Below, one piece after another: positions 1 through 64,000 of a stretch of DNA of 64,000 nucleotides. Every line of letters begins with the position of its first letter. Position 1 is the first letter of the stretch. The position numbers and the translations under genes are program-made. The stretch is from Caldisericum exile AZM16c01 (GTDB lineage Bacteria; Caldisericota; Caldisericia; Caldisericales; Caldisericaceae), in contig NC_017096.1 of assembly GCF_000284335.1 (NCBI RefSeq), forward strand, positions 1,054,001-1,118,000, written 5' to 3'. Under the pieces are notes generated by a model, which was not told the DNA's origin, ran no database searches, and worked only from the letters and a program-made list of their open reading frames with translations.

Positions 1-663
1 ACTTGCGACAACACCCAAAAACAAGGTTGAAAACATCACAAAACGATTCAAATTAAAATGTTGATTTAAAAAAGCAAACGGAAAAGATAGCGCAAATGAA
101 ACAATCATTTGAATTGAAGTTACAAGTAAGCTGGGTAAATCCTTGACAAGTTTTTCGGTAAGAACGATTTGAAAAGCAAAAGAGATCGCACACAACAAGG
201 TAAGGATATCACCAAAATTAACAGAATTTAGACTTCTTAAATCGATTTGTGATAAAAACAAAAGCCCTACAAAAGATAAAACTAAAGCAACAATTTCGAA
301 GTTTCTCGGTTTTTCTTTTAGATATATTGTGGAAAAAATGGGAGTAAACACTATATAAAGACCTGTTATAAAAGCACTTTTGGTTGGCGTTGTGTATTTT
401 AAACCTATAGTTTGAAAAGCATAGGCAACAAAAAGAGAAATGCCTAATATGATAAGAAGTAACAATAATTTGGGATTCTTTAAGAATTTTCTATGCCTTA
501 ATACAACAAATAATGCAACTACACTTGCAAAACCAAAACGAAGGAAAAGCAATTGAAACTCATTTATAAATCGAAGTGTAGACTTAACAAGCGTAAAAGT
601 TGAGCCCCAAATAAGCGTAGCAAATATAAGCAAAAGTATTGAGAATATCTTTCTTCTTTTCAT
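1..663 (-). CDS. EamA/DMT-family transporter, C-terminus cut by window edge
   Basis: The frame is open from the ATG at 663 to the first base of the window (221 codons), so the C-terminal part lies outside. The N-terminus (MKRRKIFSILLLIFATLIWG) is the typical first membrane segment of an EamA (drug/metabolite exporter) protein, with its Trp-Gly. Several further hydrophobic helices follow, separated by short basic loops. A complete member has about 290 residues and 10 helices in two repeats, so about three quarters is visible. The substrate cannot be told from sequence. The ATG lies 16 nt after the stop of the DUF72 gene, has no Shine-Dalgarno sequence, and sits directly behind a promoter-like element, so the mRNA may be leaderless. 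Confidence 0.85.
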   Translation of the reverse strand, partial: MKRRKIFSILLLIFATLIWGSTFTLVKSTLRFINEFQLLFLRFGFASVVALFVVLRHRKFLKNPKLLLLLIILGISLFVAYAFQTIGLKYTTPTKSAFITGLYIVFTPIFSTIYLKEKPRNFEIVALVLSFVGLLFLSQIDLRSLNSVNFGDILTLLCAISFAFQIVLTEKLVKDLPSLLVTSIQMIVSFALSFPFAFLNQHFNLNRFVMFSTLFLGVVAS

Positions 664-671
664 AATGGAAA

Positions 672-700
672 ATTATAATTCAGGAAAGCAATTTTTTCAA
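672..700 (-). promoter_or_regulatory. Sigma-A-type promoter for the EamA gene (possible leaderless start)
   Basis: On the minus strand TTGAAA (695-700) is followed after 17 nt by TATAAT (672-677). Only 8 nt separate the -10 box from the ATG at 663, so transcription should begin at or within a base or two of the start codon. The element lies inside the 3' end of the DUF72 gene. Confidence 0.55.
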
Positions 701-1399
701 GGTAAGAGCATTCTTCACTGCATAGCAATAAAAGTCATTATTAAAATAAAGAAATGTATTTAAACCCTTTTGGTTCAAAGATTTTATATAGTTTGCCCAG
801 TCTTTGAGTTCGCTATTTGAATATGAAGATGCATAGAGTTCCTTCGGCCCGTGAAGTCTTATATAGGTAAAGTGAGCGGTTTCAATTTTAAGAAAGGGGT
901 AGTTATCACCGTGTGTTGCAACAAATGCTATATTGTTTTCCCTTAATATTTTGTATATTTGTTTGTCAAGCCAAGTTTTGTGTCGAAATTCAATTGCAAA
1001 TTTTATGTCTTTCGGAAGTGTTTCAATAAATGACACCAAAAGTTCATCGTTTCTTTTAAGAGAGGGTGGAAGTTGGACTAAAACAACTCCCAAATTTTTT
1101 TCAAGCTCAAAGACGCTTTCAAAGAACATATCGAGTAAATCTTTCACTTCCTTAAGCCTTCTTATATGCGTAATCGCTCTATTAAGTTTAACGCTTACAA
1201 GAAAATCGTCTCTGAGTTTTCTTTTAAGACTTCTCATCGTGGATTTTCGAGGCATGTGATAAAAAGTTGAGTTAAGTTCAACGGTATCGAAAAAGCGTTC
1301 ATAGTATTCAAGGAAATCTTTTGAACTTATCCCTTCAGGATAAAATTCTCCTATCCAACCGGGGTAATAGTATCCTGAAGTTCCAATATAATTTCCCAT
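680..1399 (-). CDS. DUF72 (YecE-like) family protein
   Basis: This 239-residue protein begins MGNYIGTSGYYYPGW and contains FYPEG, ELNSTFYHMP, VQLPP and AIEFRH. These are signatures of the DUF72/YecE family, a TIM-barrel-like family found across bacteria and archaea with no firmly established biochemical role. I chose the ATG at 1399 because family members start right before the Gly-Thr-Ser-Gly-(Tyr/Phe) motif; the frame stays open to a TTG at 1435, but those residues do not look conserved. No strong ribosome-binding site precedes the ATG. It is divergent from the GntP-type permease gene and is followed closely by the EamA gene. Confidence 0.85.
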   Translation of the reverse strand: MGNYIGTSGYYYPGWIGEFYPEGISSKDFLEYYERFFDTVELNSTFYHMPRKSTMRSLKRKLRDDFLVSVKLNRAITHIRRLKEVKDLLDMFFESVFELEKNLGVVLVQLPPSLKRNDELLVSFIETLPKDIKFAIEFRHKTWLDKQIYKILRENNIAFVATHGDNYPFLKIETAHFTYIRLHGPKELYASSYSNSELKDWANYIKSLNQKGLNTFLYFNNDFYCYAVKNALTLKKLLS

Positions 1400-1470
1400 A
1401 AAGTCTTTCAACAATATTTTATAGAATATTTGCAAACAAAAAAAATTGTATAGAATAAAGTAACTAAAAA

Positions 1471-1532
1471 AGGAGGTGAGAAAGAAGAAAAAATCCTTCG
1501 AAAATAAAAAAACAAAAATTCACAAAGGAGGT
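1471..1532 (+). promoter_or_regulatory. Two tandem Shine-Dalgarno sequences before the GntP permease gene
   Basis: AGGAGGTGA at 1471-1479 has no ATG, GTG or TTG at usable distance. A second, AAGGAGGT, at about 1525-1532 correctly serves the ATG at 1538. The purine-rich stretch between them codes for no recognisable product. The first site might be a ribosome standby site or the relic of a leader peptide. Confidence 0.4.
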
Positions 1533-1537
1533 ACCAC

Positions 1538-2923
1538 ATGGTTGCAGGAATTATTCAAACAATTTTGTTAGTTTTAGTAATTGTTTTTATCGTTTACATG
1601 ACTGCAAAATTGAGAGTAAACGCATTCTTGGTACTTTTGCTTGCAGCACTTCTCTATGGAATCTTTTCATTTGCATTTACTGGAACTCCACCACTTCTTG
1701 ATGTAAAGAAAGACAATCAAACAATTACAGGGCTTATAAATTTAATTACTGGAGGATTTGGTAGCACTCTTACAAGTATCGGTATCGTAATTGTACTTGG
1801 AACAATTCTTGGATATTTCTTAGAAAAAACTGGAGCTGCAATTGTTATGGCAGAAACAATTCTTAAAATTGTGGGAAGCTATAACGCTCCACTTGCCATG
1901 GCTATCGCAGGTTACATCGTTTCAATTCCAGTATTTTGCGATTCAGGATTTGTAATCTTGCAAGCACTCAATAGAAGCCTTGCAGAGGCATCAGGAATTT
2001 CGCTTGCAGTAATGGGTACTGCACTTAGTATGGGGTTATATTCAACACACTGTCTTGTTCCACCTACACCTGGGCCAATTGCAGCAGCAGGAAACATAGG
2101 CGCAGATCTTGGAATTGTAATAATTCTTGGACTTTTAGCAGCAATTCCTGCAATGCTTTTTGGATGGTTTTATGCAGTTAGAGTTGGAAAAAATATTTGG
2201 ATTGATCCAGGGCACGGAAAAACTTTTGAAGAACTCAAAAAGAGTTTTGGAAAACTTCCAAGCCCATTTATGTCATTTTTGCCTATAGTACTTCCTTTGA
2301 TTCTTATCGCCTTAAATTCCATTGCATCATTCCCAACAAATCCCTTTGGAACAGGATTTTGGAAGCAACTTTTTGTCTTCATTGGTAACCCAAACATTGC
2401 ACTACTAATAGGTGTGTTTATTGCATCCACTATTACAAAGTGGGAAAAGGAAGTATTTGATGGTTGGGTAGGTGAAGCAATAAAAACCTCTGCTATTATC
2501 CTTGTAATTACTGCAGCAGGAGGATCCTTGGGAAGCGTTTTGAGAGCAAGTGGAGTAGGAAACTTCTTAGGAACACAACTTGCAAAGTTCCATATGGGAC
2601 TTTTACTTCCATTTGTAATTGCTGCGGCAATTAAAACAGCGCAGGGATCTTCAACAGTTTCTCTAATCACCACATCTTCAATCCTTGCTCCTATGCTTCC
2701 TTCACTTGGTTACACTACAACACCTCAGAAAGCACTTGTCGTTCTTGCAATTGGAGCAGGCTCAATGGTTGTATCTCATGCAAATGATTCATATTTCTGG
2801 GTTGTGTCAAAGTTTTCAGATATGGACGTAGGAGAAGCCTACAAACTTCAAACAGTTGGCTCCCTTGTAACAGGGATTGGAGCACTTTTGGGTGTTCTCT
2901 TGCTTTCGCTTATTTTTGGATAA
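1538..2923 (+). CDS. GntP-family gluconate/organic-acid permease
   Basis: A 461-residue, very hydrophobic protein with about 12 predicted membrane segments. Its length and motifs match the GntP family (gluconate:H+ symporters and relatives): GYIVSIPVFCDSGF near residues 125-138, YSTHCLVPPTPGP around 168-180, KTAQGSSTVS near 366-375 and SHANDSYFW near 411-419. Family members carry gluconate, glycerate-like and other sugar acids; the substrate is not fixed by sequence. The ATG follows AAGGAGGT at 5 nt. It ends at a bidirectional terminator shared with a convergent glycerate 2-kinase gene, which makes D-glycerate or a related acid a reasonable but unproven substrate. Confidence 0.9.
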   Translation: MVAGIIQTILLVLVIVFIVYMTAKLRVNAFLVLLLAALLYGIFSFAFTGTPPLLDVKKDNQTITGLINLITGGFGSTLTSIGIVIVLGTILGYFLEKTGAAIVMAETILKIVGSYNAPLAMAIAGYIVSIPVFCDSGFVILQALNRSLAEASGISLAVMGTALSMGLYSTHCLVPPTPGPIAAAGNIGADLGIVIILGLLAAIPAMLFGWFYAVRVGKNIWIDPGHGKTFEELKKSFGKLPSPFMSFLPIVLPLILIALNSIASFPTNPFGTGFWKQLFVFIGNPNIALLIGVFIASTITKWEKEVFDGWVGEAIKTSAIILVITAAGGSLGSVLRASGVGNFLGTQLAKFHMGLLLPFVIAAAIKTAQGSSTVSLITTSSILAPMLPSLGYTTTPQKALVVLAIGAGSMVVSHANDSYFWVVSKFSDMDVGEAYKLQTVGSLVTGIGALLGVLLLSLIFG

Positions 2924-2928
2924 ATTCT

Positions 2929-2957
2929 AAAAAGGCCCCCGTATTGGGGCCTTTTTA
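2929..2957. terminator. Bidirectional intrinsic terminator
   Basis: An inverted repeat, AAAAAGGCCCC / GGGGCCTTTTT with a short loop, lies between the convergent permease and glycerate kinase genes. The A-run and T-run flanking the GC-rich stem make it usable from both sides. Confidence 0.9.
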
Positions 2958-2959
2958 AA

Positions 2960-4306
2960 CTAAAAGATCAAAAGAAGTGCAACGTCTGCAACGTTAGTGC
3001 CAGTTGGTCCTGTTATAATCGCATCACCAAGACGATCAAAGAAAGTAAAAGAATCATTATTTTCAAGAAATTTATTTAAATCCAAATTTAGACTTTTTGC
3101 TTTTTCAAATGTCCTTGAATCTGCTATTGCACCAGCTGCAGGACTAACTCCATCAATTCCATCAGTGCCAATTGAAGCAAACACAAAGTTTGTTTCTTGA
3201 AGGTATTTTACCATATATAGCGTAAACTCAGAGTTTCTTCCGCCAACACCATTTCCTTTTACTTCAACTGTTGTTTCGCCACCGAATACAACCGCAACTG
3301 GCTTTTTAATATCCATATAGCCTAAATCAATCGACCGGCCAATGCCTGCAATCATCTTTGCAACAGATGAAGTAATTCCCTGTACCGCAGGCCCAAGGTA
3401 AAGGATATTCAAACCAATTTTGCCAAAATATTCAAGCATTGCTCTATTTGCAATGTAGTTTGAAGCGATAATATGATTTTGAAAAGTGCAATTTAATTTC
3501 TCATCACGTTTAAGAGTTTCCTGTATTTGCCCATTTAAACCTTTTTCAAAAATTTTGACAGTATCGTCAAATTCTAAATCAAGTCCATACTTTTTAAGAA
3601 CGGATAAAGCATCGGAAAAAGTTGTTGAATCGAAATATGTGGGGCCTGATGCAATCACATCAAGAGGATCAAAGATTACGTCAGAAATGATAAGTGAGAC
3701 AACTGTTCCTTTAAGATTCTTAAGAAGTTTCCCTCCTTTAATCTTTGAAAGATGTTTCCTTACAGCATTTAATTCGTTTATATCAGCTCCTTTCTTCATA
3801 AGTGCCTTTGTTAAATCCTGGAGCCTTGTTAAATCAATTAAGGGATTTTCAACAAGAGCAGACCCACCGCCTGATATAAGAACAAAAGTTAAAGTTGAAG
3901 CATCTGTTTCTCCTGCCAAGTTTAAAATCTCATTTCCTGCCTCAATACTTTTTTGATCTGGTATTGGATGTCCTCCTTGTATAAATTTTACATTGGGCAT
4001 GTCTATTTCCTTATAAACATTACTTACCACAATTCCCTTATCGATATTAACAATTTCAGAAATTGCATTAAACATCTTTATACTTGCCTTACCGAAAGCG
4101 ATAACATAAATACGAGAAAAATCAGTCAAATCATAGACTTCACTACTAATTTCGAGCGTATCATCAAGTTTTTTTACGAAATTTTTAACACTATTGTAAG
4201 GGTCAACACTTTGAAGAGCTGCATTAAGTGCATTTAAAACATGCATTCTATAATTCTTCAGTTCTTCCTTATCGGTATTTTGCACTAATTTTTCAACGTC
4301 TATCAT
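2960..4306 (-). CDS. Glycerate 2-kinase (MOFRL/GckA family)
   Basis: A 448-residue protein of the type-II glycerate kinase family, which phosphorylates D-glycerate at the 2-position using ATP and so feeds 2-phosphoglycerate into glycolysis. Visible signatures are GKAS near residue 74, GGHPIPD near 110-116, the Gly-rich SGGGSAL near 146, and the MOFRL-domain GVGGRNSEF and TDGIDG motifs in the C-terminal third. The ATG at 4306 was chosen because AAGGAGG lies 7 nt upstream; a TTG two codons earlier also keeps the frame. A TATAAT at 4326-4331 (minus strand) is a possible -10 box. The convergent neighbour is a GntP-type permease, suggesting uptake and phosphorylation of a sugar acid. Confidence 0.9.
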   Translation of the reverse strand: MIDVEKLVQNTDKEELKNYRMHVLNALNAALQSVDPYNSVKNFVKKLDDTLEISSEVYDLTDFSRIYVIAFGKASIKMFNAISEIVNIDKGIVVSNVYKEIDMPNVKFIQGGHPIPDQKSIEAGNEILNLAGETDASTLTFVLISGGGSALVENPLIDLTRLQDLTKALMKKGADINELNAVRKHLSKIKGGKLLKNLKGTVVSLIISDVIFDPLDVIASGPTYFDSTTFSDALSVLKKYGLDLEFDDTVKIFEKGLNGQIQETLKRDEKLNCTFQNHIIASNYIANRAMLEYFGKIGLNILYLGPAVQGITSSVAKMIAGIGRSIDLGYMDIKKPVAVVFGGETTVEVKGNGVGGRNSEFTLYMVKYLQETNFVFASIGTDGIDGVSPAAGAIADSRTFEKAKSLNLDLNKFLENNDSFTFFDRLGDAIITGPTGTNVADVALLLIF

Positions 4307-4367
4307 TGGCAAACCTCCTTTCTCTATTATAACTCTAAAATACAGTAAAGAAAATATAAATTTGATG

Positions 4368-4395
4368 TTGATTTTTTAGGAAAAAAATGTAAAAT
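4368..4395 (+). promoter_or_regulatory. Promoter of the pdxST-yebC-ruvCAB run
   Basis: TTGATT (4368-4373), a 16-nt spacer and TAAAAT (4390-4395). The pdxS ribosome-binding site AGGAGG and ATG (4419) follow. The 16-nt spacing matches that of the other strong promoters in the window. Confidence 0.6.
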
Positions 4396-4418
4396 ATAAA
4401 GGTTAGGAGGTAAAAAGT

Positions 4419-5306
4419 ATGGAAGAAATCTTCGGAAGCGTAAAAGTGAAAAGAGGCCTTGCTCAAATGTTAAAAGGTGGAGTAATAATGGATGTTACCT
4501 CCGTAGAGCAAGCAAAAATTGCAGAAGAAGCAGGCGCAGTTGCTGTAATGGCATTGGAAAAAATTCCTGCAGATATCAGGGCCCAGGGTGGAGTAGCAAG
4601 AATGGCAGACCCAGCACTCGTGAAAGCAATAATGAATGCAGTTTCAATTCCTGTAATGGCAAAAGTTCGTATTGGACACTTCGTTGAAGCACAAGTTCTT
4701 GAAGCAATTGGAATTGACTTTATAGACGAAAGTGAAGTTCTAACGCCAGCCGATGAAACACATCACATCGATAAATGGAAATTCAAGGTTCCTTTTGTTT
4801 GTGGAGCACGAAATCTTGGGGAAGCTTTGAGAAGAATTGCAGAAGGTGCTTCAATGATTAGAACAAAAGGTGAGCCTGGAACAGGAAATATCGTTGAAGC
4901 AGTAAGACATATGCGTATGGTTATGGATGAAATAAGAAAAATTCAAAATATGAGTGAAGAAGAACTTTATGTCGAAGCAAAAGAACTTGGAGCCCCTATA
5001 GAACTTGTTAAAGAAGTAAAGGAACTTGGAAGGCTTCCTGTTGTTAACTTTGCAGCGGGCGGTATTGCAACACCTGCAGATGCGGCTCTCATGATGCAAC
5101 TTGGCGCTGATGGTGTATTTGTTGGATCAGGCATATTTAAGTCATCCAACCCAAGGAAGAGAGCAGAAGCAATTGTTGCTGCTACAACTTATTTTGATGA
5201 TCCGAAGATCATTGCAAAGGTCTCGGAAGAACTTGGCGAAGAGATGAGGGGCATTGATATAAGGAAACTAACAGAAGATGAATTAATGCAAGTAAGGAGC
5301 GAATAA
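4419..5306 (+). CDS. pdxS: Pyridoxal 5'-phosphate synthase subunit PdxS
   Basis: A 295-residue (beta/alpha)8-barrel synthase that makes PLP from ribose 5-phosphate, glyceraldehyde 3-phosphate and ammonia supplied by PdxT (deoxyxylulose-independent route). The conserved D25 (GVIMDV) and the Schiff-base lysine K82 (VMAKVRIGH) are present, as are [14 protein letters not shown] and the phosphate-binding Gly-rich segments GEPGTGN and [13 protein letters not shown]. Length is normal. The start is fixed by GGAGG 9-10 nt upstream. pdxT begins one base after the stop codon, so the two synthase subunits are translationally coupled. Confidence 0.97.
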
Positions 5307-5307
5307 G

Positions 5308-5886
5308 ATGAAAATAGGTGTTTTGGCTTTACAAGGTGCAGTTTCAGAGCACTTAAACATGCTTAAAAGTCTTGGAGTTGAAGCGATTCCTGTAAAGACA
5401 GCTGAAGAAATTAAAGCAATCGATGGACTTATTATGCCAGGTGGCGAAAGCACAACAATGGGAAGGCTCATTACAAAATTTGAACTTGAAAATGTTATAA
5501 AAGAGAGAATTAACGAAGGTATGCCTGTCTATGGAACTTGTGCAGGTATGATACTTCTTTCGAAGAGGATTAAGAATTACTCGCAGTTTACACTTGGTAT
5601 TCTTGATATAACAGTTATAAGGAATGCCTTTGGAAGGCAAATAGACAGCATGGAAGTTGATCTCCATGTAAAAGGGTTAGATGATTCATTTCACGCAATA
5701 TTTATAAGAGCACCTATTGCAGTCGATCTTGGAACAGATGTAGAGGCCCTTGCATCTCTTGAAGAAGGGGTAGTCTTTTTAAGACAAGGGAATGTTTATG
5801 CATCAGCCTTTCATCCTGAACTTGGAAACGATCCAAGAATCCATAAAATGTTTATAGAAAGTGTTGAAAAATTTTTAAATAGATAG
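5308..5886 (+). CDS. pdxT: Pyridoxal 5'-phosphate synthase glutaminase subunit PdxT
   Basis: A 192-residue class I glutamine amidotransferase that hydrolyses glutamine and channels ammonia into PdxS. The nucleophile C78 lies in YGTCAGM, and the other triad members are H169 and E171 (AFHPEL). The oxyanion-region GGEST motif is near residue 46. The gene starts one base after the pdxS stop. yebC follows 12 nt downstream with its own ribosome-binding site (AGGGAGG), so the operon probably runs on into the recombination genes. Confidence 0.96.
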   Translation: MKIGVLALQGAVSEHLNMLKSLGVEAIPVKTAEEIKAIDGLIMPGGESTTMGRLITKFELENVIKERINEGMPVYGTCAGMILLSKRIKNYSQFTLGILDITVIRNAFGRQIDSMEVDLHVKGLDDSFHAIFIRAPIAVDLGTDVEALASLEEGVVFLRQGNVYASAFHPELGNDPRIHKMFIESVEKFLNR

Positions 5887-5898
5887 GGAGGTTAAGAC

Positions 5899-6663
5899 AT
5901 GTCAGGACATTCTAAATGGCACAATATACAGGCAAGAAAGTCTGCACAGGATGCAAAAAGAGGAAAGTTGTTTACAAAATTAACAAAGGAGTTAATTATC
6001 GCAGCCCGTGCAGGTGGCGGTAATCCCGAAACTAACGCAAGGCTAAGAAATGCAATTGATAAAGCAAAAAGACTCGGGATGCCAATGGATAACATAAAAA
6101 AGGCAATAATGAGAGGAACAGGAGAACTTCCAGGTGTTACATATGAAGAATACACCTATGAAGCATATGGACCAGCAGGTACTGCATTCATCATCAAAAT
6201 ATCAACAGATAACAAGAACAGAACTATTGCAGAACTGAGAAAAATTTTCTCAAACTATGGTGGAAGTCTTGCAGAATCTGGTGCAGTTTCCTGGAACTTT
6301 GAGACAAAAGGACAAATTGAACTTGAAGATTCAAATGGTTTGTCTTTTGACGAACTATTTATGGAAATTGCCGATGCTGGCGCAGAAGACTTGAAAGAAG
6401 AGGAAGGAGTTTTCACAATTTACACAGCACCTCAAGATCTTGATAAAGTAAAAACCGCTCTTGAATCAAAAGGGTTCAAAATTAAAGAGGCAGAATTAGT
6501 AATGATACCAAAGACTCTTGTAAAAGTAACGGGTGAAGATGCGGTAAGAGTTGTTAAACTTTCGGATGAACTCGAAAACCACGATGATGTTCAAGATTAC
6601 TACACGAACTACGATATTGACGAAGAAGAGTTAAAGGCAATTGCTGAAAGAATTGGATCGTAA
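5899..6663 (+). CDS. yebC: YebC/PmpR-family protein
   Basis: A 254-residue member of the YebC (TACO1) family. It shows the hallmark N-terminus SGHSKWHNI, then GRGNPET-like GGGNPETNARLR and the acidic C-terminal domain. Such proteins act as DNA-binding regulators, and some members relieve ribosome stalling at proline-rich stretches; which role applies here is not evident from sequence. Its position directly before ruvCAB is conserved in many bacteria. The C-terminal codons overlap the proposed start of ruvC. Confidence 0.95.
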   Translation: MSGHSKWHNIQARKSAQDAKRGKLFTKLTKELIIAARAGGGNPETNARLRNAIDKAKRLGMPMDNIKKAIMRGTGELPGVTYEEYTYEAYGPAGTAFIIKISTDNKNRTIAELRKIFSNYGGSLAESGAVSWNFETKGQIELEDSNGLSFDELFMEIADAGAEDLKEEEGVFTIYTAPQDLDKVKTALESKGFKIKEAELVMIPKTLVKVTGEDAVRVVKLSDELENHDDVQDYYTNYDIDEEELKAIAERIGS

Positions 6664-7168
6664 AATTGATAAATTCACTGTTCTTGGCGTTGATCCGGGA
6701 GTAGCAACAACAGGCTTTGCAATAGTTGAAAAAGAAAAAGACCAAATAAATCTTATAAAGTACGGAGTTATAAAAACAAATAAGAATGCCGAGTTAGGGG
6801 AAAGGCTCGGCGTTCTTTATAAAAATTTGTCCGAAATATTTTCAAATTATAACATTGATTTTGTCGCAGTAGAAAAAATATTCTTCAATACAAACCTAAA
6901 AACAGTAGTAAGCGTAAGCGAAGCAAGGGGGGTAGTTCTTCTTTCTTCATTCATTCACAATAAAAAGGTTTTCGAATACACACCCTTGGAAGCAAAAAAA
7001 ACTGTGGTGGGATTTGGAAGGGCATCTAAAAGTGAAATTCAAGATACATTGAAAGCAATTTTAAACCTTAATGAACCTCCAAAACCAGACGATGCAGCAG
7101 ATGCAATAGCGCTTGCATTGTGTCACATTTATTCATACAATTTCTACTTGAAGGCGCAAGATGATTAA
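6641..7168 (+). CDS. ruvC: Holliday junction resolvase RuvC
   Basis: The RuvC endonuclease cuts Holliday junctions symmetrically with RuvAB. The four acidic metal ligands are visible: Asp in GVDPG (residue 18 with this start), Glu in AVEKIFF, and the two Asp of DDAADA near the C-terminus. No ATG is available. The start is a TTG inside the end of yebC; 6641 is used, but the TTG at 6653 is equally possible and would give a length closer to the usual 155-170 residues. The gene overlaps yebC at its start and ruvA at its end, so translation is coupled. Confidence 0.93.
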   Translation: MLKELDRKIDKFTVLGVDPGVATTGFAIVEKEKDQINLIKYGVIKTNKNAELGERLGVLYKNLSEIFSNYNIDFVAVEKIFFNTNLKTVVSVSEARGVVLLSSFIHNKKVFEYTPLEAKKTVVGFGRASKSEIQDTLKAILNLNEPPKPDDAADAIALALCHIYSYNFYLKAQDD

Positions 7169-7724
7169 AAAACTCAGAGGCGTAATTGTAGAAAAAGATG
7201 AAGACTCGGTTATACTTGACGTAAAAGGTATCGGTTTTGAAGTCTTTGTAGCACATGCAGAAACTTTCGAAAAGGGAAAAGATTATGAGGTTTACATTTT
7301 TGAAGATATAAAGGAAAACGAAATAAATTTATTTGGATTTTTAACGAAAGAAGAACTTAACTTTTTTAAACTTATAATCAACAAAATATCTGGTGTCGGC
7401 CCCAAAAAGGCACTGGATATATTATCATCACTTTCACTTGATGAGATAACTAATGCCATTAAAAAGGGGGATCATACGCCATTCTTGAAAGTCAAAGGAC
7501 TTGGCGAAAAAACCGCTAAAAGAATCGTCCTTGAAATTGGTGGAGAACTTAAGAAACTTGAAGAGACAAAAGATGAAAATCTTGAAATTATAACTGAGTC
7601 TCTTATATCTTTAGGTTTTGAAAAGAATAGAGTTAAAGAAGTTGTGAAAAATCTTGATAAAACAAAACCAATCGAAGAAATGATGAAAGAAGGTATAAAG
7701 AAGTTGAGCAATGAAAAGCATTAG
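7161..7724 (+). CDS. ruvA: Holliday junction DNA helicase subunit RuvA
   Basis: A 187-residue junction-binding subunit: N-terminal OB-fold (about residues 1-63), helix-hairpin-helix motifs in the middle (ISGVGPKKAL and VKGLGEKTAKRIVLE), and a C-terminal domain that contacts RuvB. It targets the RuvB motor to four-way junctions. The ATG overlaps the last 8 nt of ruvC, and the 3' end overlaps ruvB by 14 nt. Confidence 0.96.
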   Translation: MIKKLRGVIVEKDEDSVILDVKGIGFEVFVAHAETFEKGKDYEVYIFEDIKENEINLFGFLTKEELNFFKLIINKISGVGPKKALDILSSLSLDEITNAIKKGDHTPFLKVKGLGEKTAKRIVLEIGGELKKLEETKDENLEIITESLISLGFEKNRVKEVVKNLDKTKPIEEMMKEGIKKLSNEKH

Positions 7725-8667
7725 ACCACAAAGTATAGACGAATTCATTGGACAAGAAAAAGTTGTTCAAAGCATAAAAATCGCAATTCAATCTTCAAAG
7801 TCAAGAAATGACCACCTCGATCACATACTCTTCTACGGTCCACCAGGCTTAGGGAAAACAACACTTGCAAAAATAATTGCAGAAGAACTTAAAGTAAATC
7901 TGAAATATGCAACTGGTCCCTCCATTGAAAAGGTTTCAGACCTTGCAGGAATTCTCATAAATCTTTCAGTAAATGATATTCTCTTTATTGATGAAATACA
8001 CAGGTTACCTAAACCAGTTGAAGAAGTCTTATACTCAGCAATGGAGGACTTCAAACTACCTATTGTAACTGGTGCAAAAAGAAGTGCACATACCATTACT
8101 TTAAATTTACAACCTTTCACTCTTATCGGCGCAACAACACGTTTTGGACTTATCTCGCCGCCACTTAGGGATAGATTCGGAATGGTTTTTCATCTTGAAC
8201 TATATACACCAGAAGAAATTATGAAGATCGTTTTGAGGGACGCACGTATCCTTGGAGTTGAAATTACAGAAGAAGGAGCCTATGAAATTGGTAAAAGGGC
8301 AAGAGGAACTCCACGAATAGGTATTCAACTTTTAAAAAGAGTAAGAGATTTCTCGAGTGTAAATGGATTTGATGTGATTACAAAAGAAGTTGCTCTTAAT
8401 GCATTTAAAAATCTGAATATAGATGATTACGGTCTCAATGAAATTGATAGAAAATACTTGAAAATTCTTCAGAGCAATTTCAACGGAGGTCCTGCAGGTA
8501 TCGAAGCAATTGCAACGGCTATGGGAGAGGATCGAGGCACAATCGAAGAGATAGTAGAACCATACCTAATAAAGATAAATTTTATTATAAGAACTCAAAA
8601 GGGAAGAATTATAACATCGACTGCAAAAGAATATCTCGGGTTTAAATCCAAGGATTCTCTATTCTAG
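7711..8667 (+). CDS. ruvB: Holliday junction branch-migration ATPase RuvB
   Basis: A 318-residue AAA+ motor, slightly shorter than the usual 330-345. It has Walker A GPPGLGKT (43-50), Walker B FIDEIH (92-97), sensor I GATTR, and the arginine finger in PLRDRFG, followed by the winged-helix C-terminal domain. It drives branch migration with RuvA before RuvC cleavage. It starts inside ruvA. It ends 41 nt before glgC, and I see no convincing terminator after it. Confidence 0.97.
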   Translation: MKSIRPQSIDEFIGQEKVVQSIKIAIQSSKSRNDHLDHILFYGPPGLGKTTLAKIIAEELKVNLKYATGPSIEKVSDLAGILINLSVNDILFIDEIHRLPKPVEEVLYSAMEDFKLPIVTGAKRSAHTITLNLQPFTLIGATTRFGLISPPLRDRFGMVFHLELYTPEEIMKIVLRDARILGVEITEEGAYEIGKRARGTPRIGIQLLKRVRDFSSVNGFDVITKEVALNAFKNLNIDDYGLNEIDRKYLKILQSNFNGGPAGIEAIATAMGEDRGTIEEIVEPYLIKINFIIRTQKGRIITSTAKEYLGFKSKDSLF

Positions 8668-8684
8668 TTTTTAACATTTGGTGT

Positions 8685-8690
8685 TATAAT
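8685..8690 (+). promoter_or_regulatory. Probable -10 box before glgC
   Basis: A perfect TATAAT lies 18 nt before the glgC ATG, but no good -35 hexamer sits 16-18 nt upstream. The ribosome-binding site AAGGGG follows. It may give glgC a start separate from the ruv genes. Confidence 0.4.
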
Positions 8691-8708
8691 AAATAAAAAG
8701 GGGTCATT

Positions 8709-9977
8709 ATGATAGACATCGAGAAAGATGTTTTTGCATATTTACTTGCAGGCGGAAAAGGAGAGAGGCTTTATCCTCTTACAAAAGAAAGAGCGAAACC
8801 TGCAGTACCATTTGGGGGAAAATTTAGAATCATTGATTTCACTTTGAGCAATTGTGTAAATTCTGGAATAAGAAGGATTGCAGTTGCAACCCAATATAAG
8901 TCAGCCTCTTTAAGAAGACACCTTGCACTTGCGTGGAATTTTCTCAATGTTAGATTCAACGAATATGTTGTCGATGTTCCACCGCAACAGATATTTGGAG
9001 AGAGATGGTACTTAGGCACAGCAGATGCAGTTTATCAAAATCTATACTTCGTCGAACAAGAGAAGCCAAAACTTGTTCTCATCCTTTCAGGAGACCACAT
9101 ATACAAGATGAATTACAAAGATATGATTGAAACTCATCTTAATAATGATGCAGATCTTACCATTGCAACCATAGTAATAGATAAGGAACGTGCAAGCGCG
9201 TTTGGAATAATGGAGACAAACGATGAGGGAAGGATAATAAACTTCAAAGAAAAGCCAAAAGACCCTCCAACACTCAAAGATGATCCTACAAAATGTCTTG
9301 CATCTATGGGCGTATATTTATTTAAACCAGAAGTCCTTATCGATCTTTTGACTCATGATGCGGAAGTTTCAACATCATCTCATGATTTTGGAAAAGATGT
9401 TATTCCATACGCAATCCATCATGGTTACAGAGTATTCTCACATCAGTTTAGAAATAAAGAGGGAGGTTTTGGATACTTCCAAGATGTTGGGACAATCGAT
9501 GCGTATTACTGTGCAAACATGGATCTACTTTCACCACACCCTAAGATCGATATTTTCGATAGATCTTGGCCAATATATACCCATTCAAGGCAATATCCTC
9601 CCTGTAAAATTACCGAAGGCGAAATTAATGGAACACTTATCGAAAGCAAAGTTGAAAACTCAATTATAGGAGAGGGTTCGATTATAAGTGGAGCAACCAT
9701 AAAAAATTCAATTATTTTTTATGATGTAAAGGTTAAGGCTGGCAGTCTTATAGAAGACTCGATTGTTTTTGGAGAGGTAAAGATTGGACGTAATGTAAAA
9801 ATAAGAAAGGTGATTATTGACAAGCATGTAGAAATTCCAGATGGTGTAGAAATCGGGTTTAATCCTGAAATTGATAAGAAATATTTCTATGTTACACCTT
9901 CTAACATCGTAGTCCTTGAGAGAGGCTTCAAATTTACAAAGAAACTAATGGAGGAACAATATGGAAGATCTCAATAA
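8709..9977 (+). CDS. glgC: Glucose-1-phosphate adenylyltransferase (ADP-glucose pyrophosphorylase)
   Basis: A 422-residue enzyme making ADP-glucose from ATP and glucose 1-phosphate, the committed step of bacterial glycogen synthesis. The N-terminal nucleotidyltransferase domain shows AGGKGERLYPLT (about residues 15-26), KPAVPFGGKFRIID and LSGDHIYKM; a left-handed beta-helix domain with hexapeptide-like repeats (EGSIISG, IKNSIIF) fills the C-terminal third. Length fits the family. The gene overlaps the next one by 17 nt, and a GH57 branching enzyme follows, supporting a glycogen operon. No glycogen synthase gene is in the window. Confidence 0.96.
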   Translation: MIDIEKDVFAYLLAGGKGERLYPLTKERAKPAVPFGGKFRIIDFTLSNCVNSGIRRIAVATQYKSASLRRHLALAWNFLNVRFNEYVVDVPPQQIFGERWYLGTADAVYQNLYFVEQEKPKLVLILSGDHIYKMNYKDMIETHLNNDADLTIATIVIDKERASAFGIMETNDEGRIINFKEKPKDPPTLKDDPTKCLASMGVYLFKPEVLIDLLTHDAEVSTSSHDFGKDVIPYAIHHGYRVFSHQFRNKEGGFGYFQDVGTIDAYYCANMDLLSPHPKIDIFDRSWPIYTHSRQYPPCKITEGEINGTLIESKVENSIIGEGSIISGATIKNSIIFYDVKVKAGSLIEDSIVFGEVKIGRNVKIRKVIIDKHVEIPDGVEIGFNPEIDKKYFYVTPSNIVVLERGFKFTKKLMEEQYGRSQ

Positions 9978-10560
9978 ACTAAAAAGAATAGAACTTTTAA
10001 GACTTGCAAAAATTCACGGAGTAAAAAATAGAAATAAGATGAAAAAAGAAGAGTTAATAAAGGCAATCAAAAAAGCAAAAAAACCTCTTGAGGAACTAAA
10101 AGCAATAGAAGAAAGGTTAAGGAGAGAATTACAAGAAAAAACAGGCGAAACACATCTAATCGCAATACCAAAGGAACCTGGATATGCATTTATAAATTGG
10201 GAAGCAAAAGAAGAAAGTGGAACAGGTATTCTAAAAGTATTTGAAGATAGACGCGAAAAATTTTCAATTCCAGTGAATCTCGAACATGGCAAAAGTTACA
10301 TAAAGGTTGAGGAAGACAAAAAGGTAAAGGTAATACTTGGAAAGGAAGAAAAAGGTAAATTCACCAAAATAGTCGAATCAAATGAAATTCTTATACCAAC
10401 GACAAAGAAAACTGAAGGAAAATATGAGTTTATAGATATGAAAACTTTAAAGAAAGAAAAATCTCAAAAAGTGGCGAATGAATTAATGAAGGAAATTGTT
10501 GATGAGGAATTAAAGACTGCAAAAGAAATGAAATATTTGCGATATAAAAGGGAAGGGTAA
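9961..10560 (+). CDS. SAP/Rho-N-like plus DUF4912 domain protein
   Basis: A 199-residue protein. Residues 1-40 (LKRIELLRLAKIHGV...MKKEELIKAI) resemble the SAP/Rho N-terminal fold, a small nucleic-acid-binding or protein-binding helical domain. The central part contains IAIPKEPGYAFINWE, the signature of DUF4912, followed by a beta-rich stretch. The C-terminus is charged and helical. The function is unknown. It is locked between glgC (17-nt overlap) and the GH57 branching enzyme (its TAA overlaps the next ATG as TAATG), so it is made with the glycogen enzymes and may organise or regulate them. That link is inferred from context only. Confidence 0.75.
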   Translation: MEDLNKLKRIELLRLAKIHGVKNRNKMKKEELIKAIKKAKKPLEELKAIEERLRRELQEKTGETHLIAIPKEPGYAFINWEAKEESGTGILKVFEDRREKFSIPVNLEHGKSYIKVEEDKKVKVILGKEEKGKFTKIVESNEILIPTTKKTEGKYEFIDMKTLKKEKSQKVANELMKEIVDEELKTAKEMKYLRYKREG

Positions 10561-12152
10561 TGAAAAAAGGATATCTTGCAATAGTTTTACACACCCACCT
10601 TCCATTCATAAAACATCCAGAAGAAGAATTTTTCATTGAGGAAAACTGGCTGTACGAGGCAATTACAGAAAGTTATCTGCCGCTTTTGTACAATTTCTAT
10701 AAATTGAGAGATGAAGGTATTAAATTCAAAATCACAATGTCTCTTACTCCACCCTTATCAAATATGCTTTTAGATGATCTTCTTATAAATCGATTTAAGC
10801 GGTATATTAATTTGAGAATTGCTTTACTTCAAGATTTGCTTAAAAAAGAGAAAGATACAAAGAAAAAAGAGAACTATCAGTTTTATTTCGAAAGGTTCAA
10901 AACTCTTTACGAATTTTTTAAAAACACTTTAAGAGGAAATGTAATAAACGGTTTTAAGGAACTCCAAAACGAGGGATTCATAGATGTCATCACTTGCACC
11001 GCAACACATGAAATCCTTCCCCTTGAAACGCACAGAAAAATCCAAGAAGTGCAGGTTGAACTCGGAGTCGAAAACTACAAAAGAATCTTCGGGAAAAAAC
11101 CTCGGGGAATTTGGCTTGGAGAGTGTGCCTATGCACCACCTGTTTCAGAAATTCTTGCAAAATACGGGATTGAATACACAATACTCGACGCTCATGGTTT
11201 AATAAACGCAAAACCAACAGCCTTTTACGGAATTTCTGCACCAATAGTAAGTAAAGATGGTGTAGCATTCTTTGGAAGAGATCCAGAAGCATCAAAACAG
11301 GTGTGGTCAGCAAAAGAGGGATATCCTGGAGATTTCAATTACAGAGAGTTTTATAAAGACATTGTTTATGAAATTAATGAGACAAGAATTAAAAAATATA
11401 TTCACCCAGCAGGCTTTAAGGTAGAATCTGGAATAAAAATTCATAAGATAACGGGTAATGTTGGGCTTGAAAAAAAGGAATTATACGATAGGAAAAAGGC
11501 ACTCGAAATGGTTGATATACACGCAGGAAACTACATGTTCAACCGTGAAAGACAGATAGATTACCTATCAAGCGTCATGGACAGACCACCAATTGTCGTT
11601 GCACCATTTGATACAGAACTATTTGGCCACTGGTGGTTTGAAGGACCAGAATTTCTTGCAACCCTTTTAAGAAAAATCGATAAGTATTCCGAGGTTATAG
11701 AGACAATAACACTTTCGGAATACATTGATAAGCACCCTGTAATGCAGGTTTCAGAACCTGCAATTTCATCGTGGGGAGATGGCGGTTATTTTAGAGTGTG
11801 GCTTAACGACAACACAGATTGGATCTATCCTCATTTAAGCGTAATTGGGAAACGTATGATAAACCTTGCAACACAATATGATAAACCAAAAAACAAATTA
11901 CAAGAAAGAGCATTAAATATGTGTTCAAAAGAGTTACTATTATCAGAAAGTTCCGACTGGGCGTTTTTAATTACAGTGGGAAGTGCAGTCAACTATGCAA
12001 CAGAAATGCAAAGATTTCATATAAACGCCTTTAATAAACTCTATAAAGAGATTATTGATGATAATATTGATGAAAAATTTCTATCATATCTTGAGGAAAA
12101 AGATAGCATATTCCCATTTTTAGATTATAGAATTTTTAAAGAAAAGGGGTGA
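10560..12152 (+). CDS. GH57-family 1,4-alpha-glucan branching enzyme (DUF1957 type)
   Basis: A 530-residue glycoside hydrolase family 57 protein. The N-terminus GYLAIVLHTHLPFIKHP is the family motif 1. The catalytic nucleophile is E188 in WLGECAYAP and the acid/base D351 in APFDTELFGHWWFEGPEF, both in the arrangement seen in thermophilic GH57 branching enzymes. The C-terminal helical domain typical of this subgroup is present. It would introduce alpha-1,6 branches into glycogen, consistent with the upstream glgC. The ATG overlaps the preceding stop codon. An alpha-amylase specificity is less likely given the motif set and length. Confidence 0.9.
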   Translation: MKKGYLAIVLHTHLPFIKHPEEEFFIEENWLYEAITESYLPLLYNFYKLRDEGIKFKITMSLTPPLSNMLLDDLLINRFKRYINLRIALLQDLLKKEKDTKKKENYQFYFERFKTLYEFFKNTLRGNVINGFKELQNEGFIDVITCTATHEILPLETHRKIQEVQVELGVENYKRIFGKKPRGIWLGECAYAPPVSEILAKYGIEYTILDAHGLINAKPTAFYGISAPIVSKDGVAFFGRDPEASKQVWSAKEGYPGDFNYREFYKDIVYEINETRIKKYIHPAGFKVESGIKIHKITGNVGLEKKELYDRKKALEMVDIHAGNYMFNRERQIDYLSSVMDRPPIVVAPFDTELFGHWWFEGPEFLATLLRKIDKYSEVIETITLSEYIDKHPVMQVSEPAISSWGDGGYFRVWLNDNTDWIYPHLSVIGKRMINLATQYDKPKNKLQERALNMCSKELLLSESSDWAFLITVGSAVNYATEMQRFHINAFNKLYKEIIDDNIDEKFLSYLEEKDSIFPFLDYRIFKEKG

Positions 12153-12156
12153 AAAA

Positions 12157-12714
12157 ATGCTTAATAGAGATGAAGCATTAAAACTTTTACAAGAGAAAGT
12201 TCACGATGAAAATCTTATTAAACACATGCTTGCAACAGAAGCAGTTATGAGGGCTCTTGCAAGAAAATTTGGTGAAGATGAGGAAAAGTGGGGACTCACT
12301 GGCTTATTACACGATATTGACTATGAGGAGACAAAAGAAAATCCAGAAATCCATAGTAAAATTGGCGCACAATGGCTTAAAGAGCTTGGTTTTGGGGATG
12401 ATGTAGTGCATGCAGTTTTAGCGCACAATGAAAGACATGGCGTCGAAAGAACTTCTCTTCTCGATAAGGCACTCTGGGCGACAGATCCTGTAACAGGTTT
12501 CATTATTGCAGTCGCTCTTGTAAGACCGGACAAAAAACTTGCTTCCGTTGAACTAAAATCGATGAAGAAAAAATTCAAGGAAAAAAGTTTTGCAGCAGGT
12601 GCAGACAGAGAACAGATAAAATCCTGCGAAGTAGAACTTGGAATTCCCTTAGATGACTTTCTTGAGTTATCATTACAAGCGCTCATTGGAATTGCAGACC
12701 AACTTGGGCTTTGA
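12157..12714 (+). CDS. HD-domain (HDIG) hydrolase-like protein
   Basis: A 185-residue protein of the HD phosphohydrolase superfamily. Probable metal ligands are H23, the LHDID pair H52-D53, and later histidines (EIHSK, LAHNERHG). Superfamily members hydrolyse phosphate mono- or diesters of nucleotides; nothing in the sequence fixes the substrate. The start has a good ribosome-binding site (AAGGGGTG). It follows the branching enzyme by only 4 nt and overlaps or abuts the Nif3-family gene, so it is in the same transcript. Confidence 0.8.
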   Translation: MLNRDEALKLLQEKVHDENLIKHMLATEAVMRALARKFGEDEEKWGLTGLLHDIDYEETKENPEIHSKIGAQWLKELGFGDDVVHAVLAHNERHGVERTSLLDKALWATDPVTGFIIAVALVRPDKKLASVELKSMKKKFKEKSFAAGADREQIKSCEVELGIPLDDFLELSLQALIGIADQLGL

Positions 12715-12716
12715 AA

Positions 12717-13802
12717 ATGAAGGTAAGAGAACTCTTAGGTATTCTTAACGAAATTGCTCCTTTTTTCTTACAGGAAGATTACGATAATTCTGGCCTCCAA
12801 TTTGGCGATTTAGAGGCTGATGTTTCCAATATCCTTATTGCTCTCGATCTGCAAAAAAGTATTGTTGAAGAAGCAAAAACACTTGGTATAAGGACAATAA
12901 TAACCCACCATCCTGTAATTTTCAAGGCAATCAAGAATATCGAAAGAAGTAAAAATGAAGCATTTTACGAGGCAATAACAAATGGAATCAACATAATAAG
13001 TTTTCATACAAATTTCGACATTGCAGAAAATGGTCTAAACGATTATTTTTTAAATTTGCTGGGCATTAAAAAAGAAAAGCCAATTATTCAAAGTAAAGAG
13101 AAAGTTTACAAGGTCGTAACGTATGTTCCTAAGGATTTTGAAGAAAAAGTAAGAATTGCTATGTTTGAAAGTGGCGCAGGACACATTGGAAACTACGATG
13201 AATGTTCTTTCAATATTGAAGGAATTGGAACTTTTAGACCACTCGAAAATGCAAATCCGTTTATTGGCGAAAGGAACAAAAGAGAGTCTGTTTCTGAGGT
13301 AAGAATTGAGGTTGTTGTTAGAGAAAGAGAACTTTTAAAAGTTTTGTCAAAGCTCAAACAATCGCACCCGTATGAAGAGCCTGCAATTGACGTTTTTGAA
13401 ATACTTTTTGATAAAAATGAGGGAATCGGAGCAATTGGAACTCTTGAGAATGAAGAAGATATCTTATCGTTCATTAAAACTTTTAAAGAAAAAACAAACA
13501 CTTCTTATGCAAGATACATCGGGGATATTAATGCAAAAATATCAAAAGTCGCAATTTGTACGGGTGCATGTGGTTCTGTTTATGAGAACTTAACAAATAA
13601 TGTTCAACTTTTCATAACCGGAGACATTGGATATCACACCGCTCTTGCAATGAAAGAAAGGAAATTAAATGTTCTTGATGTAGAGCATTTTGAAACAGAA
13701 AAATTTTTTAAACAAGCACTATTCGAGAGACTTAAAAACTATATAGATCCTTCGACAATCAAATTATCAAACTCTGAGAAATCACCCTTTTACCTAATTT
13801 AA
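12717..13802 (+). CDS. Nif3/YqfO-family dinuclear-metal protein
   Basis: A protein of about 361 residues with the two conserved halves of the Nif3/DUF34 family: the N-terminal NSGLQFGD and ITHHPVIFKAI, and the C-terminal GACGS, FITGDIGYHTAL and DVEHFETE. The middle insertion (PHYEEP-like SHPYEEPAIDV, about residues 220-232) gives the longer YqfO form. Family crystal structures show a ring with a dinuclear metal site; GTP cyclohydrolase-like and chaperone-like roles have been proposed, with none assured. The ATG at 12717 is preferred; a TTG two codons upstream overlaps the stop of the HD gene. A strong terminator follows. Confidence 0.88.
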   Translation: MKVRELLGILNEIAPFFLQEDYDNSGLQFGDLEADVSNILIALDLQKSIVEEAKTLGIRTIITHHPVIFKAIKNIERSKNEAFYEAITNGINIISFHTNFDIAENGLNDYFLNLLGIKKEKPIIQSKEKVYKVVTYVPKDFEEKVRIAMFESGAGHIGNYDECSFNIEGIGTFRPLENANPFIGERNKRESVSEVRIEVVVRERELLKVLSKLKQSHPYEEPAIDVFEILFDKNEGIGAIGTLENEEDILSFIKTFKEKTNTSYARYIGDINAKISKVAICTGACGSVYENLTNNVQLFITGDIGYHTALAMKERKLNVLDVEHFETEKFFKQALFERLKNYIDPSTIKLSNSEKSPFYLI

Positions 13803-13803
13803 A

Positions 13804-13831
13804 AAGGCAGGGAATACTCCCTGCCTTAAAA
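13804..13831. terminator. Bidirectional intrinsic terminator between the Nif3-family gene and rplL
   Basis: A perfect 8-bp GC-rich stem, GGCAGGGA/TCCCTGCC, with an ATAC loop is flanked by an A-run and by TTAAAA. It ends the plus-strand glg/HD/Nif3 transcript and the minus-strand rplJL transcript. Confidence 0.9.
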
Positions 13832-13846
13832 TAGCCTTAAAATCAA

Positions 13847-14233
13847 TTACTTTAACTCTACTTTTGCTCCTGCTTCTTCTAACTTCTTCTTTAATTCTTC
13901 GGCGTCCTTTTTGGGAAGTGCTTCCTTTATCTTCTGTGGTTCTTTTTCGGCTGCTTCGACTACATCCTTGGATTCTTTAAGACCAAGATTAAGTGTCTCT
14001 CTTACAACCTTAATAACGTTAATCTTCTTAGCAGGATCAAATCCAGCAAGGACAACATCAAACTCAGTCTTTTCTTCTTGTGGTGCTGCCTGTGGCGCTG
14101 CCCCACCAACTGGCATTGCTGCCATAGGAACTGCTGCTGTTACTCCAAATTTCTCCTCAAGTGCCTTAACAAGTTCTGAGAGTTCTAAAACGCTCATTTT
14201 TTCAATTGCTTCGATAATTTCTTCTTTTGTCAT
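13847..14233 (-). CDS. rplL: 50S ribosomal protein L7/L12
   Basis: A 128-residue stalk protein that recruits translational GTPases. It has the N-terminal dimerisation helices ([22 protein letters not shown]), an Ala/Pro/Gly-rich hinge (about residues 35-52) and the conserved C-terminal domain ([31 protein letters not shown]-like). It is the last gene of the rplJL transcript. Unlike in most bacteria, rpoB does not follow; a terminator and a convergent gene do. Confidence 0.98.
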
Positions 14234-14257
14234 GTTAGCCTCCTTAAAAATTTTAAT

Positions 14258-14797
14258 TTATGCTGCTATGCTTTCTTTTTTATCTTTAATTTGGTTTAAG
14301 ACAGTAACCAAATCTCTCTCCGGTTTTGAGAGAACAGTAACAAGCCTCTGAATTGGTGAATTCATGAGGTATAAGAGTTTTCCAATAATAACTGGCTTTG
14401 GAGGAAGTTTTGAAAGTTCAACAAGTTCTGGGCCAGTTAAATATTTGCCATCTACAAATCCACCCTTCATTTCGAAGAAAGGCTTTTCATCTGCATCTTT
14501 CGCTTCAACAAACTTCTTTGCAAGTTCAGTAGGATCCATTGAAGATACAACGAGTGCAACATTACCAATAAAAATGTTCTGTGGGACATCCACAGAAAGT
14601 TCTTTACAGGCAATTCTCAAAAGGTCATTTTTAACAACTCTGTAATAAATGCCTGAAAGTTTAAAATCTTTTCTGAGGTTTGTAATATCGTTTGCCTTTA
14701 TACTTTTAAAGTCTACAAAGAATACACTCTGCTCGCTTATCTTCTTCAGTTTTTCCTCAATCTCATCGATAATCTTTCGTTTTTCTTCTCTCTTCAT
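14258..14797 (-). CDS. rplJ: 50S ribosomal protein L10
   Basis: A 179-residue protein that anchors L7/L12 dimers to the stalk. The N-terminal rRNA-binding domain shows VVKNDLLRIA-type and GNVALVVS motifs, and the C-terminal helix (PIQRLVTVLSKPERDLVTVL) binds L7/L12. GGAGGC precedes the ATG closely. The gene is immediately preceded by an L10-leader-type attenuator. Confidence 0.97.
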   Translation of the reverse strand: MKREEKRKIIDEIEEKLKKISEQSVFFVDFKSIKANDITNLRKDFKLSGIYYRVVKNDLLRIACKELSVDVPQNIFIGNVALVVSSMDPTELAKKFVEAKDADEKPFFEMKGGFVDGKYLTGPELVELSKLPPKPVIIGKLLYLMNSPIQRLVTVLSKPERDLVTVLNQIKDKKESIAA

Positions 14798-14811
14798 AGA
14801 GCCTCCTTAAA

Positions 14812-14838
14812 TAAAAACCCCGGTTGTTGCCAACCGGG
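14812..14838 (-). terminator. Attenuator hairpin of the L10 leader
   Basis: An 8-bp stem, CCCGGTTG/CAACCGGG with a GCAA tetraloop (14819-14838), is followed in minus-strand sense by GTTTTTAT. It lies 15 nt upstream of the rplJ ATG, so it can stop transcription before rplJL. The GNRA loop should make the stem very stable. Confidence 0.85.
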
Positions 14839-14920
14839 CGAAAGAGGTAAACATGCAACTCTATTCTTTCAACCTCGGTTGGCAAACTTTAAGGGGAACA
14901 TCCCCACCAACTGTCTTCGG
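14812..14920 (-). promoter_or_regulatory. Ribosomal protein L10 leader (autoregulatory mRNA structure)
   Basis: The 143-nt rplA-rplJ gap carries, in transcript sense, AGACAG (14911-14916), GUGGGG, CUUAAAG and GCCAACCGAGG, in the order seen in L10 leaders of other bacteria. It ends in a terminator hairpin just before the rplJ ribosome-binding site. GGTTGGCAA at 14877-14885 is the reverse complement of TTGCCAACC at 14827-14835, so the upstream strand can pair with the 5' arm of the terminator and prevent it. Free L10 (with L12) would be expected to favour termination. Confidence 0.8.
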
Positions 14921-14939
14921 TTTTAAAGTTACTTCAATT

Positions 14940-15638
14940 TTATGCTCTTAAAAGTTCATTAACGTTTACCTTCACCGCAGGCGACATCGTAAGTGATAGG
15001 TAAACTTTCTTCACATACTGTCCTCTTACAGAGGCAGGTCTTGACTTAATAATTGCAGAATTTAAAGCAAGTAAGTTCTCTTTAAGTTGTTCAGGTGTAA
15101 ATGATGACTTTCCAATAACAGTATGGATAACGCCAGTCTTATCAACCCTAAACTCAATTTTTCCTGCTTTAAATTCCTTAACGGTGTCGTAGATGTCCAT
15201 CGTTACAGTACCAGACTTTGGACTTGGCATGAGTTTTCTTGGCCCGAGGATCTTTGCAATACGCCCAAGAGATTTCATCATGTCAGGGGTTGCAATAGCA
15301 ACATCAAAATCAAGAAAACCTTCTTTTTCGATTTTCTGGATTAGATCCTCACCACCAACATAATCAGCACCGGCATCTTTTGCTTCTTGTGCCTTATCTG
15401 CCGTTGCAAAAACAAGGACTTTTACACTTTTACCAGTTCCATGTGGAAGTGTAATAACGCCACGCACATTTTGGTCTGCTTGTTTTGGGTCAACATTCAA
15501 CACATAAGTTGCTTCAACTGTTTCATCAAACTTTGCGCTTTTGAGATTTCTTACCGTTTCAATTGCTTCATCAATTGAGTAGGCTTTTTGCCTATCAATC
15601 TTCTTCAAAAGTTCTAAATACCTTTTTCCTCTTTTCAC
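14940..15638 (-). CDS. rplA: 50S ribosomal protein L1
   Basis: A 232-residue stalk protein with the usual L1 features: [35 protein letters not shown], and the C-terminal SPAVKVN. L1 binds 23S helices 76-78 and represses its own mRNA in many bacteria. The start is GTG at 15638, preceded by AAGGAGG. A hairpin resembling the 23S L1 site lies directly upstream of that ribosome-binding site. Confidence 0.97.
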
Positions 15639-15650
15639 TCTAACCTCCTT

Positions 15651-15676
15651 GTGGTAAAAGACCTTCAGTCTCCCAC
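15651..15676 (-). promoter_or_regulatory. Candidate L1-binding site between rplK and rplA
   Basis: In mRNA sense the segment reads GUGGGAGAC, UGAAG, GUCU, UUUACCAC. An outer GUGG/CCAC stem and an inner AGAC/GUCU stem are separated by an asymmetric internal loop. This copies the 23S L1 site, in which GUGGGAG pairs across a loop with (A)UACCAC. The rplA Shine-Dalgarno (AAGGAGG) begins directly after the outer stem, so bound L1 could block its own translation. Confidence 0.6.
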
Positions 15677-15684
15677 AAATTTAC

Positions 15685-16119
15685 TTAACCTTCAATGACC
15701 GTAACACCCATGTTCCTTGCAGTACCCTCAATTATACGGGTTGCAGCCTCAAGGTCTGTGGTGTTAAGGTCTTTCATTTTAATCTTAGCAATTTCCATAA
15801 GTTGAGACCTTTTTATCGTCCCAACTTTCTTCTTGTTTGGCTCAGGAGAACCTTTCTCAATCTTTAATGCCTTTTTAATTAAAGAAGAAGCAGGTGGAGT
15901 TTTTAAAATGAAATCAAAACTCCTATCCTCATAAACTCTAATCAAAACAGGTACTATATAGCCTTCCTGTCCCTGAGTTGCCGCATTGAACCTCTTGCAG
16001 AAGTCCATTATATTAATACCTTTAGGTCCAAGTGCAGTACCAACAGGAGGCGCAGGAGTGGCCTTACCTGCTTCTAATTGGAGTTTTACAAGTCCAACTA
16101 ATTTCTTTTTCTTGGCCAT
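15685..16119 (-). CDS. rplK: 50S ribosomal protein L11
   Basis: A 144-residue protein of the GTPase-associated centre. The N-terminal domain has the conserved [20 protein letters not shown], then [13 protein letters not shown]; the C-terminal domain binds the 1070-region rRNA (GTAKNMGV-like [10 protein letters not shown]). The gene lies 11 nt after nusG, in the usual nusG-rplK-rplA order. Confidence 0.98.
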
Positions 16120-16130
16120 ATAAAATCACC

Positions 16131-16679
16131 TCAAACTTTCTGAATGTATTCGCTCTGTATTTCAACAGGCATTTCTCTTCCAAACATTTTTAGCACAACT
16201 CTTGCGGTTCCTTTTTCTTCATCTATTGCTTCAACCACACCTTCCATATTTTTAAAAGGTCCCACAAGGATACGCACTCTATCATTAATATCGAAATGCA
16301 ATTTTTCTTTTGCCTTTTCTTCGGTTACTCGCTCTTCAACTATCTTCCTAATTTCCTCTTCGGAAATAGGCGTAGGTTTTCCTGTGGGGCCAACAAAACC
16401 TAAAACACCAGGTGTATTTCTTACAACGTACCAAGACTCATCATCCATAATCATCTTCACAAGAATATACCCGGGGAAAACCTTTACAGGTTTTATTTTC
16501 CTTTTGCCTTTTTTATCGACTACACTGTAGTAATCTACTGGCAAAAGAACCTCAAGGATACGGTCTTCTAAACCGTATCCTTTTATTCTATCCTTAAGTT
16601 CATTAAGAACTTTCTGTTCCTTCCCCGAGTATGTATGTACAAGATACCAGCGAGGAACCTTAGTTTCGTCTTCTCTCAT
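16131..16679 (-). CDS. nusG: Transcription termination/antitermination protein NusG
   Basis: A 182-residue protein with the NGN domain (RWYLVHTYSGKEQKV, FPGYILVKM, VRNTPGVLGFVG) and a C-terminal KOW domain (VRILVGPFKNMEGVVEAID). It binds the RNA polymerase clamp and links it to the ribosome or Rho. Length is standard with no large insertion. It starts 1 nt after secE. Confidence 0.98.
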   Translation of the reverse strand: MREDETKVPRWYLVHTYSGKEQKVLNELKDRIKGYGLEDRILEVLLPVDYYSVVDKKGKRKIKPVKVFPGYILVKMIMDDESWYVVRNTPGVLGFVGPTGKPTPISEEEIRKIVEERVTEEKAKEKLHFDINDRVRILVGPFKNMEGVVEAIDEEKGTARVVLKMFGREMPVEIQSEYIQKV

Positions 16680-16680
16680 A

Positions 16681-16932
16681 TTATTTACTCAATACCAGTT
16701 TTAAAAGTTGTGCGAACAAGAAGTCCCACAAACCTATATACAAAGCCCAGAATACAAGAAATCCAACAACAACTGACGAATCTTGTAATAGTTCTTTCCT
16801 TGTAGGCCATTTAACTTTATGTCTCAATTCAACCCAAACGCCTCTTACAAAATCCTTAAAAGAGGTCTTTGGCAAGGTTACGGTTTGTGTAGATGTCGTT
16901 TTATTTTTTACTGCTTGTTCTTTGTCTTTCAT
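16681..16932 (-). CDS. secE: Preprotein translocase subunit SecE
   Basis: An 83-residue, single-helix SecE. A charged Thr/Lys-rich N-terminus precedes the amphipathic FVRGVWVELRHKVKWPTRKEL motif, then one membrane segment (about residues 53-76). It clamps SecY in the translocon. It sits between tRNA-Trp and nusG, its usual place. Confidence 0.95.
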   Translation of the reverse strand: MKDKEQAVKNKTTSTQTVTLPKTSFKDFVRGVWVELRHKVKWPTRKELLQDSSVVVGFLVFWALYIGLWDFLFAQLLKLVLSK

Positions 16933-16939
16933 AATTTAC

Positions 16940-17013
<74 letters not shown>

Positions 17014-17015
<2 letters not shown>

Positions 17016-17166
17016 ATGCCTTTACCTCCTTGTGCACAGTGTGTTTCTTACAAAACTTACAATATTTCTTAATCTGTAATTTATCCTTATTATTTTTCCT
17101 GTTAATAGTGGTAGAGTAATTTCTTCTTTTACACTCAGTGCATTCGAGTAGAATTATATCCCTCAT
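17014..17166 (-). CDS. rpmG: 50S ribosomal protein L33 (zinc-binding form)
   Basis: A 50-residue protein beginning [19 protein letters not shown], with paired cysteines (CTEC and CKFC) that mark the C+ zinc-binding L33 type, and the conserved [14 protein letters not shown] end. It lies 13 nt after tuf. The TAG stop (17014-17016) overlaps the 5' end of tRNA-Trp by 2 nt. The tuf-rpmG-trnW-secE-nusG order is shared with several thermophiles and other bacteria. Confidence 0.96.
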
Positions 17167-17179
17167 GTCCTATTTCCTC

Positions 17180-18391
17180 TTACTCAATAACCTTTGTAAT
17201 AACTCCAGCACCTACAGTTTTACCACCTTCACGGATAGCAAATCTCTGAGTTTCTTCAAGAGCAACAGGATAGATGAGTTCAACAGTCATATCAACGTTA
17301 TCACCTGGCATTGCCATCTGAACGCCTTCAGGAAGGGCAATTGTACCTGTTACGTCTGCAGTTCTTAAGAAGAACTGAGGTTTGTAACCTGTAAGGAAGG
17401 GTTTGTGTCTTCCACCTTCTTCTTTACTCAAGATATAGACACGTGCCTGGAATTTTCTGTAGGGTTTAATGGAACCAGGTGCTGCAAGTACCATACCTTT
17501 TTCAACTTCTTCGTGGTCAATACCTCTAAGGAGGACTCCGATGTTATCACCTGCTTGTCCTTCATCGAGGATTTTTCTGAACATCTCGATGCTTGTTGCA
17601 ACAGTCTTCTTTGTCTCAAAGGAAAGACCAACGATTTCTACTGGATCACCAGTTCTAATGATTCCTCTTTCAACTCTTCCTGTTACAACTGTACCTCTTC
17701 CAGTGATGGTGAAGACATCTTCAATGGGCATAAGGAAGGGCTTATCAATTGCTCTTTCTGGGGTTGGGATGTATTCATCTACTGCATCCATAAGTTCCCA
17801 GATTTTATCTGTCCATGGATTCTTTCCACGGGAGATATCACCCTCTGCCTCAAGTGCTTTGAGGGCTGAACCTCTAACTACTGGTACTTCATCTCCTGGG
17901 AATCCATACTTGGAGAGAAGTTCTCTTGTTTCCATTTCAACAAGGTCAATGAGTTCTGGATCATCAACCATGTCTACTTTGTTGATGAAAACAACAATTC
18001 TTGGTACGTTGACCTGACGAGCAAGAAGGATGTGCTCTCTTGTTTGAGGCATTGGTCCATCTGTTGCTGCAACAACGAGAATTGCACCATCCATCTGTGC
18101 TGCACCGGTGATCATGTTCTTGATGTAGTCAACATGACCGGGGCAGTCAATGTGAGCATAGTGCCTCTTCTCGGTTTCATACTCAGTGTGGTGGACGTTG
18201 ATGGTAACGCCTCTTGCCTTTTCCTCAGGTGCGTTGTCAATTTCATCGTACCTCTTGGGTTGAGTTTTACCAAGAGTTGCTAATACTTTTGTAATTGCTG
18301 CTGTAAGGGTAGTCTTACCATGATCAATATGACCAATGGTACCGATGTTTACGTGCGGCTTTACCCTTTCAAATTTTTCTTTCGTTGCCAT
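17180..18391 (-). CDS. tuf: Elongation factor Tu (copy 1, tRNA-linked)
   Basis: A 403-residue EF-Tu that carries aminoacyl-tRNA to the ribosome. G1 is GHIDHGKT (20-27), G3 DCPGH and G4 NKVD; domains 2 and 3 are complete. The ATG at 18391 has GGAGGT upstream; the frame extends six codons further, but those are not EF-Tu. From the stop codon through the ribosome-binding site it appears identical to the second copy at 43134-44345. It follows tRNA-Thr(GGU) and precedes rpmG, like tufB of Escherichia coli and Thermus. Confidence 0.98.
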
Positions 18392-18403
18392 GTTGTACCT
18401 CCT
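17180..18403 (-). repeat. tuf repeat, copy 1 (about 1.22 kb)
   Basis: By eye the sequence matches 43134-44357 exactly, from the first base of the stop codon to CCT of the upstream Shine-Dalgarno. The flanks diverge immediately on both sides. This is the pattern left by gene conversion between two tuf genes. Confidence 0.9.
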
Positions 18404-18444
18404 TCGCAATCTCTATTATATATAATTTTCATCAATCACAAAAA

Positions 18445-18520
<76 letters not shown>

Positions 18521-18546
18521 TCAAGAGAACACTGAAAATAAATTAA

Positions 18547-18623
<77 letters not shown>

Positions 18624-18626
18624 ACC

Positions 18627-18701
18627 TGGAGCGGGAGACGGGAATCGAACCCGCGACGATCAGCTTGGAAGGCTGATGCTCTACCACTGAGCCACTCCCG
18701 C
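18627..18701 (-). tRNA. tRNA-Gly (UCC anticodon)
   Basis: A 75-nt cloverleaf, acceptor GCGGGAG/CTCCCGC, anticodon loop CTTCCAA, T-loop GTTCGAATC, encoded CCA. Only 3 nt separate it from the initiator tRNA. Confidence 0.96.
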
Positions 18702-18704
18702 ACA

Positions 18705-18791
<87 letters not shown>

Positions 18792-18793
18792 AC

Positions 18794-18869
18794 TGGAGCC
18801 GACGAGCCGACTTGAACGGCTAACCTACTGATTACAAGTCAGTTGCTCTACCCGTTGAGCTACGTCGGC
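18794..18869 (-). tRNA. tRNA-Thr (UGU anticodon)
   Basis: A 76-nt cloverleaf, acceptor GCCGACG/CGTCGGC, anticodon loop CTTGTAA, T-loop GTTCAAGTC, encoded CCA. It is the first tRNA of the cluster, starting about 6 nt downstream of the predicted transcription start. Confidence 0.96.
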
Positions 18870-18881
18870 ATTCCGAATTTT

Positions 18882-18909
18882 ATTATACGAATATTACGCT
18901 GTTTGTCAA
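18882..18909 (-). promoter_or_regulatory. Strong promoter of the tRNA-tuf-rpmG-secE-nusG-rplKA transcript
   Basis: A perfect TTGACA (18904-18909), 16-nt spacer and perfect TATAAT (18882-18887) on the minus strand, about 13 nt upstream of tRNA-Thr(UGU). Confidence 0.88.
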
Positions 18910-18937
18910 GAGGTAATTCTTCTTTTAGAGGCATTGC

Positions 18938-19621
18938 TTACGGGTTTTTTATTCTCGTTAAACTTTTTGGTCCTGTGCCTTTGTAGATGAGCTTTCCATT
19001 TTCAACTTTTAGAGTTTCAATATATAAATTTGGAATTGTAGGTATTAAGGATTCAATCTTATTTTCTACATAAGAAATATTTTCTCTTTTAAGAAGATTT
19101 GATGGGACAGGTATGAAGCCAACAACAACACTTTGAGGCTCAATATGGACTTGATTATTTTGAACGTATATAACTCCCTTTGCATATACTGGCGCAGAAT
19201 CTGGAATAAAGGAAGGAACATATTTTTTCTCGTCTTCAGTTAAAGCGTAATTTGAAAGGGCCTTAAAATCAACATTAGCACCTGCCTCTATGGTGCCATC
19301 ATTGTTAATTTTAACTTGAACGTTTTTAAAGGCAAAATAAGACGGTCTATTTTCATTAAGCCATGCAGTTATCTCTTCTTGAGTATATGTTGTACCCACA
19401 TTTACCTTACCTGACCACACATATTTATAGTCCTTAACCGAACCAGATTGTGGTGCTTTATCCTTTGTTAATTGTGATTTTTTAATGACATTCTGATAAT
19501 CTTTTTCGGCGTATCTTACGCCAAGATCACGTGGTTTACCTTTAACGTTTAGAGAAAGAAATCCGCCGATTATAACTAAAATTGCAACTAACCAGACTAA
19601 GACTTTAATTAACTTTTTCAT
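18938..19621 (-). CDS. Uncharacterised membrane-anchored extracytoplasmic protein
   Basis: I do not recognise this 227-residue protein. Residues 4-27 (LIKVLVWLVAILVIIGGFLS) form an uncleaved-looking signal anchor; the rest should be outside the membrane. The exposed part alternates beta-strand-like stretches (VQVKINNDGTIEAGANVDF, GVIYVQNNQVHI) and recalls in general character the YpmS/DUF2140 or DUF2993 lipid-binding-like families, but I cannot claim homology. Its ATG directly follows the plsY stop codon (no gap), so it is co-translated with a phospholipid-synthesis enzyme. A cell-envelope role is a reasonable guess. No terminator separates it from the tRNA promoter downstream. Confidence 0.7.
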   Translation of the reverse strand: MKKLIKVLVWLVAILVIIGGFLSLNVKGKPRDLGVRYAEKDYQNVIKKSQLTKDKAPQSGSVKDYKYVWSGKVNVGTTYTQEEITAWLNENRPSYFAFKNVQVKINNDGTIEAGANVDFKALSNYALTEDEKKYVPSFIPDSAPVYAKGVIYVQNNQVHIEPQSVVVGFIPVPSNLLKRENISYVENKIESLIPTIPNLYIETLKVENGKLIYKGTGPKSLTRIKNP

Positions 19622-20269
19622 TTAAGTCCCCCTTTTTTTATTTTTAAAATCAAGTTTAAATAACCTTAAATAAGATCTATTTGCCATTATTTCCTTGCCT
19701 TCAATTATATTTTTAATATTTCTTCTATGTGAAATGACAATTAAAATTGGAAAAAGCAAAAGTATAAGTAAAAAAATTGGATCCTTATATAAAATAAATG
19801 CAAAGAATGGAGAAAAACTACTTCCTACAATTGAGCCTATTGCAACATATCTTGTAATTAATAAAACAAAAATAAACACCAAAAAGCACAACATTGTATC
19901 AAGTGGTACAACTGCTAATCCAACTCCAAATGATGTTGCTACACCTTTCCCGCCATTGAAACCCTTCCGAAAAATTGGAAAAATATGACCTGCAACACAC
20001 AAAATGCCTGCAACTGCAGAAATATAAATTGAATGATTGAGTGCTTTTGCAATACAAACCGCCAAAAACCCAAAAGAAGCATCAATAATAAGAGTTAAAA
20101 GTGCAGGAACAATTCCTAAATTTGCAAGAATATTTGTTGCACCAATATTTCCACTACCATAACTTTCAACATCAAAGTTGTAAATAAACTTAGAAATCAA
20201 GTGTCCATTGGGAATAGCACCAAGAAAATAAGATATTACAAAAATTAGAAAGATTTCCGTACCCTCCAT
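19622..20269 (-). CDS. plsY: Acyl-phosphate:glycerol-3-phosphate acyltransferase PlsY
   Basis: A 215-residue membrane enzyme that transfers the acyl group of acyl-phosphate to glycerol 3-phosphate, the first step of phospholipid synthesis in most bacteria. Family signatures are SYFLGAIPNG near the N-terminus, GSGNIGATN (about residues 36-44), the glycine-rich FNGGKGVATSFG, and several membrane helices. The start is well fixed by homology, yet no Shine-Dalgarno precedes it and a TATAAT lies only 5 nt upstream, so the mRNA may be leaderless. It follows the SigH-like gene by 38 nt. Confidence 0.94.
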   Translation of the reverse strand: MEGTEIFLIFVISYFLGAIPNGHLISKFIYNFDVESYGSGNIGATNILANLGIVPALLTLIIDASFGFLAVCIAKALNHSIYISAVAGILCVAGHIFPIFRKGFNGGKGVATSFGVGLAVVPLDTMLCFLVFIFVLLITRYVAIGSIVGSSFSPFFAFILYKDPIFLLILLLFPILIVISHRRNIKNIIEGKEIMANRSYLRLFKLDFKNKKRGT

Positions 20270-20274
20270 ATCCT

Positions 20275-20280
20275 ATTATA
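20275..20280 (-). promoter_or_regulatory. -10 box directly in front of plsY
   Basis: A perfect TATAAT on the minus strand ends 5 nt before the plsY ATG; a TTTAAA at 20297-20302, 16 nt upstream, is a weak -35 candidate. Transcription would begin at the start codon. Confidence 0.45.
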
Positions 20281-20307
20281 ACGTGAATTCCCTAAATTTA
20301 AAATTGG

Positions 20308-20838
20308 CTATTTAGGAGTGTTTATGAATTGCTTTGCCTTTTTTTTGATTCTCTGTATTGCGTTATCTATAGATTTATAATCTTCTGAAAGAACGTTAGC
20401 AATTTCCCCGATCTTTAAACCATCAAGATAAAGTTCAAATACTTTAAGTTCCCTCGGTGTAAGAGTTTTTTTAAACTCGTCTATCTCTTCTTTAACTTCA
20501 ACTTCGTTCTCAAAGTCGTATATTTTTGAAATTGCCTCTTCAAGTGGAACCTCAAATTTCCTTTTCCTTAAAAAATCAAGAATTCTATTTCTAACATTTA
20601 TGAATAAAAAATTTTCAAAACTGCCGTGATTTTCATTGTAAGCATCGATACTTTTAAGTGCTGCTAAAAGCGCCTCAAGGTAAAGGTCGTCTTTGTCTTC
20701 TTTTGAAAGAAAAAGCCCATAATAACGAACAATCTTCTTAATAAATGGGGTGTAAATCTCAAGAATTTCTTCTTGAGCATTTCTGTCGTGCGCTTTTGCC
20801 AACTTAAGAAGTTCGCTTAGGTTATTTATACTCTCCAT
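20308..20838 (-). CDS. SigH-like RNA polymerase sigma factor
   Basis: A 176-residue sigma-70-family protein. Region 2 spans about residues 25-95 (EDKDDLYLEALLAALKSID and FENFLFINVRNRILDFLRK). Region 4 spans about 125-172 and ends with KSIDNAIQRIKKK, nearly the same as the SigH region 4.2 of Bacillus (KSIDNALQRVKRK). It lacks sigma regions 1.1 and 3, as alternative sigmas do. The gene sits after gltX-cysS-rlmB and upstream of the secE-nusG-rplKAJL block, the position of sigH in Bacillus, so orthology is likely. It is about 40 residues shorter than Bacillus SigH. Its ATG overlaps rlmB by 17 nt. Confidence 0.85.
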   Translation of the reverse strand: MESINNLSELLKLAKAHDRNAQEEILEIYTPFIKKIVRYYGLFLSKEDKDDLYLEALLAALKSIDAYNENHGSFENFLFINVRNRILDFLRKRKFEVPLEEAISKIYDFENEVEVKEEIDEFKKTLTPRELKVFELYLDGLKIGEIANVLSEDYKSIDNAIQRIKKKAKQFINTPK

Positions 20839-21580
20839 TTTTTAATTTTTCTTCGAATGCCTTAAAAAGAATTATTCCAGTTGCAACGGAAACATTCAAG
20901 GAATTAACTCTGCCTCTCATGGGAATTTTTACAACATAATCACACTCCTTAAGCAAACCTTTTCGAACTCCATCTCCTTCATTCCCCATAATGAATGCAA
21001 AGGGATGATTTTTGTAATCAATTTCAAAGTACAGGTCTTTTGCGTTGAGATCAGTTCCAACAATCCAAACACGATTTTCTTTTAACTCAGAAATAGCCTG
21101 AGCTAAATTCGAAACCTTATATATATTTACATGAAATACAGCACCTGATGAAATAGACATAACAGTTTCTGTAACCTCGCACGATTCACGCTCTTGAATT
21201 ATGATGTCTTTAACGCCTGCACATTCTGCCGCCCTTACGATTGCCCCCAAATTTTGAGGATCTTGGATACGATCCAGTATTAGGATTAGACTATTTTTCT
21301 TAATTTTCAGTTCAGAAATATCCTTATACTCGTATGGAGCACCAACCGCAATTACACCTTGGTGATTCATTATTTTAAATCTCCTATCAAACCAATTTTT
21401 TTCCCTAAAAAGCACCTGAATTTCATTTTTGCGAGTATGGGTGAGAATTGCATTCAGAATATTTTCTTTGAGATCAATACCCTCTTGGATTATAACAAGC
21501 CTTATGGGGTAATGTGCTCTCAATGCCTCAAGCACAGGGTTTCTTCCTATAATAAAATATTCATTTTTTATTTTATCCAT
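20822..21580 (-). CDS. rlmB: 23S rRNA (guanosine-2'-O-)-methyltransferase RlmB/TrmH family
   Basis: A 252-residue SPOUT-class methyltransferase. The N-terminal substrate-binding domain (about residues 8-75, GRNPVLEAL) is followed by motif 1 QDPQNLGAIVRAAECAGV, motif 2 IMGNEGDGVR and motif 3 PMRGRVNSLNVSVATGI, which form the trefoil-knot SAM site. It probably 2'-O-methylates G2251-equivalent 23S rRNA. It overlaps cysS by 8 nt and the sigma gene by 17 nt. Confidence 0.92.
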   Translation of the reverse strand: MDKIKNEYFIIGRNPVLEALRAHYPIRLVIIQEGIDLKENILNAILTHTRKNEIQVLFREKNWFDRRFKIMNHQGVIAVGAPYEYKDISELKIKKNSLILILDRIQDPQNLGAIVRAAECAGVKDIIIQERESCEVTETVMSISSGAVFHVNIYKVSNLAQAISELKENRVWIVGTDLNAKDLYFEIDYKNHPFAFIMGNEGDGVRKGLLKECDYVVKIPMRGRVNSLNVSVATGIILFKAFEEKLKNGEYK

Positions 21581-23069
21581 TTGTCGCCTCTAATCTGTAT
21601 TTTGTTCCCTCTTTTGTATCTTCCAAAATTATTCCGATTGATTTAAGTCCGTCCCTTATTCTATCTGAAAGTGCAAAATTCTTCTCACGCCTAAATTTGT
21701 TCCTTATCTCAATCAGAGTGTTAAGGACAGAAACAGGATCAGCCAAATCTTTGTCTTCAAGCTCTTTTTTGATATCCTCAACTTCAAGAAACTCTTCAAG
21801 AATTTGCTCGATTTTCTCTTTAAATGAAAAATCAATATTTCTTTCAACTCCTATTCTATCAAAACCAAGGATATAGAACATATCCCCAAGGATAGAATCA
21901 AGCAAAATCAAATCATCCTTAGATACGCTGTCTTTATTAGCATTGAAAAATTTGAAGACTTCAAAAAGTACAGAAATTGCAACAGGAGTATTAAAATCAT
22001 CATCCATTGCATTTAAGAATTGCTCTTTCCATTTAAGTATTTGCTCTTTTATTGATGCTGTCCCTGAAGTTTCTTTTGTCAAATATTTCTTCAACTCGAG
22101 ATAACTATTATGTAAGTATTCGTAGTTTTTGCGTGCAACTTCAAGGCCCTCAAGATCAAAATTCAATGGTTTTCTATATGAAACTGATATATAGAATAGC
22201 CTCAAAACTTCTCCATCATAATCTTCCAATAGTGTGTGAAGATTGAAAAAGTTGCGAAGTGATTTGCTCATTTTTTCCTTGTTTACATTGAGCATTCCAT
22301 TATGTACCCAAAACCTTACAAAAGGTTCAACACCAGTGTATGCCTCGGATTGAGCAATTTCATTTTCATGATGAGGGAATATTAGGTCATCTCCGCCGCC
22401 GTGAATATCAAATGAGTTTCCAAGAATTTTTAGAGTCATCGCAGAGCACTCAATGTGCCACCCTGGGCGTCCCTTTCCCCATGGACTATCCCATGAAGGC
22501 TCTCCTTCCTTTGCCTTTTTCCAGAGGGCAAAATCAAGTGGATTTCTTTTTTCTGGATTAACTTCTATGCGCGCACCTGCTTGTAGTTCTTCAATATTTC
22601 TGTGAGAAAGTTTTCCATAATCACTAAACTTACTCACATCAAAATAAACTCCATCGGAAATCTCATATGCATAGCCTTTATTTTCAAGTACTTTCACCAT
22701 TTCTATTATTTCGGGAATAAATTCAGTTGCTCTTGGATATGCATATAGTGGAAGAACATTCAGTCTTTTGAGATCCTCAAGGTAGATTGAAGCAAACTTC
22801 TCTGCAAGCTCTTTAAAATTAACTTTAAGTTCATTTGATCTTTCAATAATTTTATCATCAATATCAGTAAAGTTAGATATATGAATTACCTCGTATCCAA
22901 GATAAGTAAGATATCTGTGAATCACATCGTAGACAACAGCAGAACGCCCATGCCCTGCGTGTGCATAATCATAAGGAGTAAGCCCGCAAACATACATGTA
23001 AACTTTGTTTGGTTCCCTTGTTGTAAATTCTTCAAGTCTTCTTGAAAGATCATTATAGATCCTAAGCAT
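21573..23069 (-). CDS. cysS: Cysteinyl-tRNA synthetase
   Basis: A 498-residue class I synthetase. The HIGH-type motif is HAGHGRS (about residues 36-42), preceded by the zinc ligand in YVCGLTPYDY. The other zinc ligands are in HIECSAM and PHHENE, and KMSKS is followed by LRNFF. The C-terminal anticodon-binding domain is complete. It overlaps gltX by 8 nt at its start and rlmB at its end. Confidence 0.97.
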   Translation of the reverse strand: MLRIYNDLSRRLEEFTTREPNKVYMYVCGLTPYDYAHAGHGRSAVVYDVIHRYLTYLGYEVIHISNFTDIDDKIIERSNELKVNFKELAEKFASIYLEDLKRLNVLPLYAYPRATEFIPEIIEMVKVLENKGYAYEISDGVYFDVSKFSDYGKLSHRNIEELQAGARIEVNPEKRNPLDFALWKKAKEGEPSWDSPWGKGRPGWHIECSAMTLKILGNSFDIHGGGDDLIFPHHENEIAQSEAYTGVEPFVRFWVHNGMLNVNKEKMSKSLRNFFNLHTLLEDYDGEVLRLFYISVSYRKPLNFDLEGLEVARKNYEYLHNSYLELKKYLTKETSGTASIKEQILKWKEQFLNAMDDDFNTPVAISVLFEVFKFFNANKDSVSKDDLILLDSILGDMFYILGFDRIGVERNIDFSFKEKIEQILEEFLEVEDIKKELEDKDLADPVSVLNTLIEIRNKFRREKNFALSDRIRDGLKSIGIILEDTKEGTKYRLEATNG

Positions 23070-24492
23070 TCAGAACCTCCAGAACACTTTCTAATCTTCT
23101 AACAGTCTCGTCCTTTCCAATAAAATATATAAACTCATGCACTTCCATTCCTTCTTCTTTCATCGTAATAGCAAGGCGTAACGGGAAATAAAGATTCCTT
23201 CCTTTGATTTTAAGCCCTTTGCCGAGTTCACGAATGAGTGCTAAAACTGAATCTATCGTAAATGGTTCAAGAGTTTTTAGCCTAATCATAAACTGTTCAA
23301 GAAGTTCTTTTGCATTGTATTCTTTGAGTTTTTCGATGATTTCTTTTCTTATTTCATACTTCTCAAAAAGTTGCAAAGATATTCTCTCAACATCCCTTAT
23401 AGTATCAAAATGCTCTTTCATTGCGTCAATAAAAGAAAGCCACCAGTCCTTGGGCTTTTTGCTAAAATCAAGACTAATTTGTGTGCCAACATCGTAAATT
23501 CTTTCAGAAGAAGTCTGAGTAAGATACTTATGATTCATCCATTTTAGTTTTTCAAAGTCAAAGATAGCAGGTGCTTTATTGACATTTGATAGGTCAAAGA
23601 GTTCAATGAGTTCTTCTTTTGTAAAGAATTCTCTATTGTCTTTGGGAGACCAACCAAGGAGAGCAAGGAAGTTAAACATTGCTTCAGGAAGAATACCCAT
23701 CTCCCTAAACTGTCCTAAGGATGTTGCACCATGTCTTTTGGAGAGTTTTGTTCTATCTGGTGCAAGGATAAGGGATATATGTGCAAATGTAGGAAGAGAG
23801 AAGTTGAGTGCTTCAAAGATGAGAATCTGTTTTGGAGTATTTGAGAGGTGTTCTTCTGCTCGTATCACATGGGTTATTTTCATGAGGGCATCATCAATTA
23901 CTGTTGCATAGTTATATACGGGAAGGCCATTGGATCTTCTTATTACAAAGTCTTTGAATTCGTTTGAGTTAAAGACAACATCTCCTCTTACAAGGTCATG
24001 GACTACAATTTCTTTGTTTTCTTCTACCTTGAAGACTATGGCAGGGGTGAGTCCTTTTTCTTTGAAGGATTTTCTTCTTTCTTCTGTTTCATTTTCTTTT
24101 AATTTTCTATAGGAGAAGGTTTTAAGTGTTTTTTCGTACTCTTCACGGATTGAATCTACTTCTTCGTCTGTGTAGTAGAGTTCATAAGCAAAACCATTTT
24201 GAAGGAGGATATCGATGTAGTGGTTGTATATATCAAGGCGTTCTTTTTGCCTATAGGGACCAAAATCTCCCCCTTTTAGGTATCCTTCATCCCAATCAAG
24301 GCCAAGCCATGTTATGTCCCTTATCATGCTATCAATGGCTTCTTTGGTTGAACGTTTTTCATCTGTATCATCAAGCCTTAAAATGAATGTCCCTTTATTG
24401 TGACGAGCAAATAGATAATTGAATAATGCAGTTCTTGCATTACCTATGTGTATCTCTCCTGTTGGAGAGGGTGCATAACGAACTCTTACCAC
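23062..24492 (-). CDS. gltX: Glutamyl-tRNA synthetase
   Basis: A 476-residue class I synthetase, with APSPTGEIHIGNART (HIGN at 15-18) and the KMSKS-type KLSKRHG, followed by a helical anticodon-binding domain. The start is GTG at 24492 with GGAGGT five bases upstream. A TATAAT at 24526-24531 on the minus strand is a possible -10 box, but no clear -35 accompanies it. It is the first gene of the gltX-cysS-rlmB-sigH-like unit. Whether it also charges tRNA-Gln cannot be judged from the sequence. Confidence 0.97.
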   Translation of the reverse strand: MVRVRYAPSPTGEIHIGNARTALFNYLFARHNKGTFILRLDDTDEKRSTKEAIDSMIRDITWLGLDWDEGYLKGGDFGPYRQKERLDIYNHYIDILLQNGFAYELYYTDEEVDSIREEYEKTLKTFSYRKLKENETEERRKSFKEKGLTPAIVFKVEENKEIVVHDLVRGDVVFNSNEFKDFVIRRSNGLPVYNYATVIDDALMKITHVIRAEEHLSNTPKQILIFEALNFSLPTFAHISLILAPDRTKLSKRHGATSLGQFREMGILPEAMFNFLALLGWSPKDNREFFTKEELIELFDLSNVNKAPAIFDFEKLKWMNHKYLTQTSSERIYDVGTQISLDFSKKPKDWWLSFIDAMKEHFDTIRDVERISLQLFEKYEIRKEIIEKLKEYNAKELLEQFMIRLKTLEPFTIDSVLALIRELGKGLKIKGRNLYFPLRLAITMKEEGMEVHEFIYFIGKDETVRRLESVLEVLNA

Positions 24493-24551
24493 GTGTACCT
24501 CCGAAAAAAAGATTTAATTCAATACATTATAATAATGAAAACCACAAAAAT

Positions 24552-24573
24552 AAAAAAGGGGCACAAGCCCCTT
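24552..24573 (-). terminator. Intrinsic terminator after rpsI
   Basis: The stem GGGGC/GCCCC, extended by A-T pairs, has an ACAA-type loop and is followed in minus-strand sense by a run of T. It ends the long ribosomal-protein transcript about 25 nt after the rpsI stop. Confidence 0.85.
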
Positions 24574-24595
24574 CTCTTTAGAGTAGTAATTTGAA

Positions 24596-24985
24596 TTATC
24601 TCTTTCTGTACTGACGGTCTTTTCTTGCAGAGTGAAGTCCGTACTTCTTTCTTTCCTTTTCCCTCGGGTCTCTTGAAAGTAGGTGAACGCTCTTTAGAAC
24701 AGGTTTTAAAGATTCGTCAACTTTGAGTAGAGCACGAGCAATACCAAGTTTTATTGCGTCAGCCTGCCCCCTGAACCCTCCGCCTTCAACATTTGCTCTA
24801 ATATCAAACTTGTCTTTTAAATTTGTAATTTCAAGAGGCTTGAAAACTTCAGGTAAAAGGGATTTAACATTAAAGTACTCATTAACATCCCTTCCGTTAA
24901 TTCTAAATTTACCGGTCCCAGGAGTTAATATAACCCGAGCAGTAGAAGTCTTTCTTCTTCCAACCGCTAAAATTACCTTATCCAT
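24596..24985 (-). CDS. rpsI: 30S ribosomal protein S9
   Basis: A 129-residue protein with the family start AVGRRKTSTARV, INGRDVNEYF, and the C-terminal tail KKYGLHSARKDRQYRKR that reaches the P-site tRNA. It overlaps the rplM stop codon by one base, the standard L13-S9 pair. Confidence 0.98.
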   Translation of the reverse strand: MDKVILAVGRRKTSTARVILTPGTGKFRINGRDVNEYFNVKSLLPEVFKPLEITNLKDKFDIRANVEGGGFRGQADAIKLGIARALLKVDESLKPVLKSVHLLSRDPREKERKKYGLHSARKDRQYRKR

Positions 24986-25431
24986 TATTCCTCCTTAGAA
25001 AGTGTAATCACACGTTCAATTTTAAACTCTTTGGGATAATTTGCATCACTATAAACCTTAAGTCCCTTAATCATTTTTCTTCCAAGTCTGTTCTTTGGAA
25101 GCATAAGTTTAACTGCGTGAGTAATAAGGAATTCTGGTTTTCTTTGAAGAATATCCCTTAAAATGTATGATTGCATATTGCCAACATACCCTGTATGTTT
25201 GTAGTAAATTTTGTCTGTAAGTTTTCTACCTGTAACTTTTACTTTCGATGCATTTATTACGATAACATTATCTCCCATATTCACATTAGGAGTAAACGTT
25301 GCTTTGTGTTTACCTCTTAAAATAGAGGCAGCAAGCACGGCAACCCTACCAATTGATTCACCTTCTGCATCTATAAGTACCCATTTTTTATTTACTTCGT
25401 AAGGCTTCAGAAATTTTGTTATTTTCATCAT
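24985..25431 (-). CDS. rplM: 50S ribosomal protein L13
   Basis: A 148-residue protein with WVLIDAEGESIGRVA, VINASKVKVTGRKLTDKIYYKHTG (in parts) and MLPKNRLGRKMIKGLKVY, all family hallmarks. It has its own promoter in the 92-nt gap after truA and a GGAGGATG ribosome-binding site. The frame begins ATG-ATG; either could be the start. Confidence 0.97.
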   Translation of the reverse strand: MMKITKFLKPYEVNKKWVLIDAEGESIGRVAVLAASILRGKHKATFTPNVNMGDNVIVINASKVKVTGRKLTDKIYYKHTGYVGNMQSYILRDILQRKPEFLITHAVKLMLPKNRLGRKMIKGLKVYSDANYPKEFKIERVITLSKEE

Positions 25432-25465
25432 ATCTCACATCCTCCTAAATTAACATATCCGTATA

Positions 25466-25493
25466 ATAATATCAAAATTTTCAATTTAGTCAA
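25466..25493 (-). promoter_or_regulatory. Promoter of rplM-rpsI
   Basis: TTGACT (25488-25493), 16-nt spacer, TATTAT (25466-25471) on the minus strand, in the 92-nt gap between truA and rplM. It resembles the rpoB promoter closely. Confidence 0.7.
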
Positions 25494-25523
25494 GAATAAA
25501 ATTATGCATTTTCAAAATTCTTA

Positions 25524-26282
25524 TTAGTAGATCACGTTAACAAGAAAAAGCGGTTCTGGTGGTAGAACTTGTCTTGTAAAAGGTACCTTTTTCCCAAAAG
25601 AAAAGGGGTCAAGGAGAATTCGCGTATCTATATAACCTTGCGCACCTTTAAGTACGTAATAAACCATTCTCCTAACCATATGATACAGAAATCGATCACC
25701 GTGAAAATAGAGGATTGTTAGCGATCCTCTTTCTATATAACCTGTATCAAAAAGTTCACAAATATTATTCCTATCCTTCTGTGATTTATCGACATTAGCA
25801 AAAATTGAAAAGTCATGTTTTCCTTTAAGTCCATCAAGTGCAATTTTAAGCATATTCATATCAAGAGGTTCCTTATAAATATACACATATGGCATAAGAA
25901 ACATAGAATTTTCAAGATCAGATGAAACAAGATATGCATATATTTTGCTTTTTGCACTTTTTCTTGCATGGAATGTAATAGGTACTTCCCTTACTTCTTT
26001 TACAAAGATTCCCTCATCAAAAAGAAGGTGATTCATTTTATTTTTAAGCCAATAGTAATCGATCAAGTCGTCATAATAAAAGTTGAGGTATTGATTTAAA
26101 GCATTTACACCTGCATCAGTTCTTGCCGCACCATAAGTATTAACTGGAGCTCTTAAAACAGTTTTTAAAACCTTCTCAATTTCTCCTTGTACCGTTTTTT
26201 CATCTTGTGGATGGTTTGACTGTTTCTGAAATCCTGCAAAATTTTTTCCTATGTACTGAACCCTCATTAGATAGTTATGCAT
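25524..26282 (-). CDS. truA: tRNA pseudouridine synthase TruA
   Basis: A 252-residue enzyme that isomerises uridines 38-40 of tRNA anticodon arms. The catalytic Asp lies in GAARTDAGVNALNQ, and FAGFQKQ, FHARKSAKSKIYAY and FLYHMVRRMV are further family motifs. The ATG at 26282 is favoured because GGAGGG is 6 nt upstream; a GTG two codons earlier overlaps that site. The start lies within the last codons of ecfT. Confidence 0.94.
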   Translation of the reverse strand: MHNYLMRVQYIGKNFAGFQKQSNHPQDEKTVQGEIEKVLKTVLRAPVNTYGAARTDAGVNALNQYLNFYYDDLIDYYWLKNKMNHLLFDEGIFVKEVREVPITFHARKSAKSKIYAYLVSSDLENSMFLMPYVYIYKEPLDMNMLKIALDGLKGKHDFSIFANVDKSQKDRNNICELFDTGYIERGSLTILYFHGDRFLYHMVRRMVYYVLKGAQGYIDTRILLDPFSFGKKVPFTRQVLPPEPLFLVNVIY

Positions 26283-27075
26283 AAACACCCTCCATCACAA
26301 AAAGAATAACTGTAAAAACGACCACAAAAATAATCGCCAAAATTTCATTTTTACCAAACCTACTTACTCTATACGAAGTTCTTTTCATACCCAAAATAAA
26401 GCCCCTTGACTCCATTGCTATAGCAAGTTGATCTGCTCTATTAAAGGCATTAAGAATTAAGGGTAAAATGACGGGAAGAAAACTCTTTGCACGCACAAAC
26501 AAATTTCCACTTTCAAAGTCAGCACCCCTTGCCATCTGGGCTTTCATAATTCTATCGGCTTCCTCAAAAAGTATTGGCACGAATTGAAGAGAAATTGAAA
26601 TCATCAAAGACAATTCTTCAACGGGAAACTTAAACATCTTCAAGGGCAAAATGACATTTCTAAACCCAAGTGCAAGGTCAGTTGTTGTTGTAGTTGATGT
26701 AAGTAAAAAAGTGAGAATTGTGAGAATGACAATTCTAATTGCAATATATATGGAAAGATTTAGTCCTTCTCTAGTTATTTTCAGTATCTTAAAGTTTATG
26801 ATAACCATTCCAGGGGTAAAAAATAGTTGAAAAAAAAGCGTAAACAGCAGCAAAAATATGACCGGTTTAAAAGAGGCAATGACTGATTGAAAAGATAATC
26901 GAGAAAGCAAAACAAGAAAAACTGCAAAAGAAAGGAAGAGAAGATAAGCCTGGATTGTTTTAAGAAAAAAGAGGAAGATTACAAGATAAAAAATAAGGAT
27001 TATCTTGAGTGTTGGATTTAATTTGTGAAAAAAAGTTTGCGTATATTGGAATTGTCCAAAATAAAATTTAGCCAT
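26275..27075 (-). CDS. ecfT: ECF transporter transmembrane subunit EcfT
   Basis: A 266-residue membrane protein with about five to six helices. The coupling helices carry the Ala-Arg-Gly motifs MARGAD (KAQMARGADFES) and, toward the C-terminus, a related ESRGF, which contact the two ATPases. It is the shared membrane unit of group II energy-coupling-factor vitamin transporters. No substrate-binding S component lies nearby, as expected when one EcfAA'T module serves several. It overlaps the upstream ecfA2 by 8 nt. Confidence 0.92.
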   Translation of the reverse strand: MAKFYFGQFQYTQTFFHKLNPTLKIILIFYLVIFLFFLKTIQAYLLFLSFAVFLVLLSRLSFQSVIASFKPVIFLLLFTLFFQLFFTPGMVIINFKILKITREGLNLSIYIAIRIVILTILTFLLTSTTTTTDLALGFRNVILPLKMFKFPVEELSLMISISLQFVPILFEEADRIMKAQMARGADFESGNLFVRAKSFLPVILPLILNAFNRADQLAIAMESRGFILGMKRTSYRVSRFGKNEILAIIFVVVFTVILFVMEGVYA

Positions 27076-27916
27076 TGTACACGCTTCTTTTCCTTAATAA
27101 ATATTGGACAATAGAATCAAAATCTTCAAAATCTTCACAATCCGGAAAACATCTTGATAGGTATTTTTTCACCTTAACTAAAAATGGGAGTTCAAGGCCA
27201 ATACTTTCTACAAGTTCAGTATTGTTAAAAAATTGAGATGTAGCACCGTCAAAAAAAATTCGCCCTTCATTTATTGCAATGACCCTTTTGGAAAGCAAAA
27301 ATGCTTCATCCATATCGTGGGTTACAAAAATAAGCGTTCTATCTTTTGAAATTCTTTCTTTAAGATATGAAATAATACTTGATTTACCACTAAAATCAAG
27401 ATTTGAGGTTGGCTCGTCCAAAATAAGATACTTTGGATTCATAACAATAATACTTGCAATTGCAACTCTTCGCTTTTCACCACCTGACAACTCAAAAGGT
27501 GATTTTTGTAAGTAACTATCATCAAGCCCAACATCAAATAGGGCCTTTACCACAGCGTCTTTTATTTTGTCTTCCCCAATACCAATATTTCTTGCACCAT
27601 ATGCAACTTCCTCAAAGACAGTTTCGGCGAAGAACTGCATTTCAGGATGCTGAAATACAACGCTTATTTTTTTAACTATCTCTCTTCTTTTAATTTTTTC
27701 TTTCGTTATATTGAATTCGTCAATAATTACTTCACCCTTTGTGGGTATAAGTAGGCCATTTAGAACCTCTATAAGCGTTGATTTTCCAGATCCAATTCTT
27801 CCTACAATTGCAACGCGCTCATTTTCCCCTATTTGCAGATTTACATCAACCAAGGCTTCTTTTTTAAATCGTGTATGTGGATCATAAGTAACAGAAACTT
27901 CTTTCAGTTCAAGCAT
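27068..27916 (-). CDS. ecfA2: ECF transporter ATPase EcfA2 (CbiO-type)
   Basis: A 282-residue ABC ATPase: Walker A GRIGSGKST (39-47), Q-loop VFQHPEMQ, signature LSGGEKRRVAIA, Walker B YLILDEPTSNLD and switch His in VTHDMDEA. The C-terminal extension (about 40 residues after GRIFFDG) is typical of EcfA2. It forms a heterodimer with the neighbouring EcfA1 and drives vitamin uptake through EcfT. The ATG overlaps ecfA1 by 13 nt. Confidence 0.93.
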   Translation of the reverse strand: MLELKEVSVTYDPHTRFKKEALVDVNLQIGENERVAIVGRIGSGKSTLIEVLNGLLIPTKGEVIIDEFNITKEKIKRREIVKKISVVFQHPEMQFFAETVFEEVAYGARNIGIGEDKIKDAVVKALFDVGLDDSYLQKSPFELSGGEKRRVAIASIIVMNPKYLILDEPTSNLDFSGKSSIISYLKERISKDRTLIFVTHDMDEAFLLSKRVIAINEGRIFFDGATSQFFNNTELVESIGLELPFLVKVKKYLSRCFPDCEDFEDFDSIVQYLLRKRSVYNG

Positions 27917-28710
27917 AATTCACTCACTATCTCTTCCAAATTAAGTGAGAATCTTTCAATAAGTCCACTCTCAAGGAGTTTTTTTGAGAATATTGCTTCA
28001 TTCAAATTTGAAACATTTACGCTTGCAAGAAAATCAACATCTCCAAATACCTCGTAGGGTGTTCCAGTTTTAACAATATAGCCTTCATTTAAAACAATTA
28101 TTCTATCTGAAAAAACTGTTTCCTCTGGATGATGCGTTATATACAACACACCTTTACCAACGCTTATTTCACGAATCGTTTTTAAGATCATTTTTCTATT
28201 TATTGGATCAAGAAGAGATGTTACCTCATCAAAAATGATGTAATCTGGCTCAAGTATAAGGACTGAAGCGATGGCAACTTTTTGTTTTTCTCCACCTGAA
28301 AGAAGAGAGGGTGGAAAATGCAAAAAACTCTTTATACCAAGTTTTTCAGAAATTTCAAGAATTTTCATTTGGATTTGGTTTCTTTCAAGTCCCATATTCT
28401 CAAGACCAAATGCAAGATCATCTTCAACAGTTATGCCAACGAATTGGTTGTCAGGATTTTGAAAAACTACTCCAACTTTAAATTTTGCCATACGATTTAT
28501 ATCTATATCTTTAAGAGAGTTTCCGTCTAAGAAGACTTCGCCTTTTTGAGATAATAAAAGCCCGTTTGAAAGACGGGCTATCGTAGATTTTCCTGAACCG
28601 TTTGACCCAATTATTGAAACAAACTCACCTTTCTCAACACTAAAATTAATATCTCTAAGAACCCAAGAGTCTCCATTATACGAAAAAGAGACGTTTCGAA
28701 ACTCGAGCAT
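27904..28710 (-). CDS. ecfA1: ECF transporter ATPase EcfA1 (CbiO-type)
   Basis: A 268-residue ABC ATPase: Walker A GSNGSGKST (35-43), VFQNPDNQFVG Q-loop, signature LSGGEKQKVAIA, and Walker B YIIFDEVTSLLDP. The Val where most ABC proteins have Pro (DEPTS) fits EcfA1 proteins, which often read DEATSMLDP, so the catalytic Glu is intact. It lies 6 nt after rplQ in the rplQ-ecfA1-ecfA2-ecfT-truA order common in Firmicutes. Confidence 0.93.
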   Translation of the reverse strand: MLEFRNVSFSYNGDSWVLRDINFSVEKGEFVSIIGSNGSGKSTIARLSNGLLLSQKGEVFLDGNSLKDIDINRMAKFKVGVVFQNPDNQFVGITVEDDLAFGLENMGLERNQIQMKILEISEKLGIKSFLHFPPSLLSGGEKQKVAIASVLILEPDYIIFDEVTSLLDPINRKMILKTIREISVGKGVLYITHHPEETVFSDRIIVLNEGYIVKTGTPYEVFGDVDFLASVNVSNLNEAIFSKKLLESGLIERFSLNLEEIVSELCLN

Positions 28711-28716
28711 GAGTAA

Positions 28717-29073
28717 TTATTCTTTAACAAGTTCAATGAGGACAAGAGGAGTTCCGTCTCCACGTCTATACTTTGCAAGTTTTAGAATTCTTGTGTACCC
28801 ACCGGGTCTATCTTTATACTCTTTTGCAAGTTCAAAAAGTTTGTAAACTGCTTCTTTATCAAATAAAACAGAATGTGCATATCTTCTCGTATTTAGGTTA
28901 TCTTCCTTTGCTTTTGTTATCAATTTATCAACAATCCTTCTAACTTCCTTTGCCCTTGCTTCAGTAGTTTCAATTCTCCCATTCAGGATTAATGAAGTTG
29001 CAAGGTTCCTAAGGACGCTCTTCCTATAACTTGGATAAAATCCCAATTTCCTCAACGAAATTCCATGGTTCAT
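28717..29073 (-). CDS. rplQ: 50S ribosomal protein L17
   Basis: A 118-residue protein starting MNHGISLRKLGFYPSYRKSVLRNLATSLI, with ETTEARAKEVRRIVDKLIT and GGYTRILKL. It is the last classical gene of the alpha operon and is preceded by rpoA. Confidence 0.97.
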   Translation of the reverse strand: MNHGISLRKLGFYPSYRKSVLRNLATSLILNGRIETTEARAKEVRRIVDKLITKAKEDNLNTRRYAHSVLFDKEAVYKLFELAKEYKDRPGGYTRILKLAKYRRGDGTPLVLIELVKE

Positions 29074-29083
29074 ATAGCACCTC

Positions 29084-29998
29084 CTACTCTTTAAGTTTTA
29101 ACCCCAATTTACTTAACGCTTCTTCAACACTCTTAAGAGAAGCAGTACCAAATTTATCGAGGTCCAAAAGATCCTTTGCGGAATATTTTATCAAATCTCC
29201 AACTGTATTTATGTTATTCTTAACAAGAACGTTGTATGCTCTTTCTGGAAGGTTAAGTTCTTCTATCTTCATGTTCTTAACATCGTCAGAAATATCGCCT
29301 ACTTTACTTCCGTTTAGAAGTTTATTAAATGCGTTCGAATAATCAAGAAGTACATTTATTGTCTCAATTAAACACTGCCTTGGTGATTTATTGCCCTTCG
29401 TTTGCACCCCAACGATAAGCGCATCGAAATCAACAGATTCCTCAAATCGAGTTGGCTCAACCCTGAAAGTTGCTTTTACCACTGGTGAAAAGTTTGCATC
29501 AATCGGAATTACCGTTTGAGGAAAATCTTCAAGTTTTTCTACCGCATCTTCAAGCAGATAACCTTTTCCTCTTCTTATGTAAATTTCACCAGAAAGTCTG
29601 CCTTTTGAAGAAGAGATTGTTGCAATATGAAGATCGGGGTTATGAATGGTAACTTCACTTGTATGGATAAGATCCGAAGCTTTTAATTCTCCTTCCCCAG
29701 TTTTTTCAAAGCGTAAAATTGTCTTATCAATTGCTTCCATTGAAAGAATGAGTTTCTTAACATTTAGGATTATTTGCTCAACGTCCTCAACAACGCCTTC
29801 AATAGTAGAAAATTCGTGTATAACCCCATCTATATAAATACCAACAGGAGCAACGCCAACAATAGAACTCAAAAGTATTCGCCTAATAGCAGTTCCCAAA
29901 GTTAAACCAAACCCACTTTCGAGTGGTGCAAATTTAAATTCTCCGTAATTTCCTTCTTCTTTCAAAACTTCAAGAGAAACTTCCTCTAATTTCCACAT
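29084..29998 (-). CDS. rpoA: DNA-directed RNA polymerase subunit alpha
   Basis: A 304-residue alpha subunit. The N-terminal assembly domain contains FAPLESGFGLTLGTAIRRILLSS (in parts) and IDGVIHEFSTIEGVVEDV. A linker near residue 225 leads to the C-terminal domain (about 235-300, LPERAYNVLVKNNINTV), which binds UP elements and activators. Length is slightly under that of Escherichia coli (329). Confidence 0.98.
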   Translation of the reverse strand: MWKLEEVSLEVLKEEGNYGEFKFAPLESGFGLTLGTAIRRILLSSIVGVAPVGIYIDGVIHEFSTIEGVVEDVEQIILNVKKLILSMEAIDKTILRFEKTGEGELKASDLIHTSEVTIHNPDLHIATISSSKGRLSGEIYIRRGKGYLLEDAVEKLEDFPQTVIPIDANFSPVVKATFRVEPTRFEESVDFDALIVGVQTKGNKSPRQCLIETINVLLDYSNAFNKLLNGSKVGDISDDVKNMKIEELNLPERAYNVLVKNNINTVGDLIKYSAKDLLDLDKFGTASLKSVEEALSKLGLKLKE

Positions 29999-30013
29999 GT
30001 TCTCACTTCCTTA

Positions 30014-30643
30014 TTACTTGGAGTACAACTCGACTATTAAAGTAGGATTGATATCAAGCGCAAGTTCTTTAACGTTAGGAAGTTCTTTCACAACTCCTCT
30101 AAATGAGTCCTTATTAACCTCAACCCAGTTGGGGAAAGTGTTTCTTTCTTCAAGAGTTGTTTTAATAATTGGAATTTGTCTTGAGGATTCTTTTATCTCC
30201 ACAACATCACCCTTGTTAAGGATTATAGAAGAAACATTTACCTTCTTGCCGTTTACAAGGATGTGACCATGTGAAACAAGTTGTCTTGCTGTTCTTCTAT
30301 TCGGCGCAAAACCCATTCTATACACAACATTATCAAGTCTTCTTTCGAGAAGTTCAAGTAGTTTATCGCCTGTTGGTATTTCCTTTTGCCTTATTGCGAT
30401 ATCAAAGTATCTTCTAAACTGTCTTTCCAAAACTCCGTACATAGCCTTAACCTTTTGCTTTTCCATTAAGTGGAATTTATAATCGGTAGGCTTATTCATG
30501 TGTAGGACAATCTGTTTTTGTCCAGGAATACCACGTCCTTTCTCAAGAGGACAATTTTTCGTATAGCATTTATCTCCCTTGAGGAAGAGTTTCTTTTGTT
30601 GTGCTCTACAAATTCTGCAAAGAGGTCCATTATAAACTGCCAT
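30014..30643 (-). CDS. rpsD: 30S ribosomal protein S4
   Basis: A 209-residue S4. Four cysteines near the N-terminus (CRIC, then CYTKNC) form the zinc-binding C+ version. The S4 RNA-binding domain follows (LLERRLDNVVYRMGFAPNRR and QLVSHGHILVNGKKV). It starts ribosome assembly at the 5' domain of 16S rRNA and often represses its own alpha operon. Confidence 0.98.
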   Translation of the reverse strand: MAVYNGPLCRICRAQQKKLFLKGDKCYTKNCPLEKGRGIPGQKQIVLHMNKPTDYKFHLMEKQKVKAMYGVLERQFRRYFDIAIRQKEIPTGDKLLELLERRLDNVVYRMGFAPNRRTARQLVSHGHILVNGKKVNVSSIILNKGDVVEIKESSRQIPIIKTTLEERNTFPNWVEVNKDSFRGVVKELPNVKELALDINPTLIVELYSK

Positions 30644-30654
30644 CGCTATCCTCC

Positions 30655-31044
30655 TTATACCCTTCTAAGTTTTCTCGGTCTGCAGCCGTTATGAGGAATA
30701 GGTGTAATGTCCTTTATCTCATCAATTTGTAAACCTGCAGATTGTAATGCTCTAATTGCAACTTCTCTACCTGGTCCGCCGCCTTTTACAAGGACAGAAA
30801 CTCTTTTTGCTCCAAGGTTAATTGCTTCTTCTGCCGCCTTTTGAGCTGCAACTTGTGCTGCAAAAGGGGTACCCTTCTTTGTGCCTTTGAAACCATTACT
30901 TCCAGCAGAAGACCAGCAAACAACGTTGCCTTGTTCATCGGTTACAGTAACAATTGTATTATTGAAAGTAGAATTTATATATACCTTAGCAGTACCTGCT
31001 ATTTTCTGTACCTTTTTCTTTGAGCTTGTCTTACCTTTTTTCAT
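30655..31044 (-). CDS. rpsK: 30S ribosomal protein S11
   Basis: A 129-residue protein with the family core [32 protein letters not shown], and the C-terminal [15 protein letters not shown], shared across bacteria. It lies in the standard S13-S11-S4-alpha order. Confidence 0.98.
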
Positions 31045-31053
31045 CTTACCTCC

Positions 31054-31425
31054 TTACGCACTCTTTCTAACAGATCCAACAGTCTTCTTTGGACCTTTTC
31101 TTGTTCTTGCATTCGTTCTTGTCCTCTGACCTCTCACAGGTAAATTCCTCTTATGTCTAATACCCCTGTAGCAGTTAATTTCGATAAGCTTTTTTATGTT
31201 GTTAGCAACAATTTTTCTTAAATCACCTTCAACAACATACTTCTCTCTTATTACATCATCAATTGCTTTAATTTCTTCAGGAGTTAAATCTTTTACCTTC
31301 TTAAGAGAGACATTCGCTTCCTTCAAAACATCGTAGCAATTATGCTTACCTATTCCGTAAATATAGGTAAGTGCAACATCTATCCTTTTTTCTCTCGGCA
31401 AATCAACGCCTGCTATACGTGCCAA
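31054..31425 (-). CDS. rpsM: 30S ribosomal protein S13
   Basis: A 123-residue protein starting [20 protein letters not shown] with [21 protein letters not shown] and the basic tail that touches P-site tRNA. It lies 10 nt after rpmJ. Confidence 0.98.
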
Positions 31426-31435
31426 AGTTCACCTC

Positions 31436-31549
31436 CTACTTTTGTCTTTGTTTATGTTTAGGGTTCTCACAGATCACCATGAGTTTTCCCCTTCTTCTTA
31501 CTATTTTGCATTTTGGACACATTTTTTTAACAGAAGTTCTTACTTTCAT
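31436..31549 (-). CDS. rpmJ: 50S ribosomal protein L36 (zinc-binding form)
   Basis: A 37-residue protein: [14 protein letters not shown] at the start, then a third Cys ([13 protein letters not shown]) and the His that complete the zinc site. This is the C+ form. The ATG has AGAGGTAC upstream. It sits between infA and rpsM, its normal position. Confidence 0.96.
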
Positions 31550-31563
31550 TGTACCTCTCCTTT

Positions 31564-31779
31564 CTAAAGTCTATAAACAATTCGTGCCTTAGTAAGGTCA
31601 TAAGGACTAAATTCTAATTTTACTCGGTCTCCCGGTAAAATTTTTATAAAATTTAAACGCATTTTACCACTTATCGTTGCAAGAACGATTTTTCCGTTTG
31701 CAAGTTTTACCTTAAACATCGTGCCTGGAAGAGTTTCCACAACAACACCTTCTGCTTCAATTACTTGATCCTTACCCAT
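31564..31779 (-). CDS. infA: Translation initiation factor IF-1
   Basis: A 71-residue OB-fold protein with [31 protein letters not shown] and [18 protein letters not shown]. It binds the ribosomal A site during initiation. The ATG at 31779 has GAGGAGG six bases upstream; an upstream GTG that overlaps the map stop lies inside that site and is unlikely. Confidence 0.96.
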
Positions 31780-31790
31780 GAAAACCCTCC

Positions 31791-32537
31791 TCACTCCGTT
31801 AGAAGTTCCACATGGTCTTCAAAAATTGCAACAGTATGTTCAAAGTGAGCGCTATTTGAACCATCTACCGTTTTAACAGTCCAACCATTTTTATCAACAT
31901 ACACTCTATAATTTCCTGCGGTAATCATCGGTTCAATCGCAAGTGTCATACCTGCTTTTAAGGAAATACCTGTCCCAGGTTTTCCATAATTTGGAACAGA
32001 AGGATCTTCATGGAGGTTTCTTCCGATTCCATGTCCTGTATAATCTCTCAACACTGAGAAACCATTACTTTCCACAAATTTCTGAATGTTATATCCAATG
32101 TCGTATAAGTGAGCACCAACATGTATTGCAGCAATACCTTCAAAAAAGGCCTTTTCAACAACTTCAACCAGTTTTACATCTGTATCGCTTTTTGGGGTAC
32201 CTGCAATTTTTGTAAATGCTGCGTCAGAGTAATATCCGTTGAGTATTACTCCTCCGTCAATTTTAACTACATCGCCTTCTTGAATTACTCTATCCGAGGG
32301 AATTCCATGGATTACCTCATCATTTATAGAAATACAAAGAGCATTAGGATAACCCCTGTATCCCTTAAAAGCGGGAACCCCACCGAGTTCATAAATTCTT
32401 CTCTCGGCTAATCTGTCAAGTTCAATTGTCCTTACTCCAGGTTCGATTTTTTCTTTAATCATATCCAACACCAATCTTAGTATTTTACCAGAATTTCTCA
32501 TTTTTTCAATTTCTTCTTTTGTTTTAATTACAATCAT
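31791..32537 (-). CDS. map: Methionine aminopeptidase, type I
   Basis: A 248-residue enzyme that removes the N-terminal methionine. The five metal ligands are in place: two Asp ([17 protein letters not shown]), His in [12 protein letters not shown], Glu in AIEPM and Glu near the end ([10 protein letters not shown]). It overlaps adk by 14 nt. The secY-adk-map-infA order is the usual one. Confidence 0.97.
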
Positions 32538-33180
32538 TCACGACCTCTATTAGGTCCTTGTTAACTTTTTCAGGGGAGTTGTTTGCATCGCAACTTTTAA
32601 GTATACCTTTTTTCTCATAAAAATCAAGAAGGGGTTTCGTGCTTTTTAGATAAACTTCGATTCTATTTTTAACTGCATCAACTTTATCGTCTTCTCTTTG
32701 GATCAATTCGCTACCACAAATATCGCAAATATTATCTACCTTCGGGGGAGAAAAATAGATATTATAGACAGAACCACAGTTTTTACATATTCTTCTTCCT
32801 GAAAGCCTTTTAACGAGTGTATCGAAGTCAACATCAAGAAACAGGACAAGGTCGATTATCGCATCTCTTTCTTTTAAGTACCTATCAAGAAATTCTGCTT
32901 GATTTATTGTGCGCGGAAATCCATTCAAAATATAGCCGTCCTTAAGGTTATAATTGGAAAGTGCATGTGCAAAGAAGTCATTCATAAAATCATCAGGGAC
33001 AAGATTTCCACTTTCTGTTAATTCCTTAAACCGCAAACCAAAATCAGTTTTTTCATTTATTTCTTTTCTAACTAAATCACCAGAGGAAATGACTGGAATA
33101 TTAAGGGCTTTCCCAAGCATTTTACCTTGTGTATCTTTTCCTGCCCCAGGAGGGCCAAGAATTACAAGGCGTTTTTTCAT
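32524..33180 (-). CDS. adk: Adenylate kinase (zinc-lid form)
   Basis: A 218-residue nucleotide kinase: P-loop GPPGAGKDTQGK near residues 8-19, AMP-site GFPRT, and a lid with four cysteines (CKNC and CDIC) that bind zinc, typical of Gram-positive and thermophilic enzymes. It interconverts ATP+AMP and 2 ADP. The start overlaps the secY stop by 4 nt. Confidence 0.97.
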   Translation of the reverse strand: MKKRLVILGPPGAGKDTQGKMLGKALNIPVISSGDLVRKEINEKTDFGLRFKELTESGNLVPDDFMNDFFAHALSNYNLKDGYILNGFPRTINQAEFLDRYLKERDAIIDLVLFLDVDFDTLVKRLSGRRICKNCGSVYNIYFSPPKVDNICDICGSELIQREDDKVDAVKNRIEVYLKSTKPLLDFYEKKGILKSCDANNSPEKVNKDLIEVVNDCN

Positions 33181-34445
33181 TTCAAGAAGCCCTCGTATTG
33201 CCTCATGAGGAGATATGCTTCCACTTCCCTCATCGTTTCGAGCGCAACGCCAATAATGATGAGGAGGGACGTTCCTCCAAACACAAAAGAAGTAATTGTC
33301 ATCTTCCTAAATACAAGATTTGGAATAACAGCAACAAGTCCAAGGAAGATAGATGTTGGAAGAGTTATTTTTCTTAAAACCGATGCAATATATTGAGCAG
33401 TAGGTTCACCTGGTCTTATTCCTGGAATAAATCCTCCATATTTCTTAAGATCATCTGCTAACTTAATTGGATCGTAGGTCATTTCTGTATAGAAGAATGT
33501 AAATCCAACAATGAGGAAGAAATAAATAAGGTTATATGAGATGCTTGTTGGAGTTCCAAAAATTGGCTGTGCTATGTGTTTAGTAAACCATGAATTTGGG
33601 AAGAACTGTCCAATTGTTGCAGGGAATGCCATAAAAGAAACCGCAAAAATTATTGGCAAAACTCCTGCTTGGACAAGCCTTAGAGGTATATATGTGGTTT
33701 GACCACCATACACTTTTCGACCCACAATTCTCTTTGCATATTGCACAGGTATACGCCTTTCAGATTGATATGCAAAAATTACAAGAACAAGAAGAACAAC
33801 GAATGCAAGGAATTCACCAATAACACTTGCAAAACTAACTGCTTGTGCAGAAAGTTTCTGACCAATTTCTACAAAACTTACAGGAATTCTACTTATAATG
33901 CCAGCAAAAATTATAAGAGAAACACCATTTCCAATTCCCCTATCGGTCATAATTTCACCAAGCCAAAGCACAAGGTAAGATCCTGCAATAAGGCTTGCCA
34001 TAATCACCAATTTGAGGAGTATGCTTTGGTTAACAAGATAGTTTCTAAAAATTACAATAACAGAAAATGCTTGAAGTGCTGCAAGCGCAACTGTTAAATA
34101 TCGTGTGTATTGTGCCATTTTCCTTTGCCCTTCTTCTCCGCCTTCTCTTACAAGTGCCTCAAGAGAAGGAATTACATAAGAAAGAAGTTGAAGGATAATC
34201 GATGCGTTAATATATGGGAAAACAGAAAGTGCAAAAATCGAAAAATTCGTATAACCACCACCAGAGAACAAGTCCATTAAAGCAAGGAAACCGCCCTGTG
34301 AAAGGAGATTTGAAATTTGAGCCCTATCAATACCAACAACAGGAATATATGTTCCGAGCCTAAAAAGGATAAACAAGAAGAGAGTAAAGTAAATTCTTTG
34401 TCTTAGTTCTTTTAACTTAAACGCTCTTCTAATTGTTTCCCACAT
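33177..34445 (-). CDS. secY: Preprotein translocase subunit SecY
   Basis: A 422-residue, 10-helix channel protein. TM2 plug region GGGYTNFSIFALSVFPYINASI, the YTRY after TM2-3, GIGNGVSLIIF in TM4, and the cytoplasmic loop with PGIRPGEPTAQYI are all present. It forms the Sec channel with SecE (encoded at 16.7 kb). It lies 1 nt after rplO. Confidence 0.98.
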   Translation of the reverse strand: MWETIRRAFKLKELRQRIYFTLFLFILFRLGTYIPVVGIDRAQISNLLSQGGFLALMDLFSGGGYTNFSIFALSVFPYINASIILQLLSYVIPSLEALVREGGEEGQRKMAQYTRYLTVALAALQAFSVIVIFRNYLVNQSILLKLVIMASLIAGSYLVLWLGEIMTDRGIGNGVSLIIFAGIISRIPVSFVEIGQKLSAQAVSFASVIGEFLAFVVLLVLVIFAYQSERRIPVQYAKRIVGRKVYGGQTTYIPLRLVQAGVLPIIFAVSFMAFPATIGQFFPNSWFTKHIAQPIFGTPTSISYNLIYFFLIVGFTFFYTEMTYDPIKLADDLKKYGGFIPGIRPGEPTAQYIASVLRKITLPTSIFLGLVAVIPNLVFRKMTITSFVFGGTSLLIIIGVALETMREVEAYLLMRQYEGFLK

Positions 34446-34446
34446 A

Positions 34447-34869
34447 TTAGATTACCTCGACTTTCCCTTGCGCTTTTTCTATTTTCTCTTTTGCTTGTTT
34501 TGAGAATTTGGAAGCTTTCACGACAAGAGGAATGCTAATTTCACCTCTTCCTAATACTTTCACTTTACCCCCAAAAAGTTCGTTTAGATTAATTTCTTTT
34601 TCGGTTCCTGCAATTTTTTCGAGGTTTTCTACATTAACTTCAATATATTCTTCCTTCTCCAAAGGTTTAAATCCTTTATACTTTGGCAGTCTCCTGTAAA
34701 TTGGGGTTTGACCACCTTCAAATCCCTTTGCTTTTACTCCACCTGAACGAGATCTCTGTCCTTTGCAACCATAGGTAGAATACGTACCTTTACCAGAGCC
34801 ATTACCGCGACCAACTCTCGTTTTTTCTTTCTTAGAATGGGCTTTTGGTTTAAGATCACTTACTTTCAT
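34447..34869 (-). CDS. rplO: 50S ribosomal protein L15
   Basis: A 140-residue protein with the Gly/Arg-rich N-terminus (RVGRGNGSGKGTYSTYGCKGQ), GFEGGQTPIYRRLPKYKGF, and the C-terminal globular domain. Its start overlaps the end of rpsE by 14 nt, leaving no room for rpmD (L30), which normally lies between the two. Confidence 0.97.
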   Translation of the reverse strand: MKVSDLKPKAHSKKEKTRVGRGNGSGKGTYSTYGCKGQRSRSGGVKAKGFEGGQTPIYRRLPKYKGFKPLEKEEYIEVNVENLEKIAGTEKEINLNELFGGKVKVLGRGEISIPLVVKASKFSKQAKEKIEKAQGKVEVI

Positions 34870-35368
34870 CTTTGCCTCCCTCTTTTACCTTTCGCAGTTC
34901 GCTAATTCTCAAGATTTTTTCCATGTCCCTAAAAGCCTTCAACGTTGCTTGAGCAACATTTAGAGGATTTGAAGAGCCAAGAGATTTAGAAAGTAGATCC
35001 TGAACACCCGCTTTTTCTGCAATCATTCTAACGACACGTCCTGCTACAAGACCTGTTCCCTGAACTGCTGGTGCAAGAAATACGTGTGCCGTATCCTTTC
35101 TTGCAGTTATTCTCATAGGAATTGTATTGTTTTTCAAGGGTACAGTAACAAGATTTCTCTTTGCGTCGTTTATTGCCTTTTGAATTGCGGATGGAATTTC
35201 TCTCGCTTTTCCAACACCTACACCAACTCTGCCCTTTTTATCTCCAATTACAACAGCAACTCTAAAACGCAAAATCTTTCCACCTTTAACAACTTTTGAA
35301 ACTCTATCAATTTGCAAGATAGATTCTTCAAATTCTTTTACTTCTGTTCTTCTATCCATCGTAGCCAC
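34856..35368 (-). CDS. rpsE: 30S ribosomal protein S5
   Basis: A 170-residue protein: double-stranded RNA-binding-like N-terminal domain (DRVSKVVKGGKILRFRVAV, GKAREIPSAIQKA) and C-terminal domain (PAVQGTGLVAGRVVRMIAE). It lines the mRNA entry channel. Confidence 0.98.
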   Translation of the reverse strand: MATMDRRTEVKEFEESILQIDRVSKVVKGGKILRFRVAVVIGDKKGRVGVGVGKAREIPSAIQKAINDAKRNLVTVPLKNNTIPMRITARKDTAHVFLAPAVQGTGLVAGRVVRMIAEKAGVQDLLSKSLGSSNPLNVAQATLKAFRDMEKILRISELRKVKEGGKDESK

Positions 35369-35380
35369 ATGACCCTCCTA

Positions 35381-35749
35381 CTAAAATTTGAGTCCTGCAT
35401 TCCTTGCTTCATCCGCAAGGGCTTTAACTCTACCATGATACTTGTATCCGCTTCTGTCAAACACAACTGTCTCAATACCTTTGGCAAGTGCACGTTCTGC
35501 AATCAATTTTCCAACCGCTTTTGCTTTTTCTGTAAGACTCATATCTTTTACTGTTTCTTTCAAATCTTTATCAAGAGTTGAAGCGGAAACAAGCGTCCTT
35601 CCATGTTCATCATCAATAAGCTGGGCATAAACGTGCTTTAAACTGATGAATAAAGAAAGTCTTGGCTTTGATTCAGTACCAAAAACTTTTTTTCTTATTC
35701 TTTTGTGTCTTATCTTTCTTAATTCGTTTCTCGGTGTTATCTTAATCAT
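35381..35749 (-). CDS. rplR: 50S ribosomal protein L18
   Basis: A 122-residue 5S-rRNA-binding protein with [24 protein letters not shown] (in parts), [20 protein letters not shown] and the C-terminal [20 protein letters not shown]. It lies in the usual L6-L18-S5 order. Confidence 0.98.
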
Positions 35750-35761
35750 AGTCCACTCTCC

Positions 35762-36307
35762 TTACTTTCCAGAAGCAACGGTCTTACCGGCTTTACGCCT
35801 GATCTTCTCGCCCTCATAGATAATACCTTTCACCTTATAAGGATCAACTTTTCTAAGATGACGTATTTTCTGAGCAAAAGCTCCAACAGCCTCTTTATCA
35901 ATACCTGATACAGTGATGACCTGTCCTTCAATTGTTACATTAAGACCTTCTGGTATATCCATTAAAATTGGGTGACTATACCCTAACTCAAATTGAACTT
36001 TTCTTCCCTTTACTTCGCCTTTATATGTCTTTTCGTTAATAATAAGTCTCTTCGAAAAACCTTTTGTAACTCCAACAACCATATTGTTGAGAAGTGCCCT
36101 GGTCGTTCCGTGAAGAGCCTTATAGAAAGGCTTATCTGAATTCCTTTTTACAACAATTGCATTATCCACTATTTCAATTTTCATTTCAGGGTGAAATTCT
36201 TTTTTCAAAGCTCCTTTGGGACCTTTAACTTCAACAACATTTCCATCAAGGATATTAACTGTAACTCCCTGCGGAATTGGTATTGGCATTTTTCCAATTC
36301 TTGACAT
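35762..36307 (-). CDS. rplF: 50S ribosomal protein L6
   Basis: A 181-residue protein of two repeated domains: SRIGKMPIPIPQGV at the start, VEVKGPKGAL, and PYKVKGIIYEGE-IRRKAGK near the C-terminus. The ATG at 36307 was chosen because AGGAGG lies 4-5 nt upstream; a GTG two codons earlier would overlap that site. Confidence 0.97.
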   Translation of the reverse strand: MSRIGKMPIPIPQGVTVNILDGNVVEVKGPKGALKKEFHPEMKIEIVDNAIVVKRNSDKPFYKALHGTTRALLNNMVVGVTKGFSKRLIINEKTYKGEVKGRKVQFELGYSHPILMDIPEGLNVTIEGQVITVSGIDKEAVGAFAQKIRHLRKVDPYKVKGIIYEGEKIRRKAGKTVASGK

Positions 36308-36316
36308 ACGCACCTC

Positions 36317-36712
36317 CTACCAAACAAAACAGACAACTTCACCACCATGCCCAAGTTTACGAGCCATTTTGTCGCTCATAATACCTTGAGGCGTAGAGAT
36401 GATAGCAATTCCAAACCCATCAAACACTTTTGGAAGTTCATCTTTCTTGACATAAATTCTTCTACCAGGTTTGCTTATTCTTCTTATACCAACAATAGAT
36501 GGTTCTTTATTTGGTCCATACTTAAGATGAATTTTTACGAAAGGTTTCCCATCAATTTGAATCGAGTCGAAATCCTTTATAAAGCCTTCTTCTTTAAGGA
36601 CCCTCAATATTTCAAGAACTACCTTGGAAGAAGGTGCAACAACAAATTTGTGTCGTGCATCACTTCCGTTTTTTATTCTTACAAGGACATCAGAAACTAA
36701 GTCATTAATCAT
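36317..36712 (-). CDS. rpsH: 30S ribosomal protein S8
   Basis: A 131-residue protein: NDLVSDVLVRIKNG at the N-terminus and ISTPQGIMSDKMARKLGHGGEV (in parts) at the C-terminus. The ATG at 36712 has AAGGAGG at good distance; the longer frame to a TTG at 36730 reads through that site. S8 is often the repressor of the spc operon. Confidence 0.97.
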   Translation of the reverse strand: MINDLVSDVLVRIKNGSDARHKFVVAPSSKVVLEILRVLKEEGFIKDFDSIQIDGKPFVKIHLKYGPNKEPSIVGIRRISKPGRRIYVKKDELPKVFDGFGIAIISTPQGIMSDKMARKLGHGGEVVCFVW

Positions 36713-36723
36713 ATTCTTCCTCC

Positions 36724-36909
36724 TTACCAACTTGCTTTCTTGACACCAGGAAGTTCGCCTTTAAGAGCAAGTTTTCTCAGACACAATCTGCATATGCCGA
36801 ATTTGCTGTAATATGCACGAGGTCTTCCGCAAATCTTACATCTATTATGCTGCCTTACTTTGAATTTTGGAGGTTTCTTTGCTTTCTCAATCATTGCCTT
36901 TCTTGCCAT
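36724..36909 (-). CDS. rpsN: 30S ribosomal protein S14, type Z (zinc form)
   Basis: A 61-residue protein with the CKIC...CRLC zinc ribbon (about residues 24-43) and the ending LPGVKKASW, the short C+ S14 typical of Gram-positives and thermophiles. It lies between rplE and rpsH. Confidence 0.98.
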
Positions 36910-36918
36910 ATCTCACCT

Positions 36919-37527
36919 CTAATTCTTTCTAAATGGGAAGCCCATAAACTCTAACAAGGCCTTTGCTTCCTCATCTGTTTTTGCAGTTGTAATTATGGTT
37001 ACATCAAAGCCTCTTACCTTATCAACCATGTCGTATTCGATCTCAGGGAAAATCAACTGTTCTTTTATCCCAAATGTGTAATTTCCTCTTCCATCAAAAG
37101 AGTTTGGTGAGAGACCTTTGAAATCTCTAATTCTTGGAAGAGCAGTGTTTATGAGTTTCTCAAAGAATGTATACATCCTATTTCCTCTAAGGGTTACTCT
37201 CACACCAATCGGTGCACCTTCCCTTACCCTAAATGAAGCAATGGATTTTTTTGCTCTTGCTATTGCAGGTTTCTGCCTTGTGATTAGGATAAACTCCTGA
37301 ATACTCTTTTCAAGTGCAGCGGGGTTTTCGTTTGCCTCACCTATTCCTCTATTTACAGCGATTGCAACAATTTTTGGAACCTGCATTACATTCTTATAAC
37401 CAAACTTTTCCATCATTTTTTTCTTTACCTCAGTTTCGTATTTCAACTTTAAAGGAGACTGAGGTAATTTTTCTGACAATAAGTTTTCAAGTTTATTATC
37501 CAATTTAAATGTAACTTTCTTTCCCAT
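36919..37527 (-). CDS. rplE: 50S ribosomal protein L5
   Basis: A 202-residue protein contacting 5S rRNA and P-site tRNA. The usual core begins at about residue 29 ([17 protein letters not shown]) and includes [23 protein letters not shown] and [14 protein letters not shown]. The roughly 22 residues before it are not part of the usual 180-residue family and look like a lineage extension, since no alternative start with a ribosome-binding site lies closer. Confidence 0.95.
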
Positions 37528-37538
37528 GCATGCACCTC

Positions 37539-37874
37539 TTAAATCTTATCGATAACTTCATGGCAATTTTTACAAACCCTAACTGATGTGCCATCTTCGA
37601 GAATCTTGTGAGAAACTCTTGTTTTGGTGTGGCAATGAGGGCATATTACCATGACTTTATGGGCATAAATTGGCCCTTCTCTTTTTGTAATCTTACCTTG
37701 TGGCATATCCTGGGTTGGACGGAGAAAGTGCGTTTGCATATTAATGCCTTCAACAATTACTTTACCTTCCTCAGGTATTGTCTTTAAAACTTTCCCCTGT
37801 TTTCCCTTATCCTTTCCTGCGATAACAACCACAAGGTCACCTTTCTTTATATCAAGATATTTAACCTTATTCAT
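37539..37874 (-). CDS. rplX: 50S ribosomal protein L24
   Basis: A 111-residue protein with the KOW motif ([21 protein letters not shown]), then HTHFLRP-type QTHFLRPTQ, and a C-terminal zinc-ribbon-like pair of CxxC motifs (CPHC and CKNC). It is an assembly initiator of the large subunit. Confidence 0.97.
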
Positions 37875-37885
37875 AATTTCTCCTC

Positions 37886-38254
37886 CTACAGCACTTCAGG
37901 AGCAAGGGACGCAATTTTTACATAACCTTTCTTTCTTATTTCCCTTGCAACTGGTCCAAATACACGTGTTCCTTTTGGATTTCCTTCGTTATCAAGAATA
38001 ACACATGCATTATCATCAAACCTTATAATGCTTCCATCTTCTCTTTTGATAGGATATTTTGTCCTCACAATAACTGCTTTCACAACAGTTCCCTTTGGAA
38101 TAGGACTATTCGGAACAGCCTTTTTAACTGTTGCAACAATTCTATCGCCAACAGTGCCTGTAGGTCTATGTCCAACATCAAGAACTGTTATGATGGAAAC
38201 TTCCTTAACTCCTGTATTATCTGCACAAACCAAACGTGAATACTGTCTAACCAT
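37886..38254 (-). CDS. rplN: 50S ribosomal protein L14
   Basis: A 122-residue protein: CADNTGVKEV, GDRIVATVKKAVPN, KAVIVRTK, and GTRVFGPVAREIR near the C-terminus, all strongly conserved. Its ATG overlaps the last base of the rpsQ stop. Confidence 0.98.
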   Translation of the reverse strand: MVRQYSRLVCADNTGVKEVSIITVLDVGHRPTGTVGDRIVATVKKAVPNSPIPKGTVVKAVIVRTKYPIKREDGSIIRFDDNACVILDNEGNPKGTRVFGPVAREIRKKGYVKIASLAPEVL

Positions 38255-38496
38255 TATTCACCTCCACCCAAAATCTCAACAATTCTCCATCTTTTAAGTT
38301 TACTCAATGGTCGAGTTTGTCTTATCTTTACTACATCTCCCACTTTTGCCTGATTATTTTCATCATGTGCATAGTATTTAGTAAAGGTCTTCATCTGCTT
38401 TAAATAGAGGGGATGATGGGTAATACGTTCAACTTTAACAACGGCAGTTTTCATATAGGTACTTACAACTACACCGACAAGTTCTTTCTTTCCCAT
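38254..38496 (-). CDS. rpsQ: 30S ribosomal protein S17
   Basis: An 80-residue OB-fold protein: [49 protein letters not shown]. It lies 1 nt after rpmC. Confidence 0.98.
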
Positions 38497-38497
38497 T

Positions 38498-38701
38498 TTA
38501 CACCTCTTCCTTCTTTAACTCACGTTCCCTTTTAACGGTAAGAAGTCTTGCTATGTCCTTCTTCACTATTCTAATTCGTGCAGGATTGTGAAGTTGGTGC
38601 GTAGCAAGTTGGAATCTCAAATTAAAAAGTTCTTTCCTTAGGGTTTTCAAAGTATTTTCGATTTCTTGATCAGTCATATCTCGAATTTGCTGAATCTTCA
38701 T
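38498..38701 (-). CDS. rpmC: 50S ribosomal protein L29
   Basis: A 67-residue helical hairpin with [24 protein letters not shown] and the basic end [12 protein letters not shown]. It lines the exit tunnel rim near L23. Confidence 0.97.
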
Positions 38702-38703
38702 AA

Positions 38704-39117
38704 TTATTCCTCCTCTAAGGTAAGCATTCTTACCTTAACTGGAAGTTTATGTCCGACTTGTTTTGTAAGTTCTTCTGCAGTTTCTTTATTTACTCCCGAA
38801 AACTCAAACATAACTCTTCCAGGTTTTACAACTGCAACCCAGTGATCAACATCACCTTTTCCACCGCCCATTCTTGTTTCTGCTGGTTTCTTGGTAACTG
38901 ACTTATCTGGGAAAATTCTTATCCAAAGTTTTCCGCTTTTTCTTACAGCAGAGATTAATATCAACCTGCATGCTTCAATCTGTCTTGAGGAAACCCATCC
39001 TGGCTCAAGTGCCTGGATTCCATATTCCCCGAAATGCACAGATGTAGCACCTTTTGATCTACCTTTAGTTCTTCCTCTGTGCATCTTTCTATATTTAACT
39101 CTTTCTGGCATTAACAT
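38704..39117 (-). CDS. rplP: 50S ribosomal protein L16
   Basis: A 137-residue protein beginning [19 protein letters not shown], with the arginine loop region ([22 protein letters not shown] in parts) and [11 protein letters not shown]. It lies between rpsC and rpmC in the standard order. Confidence 0.98.
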
Positions 39118-39131
39118 AGTTTCACCTCCAA

Positions 39132-39791
39132 TTATGAAGCAAAGAACAAAGGTTCTTTTGCCTCTCCCTTATATACCCACACCTTTACTCCGATTACCCC
39201 AAACTTTGTTTTTGCAATTTGCTCGGAATAATCGATATCTGCATCGAGCGTCTGTAATGGGACTCTTCCTTCTCTAAACCACTCAGTTCTCGCAATCTCT
39301 GCGCCTTCAAGTCTACCGGAAACTTGAATCTTTATACCCTGTGCTCCTGATCTCATTGCTCGTGTTATCGCTTGTTTTATTGCTCTTTTGTGAGGTGTTT
39401 TTTGTTCTATTCTCTGAGCAACGTTTTGTGCAATGAGTTCTGCATCAATTTCAGGATGCTTTACTTCTCTAATATCAACCTTCAAATTGTCGTATTTATG
39501 GTCGATTACCTTTTTCACCATATCCTCGAGTTTACTTACTTCAGAACCCTTCTTACCAAGAAGCATTCCCGGGCGAGCTGTATGAACTACAACTCTCAAC
39601 TCTGAAGCGCCTTTTCTTATAATCTCAATTTTTGAAATTGCCGCATTGAACCCAAGAGATTTAAATTCTTTTCTAATTCTAAAGTCTTCAAGAAGATATG
39701 AGGAATAATCCTTTTTCGGAGAGTACCACTTACTCCACCAATCTTTTGTTATTCCTAATCTAAAACCATAAGGATGAGTTTTCTGTCCCAC
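39132..39791 (-). CDS. rpsC: 30S ribosomal protein S3
   Basis: A 219-residue protein: [13 protein letters not shown] at the start, a KH domain (about residues 40-107 with [13 protein letters not shown]) and the C-terminal domain ([18 protein letters not shown]). The start is GTG at 39791, with AGGAGG six bases upstream. The frame runs nine codons further to a TTG, but those codons encode the ribosome-binding site and the end of rplV. Confidence 0.97.
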
Positions 39792-39792
39792 A

Positions 39793-40134
39793 TTAAACCT
39801 CCTCTTTCTCCTTAACAATTATCTTGATTTGGCTTATTGGCCTTCTTATTATGTCTGCTCTACCAAATCCTCTTGGAAGAACTCTCTTAAGGGGTCCCTC
39901 TGCATCAATAAAAATATCAGAAACATACATAAGGTCTTCGTCCATCTTAAAATTGTTAACTCCATTTGCAATTGCAGAATTTAGCGCCTTCTCAAGATAA
40001 CGTGCAGCCTTATGTGGAAGGGCTCTAAGTATTGCCCTTGCTTCGGTTACAGATTTACCCTTTATAAGTTCTGCAACGAGTCTTGCTTTACTTGCAGATA
40101 ATCTGAGGTGTCTCTCAATAGCATATGCTTCCAT
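39793..40134 (-). CDS. rplV: 50S ribosomal protein L22
   Basis: A 113-residue protein whose beta-hairpin (about residues 82-98) lines the exit tunnel; [19 protein letters not shown] and [19 protein letters not shown] are family motifs. It stops one base before the GTG of rpsC. Confidence 0.98.
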
Positions 40135-40145
40135 TTAGTGCCTCC

Positions 40146-40421
40146 TTATGTCTTCGTGATCACACGTGCAGTAGGTGCTCTATGTCCGTGGAATGTTCGG
40201 GTAGGCGCAAATTCACCCAACTTATGCCCAACCATATCAGGAACAATATAAACCGGAATGTGCGTTTTTCCATTATGGACTGCTATTGTGTGCCCAACCA
40301 TCTCTTCGGTGATGGTTGAACGCCTGCACCATACTTTAATAACTTTCTTTTCGCCTTTTTCGTTCATCTTCCTAATTTTTTCAAGAAGTTTAGGATCAAC
40401 CCATTTACCAGTTCTTCCCAT
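40146..40421 (-). CDS. rpsS: 30S ribosomal protein S19
   Basis: A 91-residue protein: [32 protein letters not shown] and the end [15 protein letters not shown]. It lies 2 nt after rplB. Confidence 0.98.
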
Positions 40422-40423
40422 AA

Positions 40424-41254
40424 TTATTTCCTCCTCTTAATGATGTATTTGTCGGAAGGATTTTTCTTCTTTCTTGTCTTATAGCCAAGTGTTGGTTTGC
40501 CCCAAGGTGTAAGAGGACCAGGGTGGCCAATAGGTGCCTTACCTTCTCCACCACCATGCGGGTGATCAACAGGGTTCATAGCCGAACCTCTTACAGTTGG
40601 CCTTATGCCAAGATGTCTCTTGTGACCGGCCTTACCAAGGTTAACATTCTCGTGATCCAAATTCCCGACTTGCCCTATCGTAGCCTTACACTCAAGTCTT
40701 ATCCTTCTAATTTCACCGGAGGGCATTCTCACCTGAGCATACTCACTCTCCTTTGCAATCAACTGGGCTGCTGCTCCAGCAGATCTTGCAATCTGCCCAC
40801 CTTTACCAGGAATAAGTTCAATGTTATGGATAAACGTTCCAAGGGGGATATTTTTCAGAGGTAATGCATTACCAACTTTTATTTCTGCATCTGGCCCAGA
40901 CATAACTGTATCACCTACTTTTAGACCAAGTGGTGCAATAATGTATCTTTTCTCGCCATCTGCATATGTAAGAAGAGCAATGTATGCGGAACGGTTTGGA
41001 TCATATTCAATAGCAGTAACTTTGGCCGGAATTCCATCCTTATCTCTTTTGAAATCAATAATTCTATAGAGACGTTTATTTCCACCACCTCTATGTCTTA
41101 CGGTAATTTTTCCAGTATTGTTCCTTCCGCCTTCTTTCCTTAAACCTTCCACAAGAGATTTTTCAGGTTCAGTTTTGGTAATAACCTCTTTGTGGTTCAA
41201 AACTGTTCTTCCACGAAGGCCTGGAGTCACTGGTTTATAAACTTTTAAACCCAT
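40424..41254 (-). CDS. rplB: 50S ribosomal protein L2
   Basis: A 276-residue protein essential for subunit association and peptidyl transfer. [22 protein letters not shown] (in parts), [21 protein letters not shown] and the conserved catalytic-loop region [13 protein letters not shown] are all present. Length is standard. Confidence 0.98.
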
Positions 41255-41266
41255 ATCTTACCTCCA

Positions 41267-41551
41267 TTAAACGTTCTGGATAACATCTATCTTATAACCA
41301 GGATAGAGTGTTACAATTGCTTTTTTATAGGTAGGAGTTCTAACAAATGCATAACGAACTCTCTTCTTTTTGCCAAAAACTTTTCCAATGTTTACGTCTT
41401 TTACTTTTACATTAAATGCCTCTTCCACCGCTTTTTTAATCATCTGCACGTTTGCATCTTCGTGGACAATAAAGGTGTACTTTCCTTGAGCCATCTGCTT
41501 TGTTGTTTTTTCTGTAATTAAAGGTCTAATCAAAATTTCATATGTTTCCAT
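41267..41551 (-). CDS. rplW: 50S ribosomal protein L23
   Basis: A 94-residue protein at the exit tunnel, the docking site for trigger factor and SRP. YEILIRPLITEKT, YTFIVHEDANV and IKKAVEEAFNVKV fit the family. The ATG at 41551 shares one base with the rplD stop codon (TAATG). A GTG four codons upstream is also possible. Confidence 0.95.
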   Translation of the reverse strand: METYEILIRPLITEKTTKQMAQGKYTFIVHEDANVQMIKKAVEEAFNVKVKDVNIGKVFGKKKRVRYAFVRTPTYKKAIVTLYPGYKIDVIQNV

Positions 41552-42183
41552 TATTTCCACCACCCTTCAATACCTTCAACTGCTTCTTTGCTCAATACAA
41601 TTGAATCGAAAACCATAAGGTCGTAAGCATTAAGGAACTTGTAATTTAATGGTTTTACAGTCGGGACATTTCTCAATGCTCTCTCAACTTCTCCATTCTC
41701 TTCAGAGTAAACAAATAAAACATCACCAAGATTCTTTTTAATAGTTTCTTCGATTTTCTTTAAAACTTCAACACCTTCTTTTGTCTTCCCTGAGAGTTTT
41801 ACATTGCTCACTATATGCACGTCGCCATCATTAAAACGAGCAGTTAAGGCAGAAAATATTGCAGCATCGATTTCTTTTTTGTTCATCTTCTTAGAAAAAT
41901 CTCTTGGATGAGGCCCAAATACAACTGCGCCACCTTTCCAAATATTGGAAGTTCTTGCACCTTGCCTTGAACGACCGAGGCCTTTTTGGGGTCTTACTTT
42001 TTTAGTACTATAACTTACGTCTCCTCTTTCCTTGGTGTCCGCAGTACCTCTTCTTCTATTTGCAAGATATCTTTGAACTGCTTGGTAAATAAGGTGTTTT
42101 TTTACCTCTCTTGCAAAGTAATCATCGGGAAGTTCGAGTGATTCAACTGTATTATTTTTTACATCAATAACATTGCTCTTCAT
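41551..42183 (-). CDS. rplD: 50S ribosomal protein L4
   Basis: A 210-residue protein: AVQRYLANRRRGTADTKERGDVS (in parts), QKGLGRSRQGARTSNIWKGG, the extended loop reaching the exit tunnel, and the C-terminal RNFPTVKPL-like NVPTVKPLN. The ATG at 42183 has AGGAGG 7 nt upstream; the longer open frame (to 42249) lies inside rplC and is not L4. Confidence 0.97.
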   Translation of the reverse strand: MKSNVIDVKNNTVESLELPDDYFAREVKKHLIYQAVQRYLANRRRGTADTKERGDVSYSTKKVRPQKGLGRSRQGARTSNIWKGGAVVFGPHPRDFSKKMNKKEIDAAIFSALTARFNDGDVHIVSNVKLSGKTKEGVEVLKKIEETIKKNLGDVLFVYSEENGEVERALRNVPTVKPLNYKFLNAYDLMVFDSIVLSKEAVEGIEGWWK

Positions 42184-42193
42184 TTCAATCCTC

Positions 42194-42799
42194 CTATGCT
42201 CTGATAAGGAGCAAACCTTTGTCAGGTCCAGGAACGCTTCCTTTAACAAGAATAAGATTTTTCTCAGGGATTACTTTAACAATCTCGAGATTCCTTATTG
42301 TTACCGTCTCGTTTCCAAGATGACCTGCCATCTTCATTCCTTTGAAAACTCTACCAGGTGTTGCACGCTGACCAATAGAACCTGGACGTCTTTCTGCTTC
42401 ATGACCGTGGGTCCTTGGCCATCCACCAAATCCCCAACGTTTAACTACACCTTGGAAGCCTTTACCCATTGATGTCCCTGTGACTTTCACATATTTGACA
42501 TCTTTAAATGCTTCAACAGTTATTGTATCACCAACTTCTCCTTCCATGTCTCTTACTTCTCTCAAGAATCTGAAAGGCTTAAGTCCTTTCTTTTCAAAAA
42601 CACCTCTCATAGGTTTGTTTAATTTCTCCGCTTTTACTTCCAAAAAACCGAGCGCTACCGCATCATAACCATGAGTATCCTTTGTTTTCTTGTCAACAAT
42701 TGTGCAAGGACCTGCCTGTATTACTGTCACAGGAACAAGAGTATCCCCAAGGTAAACGGAAGTCATCCCAATTTTAAGTCCTAAAATTCCCTTTGCCAT
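42194..42799 (-). CDS. rplC: 50S ribosomal protein L3
   Basis: A 201-residue protein: GILGLKIGMTSVY, KGFQGVVKRWGFGGWPRTHG (in parts), HRRPGSIGQ-type AERRPGSIGQRATPGRVFKG. The ATG at 42799 was chosen because GGAGGT lies just upstream; the GTG four codons earlier overlaps that site. Confidence 0.97.
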   Translation of the reverse strand: MAKGILGLKIGMTSVYLGDTLVPVTVIQAGPCTIVDKKTKDTHGYDAVALGFLEVKAEKLNKPMRGVFEKKGLKPFRFLREVRDMEGEVGDTITVEAFKDVKYVKVTGTSMGKGFQGVVKRWGFGGWPRTHGHEAERRPGSIGQRATPGRVFKGMKMAGHLGNETVTIRNLEIVKVIPEKNLILVKGSVPGPDKGLLLIRA

Positions 42800-42810
42800 A
42801 ACAACCTCCA

Positions 42811-43119
42811 CTAAATCTTAATCTCAACTTCCACACCCTGAGGTATATCCATGTTCGCCAATTTTTGTGTAATTTCGGGTGTAGCATCAATAATTTCAAT
42901 CAATCTTTTATGCACACAAATTTCGAATGCTTCCTGAGAATCCTTGTCGATATTAGGTGCCCTCAAAACGTTAAACACTGTTCTTTTTGTTGGAAGCGGT
43001 ATAGGGCCTGAAACTGTTGCTCCGCTTGATTTTGCAACCTCAACAATTTTTGCAGCCCAGAGGTCAAGAATCTTGTTGTCAAAAGCCTTTAGTCTAATTC
43101 TTAAACGATCTTTTTTCAT
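42811..43119 (-). CDS. rpsJ: 30S ribosomal protein S10
   Basis: A 102-residue protein: RIRLKAFDNKILDLWAAKIV, GPIPLPTKRTVFNVLRAP and the C-terminal MDIPQGVEVEIKI. It is the NusE component of antitermination complexes. It lies 14 nt after tuf copy 2 with no promoter between, so the S10 genes are an extension of the str transcript. Confidence 0.98.
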   Translation of the reverse strand: MKKDRLRIRLKAFDNKILDLWAAKIVEVAKSSGATVSGPIPLPTKRTVFNVLRAPNIDKDSQEAFEICVHKRLIEIIDATPEITQKLANMDIPQGVEVEIKI

Positions 43120-43133
43120 TTCATCACACTCCT

Positions 43134-44345
43134 TTACTCAATAACCTTTGTAATAACTCCAGCACCTACAGTTTTACCACCTTCACGGATAGCAAATCTC
43201 TGAGTTTCTTCAAGAGCAACAGGATAGATGAGTTCAACAGTCATATCAACGTTATCACCTGGCATTGCCATCTGAACGCCTTCAGGAAGGGCAATTGTAC
43301 CTGTTACGTCTGCAGTTCTTAAGAAGAACTGAGGTTTGTAACCTGTAAGGAAGGGTTTGTGTCTTCCACCTTCTTCTTTACTCAAGATATAGACACGTGC
43401 CTGGAATTTTCTGTAGGGTTTAATGGAACCAGGTGCTGCAAGTACCATACCTTTTTCAACTTCTTCGTGGTCAATACCTCTAAGGAGGACTCCGATGTTA
43501 TCACCTGCTTGTCCTTCATCGAGGATTTTTCTGAACATCTCGATGCTTGTTGCAACAGTCTTCTTTGTCTCAAAGGAAAGACCAACGATTTCTACTGGAT
43601 CACCAGTTCTAATGATTCCTCTTTCAACTCTTCCTGTTACAACTGTACCTCTTCCAGTGATGGTGAAGACATCTTCAATGGGCATAAGGAAGGGCTTATC
43701 AATTGCTCTTTCTGGGGTTGGGATGTATTCATCTACTGCATCCATAAGTTCCCAGATTTTATCTGTCCATGGATTCTTTCCACGGGAGATATCACCCTCT
43801 GCCTCAAGTGCTTTGAGGGCTGAACCTCTAACTACTGGTACTTCATCTCCTGGGAATCCATACTTGGAGAGAAGTTCTCTTGTTTCCATTTCAACAAGGT
43901 CAATGAGTTCTGGATCATCAACCATGTCTACTTTGTTGATGAAAACAACAATTCTTGGTACGTTGACCTGACGAGCAAGAAGGATGTGCTCTCTTGTTTG
44001 AGGCATTGGTCCATCTGTTGCTGCAACAACGAGAATTGCACCATCCATCTGTGCTGCACCGGTGATCATGTTCTTGATGTAGTCAACATGACCGGGGCAG
44101 TCAATGTGAGCATAGTGCCTCTTCTCGGTTTCATACTCAGTGTGGTGGACGTTGATGGTAACGCCTCTTGCCTTTTCCTCAGGTGCGTTGTCAATTTCAT
44201 CGTACCTCTTGGGTTGAGTTTTACCAAGAGTTGCTAATACTTTTGTAATTGCTGCTGTAAGGGTAGTCTTACCATGATCAATATGACCAATGGTACCGAT
44301 GTTTACGTGCGGCTTTACCCTTTCAAATTTTTCTTTCGTTGCCAT
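43134..44345 (-). CDS. tuf: Elongation factor Tu (copy 2, str operon)
   Basis: A 403-residue EF-Tu with the same protein as copy 1: GHIDHGKT (20-27), DCPGH, NKVD and three complete domains. It lies between fusA and rpsJ, the tufA position. Its start is the ATG with GGAGGT upstream. It appears identical in nucleotide sequence to the copy at 17180-18391. Confidence 0.98.
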
Positions 44346-44357
44346 GTTGTACCTCCT
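43134..44357 (-). repeat. tuf repeat, copy 2 (about 1.22 kb)
   Basis: Direct (same-orientation) partner of 17180-18403, 25,954 bp away. Identity runs from the stop codon through the Shine-Dalgarno and then stops abruptly. Confidence 0.9.
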
Positions 44358-46437
44358 AAATTTCTCCTTTTGCTTTCTTCAAAATTTCTTCCTGTACAGC
44401 GGCAGGTACTCTCTCATATTTATGGAAAACCATTGAGAAAGATCCTCTACCTTGTGTAAGTGTTCTTAAAACCGTTGTATAACCAAACATACTTTCAAGA
44501 GGAATAAGTGCATGAACAATAACCGTATTACCTCTTTCAATCATCCCCTTTACACTTCCACGTCTTGCATTAACACTATTTATTACTTCACCTAAGAATG
44601 TCATCGGAACAATTATCTCAACACTCATAATCGGCTCAAGAAGATAAGGGTTTGCCATTGACACAGCATCCTTAAATGCCTTAGATGCAGCTATTTTAAA
44701 TGCAAGTTCAGATGAGTCTACTGGATGATATGAGCCATCAATAAGCTCTACATGCACTCCATAAACGGGAAAGCCAAGAAGAGGCCCGTTTTCAGAGGCA
44801 ATTTTAACACCCTCTTCAATTGCAGGAATAAAATCTTTCGGTATTATTCCACCTTTTGTTTTATCTTCAAATACAACACCCTTATCGGTCTCAATTGGAG
44901 ATACTTGAATTATAACGTGTCCATATTGACCATGCCCACCAGTTTGCCTTATGTATTTCCCTTCTGCTTTTGCAGAACTTGAAATTGCCTCTTTATAAGC
45001 AACCTGTGGTTTACCAACACGTGCTTCAATGTTGTATTCCCTAAACAACCTATCGACAATAATCTCAAGATGTAACTCACCCATACCAGAAATAATTGTT
45101 TCAGATGTATCTTCGTCGTATTTAATTTTGAAAGTAGGATCCTCAATTGCAAACTTTGCAAGTGCCTGTGAAAGCTTTTCCTGGTCTGCTCTTGTCTTGG
45201 GTTCAATTGCAACGGAAACAACTGGCTCGGGGAATTTAATATCTTCAAGTACCAAAGGCATACTTACATCTGATATTGTGTGTCCCGTTATGGCATTTTT
45301 CACGCCAACAATTGCTCCTAAATCACCTGCTTTGAGATAATCAACATCCTCACGCTTATTTGCATGAAGTCTTAATAATCTTGCGACTCTTTGCTTTTCA
45401 TTTGTGGTTGCATTTAAAACATAACTTCCTTTCTCAAGGGTGCCAGAATAAACTCTCACAAAACTTAAAATTCCGGAATAAGGATCTGCCATAACCTTAA
45501 ACACAAGTGCCGCAAGTGGTCCAGATGGATCTGGTTGTAATTTAATGACATTTCCATCCTTAGTTGTTGCAACAATTTCACCTCTATCAATAGGAGATGG
45601 TAAATATTCGCAAATACCATCAAGGAGCATTTGAATACCTTTATTTCTAAACGATGAGCCAACAAAAACAGGAAAAGCAACTCCACTTACTGTTGCCCGT
45701 CTTATCGCTTGCTTTAAAACATCCTTTGGTATTGTGCCTGTTTCAAGGTAAAGTTCAAGTGCATCTTCATCAACATCTGCAACGTTCTCAAGCATAATTT
45801 CTCTATACTTTTCGAATTTATCCTTATATTCTTCTGGGACTCCGGTTTCTTTAAACTCTTCGCCTGTTTCAGAGGTATATACATAGGCTTTTCCCTCTAT
45901 GAGATCAATTACACCAACAAACTCATCCTCTTCACCCAATGGAATCTGGGTAGGTATTATTTTTACATTAAGTCTTTCGTCAATACTTTTAAGCGTATCT
46001 TCAAAAGATGCACCAAGTCTGTCCATTTTATTAATGTAAATAATCCTTGGCACTTTGTGCATCGTTGCCTGTCTCCAAACCGCTTCTGATTGAGCTTCAA
46101 CGCCCTCCACGGCGGAGAATATCACAACGGCTCCGTCAAGCACTCGAAGTGACCTTTCAACTTCAGCCGTAAAGTCAACATGGCCGGGCGTATCAATAAT
46201 GTTAATCTGGTGTCCTTTCCAGAAACAGGTCGTAACAGCAGATGTGATAGTAATACCCCTCTCTCTTTCTTGTACCATCCAATCCATAACAGTATTTCCA
46301 TCGTCAACATTACCCATCTTGTAAGTTGTGCCGGTATAATACAAAATTCTTTCAGTTGTTGTTGTTTTACCCGCATCAATATGGGCAATGATTCCAATAT
46401 TTCGTATTTTTTCGAGAGGGGTATCAATATACGGCAT
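44356..46437 (-). CDS. fusA: Elongation factor G
   Basis: A 693-residue translocase: G1 [11 protein letters not shown] (18-28), G3 DTPGHVDF, G4 NKMDR, then domains II-V with [11 protein letters not shown] in domain IV and SPEFTVLR-like ends. This is the canonical factor, with the catalytic His in DTPGH. It lies between rpsG and tuf. A distant paralogue lies between rpoB and rpoC. Confidence 0.98.
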
Positions 46438-46447
46438 AAATATTCAC

Positions 46448-46918
46448 CTACCAACGTAAATGTGCATAAGATCTGTTTGCTTCTGCCATCTTATGCAAAT
46501 CAATCTTCTTCTTGTATGCTGCACCAGTTTCATTAGATGCATTGATAATTTCATCTGCCAACTTTTCTTCCATTCTCTTGCCTTTAACACTTCGCGCAGC
46601 CTGTATAATCCACTTAATAGCAAGTTTTTGTCCTCTTTCCTTTTCAATTTCAATGGGAATTTGATAGGTTGCACCACCAACTCTTCTGGGCTTAACCTCT
46701 ACAAGTGGTCTAACCTTCTCTAAAGCAAGTTCAAAGACCTCGAGTGGGTCTTTTCCTGTTTTCTCTCGCAAAATATCGAATGCAGCATAAACAATTTTTT
46801 CTGCAAGGCTTTTCTTTCCGTCTTTCATAACATTGTTTATAAGTTTTGCAACCATTACATCATTATAAACTGGATCACCTTCAATTTCTCTTTTCGGAGC
46901 AGGTCCTCTACGGGGCAT
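46448..46918 (-). CDS. rpsG: 30S ribosomal protein S7
   Basis: A 156-residue protein: [16 protein letters not shown] at the start, [22 protein letters not shown], and [14 protein letters not shown]. It initiates assembly of the 16S 3' domain. Its ATG overlaps the rpsL stop codon by one base. Confidence 0.98.
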
Positions 46919-47301
46919 TATGCACCTCCCTTTTTGGGTTTCTTTGCACCATACTTAGATCTTCCACGCATTCTTCCTTCAACACCTGCTGCATCTAATG
47001 CACCACGAATGATGTGATATCTTACACCTGGAAGGTCTTTTACCCTTCCACCACGCACTAAAACCATGGAGTGCTCCTGGAGATTATGTCCAATTCCAGG
47101 AATATAGGCAATGACTTCCTCCCCATTGGTAAGTCTCACCTTTGCAATTTTACGCAAAGCAGAGTTTGGCTTTTTAGGGGTCATTGTTCTTACTTGAATG
47201 CAAACACCCCTCTTCTGTGGACACCCTTGCAATGCAGGTGTTTTACTCTTTTCCTTTGTCCTTTCTCTCGGACTTCTTACTAATTGGTTAAAAGTCGGCA
47301 T
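46918..47301 (-). CDS. rpsL: 30S ribosomal protein S12
   Basis: A 127-residue protein at the decoding centre: [36 protein letters not shown] (in parts), and [16 protein letters not shown]. Lys42-type and Lys87-type positions ([17 protein letters not shown]) are wild-type for streptomycin sensitivity. It begins the str operon behind its own strong promoter. Confidence 0.98.
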
Positions 47302-47341
47302 ATCAATTTCCTCCTAATTAAATTCTTTCACACAGTTTAAA

Positions 47342-47369
47342 ATTATAGCAAAATTATTTTAAATGTCAA
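47342..47369 (-). promoter_or_regulatory. Promoter of the str/S10/spc/alpha transcript
   Basis: A perfect TTGACA (47364-47369), 16-nt spacer and perfect TATAAT (47342-47347) on the minus strand, in the 77-nt gap between rpoC and rpsL. No terminator is visible after rpoC, so read-through from rpoC is also likely. Confidence 0.88.
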
Positions 47370-47378
47370 TAACATCAT

Positions 47379-50300
47379 TTATTCTTCAAAATCCATATTT
47401 GTACCTGCCGGGATCTTTTTACCCACGATGATAGATTCTTTCATTCCACGCAACAAATCAATCTTTCCTTTTATCGCTGCCTCTGCAAGAACTCTTGGCG
47501 TCTCCTGGAAGGATGCAGCAGACAAGAAACTATCAGAAGAAAGGGCTGATTTTGTTATACCCTGGACAAGAAGTCTAAATTTAGCAATCTTCTTACCTTC
47601 CGCTTTCATTTTTCTATTTTCTTTAAGTACATCGTCTTTATTTACAACTTCACCTTCGTAAAAGTTGGTATCTCCAGAATCAACAATCTCAACCTTATCA
47701 AACATTCTCTTCAATATTATTTCAATATGTTTTATGTTAATATCAACGCCTTGAGATTTGTAAACCTTCTCAATCTCATGCAAAAGATACCTGGAAGTAA
47801 AATTCATACCCTTAATGTCAAGAATCTCTCTTGGATCAAGAGGGCCATCGCTTAGAATATCACCAACATTAACATAGTCTCCAGTCTTCACATTCAATTT
47901 CTTATCACGAGGGGCAGGAATCTTTATCTTTTCTCCCTTTTCTCCAGTTATCGTAATGAGTTGTCTCAATTTATCAGAAGTTACTTCAACTTTACCCTTT
48001 GCGGGAGAAACAATTGCCTTTCCCTTGGGGCTTCTTGCAGAGAAGAGTTCTTCAACTCTTGGGAGACCCTGAGTAATATCTTGGCTTGCAACACCACCAG
48101 TATGGAATGTTCTCAAGGTTAACTGTGTTCCTGGTTCTCCAATTGATTCTGCTGCAACAACTCCGACTGCTTCACCAACTTTTACAATATCTCTATTAGA
48201 AAGATCGACTCCATAACATTTTGCACAAACACCGTGTTCTACATTACAAGTAATTGGTGATCGAACTTTTACCTTTCTTATACCAAGACTTTCAATGAGT
48301 TTTGCCTTTTCTTTTGTTATAAGTTCATTCTTTCTAATTATTGGCTCTATATTTTCATCAAACACTTCTATTTCCTTAATTTTCGCTTTTTCAAGTATCT
48401 CAATAACACCTTCAGTAATCTTTCTTCCTTTTTCAAGCAGCAATTCTCCGTTGTCAAAAACTGAATCTGCAAGAACATATCCAATTGCTTTCTTGTTAAC
48501 TTTGATTTTCTTAAGAGTAATTGGCGGATAAATTGTTTCAGCAGCGTATCTTCCCCAAATTTGTTCGGCAAGAGTTATTACTGGTTTATCGTAATTATCG
48601 CCTTCGACGACTGGTTGAACATCAACACCGTTTACAAAATCCTCTATAAGAATAGAAGTTATTCCAAGTTTATCGAGAAGAGCTGCCTGTTCTGAAGAGA
48701 TTGTATCCCCTTTTCTAATAAACGCCATTCCTGTATTGGGATCAACAACATCTTCGGCTGCAACTTTCAAGATAACCTTTGAAGATAGTGGTTCAATAAG
48801 TTCATCTCCAACCATCGTGGCCTTAACTCTTCTTATTGCACAATCATCTTCCTTAACGATAATACCATGAGCAACATCAACAAGCCTTCTTGTAAGGTAT
48901 CCTGAATCAGCAGTTCTCAATGCAGTATCTGCTTGTCCCTTTCTTGCACCGTGCGTAGAGAGGAAGTATTCAAGAACAGTAAGTCCTTCCCTTAAGTTTG
49001 AAAGAATTGGGAACTCAATAATCTTACCAGTTGGACCCGCCATAAGTCCACGGATTCCTGCCATCTGTGTTATCTGCGTAGGGCTTCCTCTTGCACCTGA
49101 TATTGCCATCATGTAAACAGGATCAAAATTATCGAAATTGTTGAAAACAAGTTTCTGTATTTCTTCAGATGCCTTTCTCCAAATTTCTACAACCGCTTCA
49201 TACCTCTGCGGCTCCGATAATAGTCCCTCATTATATTGTTCTTCTATGTGTTCAACTCTTTTCTGTGCTTCTTTTATAATCTTTTCTCTCTCCTTAGGCA
49301 TTTTTATATCATCAAGACCGATACTAATTCCACTGAAGGTTGCAAATTTAAAGCCTATTTCCTTGAGATTGTCAAGAAGTATATCAGTTTTTACAAGCCC
49401 ATATCTGTCGTAAAATTCTGAAATAATTCTTTCCAACTGTTTCTTACCAACCACTTCGTTAATGAAAGGATAATCGTCTTCACCGTCAAAAATGCCTTCA
49501 CGAATCTTCATATTAAAAATAACCCTACCAACTGTGGTAGTGAAGGTTGCTCCTCTAAAGTTAAATCTTATGCTATCATGTAGTTTTAAAAGCCCTTTTT
49601 CGTAAAGGAGTTCTACCAAATACGAATCATCGTAAATACGTTTATTTTTCGGCTCTGAATCTCTTGATAGAGTAAGGTAGTAAATTCCAATAACCATATC
49701 CTGAACAGGTGTATCAAGCGGACCGCCGTGAGCAGGAGAAAGGATATTGTGAGAAGAAAGCATGAGCATCTTTGCTTCCATCTGCGACTGCAAAGAAAGT
49801 GGCAAATGTATCGCCATTTGGTCACCATCGAAGTCTGCATTGAATGGAGTGCATACAAGAGGTGAAATTTGAATTGCCTTACCTTCAATCAATACTGGTT
49901 TGAATGCTTGAATACTAAGTCTATGAAGCGTTGGGGCACGGTTCAGTAGCACTACATAGTTCTTAGAAAGATCCTCAACAGCTTTCCAAACTTCTGGTGT
50001 TGGATTTTCTATGAGTTCCTTCGCCTTCTTCTTGTTGTAACCAAGTTTTGAGAGTTCAAACGTGACAAAAGGTTTAAAGAGCTCAAGTGCCATTTCCTTT
50101 GGCACACCGCATTCATCAATTTTTAATTCGGGCCCTACAACGATAACTGCTCTTCCTGAATAGTCAACTCTTTTTCCAAGTAGATTTTCTCTGAATCTTC
50201 CTTCTTTTCCTTTGAGGATATCAGTTAATGACCTTAAAGGTCGTTTGTTTGCATTTACTACAGGATATGGCTTCCTTCCATTATCAAATAGAGCGTCAAC

Positions 50301-51179
50301 CGCTTCTTGAAGCATTCTTTTTTCATTTTCAAGCATTATGTCAGGAGCGTTTACTTCGTATAGTTTCTTTAAACGATTGTTCCTATTTATCACTCTTCGA
50401 TAAAGTTCATTAAGATCGTCCGATGCGTATTTACCTCCTTCAAGAGGAACTAAAGGCCTTAAATCAGGAGGAATGACAGGTATAACAGTTAAAACCATAT
50501 CTTCTGGCTTTCTATTGTTGTTTAATAATCCTTCAACAACACTCAAAAGCCTTACTGCGTTGCTTTTTTCCTGCGAAGAGCCACTCTTTAGTTTTGTTAA
50601 TGCTTCTTCCCTCAATTTATTTAAATCAACTTTTTCAAGTAACTCTTTTATTGCCTCTCCACCCTTCTTAGCCACGAAATCGAGGTTTTCTTCGAATCTA
50701 TACATGTAGTACTCTTCTTCCGAAAGGACTTGTTTATATCTCAGTTTTGTTTTCTTTGGATCTATTACAACATACGCAACAAAGTAGATTATCTTTTCTA
50801 CATCCTGAGATTTCATATCAAGAAGGAGTGCAATGTAGTTTATATTATTTTTAAAATACCAGATATGAGCAACAGGTGTAGCAAGTTGAATGTGTCCAAA
50901 ACGTTCTCTTCTTACACTCGAGGGAAGTATCTCAACACCACAATTTGGACATTTCAGACCTTCATACTGCTTCCCTTTTAATTTTCCACAATGGCACTGA
51001 TATGAGTGCACCGGTCCAAATATCTTTTCGCAAAAAAGCCCATCAGGCTCCGGCATGTAATTTCTATAGCTGTAAGTATCGCCTCTTTTGACTTCACCAT
51101 GAGACCAGGAGAGGATCTCTTCGGTTGAGGCAAGTAAAATTTTTAACGCTTTTATATCTGTTTTATTCAAAAGGTTCAC
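47379..51179 (-). CDS. rpoC: DNA-directed RNA polymerase subunit beta'
   Basis: A 1266-residue subunit. Zinc site 1 is CHCG...CPNC (Cys62, 64, 77, 80). The active-site NADFDGD is at 447-453, and the bridge-helix/trigger-loop region (SGARGSPTQITQM, 694-706; HGARKGQADTALRTADSGYL) is intact. Zinc site 2 is formed by C780, C978, C985 and C988. The stretch between C780 and C978 is about 200 residues, far longer than the roughly 75 of Escherichia coli, and holds repeated small modules like those inserted in RpoB. The gene begins 8 nt after the EF-G-2 gene. Confidence 0.98.
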   Translation of the reverse strand: MNLLNKTDIKALKILLASTEEILSWSHGEVKRGDTYSYRNYMPEPDGLFCEKIFGPVHSYQCHCGKLKGKQYEGLKCPNCGVEILPSSVRRERFGHIQLATPVAHIWYFKNNINYIALLLDMKSQDVEKIIYFVAYVVIDPKKTKLRYKQVLSEEEYYMYRFEENLDFVAKKGGEAIKELLEKVDLNKLREEALTKLKSGSSQEKSNAVRLLSVVEGLLNNNRKPEDMVLTVIPVIPPDLRPLVPLEGGKYASDDLNELYRRVINRNNRLKKLYEVNAPDIMLENEKRMLQEAVDALFDNGRKPYPVVNANKRPLRSLTDILKGKEGRFRENLLGKRVDYSGRAVIVVGPELKIDECGVPKEMALELFKPFVTFELSKLGYNKKKAKELIENPTPEVWKAVEDLSKNYVVLLNRAPTLHRLSIQAFKPVLIEGKAIQISPLVCTPFNADFDGDQMAIHLPLSLQSQMEAKMLMLSSHNILSPAHGGPLDTPVQDMVIGIYYLTLSRDSEPKNKRIYDDSYLVELLYEKGLLKLHDSIRFNFRGATFTTTVGRVIFNMKIREGIFDGEDDYPFINEVVGKKQLERIISEFYDRYGLVKTDILLDNLKEIGFKFATFSGISIGLDDIKMPKEREKIIKEAQKRVEHIEEQYNEGLLSEPQRYEAVVEIWRKASEEIQKLVFNNFDNFDPVYMMAISGARGSPTQITQMAGIRGLMAGPTGKIIEFPILSNLREGLTVLEYFLSTHGARKGQADTALRTADSGYLTRRLVDVAHGIIVKEDDCAIRRVKATMVGDELIEPLSSKVILKVAAEDVVDPNTGMAFIRKGDTISSEQAALLDKLGITSILIEDFVNGVDVQPVVEGDNYDKPVITLAEQIWGRYAAETIYPPITLKKIKVNKKAIGYVLADSVFDNGELLLEKGRKITEGVIEILEKAKIKEIEVFDENIEPIIRKNELITKEKAKLIESLGIRKVKVRSPITCNVEHGVCAKCYGVDLSNRDIVKVGEAVGVVAAESIGEPGTQLTLRTFHTGGVASQDITQGLPRVEELFSARSPKGKAIVSPAKGKVEVTSDKLRQLITITGEKGEKIKIPAPRDKKLNVKTGDYVNVGDILSDGPLDPREILDIKGMNFTSRYLLHEIEKVYKSQGVDINIKHIEIILKRMFDKVEIVDSGDTNFYEGEVVNKDDVLKENRKMKAEGKKIAKFRLLVQGITKSALSSDSFLSAASFQETPRVLAEAAIKGKIDLLRGMKESIIVGKKIPAGTNMDFEE

Positions 51180-51187
51180 CCCCTGTT

Positions 51188-53212
51188 TTACTCTTCTGTT
51201 TCTTTCTTATTGTGCTGTGCTTCTTGTATTATCTTTTCGGCAATCTTTGGAGGAACAGGCTCATAGTGAGAGTGCTCCATTTTAAACTCGCCCGTTCCTT
51301 GGGTAATAGAATTAAGGTCATTTGCATAGTTTAACATTTCTGCAAGTGGCACATATGCTTCAATGATTTGTTTTCCTCCTTCGCTTTTCATTCCTAAAAC
51401 TCTTCCTCTCTTAGCGTTGAGGTCTCCAATGACATCACCCATGTACTGTTCATCAACTATAACAACGACTTTTTCAATGGGTTCAAGAAGAATTGAATTA
51501 CCCTGTTCAAGTGCCTTTTTAAGAGCCATTGAACCTGCAATTTTAAACGCAAGTTCAGAAGAGTCAACTGGGTGATAAGATCCATCAACAACTGCAACAC
51601 CGATGTCTGTTACAGGATAACCTGCAAGAATCCCTTCTTCCATTGCTTCTTTTACGCCTTTTTCAACTGCAGGAATATACTGTTTTGGAATAGCGCCACC
51701 AAAAATTCTACTTTCAAAACTATACTCCTTACCTCTTTCAAGAGGTTCAACTTCAAGGAAGCAATGCCCATATTGACCATGTCCGCCTGTTTGTTTCTTG
51801 TATTTACCTTCGACTTTAACCTTTGTTGTAATTGTTTCACGGTATGGAACTTTTGGTACAGTTAATTCAATATTGACGCCATATCGCCCGCTCAATTTTT
51901 CCATAATAACGGAAAGGTGAGTTTCGCCAATACCTGAAATAAGTTGCTCTTTTGTTTCCAAATTCTTTGAAATTTTTACAGTTGGGTCTTCTTCGGTTAT
52001 CTTTGAAAGTCCAATACTCATTCTATCTTCGTCCGTTTTTGTTTTTGGCCTCATTGCCCTTGTGAGCATCGGTTCTGGGAACTCAATTTTCGGAAATTCA
52101 ATAGGACTATCTTTATCACAAAGAGTATCGTTTGTCTGAGTTGCAGTAAGTTTAGTAATAACCGCAATATCGCCTGCAATAACTTCATCAACAGGTTCTT
52201 GTGTTGCACCCATCATAAAGACAATTTGTCCTGTTTTTTCTAAAATACCTTTCGATGAGTTATATACAGTCGAATTTGATTTTAAAATGCCTGAATAGAC
52301 TTTTGCAAAGGACAATTTACCAACATACGGATCCGATAATGTTTTAAACACAAATGCTGAAAGGGATTCGTTTACCGAAATTTTTCTTGTTTCTTGTTCT
52401 TTTGTATTTGGATTTATGCCTGTTACTTCTCCTAACTCTTCTGGATTCATCATCACATCTGTTACAAAATTGAGAAGTTCGTCAAGACCTATAAGTGTTG
52501 TTGCAGAACCAAAAAGAATAGGGAATAAAGTGCCCTTAGTATAAGCGCTTTTTAATCCATTATTTATTTCTTCTTGAGTTAGTTCTTCTCCTCCAAGATA
52601 TTTTTCAAGGAGTACATCATCTGACTCTGCTGCAATTTCCATTAATTCGTGTTTAAAGTTTTCGAGTTTTGCATTACTAAAAACGGAATCAACCTTTACA
52701 AATTTACCTCCTTCAAAAATAGGATAATTTATTGGAATTGCTTTTGGTCCAAAGTATTCTCTTAAAACGTTTACAATATGATCTATATCAACTCCTTCTA
52801 TATCAACTTTGTTTACGAAAATCACTCGTGGCTTATTTTCATTTTCCAAAAATTTCCAATACTTTTTTGTTTGAATTTCAATACCGCTTGTCGCATTAAT
52901 AAGCATAATTGCGTTCTCGGCAGCCCTAATGCCACTAAGCACTTCACCAACAAAATCGGCATAACCCGGTGTATCTAAGAAATTTATTTTAACTCCATTA
53001 TGCTCAACAGGAATAATAGATAAACTTACACTAAATTTTCTATTCTTCTCTTCTGGCTGGTAATCGGAGACGGTATTTCCGTCTTCCACTCTTCCCATTC
53101 TTGAAATAATTTTTTTCTTAAATAGAATTGCCTCTAACAAAGTTGTTTTTCCTGCGTTTCCATGGGAAACAAGAACTACATTTCTAATTTTGTTAGTTGC
53201 TTGAGCCTTCAT
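51188..53212 (-). CDS. EF-G-like GTPase (EF-G-2 type) between rpoB and rpoC
   Basis: A 674-residue paralogue of EF-G with all five domains. G1 is SHGNAGKTT (16-24), G3 is DTPGY (80-84), so the catalytic His of EF-G is Tyr, and G4 is NKVD (134-137). The switch I region (EEKNRKFSV) differs from the canonical RERGITI. Domain IV has [11 protein letters not shown]. The Tyr and the loop sequences match the EF-G-2 group seen in Thermus and Mycobacterium (FusA2), whose function is not settled. The ATG is inside the last codons of rpoB (20-nt overlap, ribosome-binding site AAGGAGG), so it is translationally coupled to rpoB and co-transcribed with rpoC. I do not know this position in other genomes. Confidence 0.95.
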   Translation of the reverse strand: MKAQATNKIRNVVLVSHGNAGKTTLLEAILFKKKIISRMGRVEDGNTVSDYQPEEKNRKFSVSLSIIPVEHNGVKINFLDTPGYADFVGEVLSGIRAAENAIMLINATSGIEIQTKKYWKFLENENKPRVIFVNKVDIEGVDIDHIVNVLREYFGPKAIPINYPIFEGGKFVKVDSVFSNAKLENFKHELMEIAAESDDVLLEKYLGGEELTQEEINNGLKSAYTKGTLFPILFGSATTLIGLDELLNFVTDVMMNPEELGEVTGINPNTKEQETRKISVNESLSAFVFKTLSDPYVGKLSFAKVYSGILKSNSTVYNSSKGILEKTGQIVFMMGATQEPVDEVIAGDIAVITKLTATQTNDTLCDKDSPIEFPKIEFPEPMLTRAMRPKTKTDEDRMSIGLSKITEEDPTVKISKNLETKEQLISGIGETHLSVIMEKLSGRYGVNIELTVPKVPYRETITTKVKVEGKYKKQTGGHGQYGHCFLEVEPLERGKEYSFESRIFGGAIPKQYIPAVEKGVKEAMEEGILAGYPVTDIGVAVVDGSYHPVDSSELAFKIAGSMALKKALEQGNSILLEPIEKVVVIVDEQYMGDVIGDLNAKRGRVLGMKSEGGKQIIEAYVPLAEMLNYANDLNSITQGTGEFKMEHSHYEPVPPKIAEKIIQEAQHNKKETEE

Positions 53213-56200
53213 CTAACTCCTCCTTAACAATTTTTCCAAGATTTATTTTTGTTGTTATTTTTGGTAAGAAAGGTTCTTTAACCTTCTTTTCCTCTTTCTT
53301 AGTAGGTAATACTTTCAAATCTATCGCAAGACCTCTTAAGGTTCTCTGCAATACATTAAATGACTCAGGAATACCGGTCTCAAATATCGTTACACCCTTT
53401 GAAATTGCTTCATAGGCACGTTTTCTACCTTCAAGGTCATCTGATTTAATTGTAAGCATTTCATGAAGAAGGTTTGCTGCACCATAAGCTTCCAATGCCC
53501 AAACTTCCATTTCTCCCAATCTCTGGCCGCCGAATTGTGCCTTACCGCCTACTGGTTGTTGAGTTATAAGCGTATATTTACCAACCGCTCTTGCGTGGAT
53601 TTTGTCCTCTGCAAGGTGATTAAGTTTGAGGAAATACGCTTCACCAACTGTAACTTTATATTCAAACGGTTTCCCAGTTCTTCCATCATAGACTGTCATC
53701 TGTCCAGATTCATCAAGGTTTGCTTTCTTAAGAAGAGATCTAACATCTTTTTCAGACGCACCAATGAATGATGGTGTTACAACCCTAACATTTAAGTTTC
53801 TTGCAGCAATTCCAAGATTTGCTTCGAGAATCTGACCTATATTCATTCTCGAAGGAACACCGAGAGGGCTCACAATAACATCAATAGTTGTGCCATCTTC
53901 AAGGTATGGTAAATCTTCCTCGGGTACAATTTTACTTACAACACCTTTGTTTCCATGCCTTCCTGCAAGTTTATCACCAACGATAATTTTCCTCTTCTTA
54001 GCTACAAAAATCTTTATTAGCTTCAAAGCATTCTTTGTAAGTTCATATCCCTCTTCTCTTGAGAACACCTGAACATCGATAACAACACCACCCTCTCCTG
54101 GTGGAACAACAAATGAACTATTTTTTAGATTGCTATTCCTATTACTCCATAGACTTCTCCAAATTTTTGCCTCGTTTGATTCCTCTTCTTCTGGGAACGG
54201 GGTAACCTTACCAACGAGGACGTCTCCAGGTTTAACCTTCGAACCAACTTTAACTATTCCTCTCTCATCAAGGAAACGCAAAGCCTCTTTTCGAACATCT
54301 CTTATATCAGGTGTAAGTTCCTCAGGTCCCTGCTCTGTCTCGTGCACCTCTACTGTATATTCCTTAATGTGAATGGAAGTTAACCTATCTTCGCTTACAA
54401 GTTTTCTACTAATGACAATAGCATCCTGATAGTTGTAGCCATACCATGAAAGATATGCTATAAGAACATTTATACCAAGTGCCATTTCACCATTTTTGGT
54501 TGCGTATCCATCAGCAAGAGGCATACCTTTTTTGACGATATCACCTTTTTTAACGATAGGCCTTTCGTTTCTACAGGTATCCTGGTTTGTTCTCTCAAAT
54601 TTCCTTAATTTATAGACAACTTCTTCTCTTACTTTGACTTTATTTATACCTGCTTCAGCAAGTTTTCTAAGTTTATCAAGAGTTATAAGTTCGCCTGCTT
54701 TTATAACAACTTCGCCCTTGTCATTTGTATAATCTTTTGCTACAACTCTATCAACAATGTCCTCGTTAATTTTTCCAAGATTAAAGGTTTCAACTTCCTG
54801 AGGAGAATACACAAGAAGGTCGGTTATACCTTTTCCGTAAAGGTCATTGAGAAGTTCTTCTGTAATTTCCTTCTCAAATCTAAGAGTTCTTTTAGTGTTT
54901 GTTAAAGTTCCAAAAAGACTCTTTCCAGTGATATTTTTCCCCAAAGCAGTTAAAGACAAAACAAATACAGGTTTTGTAACAATCTCTCCATTCTCTTCAA
55001 CTTTAATTTCCTTAACTCCACTCTGCTCATAGAGTCTGTTCAATTTTGTATCTGAAATCTTTTGTCCTTCCTCAATTAATGGCTTCCCTTTTTTGTTTAC
55101 AATGGTTTCCCTTGCAATAAGACCAATGATTTCGTCGTTACGCTCTTTTTCAAAGCAATTTGTAATTGAAAATTTTTGGATTTTATCTGCATCAATAATA
55201 GAAATTTGTTCAATTCCGTGTGTTATGAGCTTATCCACAATTTGAGGAGTTATCTTCTCGCCAACAAGTTTATAATAGTCTTCTATTTCTGGCTTAATAT
55301 CAAGAAGAACTATTTCTTTTTGCTTTGCTCTATTTAATAAACTCTGCTTAAGATCAGAAGCTTCCCTATACACGGAAACATCAATGGTTTTTGCGTCATC
55401 TGGCACAATGTGGATTTCGCTTCCATCTACATATGAAACGATTCCGTCATGTTTTGAAAGAGGTAAATTAAGGTCATCAATAGCAACTTTTGGTTCGTAA
55501 CCCGTTGAAACCCTTGGAAGGTCTGGATCTAATAGTGGAACCGCCTGTCGTTGCATGTTGCAACCCATTAATGCTCGGTTTGCATCATCGTGTTCAAGGA
55601 ATGGAATAAGAGATGCAGATGGACTTATGACTTGCTGAGGAGAGACGTCCATAAGTTGAACTAACTCTCTTGAAACAAGTTGAGGAAGAATTTCTCCTGA
55701 TTCAGTCCTCTTTCTTGCAATGACCATTTCTTCGGTAATTTTGCCTTTCTCATCAACTGGTGTATTTGCCTGTGCAATAATATATTTTTCTTCTTCATCT
55801 GCTGTTAAATATACAATTTCGTCTGTAACAATGCCGTCCTTTACGATTCTATAAGGAGTTGTAATAAAACCGTATTCATTTACACTTGCAAACATTGTAG
55901 GTGAATTAATGAGTCCAATATTCTGACCTTCTGGTGTTTCAATAGGACAGATTCTTCCGTAATGTGATGAGTGAACATCTCTTACTTCAATTCCTGCTCT
56001 CTTCCTATGCAAACCACCAGCACCCAATGAGGTTAACCTTCTTTTATGAGTCAACGATGCAAGTGGGTTAATCTCTTCCATAAATTGCGACAACTGGCTT
56101 ACACCAAAAAATTGTCTCAGTTGACCCGTGATTGCCTTATTACTGAAAATGGAAGGAATCGTAATTTCTTCTGGTTTTTTGATTGCAATCGCCTCTTTTG

Positions 56201-57389
56201 CACTCCTCTGAACTTTTAATGCACCTTTCTCAAACTCTTCGGAAATAAGTTCACCTACTGTCCTTACACGTCTATTTGCAAGGCTATCAATGTCGTCCTC
56301 TTTTTCGATACCTTCTCTTACTTTTATTAGATGTTCAATAATATCTACAAAATCATCCTTTGTAAGGATGTGATCATCTCTTTGGACATTAAATTTCTTA
56401 TTAATCTTATATCTTGAAACAGGATAATACTCATTTCTCCGAGGATCCATTAGAATATTGTGGACAAGTTCATCTGCCGCTTCCAATGTGACTCTTTCCT
56501 TTGGATGGAAAATTTTATAAATCTCGACTTTTGCCTCATCAGAATTATTGGTTTTGTCCTTTTTCAAAGTTTGTTCTACCCAATAGTCATAACCTTCCAC
56601 TTTTATATTCGTTCGCAGAATATTTGCTTCACGGAGTTTCTCAAATGACTCCTCACTTAATATTGTCCCTTTTTTGAGAATGACTTTACCTTCAGAACTT
56701 TTAATATCTTCAACGAGTTTCTTACCAATGACAACATCATACGAGAAAGGTGATGTTGTCAATACATCAACAGTCATAGTTTGATAAAACTTCTCAAGGA
56801 TTTCTTCGTTATTCTTAAACCCAATTGCCTTTAAAACTACCGTAACAGGAAGTTTTTTCATCCCTTTTTTAAGCCTGATGTACATTACGTTATCTTTACC
56901 GACTTCCATTTCCATCCAGTTTCCTCTGTCGGGTATAATAGTAACAATATAATTAGTAAAACCACTTTCGACATCTTTTTCAGTTTGGAAATAAATTCCA
57001 GGCGATCTTATTAACTGCTGGACAACAACTCTCTTCTTTCCATTAATGATAAATGTACCATCAGGTAGCATCCTTGGAACGTCTGCAAGAAGTGCTTCCT
57101 GCTCTTTTATTTCTCCCGTATTTTTATAAATCAATCTGAACTTACCCTTTATTGAAACTTCGTAAGTAGTTCCAACCCTAATGCAATCTTCGGGAGTACG
57201 AAGCGGTTCTCCTACTGAATATGAAACAAATTCAACACGTATATTCTTTGTATCTATAGGGAAGACCCTTTTCAGAATTTCCCCTATCCCCTCATTTAAA
57301 AACTTTTCATAGGATGAGATTTGAACACTCAGTAAATTAGGTAAAGGTATACTTAACTTTGTTTTCCTAAGGTCTAAAATTTTATCCAT
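53193..57389 (-). CDS. rpoB: DNA-directed RNA polymerase subunit beta
   Basis: A 1398-residue subunit. The rifampicin-pocket region (GVSQLSQFMEE, THKRRLTSLGAGGL, about 430-460), CPIETPEGQNIGL, and the C-terminal KLNHLAEDKIHARA and QRLGEMEVWALEAYGA are canonical. Two departures stand out: a module in the lobe near residues 219-268, and an extra block of about 260 residues (665-925) just before the KFERTNQDTC segment. The block is made of repeats of the same 45-50-residue module. The second of two adjacent ATGs is favoured as start, given the spacing to AAGGAGG. Confidence 0.97.
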   Translation of the reverse strand: MDKILDLRKTKLSIPLPNLLSVQISSYEKFLNEGIGEILKRVFPIDTKNIRVEFVSYSVGEPLRTPEDCIRVGTTYEVSIKGKFRLIYKNTGEIKEQEALLADVPRMLPDGTFIINGKKRVVVQQLIRSPGIYFQTEKDVESGFTNYIVTIIPDRGNWMEMEVGKDNVMYIRLKKGMKKLPVTVVLKAIGFKNNEEILEKFYQTMTVDVLTTSPFSYDVVIGKKLVEDIKSSEGKVILKKGTILSEESFEKLREANILRTNIKVEGYDYWVEQTLKKDKTNNSDEAKVEIYKIFHPKERVTLEAADELVHNILMDPRRNEYYPVSRYKINKKFNVQRDDHILTKDDFVDIIEHLIKVREGIEKEDDIDSLANRRVRTVGELISEEFEKGALKVQRSAKEAIAIKKPEEITIPSIFSNKAITGQLRQFFGVSQLSQFMEEINPLASLTHKRRLTSLGAGGLHRKRAGIEVRDVHSSHYGRICPIETPEGQNIGLINSPTMFASVNEYGFITTPYRIVKDGIVTDEIVYLTADEEEKYIIAQANTPVDEKGKITEEMVIARKRTESGEILPQLVSRELVQLMDVSPQQVISPSASLIPFLEHDDANRALMGCNMQRQAVPLLDPDLPRVSTGYEPKVAIDDLNLPLSKHDGIVSYVDGSEIHIVPDDAKTIDVSVYREASDLKQSLLNRAKQKEIVLLDIKPEIEDYYKLVGEKITPQIVDKLITHGIEQISIIDADKIQKFSITNCFEKERNDEIIGLIARETIVNKKGKPLIEEGQKISDTKLNRLYEQSGVKEIKVEENGEIVTKPVFVLSLTALGKNITGKSLFGTLTNTKRTLRFEKEITEELLNDLYGKGITDLLVYSPQEVETFNLGKINEDIVDRVVAKDYTNDKGEVVIKAGELITLDKLRKLAEAGINKVKVREEVVYKLRKFERTNQDTCRNERPIVKKGDIVKKGMPLADGYATKNGEMALGINVLIAYLSWYGYNYQDAIVISRKLVSEDRLTSIHIKEYTVEVHETEQGPEELTPDIRDVRKEALRFLDERGIVKVGSKVKPGDVLVGKVTPFPEEEESNEAKIWRSLWSNRNSNLKNSSFVVPPGEGGVVIDVQVFSREEGYELTKNALKLIKIFVAKKRKIIVGDKLAGRHGNKGVVSKIVPEEDLPYLEDGTTIDVIVSPLGVPSRMNIGQILEANLGIAARNLNVRVVTPSFIGASEKDVRSLLKKANLDESGQMTVYDGRTGKPFEYKVTVGEAYFLKLNHLAEDKIHARAVGKYTLITQQPVGGKAQFGGQRLGEMEVWALEAYGAANLLHEMLTIKSDDLEGRKRAYEAISKGVTIFETGIPESFNVLQRTLRGLAIDLKVLPTKKEEKKVKEPFLPKITTKINLGKIVKEELDEGSSN

Positions 57390-57420
57390 CATACCTCCTT
57401 AAGCAAATACGCAATTTGAT

Positions 57421-57448
57421 ATTATACAAAATTTTTGAGTTTAGTCAA
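57421..57448 (-). promoter_or_regulatory. Promoter of the rpoB-EF-G-2-rpoC transcript
   Basis: TTGACT (57443-57448), 16-nt spacer, perfect TATAAT (57421-57426) on the minus strand. The -35 overlaps the moaC stop codon; the 5' leader to rpoB is about 25 nt. Confidence 0.85.
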
Positions 57449-57920
57449 GTTTCTTTTCTCTTCTAAAATTTCCAGATTTCCCCCCTGTCTTTTCTAAAAG
57501 ATAGATTTCTCGTATTTCGATATTCTTGTCAATCGATTTGCACATATCGTAAATTGTAAGTGCAGCAATAGAAACACTTGTAAGTGCCTCCATCTCGGCT
57601 CCTGTTTTTCCTTTTAATTCAACAAAACTTTCAATTTCAATCGATGGAGGTTCATCAATTAATCTAAAAGTCAAATCGGAAAAAGTTAAATTGAGAGGAT
57701 GGCACAAAGGAATTAACTCTGAAGTCTTCTTAGAAGACATAATACCTGCAATTTTCGCAACAGTTAAGACCTCTCCCTTGTGAATTTCTCCTTGTTTTAT
57801 TTTTTCAAGCGTTTCTTTTGAAAGCACAACCTTTGCGAAGGCCCTCGCAGTTCTTAGAGTGTCCTCTTTATCTGTTACATCTACCATGTATGCCTTGCCA
57901 TTTTCATCAAATTGACTCAT
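57441..57920 (-). CDS. moaC: Cyclic pyranopterin monophosphate synthase MoaC
   Basis: A 159-residue enzyme of molybdenum-cofactor synthesis, acting after MoaA to make cyclic pyranopterin monophosphate. MVDVTDKEDTLRTA, AGIMSSKKTSELIPLCHPL (in parts) and GKTGAEMEALTSVSIAALTIYDMCK carry the active-site residues. It lies 2 nt after moaA. No moaD/E or mogA is in the window. Confidence 0.96.
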   Translation of the reverse strand: MSQFDENGKAYMVDVTDKEDTLRTARAFAKVVLSKETLEKIKQGEIHKGEVLTVAKIAGIMSSKKTSELIPLCHPLNLTFSDLTFRLIDEPPSIEIESFVELKGKTGAEMEALTSVSIAALTIYDMCKSIDKNIEIREIYLLEKTGGKSGNFRREKKLD

Positions 57921-57922
57921 AT

Positions 57923-58885
57923 TTATCCTCCCAATTCTCTCATATTTTCAATAAACTCCTTGGACCCAAGCCTAATTTCGCCATGAGCCTCAGGTTTAAC
58001 AAAAACAGCCTCTTCAAATCTCCTCTTCAAAAGTTCAAAATCCCTCTCTTTAACTGCATCTTTTATATCAACATTTATACCTGAAAAAAGGCACGGATAA
58101 ATTTTATATGTTGAAGTTAATCTCAATCTGTTGCAAGACGTGCAAAAGTGTTGGCTTACCGACGTAATAAAGCCAATCCTTCCTTTGAATCCATCAATTC
58201 GGTAGTAGAAAGCAACCTCGTGACTTACATCTTCAATCTTTGTAAGGGTGTATTCCTTCTCAAGAATTTTGAGTGCTTCTTTGTAGCCCATAAAATGCCT
58301 TTCGAAAAATGAATTCCCTTTCACTGGCATAAGTTCAATAAATCTTACAATAATATCGTTATCCTTTGCAAGGTTGGAAATTGGTATTAGATCTTCCTCG
58401 TTAATTCCCTTTAAGAGTACCGTATTAATTTTTAGAGGCGTTAAACCAACATTTATTGCTTCCTTAATGCCAAGAATAACGTCGTCAAGTTTGTTAACGG
58501 TGGTAATTTTTAAAAATACATCATTTCTTAATGAATCAAGACTTATATTTACTCTTGTCAAATTTGCTTTCTTTAAATCATACGCAATATCTTTGAGTCT
58601 ATATGCATTAGTTGTGAGAACCACCTCATCAAAGCCTATCAGTTTTGAAGTTCTTACTATATCAACAATATCATTACGTAATAGCGGTTCGCCACCTGTA
58701 ATTCTCACTTTTCTGAAACCTAAGGAATATACACCCTTCAAAATAAATTCAATATCTGAAAGACTGGGCTCCTTTGCAATTTCATCATCTTTATAGGAAG
58801 TGCAATAGGCACACCTAAAATTACACCTCTCAGTTACGGAAAATCTAAGATAAGTAATCTCCCTTCCAAACCTATCCCTAAGCAA
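57923..58885 (-). CDS. moaA: GTP 3',8-cyclase MoaA (radical SAM)
   Basis: A 320-residue radical-SAM enzyme that rearranges GTP in the first step of molybdopterin synthesis. The N-terminal cluster motif is CNFRCAYC (C21, C25, C28), with RITGGEPLLR for SAM. The C-terminal cluster is CTSC followed by PCLFSG, and the protein ends in the conserved Gly-Gly. The start is a TTG with GGAGGTG upstream, overlapping the end of the EndoQ-like gene by 8 nt. Confidence 0.96.
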   Translation of the reverse strand: MLRDRFGREITYLRFSVTERCNFRCAYCTSYKDDEIAKEPSLSDIEFILKGVYSLGFRKVRITGGEPLLRNDIVDIVRTSKLIGFDEVVLTTNAYRLKDIAYDLKKANLTRVNISLDSLRNDVFLKITTVNKLDDVILGIKEAINVGLTPLKINTVLLKGINEEDLIPISNLAKDNDIIVRFIELMPVKGNSFFERHFMGYKEALKILEKEYTLTKIEDVSHEVAFYYRIDGFKGRIGFITSVSQHFCTSCNRLRLTSTYKIYPCLFSGINVDIKDAVKERDFELLKRRFEEAVFVKPEAHGEIRLGSKEFIENMRELGG

Positions 58886-60035
58886 CCTTCACCTCCCAAT
58901 CACCATATACACCATCATAGCCATATTCAAAATTTAATAAACCATTTCTAATGTGCTCTAAATATCGCAAGGTCTTATCATTAACGAAGAGTGCAACATC
59001 ATTAAGATCTGAAAAAAGTACAACATTTAACTCATTCCCAAATTCGGATATAAGTGTAAGATAAATTTTTCCCTGTTCGCTTTTCTTATACGTCCTGTTT
59101 AAGATTTCCTCAAGCGGAATAAAATAAAAATACTTCAAAGTGGATACATTGTTTTGGGGAGTTTTTCCTAATTCTTCAACCCTATGAAGAACACCTTTTG
59201 TAAGGTATTTGCCGCATACAGGACAAATCGAAACCGAAAAGTCATTTGTCTTGTATTTGCACTTTCTGTGCCCATCGAGATAATATTTCCCAAGTTGAGG
59301 AAAATTTTCTATGGTAAAATTATTCGAAACATCTTTCAAATTTTCAAATAATTCGTAAAATCCGCTTGCCTTTTTTGTCGCAGTTGCCTCTCTTCCAATA
59401 TGTGTAGGCGAATGTGAATCTGAACTTGATAAGATAGGATACATCCTGAGTTCGGAAACAGAATAAACCATCTTTGGATCAGCACTTAATCCTGTTTCAA
59501 TAAATAAGTTATCTATAAAATCTGTCTCGAAAATTTCCTTTAAACTTTCGAAATTGTTAGAAGAGCCCAAAGCACCATAATGAGGTGTAAAAATATGTGC
59601 CAAAATAATTGGAACAGATGGATTTATGTTCTTAAGGATCCTTACAAATTCTTTTGGTGTAACTTTTATGTTGGGACGTGCAATAATTTCAAAGTTCGAA
59701 AATTTTTTAAATGCTTTTTCAAATTCTTCAACGTCCTTTATTGTAGGAAAGGCAAGTACAACATGAAAACTCTTCTTTCTATCTCTTTCAAAAGTAAGAT
59801 TTACTTCTCCTGTAAGAATAAAAGGAAAATCTCCAAAATAATAGAAACCATTTTCAAAGGAAAGATTCTTACTAATTTGTTCCTTCCATTTTGGAAGAAA
59901 AATATCTCCCGTCCCTAAAATTGTAACCCCCTTAACTTTTGCATACTCAACCATATGCGGAATATCCATAAAACGGCTTGAAGGAATACTAAAAAAAGAA
60001 TGCAAATGGTAATCCAAAATATCTATTTCTTGCAT
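58878..60035 (-). CDS. EndoQ-like PHP-domain endonuclease
   Basis: A 385-residue protein. The N-terminal PHP domain has the metal-binding DYHLHS (H10, H12) and, near residue 206, SSSDSHSPTHIGR. A zinc-finger-like segment follows (GHRKC at 255-259, CPVC at 271-274), then KGVLHRVEELG. That combination matches endonuclease Q of Thermococcales and the bacterial YqxK-type proteins, which nick DNA 5' of deaminated bases (uracil, hypoxanthine) and abasic sites. Other PHP phosphoesterases lack the C-terminal finger and HRVEEL motif. It overlaps the glycosyltransferase gene by 13 nt and moaA by 8 nt. A repair role in a thermophile, where deamination is fast, is plausible. Confidence 0.8.
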   Translation of the reverse strand: MQEIDILDYHLHSFFSIPSSRFMDIPHMVEYAKVKGVTILGTGDIFLPKWKEQISKNLSFENGFYYFGDFPFILTGEVNLTFERDRKKSFHVVLAFPTIKDVEEFEKAFKKFSNFEIIARPNIKVTPKEFVRILKNINPSVPIILAHIFTPHYGALGSSNNFESLKEIFETDFIDNLFIETGLSADPKMVYSVSELRMYPILSSSDSHSPTHIGREATATKKASGFYELFENLKDVSNNFTIENFPQLGKYYLDGHRKCKYKTNDFSVSICPVCGKYLTKGVLHRVEELGKTPQNNVSTLKYFYFIPLEEILNRTYKKSEQGKIYLTLISEFGNELNVVLFSDLNDVALFVNDKTLRYLEHIRNGLLNFEYGYDGVYGDWEVKVA

Positions 60036-60694
60036 CTATAAAAAACAAGCCTTAAGGTAACAAATAAAAATTTTAAAGGGTCAATAATCTGATTAATCTT
60101 ACTTTTTGCTCTTTCCGTATATATTGTATTAATTTCAACAAAGCCAATTTTAAACCCGCACTTCGCTGCCTTTATTAGCATTTCTGTGTCAAGTTGGTAT
60201 CTCTTAGTCTCGAAGGTAATCTTTTTAACGACGTCTGTCCTAAGAACTCTATAACCTGACTGGCTATCAAGAATTTTAGTATGGCAAATAAGACTTACAA
60301 GAAACGAAGAAAAACTATTTGCAAAAATTCTTAAAGGAGGCATAACTAAAGGAGAAAATTTTCTTGCACCAACAACAATATCGTATCCCTCGCTAAGCTT
60401 ATTCATGAGTTTCGGAAGTTCGTTAGGGTCATGCTGACCATCTGCATCAAGAAGAGCAATCGTGTCAAAACCGTTATCGATCGCGTATTTAAACCCTATT
60501 TTTAAGGCATCTGCCTTCCCAAGATTCACCTCATTTCTTATAACAAATGCCCCTGCGCTTTCTGCAACAGATTTTGTATCATCAACTGATCCATCGTCAA
60601 TAACCAGAACAAAATCAACGTATTGTTTTGTTTTGATTATTACATCCTTTATATTATGTGCTTCATCTTTTGCTGGAATTATTGCAATTAACAT
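60023..60694 (-). CDS. Family 2 glycosyltransferase (DPM1/DolP-mannosyltransferase-like)
   Basis: A 223-residue GT-A enzyme: AIIPAKDEAHNI at the start, VIDDGSVDDT (31-40), the metal-binding LLDADGQHDP (81-90) and GARKF. The GYRVLRTDVV segment and the ETKRYQLDTEMLI motif are those of polyprenol-phosphate sugar transferases. No membrane helices are evident beyond a hydrophobic C-terminal patch. It may load a sugar onto a lipid carrier for envelope glycans. The start overlaps the acyltransferase gene by 7 nt. Confidence 0.88.
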   Translation of the reverse strand: MLIAIIPAKDEAHNIKDVIIKTKQYVDFVLVIDDGSVDDTKSVAESAGAFVIRNEVNLGKADALKIGFKYAIDNGFDTIALLDADGQHDPNELPKLMNKLSEGYDIVVGARKFSPLVMPPLRIFANSFSSFLVSLICHTKILDSQSGYRVLRTDVVKKITFETKRYQLDTEMLIKAAKCGFKIGFVEINTIYTERAKSKINQIIDPLKFLFVTLRLVFYRCKK

Positions 60695-61542
60695 GAATAC
60701 TCCTTAAAGTAGTCAAAGAAATGAAACCACTGAGTAGGAAATTTTTTTACAAATTCTTCAAGTGTACTTGCAAACTTTGAAACATACTGTTTTGAAAATT
60801 CAGTCTCGGAAATGTCAAAAGGAATATCAAATTCTTTGGAAAAATATACTCTATAACCACCTTTTTCACGAATAAGAGTAGCGAAAACACTTTTAGCTTT
60901 TGTTCTATATGCAAGAACCGAAGCACCTTTGGGAAACGTTACATGCCTCCCAAAAAACTCCATACAGATTCCGTCCTTATTAATATCTCTATCACTTACA
61001 ATTGTTGCAATGTCTCCTGATTTTACTCCCTTATATGCACCTAAAAATCCACCCTGAAAAGGATGCACTATTACGTTAAACCTCTTGCGCAATTCTTCGT
61101 AAAATTTTTCAACATCACTTTCTTGCTGCGGAAGGCCAATACCATGAGCTTTAAAACCAAGAGAACCTACAAGAACCCCTGCAACTTCCCAATTTCCGAG
61201 ATGTGCTGTAGGGATTACAAGTCCATTACTACCTTTGAGTTCTTTCAATTTGTTATAAACACTTTCCTCTGGTGTGAGTATTTTTATTTTATCAAAGCCC
61301 TTCACAACCACGACAAAATAATCTGCAATGTTAAGTGCAAAGTTCACATAAAAGCCAATACCGAGTGAGTATAATGCAAAACCGCTTTTATTCGTTATTA
61401 TCCTAAGATTATTTAAGACATAGGTTCTCTTTTTATCAAACCAAGATGAAAAAAAGCCTAAAAGTCGTGCGGTAAAATAAACGCATGGTAAAGGCATAAT
61501 TTTAACATAATATTTCCCAAGCTTATACCAGAATGAAAGCAT
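60688..61542 (-). CDS. LpxL/PatA-like lipid acyltransferase
   Basis: A 284-residue member of the lipid A biosynthesis acyltransferase superfamily. The HX4E active site is HLGNWE (114-119), preceded by a hydrophobic N-terminus (about 15-35), and FPKGASVLAYRTKA is a further family signature. Members acylate lipid A precursors or mannosyl-glycolipids (PatA). Neighbouring a glycosyltransferase, it more likely acylates a glycolipid, but no other lipid A genes are visible to decide. The ATG at 61542 is preferred; a TTG five codons upstream overlaps the Nudix gene. Confidence 0.85.
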   Translation of the reverse strand: MLSFWYKLGKYYVKIMPLPCVYFTARLLGFFSSWFDKKRTYVLNNLRIITNKSGFALYSLGIGFYVNFALNIADYFVVVVKGFDKIKILTPEESVYNKLKELKGSNGLVIPTAHLGNWEVAGVLVGSLGFKAHGIGLPQQESDVEKFYEELRKRFNVIVHPFQGGFLGAYKGVKSGDIATIVSDRDINKDGICMEFFGRHVTFPKGASVLAYRTKAKSVFATLIREKGGYRVYFSKEFDIPFDISETEFSKQYVSKFASTLEEFVKKFPTQWFHFFDYFKEYSC

Positions 61543-61546
61543 AACT

Positions 61547-62071
61547 TTATTCCCCAAACTTATTTCTAAACCAAAGCAACCCTACGATTGTTTTGCCGTC
61601 AATTATTTTTCCTTTATCAAGCAAATTAAACGTTTCACTTTTGGGAACCAGCAAATAATTAACTTCCTCTCCTTCATCTAAATTTATAAGTCCAATTTCA
61701 AAACTATCGGCATAAAAAAGATACAGTTTTTCATCAACAAATCCGGGAGAAGGATAAAATTCGTAAACAAATGTAAGATTTTTTGGAATAAATCCAGTTT
61801 CTTCTTCAAGTTCTCTTCTTGCACACTCAATAGGTGATTCCTTATCTTCAATCCTTCCTGCAGGAAACTCAAGAATAAAATCTTCTAATGTTGGTCTAAA
61901 CTGTTTAACAAATATAAAATTACCTTCATAAAAAGGGACAACGACAGAAGCATTTCCTCCATAAGTTACGACTTCTCTTACCCACGTGCTTCCATCTGTA
62001 TTTTCAACTTCTTTCTCGACAATAGAAAGCAATTTTCCCTTAAATACAGTTTTTCTCCTTAAAACCTTCAT
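61547..62071 (-). CDS. Nudix hydrolase, ADP-ribose pyrophosphatase-like
   Basis: A 174-residue protein with a complete Nudix box at about residues 72-94 (G, then E after five, REL, EEETGF). The upstream QFRP and EFPAG motifs are those of the ADP-ribose/ADP-sugar pyrophosphatase subgroup. It probably hydrolyses ADP-ribose to AMP and ribose 5-phosphate. It lies 7 nt after the ATPase D-subunit gene. Confidence 0.88.
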
Positions 62072-62078
62072 TATTCGG

Positions 62079-62699
62079 TTAATGTCCTCGGATGATATCT
62101 TTAATCTTCAGAAGCCTTGAAATGTTCTCCCGATCCATCTCCTCCAATTTGCCCTCAATAAACTTTATTGTTTCCTCAAGATTTGGGATCATTACGTACT
62201 CAAGGGCATTTACTCTTCTTCTTACCTTTGCAACCTCAAGTGCAATGGAATATAGTTCCTGTTCAATAGAAGCAAGTTCAATAATTCTTTCTATGAGTTT
62301 GAGAATTTCAAGAAACGTATAATCAAGCATCACTGGTGTTAAAGAATAAGGATACGCAATAGGCGAACCACTTGTTTTTTCTAAAAATGTTGGATATTTA
62401 ACATTCATTACATTCACAAGTTTATAGGATAAATCAATCTTAAAATTACTCCCTTCTAAAAGGGAGTCGAGGACTTCTTCGTTTATATCCTGGGTAGAAA
62501 TTTCAAACTTTTTTAATGCAAGAACAAATTTTTCGTCGAAATCTTTCCTCAATTCAACATATCTTTTGGACACATCGAGGAAATTTTTCATCAAACCTTC
62601 AAGTTTGTCTTTTAAAAGTTTATGTCCTCTTTTAGCAAGAACAAGCCTCTCCTTTAAACGGAGAAGCTCCATTCTTGTTGGATTTACATTAAGAAGCAT
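62079..62699 (-). CDS. atpD: A/V-type ATPase subunit D
   Basis: A 206-residue, mostly helical protein. The N-terminal [27 protein letters not shown] is the family hallmark, and the C-terminal coiled coil ([18 protein letters not shown]) forms the central rotor shaft. It starts 11 nt inside the end of the B-subunit gene. The A/V type is common in archaea and in some anaerobic bacteria. Confidence 0.94.
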
Positions 62700-64000
62700 T
62701 GCTCTCTACCTCTTTTTTAAGGTACTTCGAAAGATACTTTTCAATGAATTGAGGTTTAACTCTCTTAAGTTCTTCAACAGGAAGCATTGAAAGGAGTTTC
62801 CAACCAATTTCAAGAGTTTCCTCTATAGACCTATTTTCATATTCGCCTTGTTTTACGAAGTTTCTTTCAAACTCATCTGCGAATTTTACGTGCATTAAGT
62901 CAACGGGAGTTAATGCGCTTTCACCCAATACTGTTAGGAGTTCACGTGCTTCTCTTCCTCTTGCATAACTTGCAAAGAGCTGGTTCATAATACTTGCGTG
63001 ATCTTCTCTTGTTTTCCCAGGACCAATTCCTTTATCTTTTAGCCTCGACAAACTTGGCAAAACATCTATTGGTGGATAAATGCCTTGCTGATACAAACTT
63101 CTACTCAAGAAAATCTGCCCTTCGGTAATATAACCGGTTAAGTCTGGAATTGGGTGGGTTTTATCATCTTCTGGCATTGTTAAAACTGGTATTTGAGTAA
63201 TTGATCCTTTTTTACCTTTAATTCTTCCTGCTCTTTCATAAATTGTTGCAAGATCGGTATACATATATCCAGGATATCCTCTACGCCCAGGCACTTCCTT
63301 TCTTGCAGCAGAAATCTCACGGAGCGCTTCACAATAGTTAGTCATGTCAGTCATTATTACAAGGACATGCATTCCAAGTTCAAATGCAAGGTACTCTGCA
63401 GCAGTTAATCCAAACCTTGGAGTTGCAATTCTTTCAATTACAGGATCATTTCCTAAATTGATAAACATGACTGCTCTTTCCAATGCACCAGATTCCCTAA
63501 AACTCTTTATGAAAAAGTTTGCCTCTTCAAAGGTAATACCCATTGCCACAAAAACTACAGCAAATTTTTCCTCTTTACCTAAAACCTTTGCTTGCCTTGC
63601 TATTTGTGCGGCAAGTTGAGCATGTGGCAACCCAGATCCAGAAAATATTGGAAGTTTCTGACCTCGCACAAGAGTATTTAATCCATCAATTGCAGAAATA
63701 CCTGTTTGTATGAATTCAGATGGATAGTCTCTTGCATATGGATTGATAGGACTTCCATTAATGTCAAATTTCTTGTCTGGAATTAAAGGTGGTGCTCCAT
63801 CAATAGGCTTTCCAGAACCATCAAAAATTCTTCCTAAAATATCAGGCGAAACACCCAATTCAACACCGTGTCCCAAAAATTTTACTTTAACTTCTCCAAG
63901 GCTCAAGCCCGAAGTTCCTTCAAAAACCTGAATGAGAGCCATATTTCCATTAACTTCAAGGACTTGCCCTCTTTTTATTGTTCCGTCAGCGGTCTTTATT
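62689..64000 (-). CDS. atpB: A/V-type ATPase subunit B, N-terminus cut by window edge
   Basis: At least 436 residues are visible; the frame stays open past the ATG at 63942 to the window end, reading GQVLEVNGN just before it. Subunit B normally begins about 20-30 residues farther upstream, so the true start is outside. Visible motifs are [18 protein letters not shown], the degenerate P-loop of the non-catalytic subunit, [21 protein letters not shown] (in parts), [14 protein letters not shown] and [10 protein letters not shown]. With subunit D it belongs to an ion-translocating ATPase. The A subunit should lie just beyond 64000. Confidence 0.95.

Follow-up and report, generated by a model that had tools for sequence, protein, structure and literature searches.

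Does the heat-loving bacterium Caldisericum exile carry a working endonuclease Q (EndoQ), an enzyme that nicks DNA at deaminated bases and has been studied chiefly in archaea and Bacillus (PMC4357722, PMC6202378), and what weight should be given to the position of its gene among membrane and cofactor genes? The question arises from the window analysed here, a 64,000-nucleotide stretch of DNA comprising bases 1,054,001-1,118,000 of the single-contig genome of strain AZM16c01 (1,558,103 bases, 99.98% complete). Our literature search, limited to open-licence papers, found none treating EndoQ together with Caldisericum. An initial annotation had proposed an EndoQ-like nuclease carrying the motifs HRKC, CPVC and HRVEEL, encoded by a reading frame that overlaps both of its neighbours. 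The frame, the three motifs and both overlaps were all recovered, and the gene was placed on the minus strand, which the annotation had left unstated (Table 1).

Table 1. Features of the EndoQ gene run, in window coordinates
Feature	Position	Strand	Remarks
EndoQ-family endonuclease gene	58878..60035	-	385 aa; ATG start at 60035
Zinc-finger segment HRKC...CPVC (H256, C259, C271, C274) in EndoQ	59214..59270	-	First ligand His, Cys in PfuEndoQ
GT2 glycosyltransferase	60023..60694	-	Pfam; directly upstream of EndoQ, 13-nt overlap
LpxL-type (lipid A) acyltransferase family gene	60688..61557	-	Pfam
Nudix hydrolase	61547..62071	-	Nearest models NudE / YffH-AdpP, scores below their cut-offs
V/A-type ATP synthase subunit D	62079..62699	-	Pfam
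V/A-type ATP synthase subunit B	62689..63942	-	Pfam
MoaA (GTP 3',8-cyclase)	57923..58885	-	TTG start; 8-nt overlap with EndoQ end
MoaC	57441..57920	-	Pfam

Family assignment and conserved residues

Searched against the NCBIfam profiles, the protein matched TIGR00375 with an E value of 4.9e-41 over residues 8-379, covering 371 of the 374 profile positions, at a score of 141.4 bits that lies far below the curated cut-off of 326.6. A second, weak NCBIfam match (E 0.11) was to an unrelated lipoprotein family, and Pfam-A returned nothing to E 0.01. Three PDB sequences were matched to E 1, each of them an EndoQ, the best being the Pyrococcus furiosus enzyme (PfuEndoQ, 5zb8; E 8.2e-43, residues 8-380 against 6-380). 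When the PDB was searched with a profile of 11 sequences, the best EndoQ reached E 5.1e-83 and the single molecule of another kind was Transcription factor E (E 0.25). A structure predicted with AlphaFold from a two-sequence alignment had a mean pLDDT of 33 and was unusable for comparison with the three-domain EndoQ fold. The profile search that the annotation had called for upholds its EndoQ assignment. It is very improbable that the protein is instead a different PHP phosphoesterase, of the histidinol phosphatase type, with only a resemblance to EndoQ, since the similarity to EndoQ is nearly full-length, with the zinc-finger and C-terminal parts included, and since neither histidinol phosphatase nor any other PHP family appeared to E 1 in NCBIfam or among the PDB chains. 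Judged by its sequence, the gene product is a member of the EndoQ family.

The pairwise alignment with 5zb8 comprises 358 aligned positions, of which 126 (35%) are identical. PfuEndoQ residues D6, H8, H10, E76 and H84 correspond to D8, H10, H12, E77 and H91 of the window protein, and H139, G169, S171, D193 and H195 to H147, G182, S184, D206 and H208; all are kept. PMC8307549 describes E76, H84 and H139 as holding the catalytic zinc, with E76A, H84A and H139A each abolishing activity, and H139, G169 and S171, the damage-pocket residues retained in the window protein, as obstructing normal T and A and thereby excluding normal bases. The zinc-binding triad E76/H84/H139 (Pfu numbering) is kept in all 30 complete Caldisericota copies; here and below, these residue counts include the window and leave out three fragments (G002, G014 and G040) from the 33 genomes with a match.

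The zinc finger of the window protein retains three of four cysteines and the CPVCG half, and the strict four-cysteine form is absent, Pfu C249 being replaced by H256. The resulting His-Cys-Cys-Cys arrangement is present in 30 of 30 complete copies, the window included, in a comparison that covers the Caldisericota copies and PfuEndoQ. Histidine is a common zinc ligand. The altered finger nevertheless raises an alternative, namely an EndoQ-fold PHP nuclease whose damage pocket has changed with it and whose substrate choice has shifted, for example to AP sites or to one deaminated base only. Such a shift would agree with a TIGR00375 score far below the cut-off in all 33 matching genomes, with the uniform cysteine-to-histidine exchange and with the separate uracil pathway of the same genome, but the pocket residues reported for uracil and hypoxanthine are all in place and a histidine ligand is nothing unusual in a zinc site, and we regard it as improbable.

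Departures from the conserved set were seen in two other EndoQ copies of the phylum, at positions 5938-7305 of locus L055 (genome G051) and 5650-7278 of locus L056 (genome G052). Both carry Ala in place of S171 and Arg in place of H195, and the G052 copy additionally has Asn in place of D193. These changes suggest that the two copies may be altered or inactive.

Gene order around EndoQ

From ATPase subunit B to MoaC the successive gaps measure -11, 7, -11, -7, -13, -8 and 2 nt, and 48 nt separate MoaC from rpoB. Overlaps of this kind are not special to EndoQ, since 27 of the 67 adjacent co-directional pairs of the window overlap and 41 of 67 lie within 10 nt of each other by a mechanical ORF call. 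The two overlap lengths of EndoQ, 13 and 8 nt, recur unchanged in all four of the other Caldisericum genomes compared (L049, L052, L058, L061). GT2 lies directly upstream of EndoQ throughout the window's family f1 (17 genomes and the window). The next gene downstream of EndoQ is moaA in 16 of these 18, G017 and G008 being the exceptions. The GT2-EndoQ order is therefore old. At the 15 EndoQ loci of families f2, f4 and f7, the stretch covered, shortened at some of them by contig ends, showed nothing that matched the genes neighbouring EndoQ in the window. A HIT-domain gene adjoins EndoQ at locus L034, and a gene for an Fpg-type DNA glycosylase stands directly beside it in G052 (assigned by Pfam) and in G051 (read by eye).

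The initial annotation had concluded that EndoQ is produced together with membrane and cofactor genes and not with other repair genes. This description holds within family f1 only, co-transcription being presumed there; it fails for G052 and G051 with their neighbouring Fpg-type glycosylase, and the window's own run includes a Nudix hydrolase. A functional placement that ties EndoQ output to the energy, envelope or molybdopterin genes could draw on the GT2-EndoQ order kept in 18/18 genomes of the family, but moaA does not adjoin EndoQ in two of them, the 15 loci of other families show no match to the neighbour genes in the stretch covered, and overlaps are common in the window, which together make such a tie quite unlikely. 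The gene run is an ordinary, compact one, and the operon position of EndoQ carries little weight.

The best promoter-like site in the scanned stretch, with 11 of 12 consensus bases, lies at 57421-57448 on the minus strand upstream of rpoB. It is a possible boundary between rpoB and the moa genes at the end of the run, though promoter-like sites are no commoner than in shuffled sequence (24 found against a mean of 21.4, sd 4.4). At the Nudix-acyltransferase junction, genome G022 carries a gene for a XerD/XerC-like tyrosine recombinase (L041, 8701-9618). Nine other loci of the family show a gap of 897-917 nt at this junction, and in Caldisericum there is no room for such a gene.

The nearest named relative, the C. 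exile MAG ZAV-07 (L032; counted once with G009), has an EndoQ 76% identical to that of the window, this being the single locus found by a contig scan reaching close relatives only. Relative to the ZAV-07 copy, the pN/pS ratio of EndoQ is 0.25, which indicates purifying selection. Within the run the Nudix gene has the same ratio and the acyltransferase gene 0.23, and the six remaining genes in the comparison range from 0.01 to 0.20. EndoQ is kept, but it is among the faster-changing genes of its run.

A mobile origin of EndoQ was also considered, and neither a role in phages or plasmids nor one in catalogued defence is supported. The window protein and the L033 protein gave no tblastn match in plasmids or phages, and searches of PHROGs and PADLOC gave none to E 0.1. 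A scan of viral contigs with an 11-sequence alignment and two peptide patterns yielded 20 pattern matches, none of them a relative, at a sensitivity that a more diverged viral copy could escape.

Repair partners and the C-terminal tail in Caldisericota

TIGR00375 was matched (E <= 0.001) in 33 of 54 Caldisericota genomes, in none of them above the cut-off, and was without a match in the 21 genomes of families f3, f5 and f6. Uracil-DNA glycosylase (UDG) was found in 48 of the 54 by Pfam and likewise in 48 by the family-4 model, EndoV in 8, nfo in 41 (28 over the cut-off) and xth in 34 (33 over the cut-off). All 18 genomes of f1, that of the window included, have EndoQ; 16 have UDG, the two without a match being G010 and G015 (56% and 77% complete).

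The window's own genome holds a family-4 UDG, nfo and xth, all three over their cut-offs, and an Nth-like protein that at 207 bits falls just below its cut-off of 211.7. It also encodes a second HhH-GPD glycosylase (L068, 1369-2094, near 850,605), closest to the 3-methyladenine glycosylase model and below the cut-off of that model, which could handle hypoxanthine as well. Given these enzymes, EndoQ is probably not the only one acting on uracil in this genome. An AAG-type glycosylase was not found in it, and the profile search detected EndoV neither there nor in any of the 18 f1 genomes, which makes EndoQ the leading candidate for hypoxanthine incision.

A different combination was observed in genus g11 of family f2 (G002-G005; 100, 100, 87 and 100% complete). 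EndoQ and EndoV were matched in all four of its genomes, and UDG was detected in none of them with either the Pfam or the family-4 profile. This genus is possibly a natural UDG-less bacterial lineage with EndoQ. All six of the 54 genomes without a UDG match have EndoQ, a coincidence that is to be read as a lead on substitution and not as a statistic, since four of the six belong to one genus and the other two are the incomplete f1 genomes.

The window protein ends in VYGDWEVKVA, with neither an LF nor a PIP-like tail, and no clamp motif was found. An LF within the last 18 residues, in settings that include QISLF at the extreme C-terminal end, occurs in 17 of 30 Caldisericota copies (f2 4/4, f7 5/5, f1 8/17, f4 0/4) and in 0 of 5 from Caldisericum. 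Beyond the conserved DG..G, the 17 LF copies extend by 13 to 23 residues and the five Caldisericum copies by 7. Six of the other eight copies without LF extend by 4 to 7, and the remaining two (G017 and G007) by 15 with a variant ending. PMC4858679 describes a C-terminal PIP box by which Thermococcus EndoQ binds PCNA and a clamp-binding consensus at the C-terminus of bacterial homologues, and presents the motif as common though not universal, with Methanomicrobiales as the exception. On the strength of the motif, the LF tail of Caldisericota would bind the beta clamp.

In a tree of the 30 copies and Pfu, families f2, f4 and f7 each formed a group and f1 was split, with f4 among the f1 rows and Pfu beside f7. 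The tree is unrooted and has long branches, and we base no claim of transfer on it. The tail pattern is consistent with loss in Caldisericum and some others; the tree of copies is too weak for losses to be counted, and gains may have occurred. As a tentative and rather doubtful extension, His-finger EndoQ might have taken over parts of bacterial base repair, replacing the absent EndoV in f1 and the absent UDG in g11, where direct 5' incision would be the main uracil route, with Caldisericum having also shed the clamp tail to yield a clamp-independent EndoQ.

Proposed activity and comparison with known EndoQ

Our preferred reading, to which we assign a probability of roughly 85%, is that the gene encodes a divergent bacterial EndoQ that would incise DNA 5' of a damaged base, serve as a back-up to UDG and as a candidate for hypoxanthine repair, lack a clamp tail, and be a product of the ATPase-to-moaC run. 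Its family, conserved residues, gene order and missing tail are established directly. From these we infer activity, substrate range, co-transcription and clamp independence: the protein is most likely a working nuclease that nicks 5' of uracil, hypoxanthine and abasic sites.

In the proposed mechanism, EndoQ would bind DNA that carries an abasic site or a deaminated base, namely uracil, hypoxanthine or, probably, xanthine, and would flip the damaged nucleotide into a pocket formed where the PHP and zinc-binding domains meet. The PHP residues would hold the metals used to cut the phosphodiester bond 5' of the lesion, and the cut would leave 3'-OH and 5'-phosphate ends from which resynthesis could proceed. 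In this genome it would stand behind the family-4 UDG for uracil and would be first in line for the incision of hypoxanthine. Lacking the clamp-like tail that many relatives have, it may not need the sliding clamp to recruit it, and it is probably expressed from the ATPase-Nudix-acyltransferase-GT2-EndoQ-moaA-moaC run.

A single bacterial phylum in which EndoQ, UDG and EndoV are combined in differing ways provides a natural setting for comparing two routes of repair of deaminated DNA, glycosylase-first and direct-incision, and close relatives with and without a clamp-like tail provide a clean test of the function of that tail. The EndoQ of the window is an additional branch of a known enzyme family, not a new kind of system. 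What is new is modest and comes to three points: an EndoQ branch with a His finger within a bacterial phylum, a tail missing in Caldisericum, and the possible replacement of UDG by EndoQ in a related genus.

The window protein resembles P. furiosus EndoQ (PF1551; PDB 5zb8, 7k30-7k33) in its near-full-length homology, in the named PHP and pocket residues and in the CPxCG half of the finger. It differs in being only 35% identical, in the histidine at the first zinc position and in lacking the C-terminal PIP-box region; the PIP deletion of PfuEndoQ described in PMC4858679 takes away residues 411-424. The EndoQ proteins of Bacillus pumilus, described as active in PMC6202378, and B. subtilis are likewise bacterial homologues reported to be active (PMC6202378, PMC8307549), and are set beside the window protein by their published description only. 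Compared on the same basis, bacterial homologues carry C-terminal clamp-binding motifs (PMC4858679), whereas Caldisericum EndoQ is without one. The other Caldisericota copies share with the window protein both the His-Cys-Cys-Cys finger and the E76/H84/H139 triad throughout, and differ from the genus Caldisericum in the LF tail that 17 of the 30 possess.
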